Positions 1 to 16,901 of a DNA stretch of 16,901 bases are shown here, in pieces. Position 1 is the first letter of the stretch, and the number at the start of each line of letters is the position of its first letter. Under the pieces are notes generated by a model that was given only the letters and a program-made list of their open reading frames with translations, did not search any database and was not told the origin of the DNA. The stretch is from an uncultured Prevotella sp. (lineage in GTDB: Bacteria; Bacteroidota; Bacteroidia; Bacteroidales; Bacteroidaceae). The translations under genes were made by a program, and so were the position numbers. Where the stretch lies: contig CAMYZK010000016.1 of assembly GCA_947303825.1 (NCBI GenBank), forward strand, positions 1 to 16,901, read 5' to 3'.

Positions 1-259
1 GGACCCTCGCCAGGGTGCCTCGGAGAATCACTTCATGCTGGGACAGATTGACGAGTGGCTCTTCCGTTCGCTCTGCGGCATTGGCCAGGCACCGGGAACC
101 CACGGCATGCGCCATCTCGTGATAAAGCCGCAGCCGGTGGGCGACATAACACAGGTGCAGGCCACCATACATACGCTCTACGGAGAGGTGAGCGTGAGGT
201 ATGACAAGGAGACGGGAGAATGTGTGGTGGAAGTGCCGGGAGGGTGTGAGCTTGATTGA
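1..259 (+). CDS. Alpha-L-rhamnosidase-like glycoside hydrolase (GH78), C-terminal fragment
   Basis: This is the 3' end of an open frame that enters from the left edge (frame begins at base 2), so the catalytic core is outside the window. The visible protein has the S/ENH-x-M-x-G-x-x-x-EWL-F motif, followed by G-I-G-Q-A-P-G and then I-K-P-Q-P-V-G-D. That order is typical of the last helices of the (alpha/alpha)6 barrel and the C-terminal beta-sandwich of bacterial alpha-L-rhamnosidases, which remove terminal L-rhamnose from plant or microbial glycans, usually in the periplasm. The stop is TGA at 257-259. In the family the beta-sandwich normally continues past a V-P-x-G-C-x-A-x-V-x-L-P segment. 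Here it ends at V-P-G-G-C-E-L-D, so the C-terminus looks slightly short, and the stop coincides with the start of a repeat element. The family call rests on motif recall from about 85 residues. Confidence 0.75.
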   Translation, partial: DPRQGASENHFMLGQIDEWLFRSLCGIGQAPGTHGMRHLVIKPQPVGDITQVQATIHTLYGEVSVRYDKETGECVVEVPGGCELD

Positions 260-337
260 GTTAAGAGTTAAGAATTAAGAGTTCTTCGCAGAGCGAAGCG
301 GCAGAGCCGAGCGAAGAATTGAGAATTAAGAGTTAAG
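258..337. repeat. AT-rich direct repeats flanking nested GC-rich hairpins (REP/MITE-like)
   Basis: The 13-base unit AGAATTAAGAGTT occurs at 271-283 and again at 322-334, with further GAGTTAAG-type units at 258-265, 265-272 and 330-337. Between them are two perfect tandem hairpins with the same AGA loop: CTTCGC-AGA-GCGAAG (284-298) and CGGC-AGA-GCCG (299-309). An alternative long-range stem pairs TTCTTCGC (282-289) with GCGAAGAA (311-318). The structure is directly visible. Calling it a dispersed repeat or miniature element is an inference from its architecture and from my memory of similar AT-rich arrays in Prevotella and Bacteroides genomes. It could also act as a terminator or mRNA-stability element for the upstream hydrolase gene, although no clean U-tract follows. 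Confidence 0.6.
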
Positions 338-359
338 TATTTAGAATTCTTTCATCTAT

Positions 360-989
360 ATGAGAACAATAACCCCATTAATTGCCCTGGCCGTTATGAC
401 GGCAGTGGCTTGTAGCGACGGCAAGACACAGTCTGCTGGCGGCAACGGCGAGAAACCCACGGGACTGGCTGTCGACGAGAAAAACTTTCCTGATGTCGCC
501 TTCCGTAGCGCCATCCTGGCTACTGATGCTGGTGAAGACGGAATACTTACCCATGAGGAGCTTACAGACTTCTCACTGCTTGATGTTAGTGACAAGGGTG
601 TCACCAGTCTGGCCGGGATAGAGCATTTCCCCTTTCTCTTTTTCGTAAATGCCAGTCGAAACCCTATCCAGCAGATAGACTTGAGCAAGAACAGTACCCT
701 TACCGAGTTGTATTGTACAGACTGCCCCAAGCTTACCTCTCTCACGTTGGGCGAGCAGCCTCGTCTGGAGATGCTTAACTGTAGCCGTACCAACGTTGAC
801 AGTCTTGACGTGACGCAGTGTCCCAGTCTGGTGTCGCTATACTGCTACGACACTCCCATCGCAGGCATAGACCTCAGTGCCTGTCCGGCTCTGAAGGCAA
901 TTTGCTGCGACCCGTTGCTAATGCAGGCACTAGACCTCACTGCATGCCTGGATGTGAAGTTTGTCGATGAATCGGGAAGTGAGATATGA
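360..989 (+). CDS. Lipoprotein with EF-hand-like loop and cysteine-rich leucine-rich repeats
   Basis: The 209-residue protein begins with a lipoprotein signal peptide. The lipobox is V-A-C with the lipidated Cys at residue 18, so the protein should be membrane-anchored and possibly surface-exposed. Residues 56-67 form a near-canonical 12-residue EF-hand loop (D56, D60, G61, E67; position 3 is Gly), likely a calcium site. From about residue 72 onward there are short LRRs of about 21 residues with two cysteine ladders: C119/C141/C162/C183 in the L-x-C position and C154/C175/C196 in the second position. F-P-D-x-x-F-R, EF-loop, LRR is a recurring domain order in secreted Bacteroidota and Firmicutes proteins. 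The ATG at 360 gives a clean signal peptide. The exact function is unknown; a binding or adhesion role is inferred from LRRs in general. The gene converges with tamL, with 8 bases between stops. No TAnnTTTG promoter was found in the 100 bases upstream. Confidence 0.8.
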   Translation: MRTITPLIALAVMTAVACSDGKTQSAGGNGEKPTGLAVDEKNFPDVAFRSAILATDAGEDGILTHEELTDFSLLDVSDKGVTSLAGIEHFPFLFFVNASRNPIQQIDLSKNSTLTELYCTDCPKLTSLTLGEQPRLEMLNCSRTNVDSLDVTQCPSLVSLYCYDTPIAGIDLSACPALKAICCDPLLMQALDLTACLDVKFVDESGSEI

Positions 990-997
990 GGATGCTC

Positions 998-3523
998 TCA
1001 GAACGGATAGCCTATGGCGATGTGCAGGGTGTGCATGTCGCTGAAGCGACTTATGTTGAAGTAGCCGCTCTTGCCGGTGTCATAGGGCAGGTGCAGGCCG
1101 AATCCCCAGTCGAGGCGCAGCACTAGGAACTGCAGGTCCATGCGCAGGCCGGCTCCGGTGCCCAGTGCCAGCTGGCGAGGCAGGTTCTTGAGGCGTAGCC
1201 TGTTGTTGCCGAAGAGAGCGTTCCACGCGGTGACGAACTCCTGGACATCCTCAATGTCTGTTTCTCCTTCTAAGCCTTCAATGCTCAGTGTCCAGTCTTC
1301 CGAGCTCCATACGTTTCCTGCATCGAGGAACAGGGCTCCGTGCAGGTTTCCGAAGAGGCGGCGGCGCAGTTCAAGGTTTACCACCAGCTTGGTGTTGCCG
1401 TTCTGCATGAGGTAACCCCACTTCCTGCCTTCTGCCTTACCTGCAAAGGCCTGCATGCCTATAAAGGCTCCGGGACCTATGCTTCGCACGGGGAAGGCAC
1501 GTATGCTGTTGGCACCTCCCACGTAGAAGTTTTCGCTGAAGGGTGCTTCCGACGAGTTGCCGTATATCCACATCTGCCCCAGGCTGGCATGGGCAACCAG
1601 TTTGGTGCGCTGGCTGAGGGTCCATGTCTTCGTGATGTCGGCCTCCAGCTTGACAAACTGCGAGTATGGGTTTTTGAAGAAGGTCTTGTCCTGCTGTTTC
1701 CAGCTGTTGCCCTGTATAGCCACATCGTAGAGTGCCATGATGTTGCCCGACTCCTGTACTGTAAGCTCCATGTGTAGGGGGTGGCGGTATGCGGGTGGTG
1801 AGGCGTAGCTGTAGGTGTATCGCATCTTGGGTATGAAGAAGTTGCTCATGGCGGTGGCCAGATAGGGATTTTCCAACAGCAGGCTGTCGAATAGCAGTGT
1901 GTGGCTGTTCTGGAACTGATATTTCAGCGTGAGCGGTGACAGCTCATGTCTTATGACAGGGCGACGGGTCTCGTCGCTCTTGTTCATCGGCGATGTTGCG
2001 GGCTGCCAACGGTATGTCCACTCACCGCTTGCCAAGTGCATCTTGTAGTATCCGGGATGGCGGTCTACGTCAGTAGAAAGCTTGGCGGTAGTCGTTGTGT
2101 TTGTCCATCGTCGGGGGCGTCGCCTGCTGCCTTGCTGCATGGTCTGTCGGCTCCGGCTTGTTTTTCTGAAACGTGGGAACAGCCTCCGGGGGAACTCCAC
2201 CGACATGTCAAGACCGTACTGATAGGAGTCCATGTCAGAGCCTTGACTGTTGGTCTGCCATTCGTATGCACCATGCAGGTTGATGTCAAGTTTCTCCCCT
2301 CCCCGGAAGGCATTGCGACGGGTGAGGCCTATCTTCACTTCAGGCCCCAGGCGTCCGATGGTGCGGTTGACGAAGTTGGTCTCTACATAGAAGTCGTATG
2401 GCTTGTCGAAGATGCAGTCTAGCATGAGGTCGAGCGTATCGTTGTCACGGGGTGTAAACTTGAAGTCCACCGAGCTGAAGACTCCTGTGGCGTTCACCTT
2501 CTGCATGGACTCCTGATAGTCGGAGTAGCTGAACAGCCGGTTGGGCAATAGCTTCATGTTCTTGAGGATTGTCCGTACGTTCATGGGCGGTCGCTTGCCG
2601 CCAAACATCACCTTGAGGAACCTCAGCGTCATGGTGCTGTCGGTGCGTTCCATTATGTTCTTGCGCAATCTCAGGCTGGTAGTGCCTATGTACCAGGGCC
2701 TTAGGGCTTGTGGCTGTAGCGAGTCGGCCATTTGCAGTCGCAGCTGTACGTGGTAGGGTTTGACAAAGGTGTCGGCAAGGAAGGTGGCGTAGGCAGGTGA
2801 GTAGTAATAGTAGCCGTTGTTGCGGAAGAGGGTGCTCAGGCGGGTGCGCTCGGCATCGAGGTTGCCCACGCTGAAAGGTGTGCCCCGCTTCAACGTGGCC
2901 TCGGCCTTTGTGGAGTCGATGAGCTGCTGCATGTGAGCGGGAAATCCCACATACTCCATACTGTCTATCCTGAACAGCGAGTCCATGCGCACGGTGTAGG
3001 CTATCTTAGCCTTCTTCGGGCTTTCTTCTATAATACCTTCATCGGTCTGACGCGTCTTTCCTTTCTTCATTACTTCCCTGTAGGTTACGTCACCGTGTAG
3101 GTACCCATTGGTGCGCAGCACCTGCCTTGCCACCTGTGCCCTCAGTGCAGGATTAACCTGACTCATCAGCACCGGTGACTTGCCGAAGGTGTGGTTCATC
3201 CACTTGCCGAACTTTGTCTTCGCGTTGACGGTGGCATTCCATACCCACAGCCTGTAGGGGAAGGGCGTGCGGTAGTGGCTGGAGCCGAACAGAGCCCCGT
3301 TAGGTGCAGTGGCAAGGGCAGCCTCCAGCTCCTCCTGAGTGGTCAGCGAGTGGCTGTTCTTCTCAAAGTCGGGGTAGCTGGTCTTGGCCAGCCCTATGAA
3401 AAGCTGGTCGCCTTCGGGTATGTGGCTTGTGGTGGAACAGGCACACAGCACCAAGAGGAGCGTCAGTATCCTTGACACACGTATCACGTACCTATATATC
3501 TTATTGCTGTTTGCCTTCATCAT
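998..3523 (-). CDS. tamL: TamL: BamA/TamA-family (Omp85) outer-membrane lipoprotein
   Basis: The 841-residue protein is the Bacteroidota lipoprotein form of the TamA/BamA family, which inserts or assembles outer-membrane proteins and works with TamB. The signal peptide ends at L-C-A-C (lipid Cys 29), followed by S-T-T-S-H-I-P-E-G, typical of TamL. Residues about 40-375 are POTRA-like periplasmic repeats and about 376-841 are the 16-strand barrel region. The conserved Omp85 loop is seen as V-G-G-A-N-S-I-R-A-F (668-677), where I-R-A-F replaces the usual VRGF. The last residue is Phe (G-Y-P-F), a standard outer-membrane assembly signal. Two ATGs lie in tandem at the start (3523 and 3520), so one residue of ambiguity remains. 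No clear Shine-Dalgarno is visible. Only 3 bases separate it from the tamB stop, so the two genes are almost certainly co-transcribed and probably translationally coupled. An arginine-rich turn at 446-472 is unusual. Confidence 0.9.
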   Translation of the reverse strand: MMKANSNKIYRYVIRVSRILTLLLVLCACSTTSHIPEGDQLFIGLAKTSYPDFEKNSHSLTTQEELEAALATAPNGALFGSSHYRTPFPYRLWVWNATVNAKTKFGKWMNHTFGKSPVLMSQVNPALRAQVARQVLRTNGYLHGDVTYREVMKKGKTRQTDEGIIEESPKKAKIAYTVRMDSLFRIDSMEYVGFPAHMQQLIDSTKAEATLKRGTPFSVGNLDAERTRLSTLFRNNGYYYYSPAYATFLADTFVKPYHVQLRLQMADSLQPQALRPWYIGTTSLRLRKNIMERTDSTMTLRFLKVMFGGKRPPMNVRTILKNMKLLPNRLFSYSDYQESMQKVNATGVFSSVDFKFTPRDNDTLDLMLDCIFDKPYDFYVETNFVNRTIGRLGPEVKIGLTRRNAFRGGEKLDINLHGAYEWQTNSQGSDMDSYQYGLDMSVEFPRRLFPRFRKTSRSRQTMQQGSRRRPRRWTNTTTTAKLSTDVDRHPGYYKMHLASGEWTYRWQPATSPMNKSDETRRPVIRHELSPLTLKYQFQNSHTLLFDSLLLENPYLATAMSNFFIPKMRYTYSYASPPAYRHPLHMELTVQESGNIMALYDVAIQGNSWKQQDKTFFKNPYSQFVKLEADITKTWTLSQRTKLVAHASLGQMWIYGNSSEAPFSENFYVGGANSIRAFPVRSIGPGAFIGMQAFAGKAEGRKWGYLMQNGNTKLVVNLELRRRLFGNLHGALFLDAGNVWSSEDWTLSIEGLEGETDIEDVQEFVTAWNALFGNNRLRLKNLPRQLALGTGAGLRMDLQFLVLRLDWGFGLHLPYDTGKSGYFNISRFSDMHTLHIAIGYPF

Positions 3524-3526
3524 TCT

Positions 3527-6500
3527 TTATTGCTTTTCATTGGCCTTTACTGAGTCTTGAGGGATGTCGCGCACTGGTGTCACCCCTTCCGGGCTGTCCT
3601 CTCTCCTTCGGCTATTGATAATAGGCTGCTGTGGCTTTCGGAAGAGGTCGAAAAGGCTGTCTAGCTTACGTTTCCATATATATCCTCCGCCATACTCTCC
3701 AGTGTAGCCTTCCAGCCAGTCGTACACATTCTGGTTGTAGAACAGCTTGAGATACTGGTTGCTGGTAGGCGAGAGCCGGTATTCCATGCTCACGTTGTCG
3801 AAGAACGACTGCTGCTGTCCCTGCATCTCGCTGCCAGTAGACACCTTGCCGCCTATCTGTACGTTGAGGCGGTTGTTCCAGAAGCGCTTGGCAAACTTGA
3901 ACGAGTAGTCGGTCCGGGTCTGGCCCGACGCGTCGGTAGAGTTGTCGAATCCCAGCTGCAGGTCTACTGTCTTCAGTGCACCGGCCGTAATGTTGTTTAT
4001 CTCGTTTTGCAGGAAGGAGCTGAGGGCAGAGTTCATGGAGAAGGCGTTGGTGTTACCGTCGGAGAGGTACATACCTGTGGTGAGCATAGTGACGGCCAGC
4101 TTGCCTCTTTGCTCTGTGCTCATGGCATTCAGCTCGTTTTGTATCTGCATGTCTTCGGGTGCGGAGATGGTGAATTCGAGTCCCATGTTGCTCAGTGTGC
4201 GTGTTATCTCCACTCCGCACTCAAAAGTCACGTTGCGGTTCTGCTCGCCGTCGGAGCTGACGCTGGCTCGGTTTTCCTCTGTGGCGGTGATGTTGAGTGT
4301 TGGGTTGTCGGGCTGACCTGTAAACTCCACGTAGCTGCCCTCCTTGATGGTGAATGTCTTGAGTGGAATGATGGGCAGCGAGTACTTCATGGTGCCGTGC
4401 TCCACGGTGTACCTTCCCAGCAGGCTCATGCCGTTGGCATCCATGAGCAGGCGCAGGTCTCCGCCACCCTGCAGGTTGACGTAGTTGGTCTGTTCGGTGT
4501 TGAGTGCACATCTCAGGTGTGCTCCGTGGTCTATGCTTATGTTCATGTCCACGTTTAGGAAGTCGGTTTCGGGGTTCTCCCTGACAATGCTTGTGCTGTC
4601 GCTGAAGTCAACGAACTGCACCAGCTCGTCCATCTGGCTATCGGTAGACAGTGGGGAGTCAAGCAGGATGTAGTTAAGGTCGGTGGTGCCCAGCACGTCG
4701 AGTCTGCCTCGCAGTGACAGCTGTTGCATGTTTCCGCTGAGGATGGCGATGATGTTTACGAAGGCCTTTCCGTAGGCCACCGATTCCCGTGTCTGCTTGG
4801 CATTGATGAGCTGGAAGTCCTTGGCTCTCACAACGAGGCGTATAGACTGTTTGTCTTCTCCATAGAGGTCAATGTTTCCGTTTATGGTGAGCGGATTCTT
4901 GCCGTATGAGTAGAGTTCAAACTTGTTGAGCTGTAGCACGGAATTGGTGATGGTAATAGGCTGTTGGCCAAACTTCATCCTCACTCCGTATGGCTTGCTC
5001 ACAAAGTATCCGTCGGCAAAGTTGATGGTGCCGTTGGCTTGCAGCTTGCCTACAGGCCCTGCCACCGACAGTGTTCCGCTTGCCGTTCCTTCAAATCCGA
5101 ATAGCTGCTCTCCCATGAATGCGTTGGCAATAGACAGTGGCAGCCTTGTCAGTTCCATTGTTCCCTTGAGTGTCTTTTCACTTGTATAGCTGCCTTTCAG
5201 CGTGCCTATCTCTTCGTCGTCGAGCAGCAGGGTGGCATCTACCACGTGGGTGTCGTCTTCTTTCCAGAGGTAGACGAACTCTGCGCCAATGTTTCCTATC
5301 TCGCTGCCTTCGTAGGTCAGTTTCTTAACGCTCATGTCGCTGGCCACCGAGATGTTGTGTTGCTGGTCCATGATGAGGTGATAGTCGCCATTGAGCACTC
5401 CTGTAACCTTTGGCAGCAGGGCAATGTTGCTGGTAAGGCTACCCAGGTCCAGCTTGCTCACACTCACCGTGATGTCTTGCAGCGGCTGTTCTTCCAGGCC
5501 CCAGCTGTCATTGTTGTTCTCGGTATAGATTAGTATTTGTGTGCCGTCGTCGGCTTTCAGGTCGATGTTTGCCTCTATCCTATTGTTGTCGTGCAGCAGC
5601 AGGTAGTTGTCATCGTTGAGGGTAAACTCCTTGTATCCCAGCGTGGGACGTGAGGGTACCAGCTGGAACCGTATTCCGCTGGTTTCCTCGCCATCGCCGT
5701 TGGAAGGTATCGTTGCCATTTCTGCCTTGGCACCCAGGCGCACGTTGAGCAACCCTTTTTCGTCGAAATATCTCAGGCCTATCATGGCACCATATTCGCG
5801 CAGCTGACCGTCGTAGAGCAGGCGGAAGGCTCCCATGGGGTTCTTCTTTGAGTTTGTTACCCTGCCGTTGAAGCTCAGCTTCTCTCCCCTGTCTTCCAGG
5901 TTGAGTGCTATGGTGTCTAGTCGGGTATCGCCGCTGGTGAGAGCGAGTAGGACGGCTTTTCCGTTGAGGCCTGTCAGTGGCGAGGCATAAAGGTCTACGT
6001 CCATGTAGTCAAAGCCGATGCCCATGGAGTTGTATAGCATGTCGGCAATAGGGTTGGCTTTGCCGCTCTTGCTCTGTATGGTGACATGGGCAGTAGGCAG
6101 CATTTGCTTCAGCCGTGGCTGGTCTATGGTGTGGCTCTTGAGCTGTGATGACAGAGTGTCGGCCATCTGTCCCATCGTGGCAAACAGTTGCTCGTAGTCT
6201 CCCTTGGCATTGATGCTGGCACTGAAGTCGCCTGTCACCATCCTTGCCATGGTGGTGTCGCGGCTGGTGGCCAGCCTGAGGTACACGTCGTCAAGCCGTC
6301 GTGTCGTCACGCTGTCGCGAATGTATATGCTCGTAATGTCTCCTGCCAGCGAGTGCGTAAGGTTCATGTCGCTGCCTATGTCGAGCGATCCTCTCAAACC
6401 CACGGCCATCGGACTGTCTGTGAATCCCAGTGCGTACAGGTCGACAAGTGCAAGGTCGGTGTTTACCTTAGCTGCAAAGGTGTTCTTATTGCTGTTTCCT

Positions 6501-8260
6501 GACAGCTGTGCCTCCAGCAGTATGCTCCCGTTTACCAGTTGGTTGGCACTTGATGCGCTAAGCATGGCCATGCCGTCGCTCAGGTTAATGTTTGCGTCTA
6601 TGCTGTCGAGCTGCCACCTGTCGTAGGCTATGTTGTGTAGCTTTACTTGGGCGTCTATCTTTGTCTTCCTGTCGAACGGGTCTACACCCTGGCCCTTCAT
6701 CTTCACGTTGGCCGTTATCGTGCCAATGTCTCCGCCTGGCATGTATTGGCGCAAGTCAATGTTGCGCATCGCTATGTCGGCATCGTAGCTCATGGCGGCC
6801 ATGTTGCCTGTCGGTACGTTTGCACTGGCTTTCAGCGTGGCTGTTCCCCTGCCGGCGTGGAGTGCCAGCGATGTGGTGTACTTATTGCCGTTGGCCGACA
6901 TGTTGCCTGCCAGGTGCGTGCCGGCTGGCACACGGTAGCTGGAAGGTAGTCCGAGACGGTGGAGTAGGGGAGTGAGCTGGCCGTAGGCATCTGCCTCCAG
7001 CTTGACTTGGGCCATGAGCCTTTCCATGTCGCCTATGTTGGCTATGTGGCCGCTGCCTTTCAGCTGAAACGCAGTGGGCAGCATGACACTCAGCTGGTTA
7101 ATGTCCAGGCTGCTCAGCGTGCCGCTGGCTGTAGCCCTCATCGTCAGCTGACGGTCAGGCCATGCTGTCTTGGGCAGCTGTGGTGCCAGCAGCATGAGGT
7201 CTTCCTTGCCCACCTCGGCTGTCAGCTCTATCCTGTTCTGAGCGGCGTCTTCGGCTTTGTTGGGAGGGACTGTGGCCATGTCGGCAAAGGCCATGTCGAT
7301 CTGTGCCTGCAGTGCCGATTGGGGCGTTCTGGCAGCAAAGTCGTAGAGCATCAGCCTCTCACCGTTCATGGACAGCCGTCCTTGCAGCGATGCCAGCTGC
7401 AGGCCGCCATGGGGCGTGGCCGGTGTGATGATGCGTGCCGCGCTGCCCTGGCGTATGGCCACGTTCATGCTGTCCTTGTAAGAGAAGATGGAGTCGATGC
7501 CCAGCGTCAGTCCGCTTAGGCATATATCGTTGCCGTAGAGCAGCTCGCCTTCCTGCCAGTCCAAAGCTCCTATGCCGTAGCGTCCCAGACCCAGGTGTAT
7601 GTCGCCTTCTTTGAGGCTGGCCTGTCCCATGAAGGCACTGATACGTGTGGCAGAGTCGGCAAAGACTGCAGCCGAGTCGATGACAATGCTGATGCGTGAG
7701 CGCTCCAGCTCAAAGCGGTCGAAGGCGATGTGCCAGCCTATTGTGGAGGTGTCGATGGCAGCCGTGTCGCTCATAAACACGGTGAGGTTGCTGTCCTGCA
7801 GCCTGGGGTGCGCCAGCCGCACATCCATCTTTGCAAGGTTTATCCCTGGTGATGAGAACGACAGCTCGCCAATAGTGCCCTTGAGTCTCATGTCGTCTAT
7901 AAAGCTCTTGGTGTTCAGCTTGGCATCGCCCAGCAGCAGGCCGTTTATTACCACCTGCCCCTTTAGCAGAGGGAGCAGCCTTATGTCGGCCACAGCTTGT
8001 CCTATGTCGGCAATGGTGTCGCCCTGCTCTATCACCAGTACGCCGTCCACTTGCAGGTCTAGCGGGAAACGCAGCCTCACGCGGTCTACGCTGATTTCCA
8101 TGCCAGTCTCGCTAGAAGCGTAGCTGGCAACACGCTGCACCACCCAGTTCTGTACAGCGGGTATGTATAGCAGCGACAGCAGTACCACAAACAGCACTAC
8201 GGGACTGAGTAGTGCCACCATCGCCCATCTCAGACTTTTTTTTATGAAGACTTTAGACAC
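3527..8260 (-). CDS. tamB: TamB: translocation and assembly module protein (AsmA-like/DUF490)
   Basis: This is a giant AsmA-like protein of about 1577 residues. It has one N-terminal transmembrane segment (residues about 12-33 from the GTG start), preceded by K-K-S-L-R, and then a long beta-rich periplasmic domain. The motif I-P-A-V-Q-N-W-V-V directly after the membrane segment and a C-terminal TamB (DUF490) domain over about the last 400 residues support the call. TamB bridges the inner and outer membranes and works with TamA/TamL in outer-membrane protein assembly; the family is also linked to lipid transport. The frame stays open back to a TTG at 8296. However, the -7-like element TATCTTTG (8285-8278) falls inside that extension, so I choose GTG at 8260, which gives M-S-K-V-F-I-K-K. 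ATG at 8221 would lose the basic residues before the membrane helix. tamL follows after 3 bases. Length fits the family. Confidence 0.9.
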   Translation of the reverse strand: MSKVFIKKSLRWAMVALLSPVVLFVVLLSLLYIPAVQNWVVQRVASYASSETGMEISVDRVRLRFPLDLQVDGVLVIEQGDTIADIGQAVADIRLLPLLKGQVVINGLLLGDAKLNTKSFIDDMRLKGTIGELSFSSPGINLAKMDVRLAHPRLQDSNLTVFMSDTAAIDTSTIGWHIAFDRFELERSRISIVIDSAAVFADSATRISAFMGQASLKEGDIHLGLGRYGIGALDWQEGELLYGNDICLSGLTLGIDSIFSYKDSMNVAIRQGSAARIITPATPHGGLQLASLQGRLSMNGERLMLYDFAARTPQSALQAQIDMAFADMATVPPNKAEDAAQNRIELTAEVGKEDLMLLAPQLPKTAWPDRQLTMRATASGTLSSLDINQLSVMLPTAFQLKGSGHIANIGDMERLMAQVKLEADAYGQLTPLLHRLGLPSSYRVPAGTHLAGNMSANGNKYTTSLALHAGRGTATLKASANVPTGNMAAMSYDADIAMRNIDLRQYMPGGDIGTITANVKMKGQGVDPFDRKTKIDAQVKLHNIAYDRWQLDSIDANINLSDGMAMLSASSANQLVNGSILLEAQLSGNSNKNTFAAKVNTDLALVDLYALGFTDSPMAVGLRGSLDIGSDMNLTHSLAGDITSIYIRDSVTTRRLDDVYLRLATSRDTTMARMVTGDFSASINAKGDYEQLFATMGQMADTLSSQLKSHTIDQPRLKQMLPTAHVTIQSKSGKANPIADMLYNSMGIGFDYMDVDLYASPLTGLNGKAVLLALTSGDTRLDTIALNLEDRGEKLSFNGRVTNSKKNPMGAFRLLYDGQLREYGAMIGLRYFDEKGLLNVRLGAKAEMATIPSNGDGEETSGIRFQLVPSRPTLGYKEFTLNDDNYLLLHDNNRIEANIDLKADDGTQILIYTENNNDSWGLEEQPLQDITVSVSKLDLGSLTSNIALLPKVTGVLNGDYHLIMDQQHNISVASDMSVKKLTYEGSEIGNIGAEFVYLWKEDDTHVVDATLLLDDEEIGTLKGSYTSEKTLKGTMELTRLPLSIANAFMGEQLFGFEGTASGTLSVAGPVGKLQANGTINFADGYFVSKPYGVRMKFGQQPITITNSVLQLNKFELYSYGKNPLTINGNIDLYGEDKQSIRLVVRAKDFQLINAKQTRESVAYGKAFVNIIAILSGNMQQLSLRGRLDVLGTTDLNYILLDSPLSTDSQMDELVQFVDFSDSTSIVRENPETDFLNVDMNISIDHGAHLRCALNTEQTNYVNLQGGGDLRLLMDANGMSLLGRYTVEHGTMKYSLPIIPLKTFTIKEGSYVEFTGQPDNPTLNITATEENRASVSSDGEQNRNVTFECGVEITRTLSNMGLEFTISAPEDMQIQNELNAMSTEQRGKLAVTMLTTGMYLSDGNTNAFSMNSALSSFLQNEINNITAGALKTVDLQLGFDNSTDASGQTRTDYSFKFAKRFWNNRLNVQIGGKVSTGSEMQGQQQSFFDNVSMEYRLSPTSNQYLKLFYNQNVYDWLEGYTGEYGGGYIWKRKLDSLFDLFRKPQQPIINSRRREDSPEGVTPVRDIPQDSVKANEKQ

Positions 8261-8277
8261 CTTCGCAAAATTTCTGG

Positions 8278-8285
8278 CAAAGATA
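8278..8285 (-). promoter_or_regulatory. Putative -7 element of the tamB-tamL promoter
   Basis: On the minus strand the sequence reads TATCTTTG followed by CC, a perfect match to the Bacteroidota primary-sigma -7 consensus TAnnTTTG. No good TTTG lies 19-21 bases upstream, so the -33 half is weak. The expected transcript start is around 8270-8274, giving a short leader of about a dozen bases to the GTG at 8260. It suggests tamB-tamL has its own promoter rather than depending only on read-through from the fimbrial operon. Confidence 0.55.
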
Positions 8286-8308
8286 CAAAATTTCAACTAA
8301 CTGAGCGT

Positions 8309-8358
8309 AGTAAAAAGCATATTTTTCTGCCGAACAAGAGAAATTAATTCTTTTTACT
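8309..8358. terminator. 9-bp perfect inverted repeat; possible terminator of the fimbrial operon
   Basis: AGTAAAAAG at 8309-8317 pairs perfectly with CTTTTTACT at 8350-8358, separated by 32 bases. Inside that interval ATTTTTCT and AGAGAAAT can form a further imperfect stem. It sits 6 bases past the stop of the thioredoxin-fimbrillin gene and just upstream of the tamB promoter element. The position suits a weak AT-rich terminator, but the T-tract is inside the 3' arm rather than after it. A regulatory palindrome is the alternative. Confidence 0.4.
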
Positions 8359-8363
8359 GTCCA

Positions 8364-10253
8364 CTACTCTCCTTCGCTGACTGTTACGTCGGAGTAGGAG
8401 TTTGGATAGTTGTCACGCAAGATGTCGGGGGTGATGACACTGTTGCCGATGCCGTTGATGCCGGTTATGGTGAGCTTGTAGAAGTTGTTCCTCAAGAGTG
8501 CGTAGCGCATGGGAGCCATTGGGTCTGTAGTGGTGTGACGGTGCTCTATCCAGTAGGTGTAGTAGGTCTCATAGACTCCCATGTTGAACTTGCTCTGCTT
8601 GATGCCATAGTTCTTGAGTTGTGCGTCGGTATATGTCTCCAGCTCGTCAAGCTGTAGCCCGCTCACTATGTTTATGGCTTGTATAGAGCCATAGAAATAA
8701 TACCGGTACAGGTAGATGGTGCCTGGCCAGTACTCTGGTCGGTATTCCTCTCTGAGCGTTTTCTGTGAGGCATCGTAGAGGTATACAAAGGTGGGGTTGA
8801 CGGCGGCCTTGAAGACTATTCCCGGTGAGTAGCCGTTTTTCTGGCTGTCCTTGTAGGCTGTGTTCTCCAGCACGTATGCAAAGCCGTGGTTGTTGGCGGA
8901 AGGCATTGATGCGAAGTTGCTGGTGTTGAAGTCTCCAAACCATGACTGGTAGTGGTTGGCGAAGAGCGAGGCGGCAGCTTTGTCGGGTGTCTTCTTGTAG
9001 AAGAGGGGGTCTACCACGTACTGGTCGCCCAGCTCATTGTACTCACTGTAGTGATATGGTAGTGAGAAGGTGGGCTGCTGTGTGAGTTGTGGCAGGCTGT
9101 CTCTGTGCTGGAAGAGATAGTACTGGCGGTTCAAGTTCACCAGCTTGTAGTTGGTGATGTTGATGTCGGCATATTTCCTTCCGTTATGCAGCAGCTGGAA
9201 GGTGTTCTCGGCCACTCCAATCTGCAGCTTTGCCATGACACGTTCCATTTCCATAGTGAGCACATAGTCCTTGTTGGCCCAGGGTGTAAGGTCTACTGCC
9301 AGCAGTGCCGTGGCCCGGCTGGTCATCACAGGTCCGTTGTCGGGAATGTTTGCCTCTATGCCTCCCTTGTAGGTGGTGCTGTCTATCATGTCGAGCAGTT
9401 GGGACTCTTCTTCTATGCTGTCGGGGCAGTAGTCGTAGTTGGCTATGGCAAAGATGTCGTAGATGCCCGTCTTTAGCTCCACGGTCTCGTAGAGGTAGGT
9501 AATGTCGTACTGGGTGTCGTAAGTGTCGTCTATCTGTGTCAGTTCTTTTATTGTGGCTTTGGTGAATAGTTGTTTTGTGTGGGCATCGAAGAAAAAGAGG
9601 TCTAGATGGCTTATGGTGTACTCGTTGTGGAAGTAGTACTCGTCGATGGCACCGCTGTTGGCCGGTACTTTGAGCATGAGTGACATGCGTACCCGGTTGT
9701 CTGCATCGGCAACATCTCCTGCCGCCTGCCGTAGCAGGCTGTCAAGGGTTTCGTAGTCGGCAATGGGCGAGTCGTCGAAGGTGGCAAGCACTGTGCCGTT
9801 GCTGTCTATGACGTATGTTCGAGGTATGATGCTGGTTGCAAACTTATAGTAGAGGTTTCTGTCGCTGGGTATGTAAAATGGCATGGTGAAGCCATGCTTG
9901 TTCCAGTAGTCCAGAACGTCTTCCCTTGTCTGGCTGCGTGGCACATTAACGATAGGTACTGTCTGATGGTATTTGTCGTATATCCTTTGTAGCACGGGCA
10001 TGAGCTGCTGGCAGTCGGGGCAGCGGGTGTCGAAGAAGTTGAGTATGTAGCATTGTCCTTCCAGCGACAATGACGACAGTTGTTTTCCGTCAGGGCCTAA
10101 AAGGTCGAAGTAGGGTGTCGTGTCGCCTACTTTCACCAGTGATGCGGTACCTGCCGTCTCTTCACTGTCTTCGCGGCATGCCGTTATCAATACAGTGAAG
10201 ATAAACAGTGAGAGCTGTATCAGTATGCTGACCTTATGTGTTTTGCTTGTCAC
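8364..10253 (-). CDS. Thioredoxin-fimbrillin fusion lipoprotein (TlpA-like N-domain, Mfa1-like C-domain)
   Basis: This 629-residue lipoprotein has a signal peptide ending I-T-A-C (lipid Cys 26). Residues about 38-178 form a TlpA/ResA-like thioredoxin fold: D-T-R-C-P-D-C with C78/C81 as the redox pair, and I-P-R-T-Y-V-I-D with a likely cis-Pro at 144. Residues about 186-610 align along their length with the Mfa1-type fimbrillin encoded two genes upstream. Shared landmarks include Y-D-I-F-A-I-A-N (265-272), I-D-S-T-T-Y (290-295), V-V-D-P-L-F-Y-K-K-T (413-422), Q-K-N-G-Y-S-P-G (471-478) and Y-Y-T-Y-W-I (564-569). The protein ends in V-T-V-S-E-G-E and lacks the C-terminal donor-strand segment of its relative. 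It also lacks a cleavable Arg in the A-strand loop. The start is GTG, 2 bases after the Mfa2 stop; no in-frame ATG would keep the signal peptide. It is the last gene of the operon. A redox-active accessory or tip-like subunit is an inference. Confidence 0.85.
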   Translation of the reverse strand: MTSKTHKVSILIQLSLFIFTVLITACREDSEETAGTASLVKVGDTTPYFDLLGPDGKQLSSLSLEGQCYILNFFDTRCPDCQQLMPVLQRIYDKYHQTVPIVNVPRSQTREDVLDYWNKHGFTMPFYIPSDRNLYYKFATSIIPRTYVIDSNGTVLATFDDSPIADYETLDSLLRQAAGDVADADNRVRMSLMLKVPANSGAIDEYYFHNEYTISHLDLFFFDAHTKQLFTKATIKELTQIDDTYDTQYDITYLYETVELKTGIYDIFAIANYDYCPDSIEEESQLLDMIDSTTYKGGIEANIPDNGPVMTSRATALLAVDLTPWANKDYVLTMEMERVMAKLQIGVAENTFQLLHNGRKYADINITNYKLVNLNRQYYLFQHRDSLPQLTQQPTFSLPYHYSEYNELGDQYVVDPLFYKKTPDKAAASLFANHYQSWFGDFNTSNFASMPSANNHGFAYVLENTAYKDSQKNGYSPGIVFKAAVNPTFVYLYDASQKTLREEYRPEYWPGTIYLYRYYFYGSIQAINIVSGLQLDELETYTDAQLKNYGIKQSKFNMGVYETYYTYWIEHRHTTTDPMAPMRYALLRNNFYKLTITGINGIGNSVITPDILRDNYPNSYSDVTVSEGE

Positions 10254-10255
10254 GC

Positions 10256-11254
10256 CTATAGCTTTAAGTGGTTGTATGCCCGGAGCCTCCAGCTGTTAAC
10301 CTGCATCTGTATGAGCTGGTCGAGGTCGCTAGAGAGATAGAAGATAATGGTATAGAAGTCTTGGCGGTCAAGATATTCCTGTACAGACAGAGGCTCACCT
10401 AGGTTGGTATACAGCGAGCCTATCATGGCTATGTACTCGGGCAGTGAAATGTTGAACACTATCTCGGCCGTGCTCTTCTTCTCGAGTATTATGCGGCAGT
10501 CGGTGTCTTCCATGAGCCTCATGGTCATAATGTTGAACTGCAGGCCGTGGAGGGTGCCGTAGTCGGCATCGTCGAAGGTGACGTGGTTCATGCTGAAGGG
10601 CTCGTAGGTGGTGGCCGTCTCGGTAGCCAGTCGGCAGTATGCGTCTACAGTGCCGTTGGCAGTCACCACTTTCAGGGTGTAGTCGTCTGGGTTCATGGTG
10701 CTGTTGTCGGTGACGGGCACCACCAGGCAAGCCAGCTGGTTGGTAATCTTTGTGAGCTGTATGTCATAGGTGGCATACGAGTCATCGTAGTGTACTGCGG
10801 GCAGGCTGCCATAGAACACAGGCGGCAGCTGGGCAGAGCATGTGGCTGCAGGAGAAGCCAGCGAGAGGCGGAAGTCGTCGCGGGTCTGTGTGTCGCCGGC
10901 CACGGCATACGGGCTGTTGCCAATGCCGCTCCACACCACGAACTGATAGTTGCCCTCAGGCAGCCCTTCCACGCGGATGCGATAGTTGCCTGCTGTGAGT
11001 GCTTCCTGGGTGATGTATAGCCGCTTTACGAAGTTGCCCTCTGTGTCATAGATATAGACGTAGGCATCGGCAACGTGTCTCTGTGCTGCCTCCACATCAA
11101 GAATGTTGTATGTGTAGTGCAGGTTGAGCCAGAACCCGTAGGGGCAGTCGTCGTTGTCGTCCTTCACCCATGTGCAGGCTGTCATTGCCATGCAGAGCAG
11201 GGCAGAGAGGAGCAGCTTCAGAGCACGATGTTGGTAAGGTCTCTTACAATCCAT
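10256..11254 (-). CDS. FimB/Mfa2-family fimbrial anchor lipoprotein
   Basis: This 332-residue protein matches the FimB/Mfa2 family, whose members anchor type V fimbriae in the outer membrane and limit fimbrial length. The signal peptide ends M-T-A-C (lipid Cys 27), followed by W-V-K-D-D and the family-typical D-D-C-P-Y-G-F-W (Cys 37). Y-V-Y-I-Y-D and V-E-G-L-P-E-G-N-Y-Q-F-V-V-W (95-108) form the first transthyretin-like domain. E-Y-L-D-R-Q-D-F-Y-T-I-I-F-Y-L (293-307) and N-S-W-R-L-R (320-325) close the second. The ATG at 11254 lies inside the 3' end of the upstream fimbrillin gene, overlapping it by 37 bases. A downstream start would destroy the signal peptide, so the overlap is probably real and suggests translational coupling of stalk and anchor. 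C139, C176, C207 and C253 are additional mature-protein cysteines. Confidence 0.9.
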   Translation of the reverse strand: MDCKRPYQHRALKLLLSALLCMAMTACTWVKDDNDDCPYGFWLNLHYTYNILDVEAAQRHVADAYVYIYDTEGNFVKRLYITQEALTAGNYRIRVEGLPEGNYQFVVWSGIGNSPYAVAGDTQTRDDFRLSLASPAATCSAQLPPVFYGSLPAVHYDDSYATYDIQLTKITNQLACLVVPVTDNSTMNPDDYTLKVVTANGTVDAYCRLATETATTYEPFSMNHVTFDDADYGTLHGLQFNIMTMRLMEDTDCRIILEKKSTAEIVFNISLPEYIAMIGSLYTNLGEPLSVQEYLDRQDFYTIIFYLSSDLDQLIQMQVNSWRLRAYNHLKL

Positions 11255-12723
11255 GGTTTGACGTTTAGAACCACCTTCAGATAAGTTTCTCCCTCATCGG
11301 GCGTGTCGGGGTTGACGTATGGCTCCTGGTATCCCAGTCCCGACACGTTGGCGATGATCATGCGGTAGAGGTTGTTTCTCACTATGCCGAACTCCATCAT
11401 TCCCATGCTGGTGGCCTTGTAGTTGTCCAGGTGGCGAATCCAGTAGGTGTAGTAGCAGCGGTAGCCGTCGTCGCCCTTTTCAAACTTGCGTGCCTGGTAG
11501 AAGCTCAGGTTGGCTTCGCTGACGGTACTGACGCCGATGGCAGCTGCCAGTGCCTCGGCCGAGTTGTAGAACTTGTAGTTGTAGTAGTAGAGCACTTCTG
11601 GATAGCTGTTCTTGTCGGTCACCAGCTCCAGGCTGCCGTCGGATGCAAGGCGGTACACATTGTTGTTGGGTTCCATCTTTGCCTTGAAGATGACGCCGGT
11701 GGAATATCCGTTCTTCTGTGCGGGTGCCAGCGAACAGTTCTCCAGACAGTAGACAGTGTTGTATTGCGGCGTGGCTGCCACAGGCTTGAACGATGTCCAG
11801 TTTACGGCATTTGGATTGCTGTAGTCGCCGAAGAAGTGCTCATAGTACTTGTCGGCATTGGTGAATGCTGATGCGTCGATGGTCTTCTTGAAGAAATAGG
11901 GGTCGATGACGTATCCGTTGACGTCGTTCACATTGCCGAAATGCTCGTTGATGTTCCAGTTGGGTTCGTCCATTGAGGTGACAACGGCGGTATGGCGGTA
12001 AGAATAGTAGTACTTGGCCAGGTTGACGATGTAGTGGCCGTCAAGGGTGACGGTGGCATATTGCAGGCCGTTGGCATCGGTGAGCTGGAAAGACTCTGCT
12101 CCCTTGGCAATGTCTATGCGTGCCAGCACGCGCTCCAGTGACACGGTGATGACATTGTCGCTTTGGTCGGGTTTGTTCTCTATGATGGTTCCGGCTTTTT
12201 CCGATGCACGGTTTGTCATCACTATGCCATTTGAAATATCCTCAATCTGTGCCCTGACATACGTAGTGCTGTCGATGTCGGCCAGGAACTCAGCTTCGGT
12301 TGCCTTTTTTATCTGGCGGTCGGAATTGGCAACGACAAAGATGTCGTATGTTCCCTGCGGTACGGAGATGTGTTCTGTCTCATAGATGACGTTGCCGTTG
12401 GCATCGGTGCCCGAGCGTGTGAGGTTGGTAAGCAGGATGCTCTTGGCAAAGAGCTTGGTGGGGGCATCGAAGAGATACACCCTGGCATTGTTTACCTTGT
12501 ATTCCTCGGCTGTTCCCTGCACGTAGTTGTAGCTGTCTTCTGCACTACTGCGCGTTCCAATGGCAGTAGCGGCATTTGTCTGTAGCTTGAAGACCACGTA
12601 GGCGCAGTCTTCGGCAGCCACTTCCTTGTTGTCGTTCATTTCAATGTCGTCTTGCTGGCTGCACCCGCAGAGAGCGGCACCGGCAACGAGCAGCGCACAG
12701 ATGATTTTGTTAGAATAGACCAT
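11218..12723 (-). CDS. Mfa1-type major fimbrillin
   Basis: This 501-residue protein resembles the Mfa1 family of fimbria major subunits (type V pili). The lipobox is L-C-G-C with lipid Cys at 21. A-strand material is followed by I-G-T-R (Arg 58), a plausible site for the trypsin-like cleavage that activates these pilins, then V-N-N-A-R-V-Y-L-F-D (77-86). The C-terminus is L-N-V-K-P-W-I-V-R-D-L-T-N-I-V-L, the family's donor-strand segment. In the type V model the lipidated precursor reaches the cell surface, the N-terminal strand is cut, and the groove is filled by the C-terminal strand of a neighbour. Cysteines C326 and C330 sit four apart and could form a local disulfide; C40 and C423 are further apart. 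It starts 6 bases after the DUF3868 gene and overlaps the Mfa2-type gene. Stalk function is inferred from the family and operon context. Confidence 0.88.
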   Translation of the reverse strand: MVYSNKIICALLVAGAALCGCSQQDDIEMNDNKEVAAEDCAYVVFKLQTNAATAIGTRSSAEDSYNYVQGTAEEYKVNNARVYLFDAPTKLFAKSILLTNLTRSGTDANGNVIYETEHISVPQGTYDIFVVANSDRQIKKATEAEFLADIDSTTYVRAQIEDISNGIVMTNRASEKAGTIIENKPDQSDNVITVSLERVLARIDIAKGAESFQLTDANGLQYATVTLDGHYIVNLAKYYYSYRHTAVVTSMDEPNWNINEHFGNVNDVNGYVIDPYFFKKTIDASAFTNADKYYEHFFGDYSNPNAVNWTSFKPVAATPQYNTVYCLENCSLAPAQKNGYSTGVIFKAKMEPNNNVYRLASDGSLELVTDKNSYPEVLYYYNYKFYNSAEALAAAIGVSTVSEANLSFYQARKFEKGDDGYRCYYTYWIRHLDNYKATSMGMMEFGIVRNNLYRMIIANVSGLGYQEPYVNPDTPDEGETYLKVVLNVKPWIVRDLTNIVL

Positions 12724-12729
12724 AGTTCG

Positions 12730-14247
12730 TTATTTTTTTTGATTTATATTTTTCAGTTTCTCAAACTCCTTCAGCTGGGCATCGGCCTGCTGCACCCCTT
12801 TCCGGCTCGCCTCCTGTACCAGCTGGATGGCTTTTGCCGTGTCGCCCTTGAGGTAAGCCACAAGACCTTCGTTCATGGTCTTCTCTGCACTGTCGTTCAC
12901 CTTACCCAGGTGTTCGGCAGCTTCGTCGGCATTGCCTCTCTTTATGGCCAAGTAGGCCATGGTGAGGTTAATATACGAGTCGTTGGGATAGAGTGTGTAT
13001 GCCTTGCGTATGATGGAGTAGTATTTGTCTTCATTGCCGGCATACTTGTCGGCCAGGCGGTATATCTCGTTAAGGTTGAGGTTGATGGGGCGTGTCTCAA
13101 ACACCCGTTCCGACTCCTCCAGGGTGAAGGGTCTTACCGTGTAGATAACGGTGTAGTTGGTGCAGCGTAACGACGGGAAACCGTCTTTCAGCACGTAGGC
13201 AAATCCCTCTGCCGCATCCTTACGCATCTGCTTCTCTTTCTCGTCGGGCGAGAGGCTGCTCTGGGCAATGCCTAGCAGGGTGCTGCGCTGCGGTGTCTCG
13301 GTGTGGGTGTTGAGATAAGTCAGGAATCCCTTCCAATTCTCACCCTTGCCGCTGGCCTCTATGCGTATGCCCTTGGCTATGTTGGCCATCTGCAGGTATT
13401 TTCTCAGGGCCTCGGTGCGCTTCTCGCTCAGCATCTTGTTGTGCTCGTAGGGGCCTTCAGGCGAGGCATAGCCTTCGATGGTCATCTTGCGTATGGTGAC
13501 GTCTGAGTCGTTTCTCACCAGGTTGACAGAGTTGTGTATCTTCTGCAGTTCGATAGGGTTGCTCATGTATTCGGGCTTGATGTCCCATTTGTTCACCTCA
13601 AAGCAGAGGTATGCCGAGCCACGCTCCTCACGCACCTTCACCGAGTTGTCGGCAGGTGGCAGCAGATAGACGGGGAAGAGCTTTATCTCTGGTATAGAAT
13701 CCTCCTTGTCGAAGGTGGCCACGGTAATCTCGCCTCTGTCTTTCAGGTTGTTGCATGAACAGTTCTGCTTGCGAAGCTTCAACACGGCATCTGCCATCCA
13801 CGGCTCGTATTTCACTGTGCGCAGATAGTCTATGTCGAGGTTCACTCCCTTCTTCTTGCGCAGGGCTATGGCATCGGGGTATTCCTCGTTCAGGTATCGG
13901 TCGAAGTATATCTGCTGATTGCGGCTGTTGATGAAGATTTGAGGCAGCGTTGTCATGCGACGCGACAGCGTGTCTACCAGCACGGGCGTGAGCACCACCG
14001 ACTGTGTGGCGGGCACGTCTTGTATTGCCGTGAGCTGCATAGACACCACCACGTTGCTGTCTACCACAGCCAGCGCAGAGCGGTTTACGGTCATTACATA
14101 GTCGAAGATGGGTTTGTCGTCATCCCCTTCTCTGTTTCCCTGTGCCCATACGCCGCCAGACAACAGGGTGGCCATTAGCAGCGTCAGCATCCATCTGCCA
14201 TGCAGAGGTGTCCTTTTCCGTGTATGTACATTATTATATATCTTCAT
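12730..14247 (-). CDS. DUF3868/OmpA-like domain protein with C-terminal TPR-like repeats
   Basis: This 505-residue exported protein has a signal peptide with likely cleavage at V-W-A/Q (35/36). Residues about 45-195 are beta-rich and correspond to the DUF3868 region found in many Bacteroidales fimbrial loci. Residues about 210-300 contain an OmpA-like segment with I-E-G-Y-A-S-P-E-G (257-265) and N-x-x-L-S-x-x-R (270-277). The Asp that binds diaminopimelate in classical OmpA (G-Y-T-D) is Ser here (G-Y-A-S), so peptidoglycan binding is uncertain. Residues about 395-495 look like two or three TPR-like helical repeats, which suggests protein-protein contacts. C163 and C165 form a C-x-C. It lies 19 bases after the DUF3575 gene and 6 before the fimbrillin. 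A periplasmic or outer-membrane role in fimbrial assembly is inferred from conserved neighbourhood only. ATG at 14247 is preferred; the Met at residue 20 is an alternative start that also leaves a signal peptide. Confidence 0.8.
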   Translation of the reverse strand: MKIYNNVHTRKRTPLHGRWMLTLLMATLLSGGVWAQGNREGDDDKPIFDYVMTVNRSALAVVDSNVVVSMQLTAIQDVPATQSVVLTPVLVDTLSRRMTTLPQIFINSRNQQIYFDRYLNEEYPDAIALRKKKGVNLDIDYLRTVKYEPWMADAVLKLRKQNCSCNNLKDRGEITVATFDKEDSIPEIKLFPVYLLPPADNSVKVREERGSAYLCFEVNKWDIKPEYMSNPIELQKIHNSVNLVRNDSDVTIRKMTIEGYASPEGPYEHNKMLSEKRTEALRKYLQMANIAKGIRIEASGKGENWKGFLTYLNTHTETPQRSTLLGIAQSSLSPDEKEKQMRKDAAEGFAYVLKDGFPSLRCTNYTVIYTVRPFTLEESERVFETRPINLNLNEIYRLADKYAGNEDKYYSIIRKAYTLYPNDSYINLTMAYLAIKRGNADEAAEHLGKVNDSAEKTMNEGLVAYLKGDTAKAIQLVQEASRKGVQQADAQLKEFEKLKNINQKK

Positions 14248-14266
14248 GTCTATGATCGGTGTATGG

Positions 14267-14839
14267 TCAGAAAATATAAATAAGGCTGAAGGCTAGTCTC
14301 GACAGGCCGACATAGTGATATACGTCGTCGTCCTGTAGCTTGCCGCATACCTCACAGTTGAATTTCTTATAGTCGATGTATGTGTATCCCAGTCCGGCCT
14401 CTGCTCCAATGTTCCAGTGCTTGGCCAGTGCATACTCGTATCCGGCACCAATGCCGGCTCCGGCCAGCCATCCCTCGTAGCGATGAGGCTTTAGACCACT
14501 GAGCAAGCCCAGAGGCAAGCTTTTGTTTCCCAAGTTGAACTCGCCAGCGTGAACGTAGGGACCGTAGAAGAACCCGTTCATCACCTGGCACGGCCATATC
14601 CGGTATTGCGCCTGTACCAGCCAGTGCTTGTGCACACTCTGCTCTCCCCTTTTCCAGGGGCGAAGACTGCCGTATGCTTCAAGCGACGTGCTTTTGGAAC
14701 ACGGTATTTCCACACCGGCCGACAGTGCTCCTGCCAAGTCGAACAATACATTGTTGTTGATTGCCAGATGCTGCGCGTGGGAAACAAAACACCCTGTCAG
14801 CAGCAGATAAACGATAAGAGATAATGCTTTCTTAAACAT
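14267..14839 (-). CDS. DUF3575 family outer-membrane beta-barrel protein
   Basis: This 190-residue protein has a signal peptide with likely cleavage at S-H-A/Q (22/23). The mature part is made of alternating beta-strands (N-N-N-V-L-F-D-L-A-G, G-V-E-I-P, A-Y-G-S-L-R-P-W, G-A-G-Y-E-Y-A-L-A-K-H-W-N-I-G-A-E) and ends in aromatic F-S-L-I-Y-I-F, consistent with a small outer-membrane barrel of the DUF3575 family. A C-x-x-C-G motif lies at 162-166, in a loop before the last strand; C47 and C84 are also in the mature part. DUF3575 genes are frequently the first gene of Mfa1/Mfa2 operons in Bacteroidales, and here too it is promoter-proximal. The molecular role is not known. The ATG at 14839 is preceded by AAAGG but has no properly spaced Shine-Dalgarno. 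The leader from the predicted promoter is about 38 bases. Confidence 0.8.
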   Translation of the reverse strand: MFKKALSLIVYLLLTGCFVSHAQHLAINNNVLFDLAGALSAGVEIPCSKSTSLEAYGSLRPWKRGEQSVHKHWLVQAQYRIWPCQVMNGFFYGPYVHAGEFNLGNKSLPLGLLSGLKPHRYEGWLAGAGIGAGYEYALAKHWNIGAEAGLGYTYIDYKKFNCEVCGKLQDDDVYHYVGLSRLAFSLIYIF

Positions 14840-14882
14840 CCTTTATATAGATAGCTTGTATTCGCCTCTAGTTTAGTTGGTG

Positions 14883-14913
14883 CAAAATTATTAAAAAAAA
14901 TCAAATCTGCAAA
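14883..14913 (-). promoter_or_regulatory. Fimbrial operon promoter (TTTG-N19-TAATTTTG)
   Basis: On the minus strand TTTG (14913-14910) is followed after exactly 19 bases by TAATTTTG (14890-14883). This matches both halves and the spacing of the Bacteroidota primary-sigma promoter. Predicted initiation is around 14876-14879, giving a leader of about 38 bases to the DUF3575 start codon. No flanking inverted repeats of the kind used by invertible Bacteroidales promoters are apparent, so there is no visible sign of phase variation by inversion. Confidence 0.7.
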
Positions 14914-15027
14914 CAAAAATGCTGTTTTTTTCAATTTTATTTACAATTGTCCTTTTCTCTTTGGCCTCTGAATCATAAAAAAACACAAAAACTATGTGGT
15001 TTGTTCTTTATTTCTTTTAATAATGTG
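14914..15027. other. AT-rich divergent intergenic spacer
   Basis: This is the central part of the 255-base gap between the fimbrial operon and pnp. It consists mostly of A and T runs, and no open frame of note was seen in it. It contains ACAATTGT (a short palindrome at 14943-14950) but no larger convincing operator. Divergent promoters at each end could be jointly affected by DNA-bending proteins, which is speculation based on composition. Confidence 0.4.
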
Positions 15028-15035
15028 TAACTTTG
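15028..15035 (+). promoter_or_regulatory. Putative -7 element of the pnp promoter
   Basis: TAACTTTG followed by CA matches TAnnTTTG. The best upstream TTTG (15000-15003) is 24 bases away, longer than the usual 19-21, so the -33 half is poor. The expected start near 15041 would leave a leader of about 54 bases. In that leader GCGC (15047-15050) and GCGC (15058-15061) could form a small hairpin followed by six T residues (15063-15068), too weak to call an attenuator. Confidence 0.5.
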
Positions 15036-15094
15036 CACGATGTTTAGCGCAGCATACGCGCATTTTTTATTTATTTATAGATGTTTTACACAAG

Positions 15095-16901
15095 ATGAAC
15101 GTAATTACAAAGACCCTTCAACTGGCTGATGGGCGTACCATCACCATTGAAACCGGGAAAGTGGCAAAGCAGGCCGACGGCTCTGTTGTGCTCCGCATGA
15201 ACAACACCGTCCTTCTGGCTACAGTGTGTGCCGCAAAAGATGCAGTTCCCGGAACAGACTTCATGCCTCTTCAGGTAGACTATCGTGAGCAGTACTCTGC
15301 TGCCGGCCGTTTCCCCGGTGGTTTTACACGTCGTGAGGGCAAGCCCGGCGACAACGAGATACTCACGTCGCGACTGGTGGACCGCGTGCTCCGTCCGCTA
15401 TTTCCAGGCAATTACCATGCCGAAGTGTTTGTCAATGTCATGCTGCTGTCGGCCGACGGTGTAGACCAGCCCGATGCTTTGGCCGGTTTTGCCGCCTCTG
15501 CCGCACTCGCATGTTCAGATATCCCCTTCGAGTGCCCCATCAGTGAGGTTCGCGTGGCCCGCATAAGGGGAGAGTATGTTATCGACCCTACCTTCGAGCA
15601 GATGAAGCATGCCGACATGGACATTATGGTAGGTGCTTCGGCCGAAAACATCATGATGGTGGAAGGCGAGATGGACGAGGTAAGCGAGCAAGACTTGCTT
15701 GGTGCACTGAAGGCTGCCATGGCTGCTATCAAGCCTATGTGCGAGCTGCAGGTAGAGCTTTCAAAGGAGTTGGGCAAGGATGTGAAACGCGAGTACTGTC
15801 ATGAGGTTAACGACGAAGCTCTTCGCGAGCGCATGAACAAGGAACTCTATCAGCCCGCCTACGATATTACTAAACAGGCTCTTGAGAAGCACGCCCGTGC
15901 CGAGGCCTTTGAGAAGCTTCTGGCCGACTTCAAGGAACAGTTCTTCGCAGAGCGCAAGGCTGCTGCAGAAGCAGCCGCAGAAAGCACTGTGCTCGACGGT
16001 TCTGCCGTCGAGATTTCCGACGAGGAATATGAGGCCATGATGGACCGCTACTACCATGACGTGGAGCGCGATGCCATGCGCCGATGCATTCTTGATGAGG
16101 GAATACGTCTCGATGGCCGCAAAACTGATGAGATCCGCCCCATCTGGTGCGAGGTGTCGCCGCTGCCCATGCCTCATGGAAGCTCGCTCTTTACACGTGG
16201 CGAGACACAGGCCCTGGGTACCTGCACGCTGGGCACCAAGCTCGACGAGAAGCTGGTCGACGACGTGCTTGACAAGAGCTACATGCGTTTCCTGCTGCAC
16301 TATAACTTCCCCCCCTTCTGCACTGGTGAGGCCAAGGCCCAGCGTTCCACTGGCCGTCGTGAGATAGGCCATGGCCATCTGGCATGGCGCGGACTGAAGG
16401 GTCAGATACCTGCCGACTTCCCTTACACCGTGCGTCTGGTGTCACAGGTCCTTGAGTCGAATGGCTCTTCGTCGATGGCTACCGTATGTGCTGGAACACT
16501 TGCACTGATGGATGCCGGCGTGCCCATGAAGAAGCCCGTCAGTGGCATTGCCATGGGTCTTATCAAGAACCCCGGCGAGGAGAAGTATGCCGTGCTGAGC
16601 GACATCTTGGGCGACGAGGATCACCTGGGCGACATGGACTTCAAAACCACTGGCACACGCGACGGACTGACTGCTACGCAGATGGATATCAAGTGCGATG
16701 GACTGTCGTTCGACATTCTTGAGAAGGCTCTGATGCAGGCAAAGGCAGGTCGTGAGCATATCCTTGGCAAACTGTTAGAGACCATTGCCGAGCCACGTGC
16801 CGAGCTGAAACCACAGGTTCCGCGTATTGAGGCATTTGAGATACCTAAGGAGTTTATCGGTGCTGTCATCGGCCCTGGTGGAAAGATTATCCAGCAGATG
16901 C
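15095..16901 (+). CDS. pnp: Polyribonucleotide nucleotidyltransferase (PNPase), 3' end outside window
   Basis: At least 602 codons are open to the right edge. PNPase is a phosphorolytic 3'-5' exoribonuclease that trims and degrades RNA and works with other cytoplasmic RNA-decay enzymes. The first RNase PH core contains A-G-R-F-P-G-G-F and R-P-L-F-P. An alanine-rich helical linker follows (A-A-A-E-A-A-A-E). The second core carries the catalytic residues: R421-R422 in G-R-R-E-I-G-H-G (E. coli R398/R399), and D509, D515 and K517 in the [11 protein letters not shown] motif (E. coli D486, D492, K494). The window ends inside the KH domain at I-G-P-G-G-K-I-I. The S1 domain is not visible. The ATG at 15095 starts M-N-V-I-T-K-T; the ATG at 15081 is out of frame. 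The gene is divergent from the fimbrial operon and is a housekeeping neighbour. Confidence 0.96.

Follow-up and report, generated by a model that had tools for sequence, protein, structure and literature searches.

To our knowledge, neither a chaperone nor an usher is known for type V pili. In P. gingivalis, no helper proteins have been identified according to the available part of the account by Hall et al. 2018 (PMC5789003), where this is called an enigma. The same part describes proteases that cut at Arg and thereby take off the first strand of the shaft and tip proteins, with the anchor left uncut; the N-terminal extension is removed from Mfa1, Mfa3 and Mfa4, and in Mfa4 cleavage of the loop shifts to other sites once its Arg is lost. 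The C-terminal tail of the shaft protein matters for polymerization, whereas the C-terminal end of Mfa3 is not needed; the identity of the donor strand in type V pili was still debated (PMC5789003).

The window, i.e. the whole stretch of 16,901 nucleotides from an uncultured Prevotella sp. that was analysed here, contains a fimbrial operon in the order DUF3575-OmpA-Mfa1-Mfa2-X, the last gene of which (X) encodes a thioredoxin and a fimbrillin in a single frame:

14267..14839, minus strand: DUF3575 protein, first gene of the fimbrial operon (PF12099, 181.7 bits)
12730..14247, minus strand: OmpA/TPR protein of the fimbrial operon
11218..12723, minus strand: Mfa1-family shaft fimbrillin with the cleavage motif TR-S (R58) and the C-terminal strand LKVVLNVKPWIVRDLTNIVL (NF038041, 228.4 bits)
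10256..11254, minus strand: Mfa2/FimB anchor lipoprotein (Pfam Mfa2, 172.3 bits)
8364..10253, minus strand: X, thioredoxin-fimbrillin fusion gene (629 aa, GTG start, 2 bases past the Mfa2 stop; intact homologues in 15 further genomes)
10176..10253, minus strand: signal peptide and lipobox of X ending at Cys26 (LITA-C), followed by acidic REDSEE
9714..10142, minus strand: thioredoxin domain of X, TlpA/ResA type, residues 38-180
10011..10022, minus strand: active site of X, C78-P-D-C81
9822..9824, minus strand: cis-proline of X, P144
9663..9695, minus strand: first beta strand of the X fimbrillin, residues 187-197, VRMSLMLKVPA (pattern kept in the fusions; strand in the model)
9636..9662, minus strand: loop of X after the first strand, residues 198-206, NSGAIDEYY, without Arg or Lys
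8364..9698, minus strand: fimbrillin domain of X, residues 186-629, without the Mfa1 C-terminal VKPW strand

The combination of lipobox, TlpA/ResA-like thioredoxin (C78-P-D-C81, P144) and Mfa1-family fimbrillin in one open reading frame, as given in a preliminary description of this DNA, was confirmed. The CxxC, the cis-proline and the thioredoxin fold of the TlpA/ResA type are all present in sequence and model; the ResA cut-off (NF002854) was missed with 63.8 bits versus 170. The fimbrillin half passed its family scores, barely for NF038041 (131.3 versus 130) and more clearly for PF15495 (48.2 versus 27) and PF06321 (26.9 versus 21.4). The lipoprotein signal and a first beta strand ahead of the cleavage loop are present as well (in sequence and model only), and the conserved thioredoxin with its intact CxDC is located between the lipobox cysteine and this strand, i.e. 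wholly within the N-terminal extension. X is a two-part lipoprotein encoded in a type V (Mfa1-type) fimbrial operon and probably exposed on the cell surface.

Several other observations were made in the window. The Mfa1 and Mfa2 frames share 37 bases (window 11218-11254); the pattern MD.[KQ]R as an overlap-encoded start is shared by 16 of 21 Mfa2, and the true Mfa2 start may be located further downstream. A TamA/TamB-like pair (window 998-8296) directly follows the operon; since other genes follow X in relatives, the pair probably does not belong to the fimbrial system. A small lipoprotein-like protein with leucine-rich repeats (LRR_4) is encoded convergently to TamA (window 360-989). No match to Rfam was obtained, and the number of sites returned by promoter and terminator scans was not above that of shuffled sequence.

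Homologues were sought in 398 genomes of the genus, in 399 genomes of the family (a set overlapping the former) and in a named collection. The fimbrillin part of X was found in 17 genomes of the genus search, 13 of which carried the thioredoxin in the same frame; the family search added two intact fusions (G761, G578), a broken one (G741) and a split form (G645), and the named collection one fusion (L032) and one thioredoxin-less X (L031). In the 16 genomes with intact fusions, Mfa2 directly precedes X without exception and no variation occurs at C78, D80, C81 and P144; C78 is followed by Pro in 13 of them, by Lys in two and by Ser in one. The dN and dS values of the thioredoxin in three close pairs (0.052/0.268, 0.093/0.602 and 0.155/1.47) correspond to dN/dS ratios of 0.19, 0.15 and 0.11, the fimbrillin half being much alike; judged by these substitution patterns, the thioredoxin domain is under selection to stay enzyme-like. 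The survey of homologues that the preliminary description had called for therefore yielded an invariant CxxC and a conserved position after Mfa2, and neither of the outcomes regarded there as adverse (homologues mostly without the CxxC; an assembly fusion in a single strain) occurred. A fusion created by assembly or sequencing is ruled out by its intact presence in 16 genomes, and a dead thioredoxin by the CxxC in all of them. A search of 295 genomes of the order (E 1e-15) returned no fused homologue beyond the family. Viral relatives were not found either; a plasmid-borne gene was not supported, as no plasmid record covers 80% of the query.

The two halves of X are separable. Four X genes that adjoin Mfa1 and Mfa2 are without thioredoxin (L031, G022, G121 and G137; no DUF3575 or OmpA gene was recognised in G022). 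They lie inside the fused clade and do not constitute one clade (p-AU 1.1e-6; four changes on a tree from which the truncated rows L035 and L108 were left out); because of this scattered distribution, the thioredoxin has probably been lost from X several times, with recombination as the alternative. In G645, the operon reads Mfa1-Mfa2-Trx-X: thioredoxin and X are separate lipoprotein genes with a 14-base overlap, X carries its own lipobox, and a grouping of the thioredoxin with the fused ones was not rejected (p-AU 0.43). This two-gene form suggests that the covalent link is not essential. Conversely, G741 (L108:8093-9770) harbors an orphan fusion with frame-broken fimbrillin half and intact thioredoxin that is not surrounded by a recognised fimbrial operon, and at the same place in G560 (L118:7423-7977) the thioredoxin alone remains (88% identical). 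This locus is situated beside a PAP2-domain gene in the two close species, and two adjacent proteins are 98-99% identical as opposed to 88% for the thioredoxin. An X fimbrillin without N-terminal part was also observed at L035:9196-10527 (G014), with no Mfa2 upstream and an unrelated neighbour (relocated remnant or chimeric contig).

With regard to the type of pilin, the VKPW C-terminal strand is present in 21 of 21 Mfa1 and in none of 23 X (the 16 fusions and seven others, L035 and L108 without N-terminal part among the latter); the C-terminus of each of the 21 Mfa2 is formed by a related [VI][NT][SN]W strand. X accordingly does not have the C-terminal strand of a shaft pilin, and it shows two tip-pilin features, the absence of this strand and a gene position after the anchor. 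A third one, a basic residue (Arg or Lys) in the loop that follows the first strand, is not present in the X of the window: the loop, as read by eye (a script also counted an Arg inside the strand), contains Arg in eight of the 16 fusions, Lys in two and neither in six, including the window X, and TR[SG] follows the first strand in all 20 complete Mfa1. The fold models of the fimbrillin half, based on a six-sequence alignment, were poor (mean pLDDT 53.8 for the whole protein and 50.1 for the fimbrillin alone); the best Foldseek matches of the weak fimbrillin model were Bacteroidia pilins, with the Mfa3 tip protein 5nf4 at the top (E 0.0088). By the processing logic of P. gingivalis, the lack of the Mfa1-type C-terminal strand makes the fimbrillin half look like an end subunit of tip type (Mfa3-like) and not like a shaft pilin. 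Its earlier assignment as a full-length Mfa1-type fimbrillin holds for the family score and not for the shaft-type C-terminal strand, the absence of which supports the terminal-subunit character proposed at the same time.

Concerning the location of the thioredoxin, acidic residues follow the lipobox Cys in all 16 fusions (13 lipoboxes were placed by script, those of L103, L104 and L106 by eye). A surface location of X is likely, because the acidic residues after Cys26 resemble the Bacteroidetes lipoprotein surface export signal, for which K-(D/E)2 and SDDDD have been described (Lauber et al. 2016, PMC5080379, available in part). If X were cleaved like Mfa1, Mfa3 and Mfa4, the thioredoxin may remain on the membrane with the lipid.

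Stand-alone thioredoxin lipoproteins of the X kind are common in the family, and the CxxC was present in all 84 thioredoxin rows examined (74 by pattern, 10 by eye), which came from 85 loci; the fused clade includes nine of the stand-alone thioredoxins (four from the same genus, five from the family). Within 68 stand-alone loci listed by the family search, a DUF3575 fimbrial gene was located within about 7 kb in seven, five of them on the same strand. These seven came from five genera; 0.61 of 68 would be expected by chance, as calculated from the mean DUF3575 density (290 in 151 genomes) with an assumed mean genome size of 2.95 Mb (Poisson P 3.7e-6, ignoring kinship). The set leaves out G645, to which its fimbrillin had drawn attention, and G233; one of the 68 loci (L257) gives no match to the thioredoxin profile. 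No DUF3575 gene was nearby in the other 61 loci, and profiles recognised no fimbrial gene in 60; L119 as an eighth fimbrial-linked locus of OmpA type was rejected, as Pfam assigned TPR repeats and no OmpA domain. A thioredoxin within 1.5 kb was present in none of the best-scoring 30 DUF3575 loci. In G503 (L251:6791-13066) and G551 (L252:1609-7585), the thioredoxin heads a complete operon Trx-DUF3575-OmpA-fimbrillin-Mfa2, and in G233 (L175:393-5705) a CxxC thioredoxin lipoprotein heads Trx-DUF3575-OmpA-fimbrillin up to the contig end. Judged from these gene neighbourhoods, the thioredoxin accompanies type V pili repeatedly but not obligatorily.

Fimbrillin remnants after the nine nearest stand-alone thioredoxins were not found at E 0.05 with trimmed queries among the matches listed (best row per place); the only matches listed came from the untrimmed G112 query that still held the thioredoxin, and a short stretch at the C-terminus of G547 resembling the first fimbrillin strand was too short to count. 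Among 20 neighbour proteins examined, none was shared between the genome surroundings of stand-alone thioredoxins. Three further observations concern DUF3575 genes: that of a fimbrial operon near a thioredoxin gene is apparently split by other frames (L232:4176-6185, G444), DUF3575 and TPR repeats are encoded together in one frame of 542 aa, which runs in the opposite direction to a neighbouring thioredoxin gene (L248:7744-9372, G813), and the single-contig genome G024 of the same genus gave 13 DUF3575 matches, a hint of very many fimbrial loci.

Candidate clients of the thioredoxin are provided by the cysteines of its operon partners: C330 and C423 are conserved in 21 of 21 Mfa1, C37 in 21 and C176 in 20 of 21 Mfa2 (absent from G137), and the OmpA CxC and the DUF3575 CxxC in 18 of 18. 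In P. gingivalis, the Cys54-Cys285 disulfide of Mfa2 is needed for the Mfa1-Mfa2 interaction; according to the available part of the source, Mfa1, Mfa3 and Mfa4 of P. gingivalis are without disulfides, and three related anchors have none where Cys54-Cys285 is located (PMC5789003), so that a disulfide is not a general need of type V pili. Moreover, C37 of the window Mfa2 precedes the first strand and is not positioned in the loop that holds Cys54 of P. gingivalis. The four thioredoxin-less operons keep the Mfa1 and Mfa2 cysteines (except C176 of G137), the DUF3575 cysteines are kept in all three of them in which the gene was found, and the DUF3575 CxxC is present in 30 of 30 fimbrial loci without thioredoxin nearby. 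As the partner cysteines persist without thioredoxin, these thiols do not depend on the X enzyme; a search for co-variation of the two was negative. The Mfa1 and Mfa2 cysteines are available as candidate clients and might possibly be served by the X thioredoxin: the disulfide exchange on other subunits suggested earlier is possible, but it is not reflected in the partner cysteines, which are largely the same in operons without the enzyme.

A role of the X thioredoxin in fimbrial assembly is the best, albeit unproven, reading of these data. The domain likely functions as an oxidoreductase and would be a surface thiol-disulfide enzyme serving fimbrial subunits, to which we assign a probability of roughly 0.4. 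By analogy with P. gingivalis, the fimbrillin half would be a terminal, Mfa3-like tip subunit, whose first strand would fill the subunit's own groove before maturation (following the available part of PMC5789003); once this strand leaves, the groove would accept a strand of Mfa1. After cleavage, the thioredoxin would stay at the cell surface as a lipidated enzyme, and in an uncut X the N-terminal extension would keep the subunit tethered. The enzyme would make or reshuffle disulfides in neighbouring fimbrial proteins, most likely in the Mfa2 anchor (C37/C176) and the Mfa1 shaft (C330/C423), and the fusion would secure the same dose and the same place for both halves. A wider proposal is speculative and rather unlikely: some type V pili might rely on a redox factor dedicated to assembly, namely a thioredoxin tethered to the surface, which would set the anchor or shaft disulfide and so control when the anchor engages the shaft, in three forms (separate gene at the operon head, separate gene between anchor and tip, or propeptide of the tip pilin, the latter providing one enzyme per fibre that is left on the cell at maturation). 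The X thioredoxin would be a concrete candidate helper for type V pilus assembly in some species, and the natural set of fused, split, thioredoxin-less and fimbrillin-less forms allows the role of each half to be compared across species.

Alternatively, the thioredoxin might be a general surface redox enzyme that protects against oxidants or reduces surface or partner proteins, with the fimbrial operon serving mainly for its expression. Such an enzyme would agree with the wide occurrence of stand-alone relatives, mostly beside unrelated genes, with the position of nine of them (from the same genus or family) inside the fused clade and with the orphan locus shared by G741 and G560, where the fimbrillin is broken or gone but the thioredoxin persists; however, the fusion is kept at one operon position in 16 genomes, separate thioredoxin genes occupy two other fimbrial positions, and stand-alone thioredoxins are near fimbrial genes above chance, and we consider this explanation somewhat unlikely. 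The same orphan locus, with its thioredoxin retained after fimbrillin loss, speaks against a thioredoxin fold that acts as a mere spacer or structural N-domain without redox function, as had been considered in the preliminary description. The occurrence of X without thioredoxin on four separate branches indicates that the fimbrillin half can do without the domain; but the CxDC and cis-proline, which never vary among the 16 fusions, the purifying selection seen in three pairs and the CxxC in 84 of 84 other thioredoxins of the X kind point to a redox-competent-looking domain and leave the spacer very improbable.

The idea preferred in the preliminary description, a thioredoxin that is carried at the pilus tip and acts by disulfide exchange on proteins of the host or of partner cells, is in agreement with the tip-type character of the fimbrillin, which is without shaft-type C-terminal strand, with the Mfa3 tip protein as top Foldseek match of the weak model (E 0.0088), and with the six of 16 fusions lacking Arg or Lys in the usual cleavage loop, the halves of which may remain joined. 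Yet the thioredoxin precedes the strand whose departure from the groove is required, being part of the extension cut from known pilins; eight of 16 fusions keep an Arg (the window X does not) and two a Lys at the cut site; and four operons are without thioredoxin, one further operon having it as a separate lipoprotein. A tip-borne thioredoxin is therefore doubtful and, in our estimate, decidedly unlikely.

Compared with the P. gingivalis Mfa1 fimbria (Mfa1-Mfa2-Mfa3-Mfa4-Mfa5; type V), the window agrees in the gene order shaft-anchor-next subunit, in the lipoprotein precursors, in a shaft with Arg cut site and C-terminal strand and in an anchor without cut site (PMC5789003, available part). 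It differs in its third gene, X, which carries the thioredoxin, in the DUF3575 and OmpA genes upstream of Mfa1, and in the absence of Mfa4 and Mfa5 genes after X, TamB being the next gene. Like the mfa3 gene, X follows the anchor gene (PMC8313007, available part); unlike Mfa3, for which the same part of the source describes no enzyme domain, X possesses one, the window X is without a counterpart of the cut-site Arg43, and its C-terminus differs from the long one of Mfa3. Mfa5 is comparable to the presumed tip-type X in that a non-pilin domain is added to a protein of the fimbrial tip complex: Mfa5 of P. gingivalis genotypes A to C contains von Willebrand factor and Ig-like domains (PMC8313007, available part), so that the earlier statement that known accessory subunits are all pilin-fold proteins cannot be upheld. 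In contrast to Mfa5, with its other domain and its C-terminal signal for type IX secretion, X is a lipoprotein. A thioredoxin-fimbrillin fusion was not described in the literature searched (mostly titles, with few subscription journals covered) nor in the available parts of PMC10434189 and PMC4936053; the iron-regulated locus BT2473 to BT2482 of B. thetaiotaomicron encodes a fimbrillin-family protein and a "thiol oxidoreductase" in separate genes beside cytochrome c biogenesis genes (PMC10434189) and looks like a different system. Unlike X, the TlpA/ResA-type structures, among them those of the exposed lipoprotein Etrx2 of S. pneumoniae (2yp6, 4hqz) and of SdbA (5um7), are chains of 135-145 residues with no pilin domain joined. 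What is new in comparison to these systems is a real and conserved type V fimbrillin, of tip type and probably located at the cell surface, whose propeptide-like N-terminal extension is a thioredoxin.
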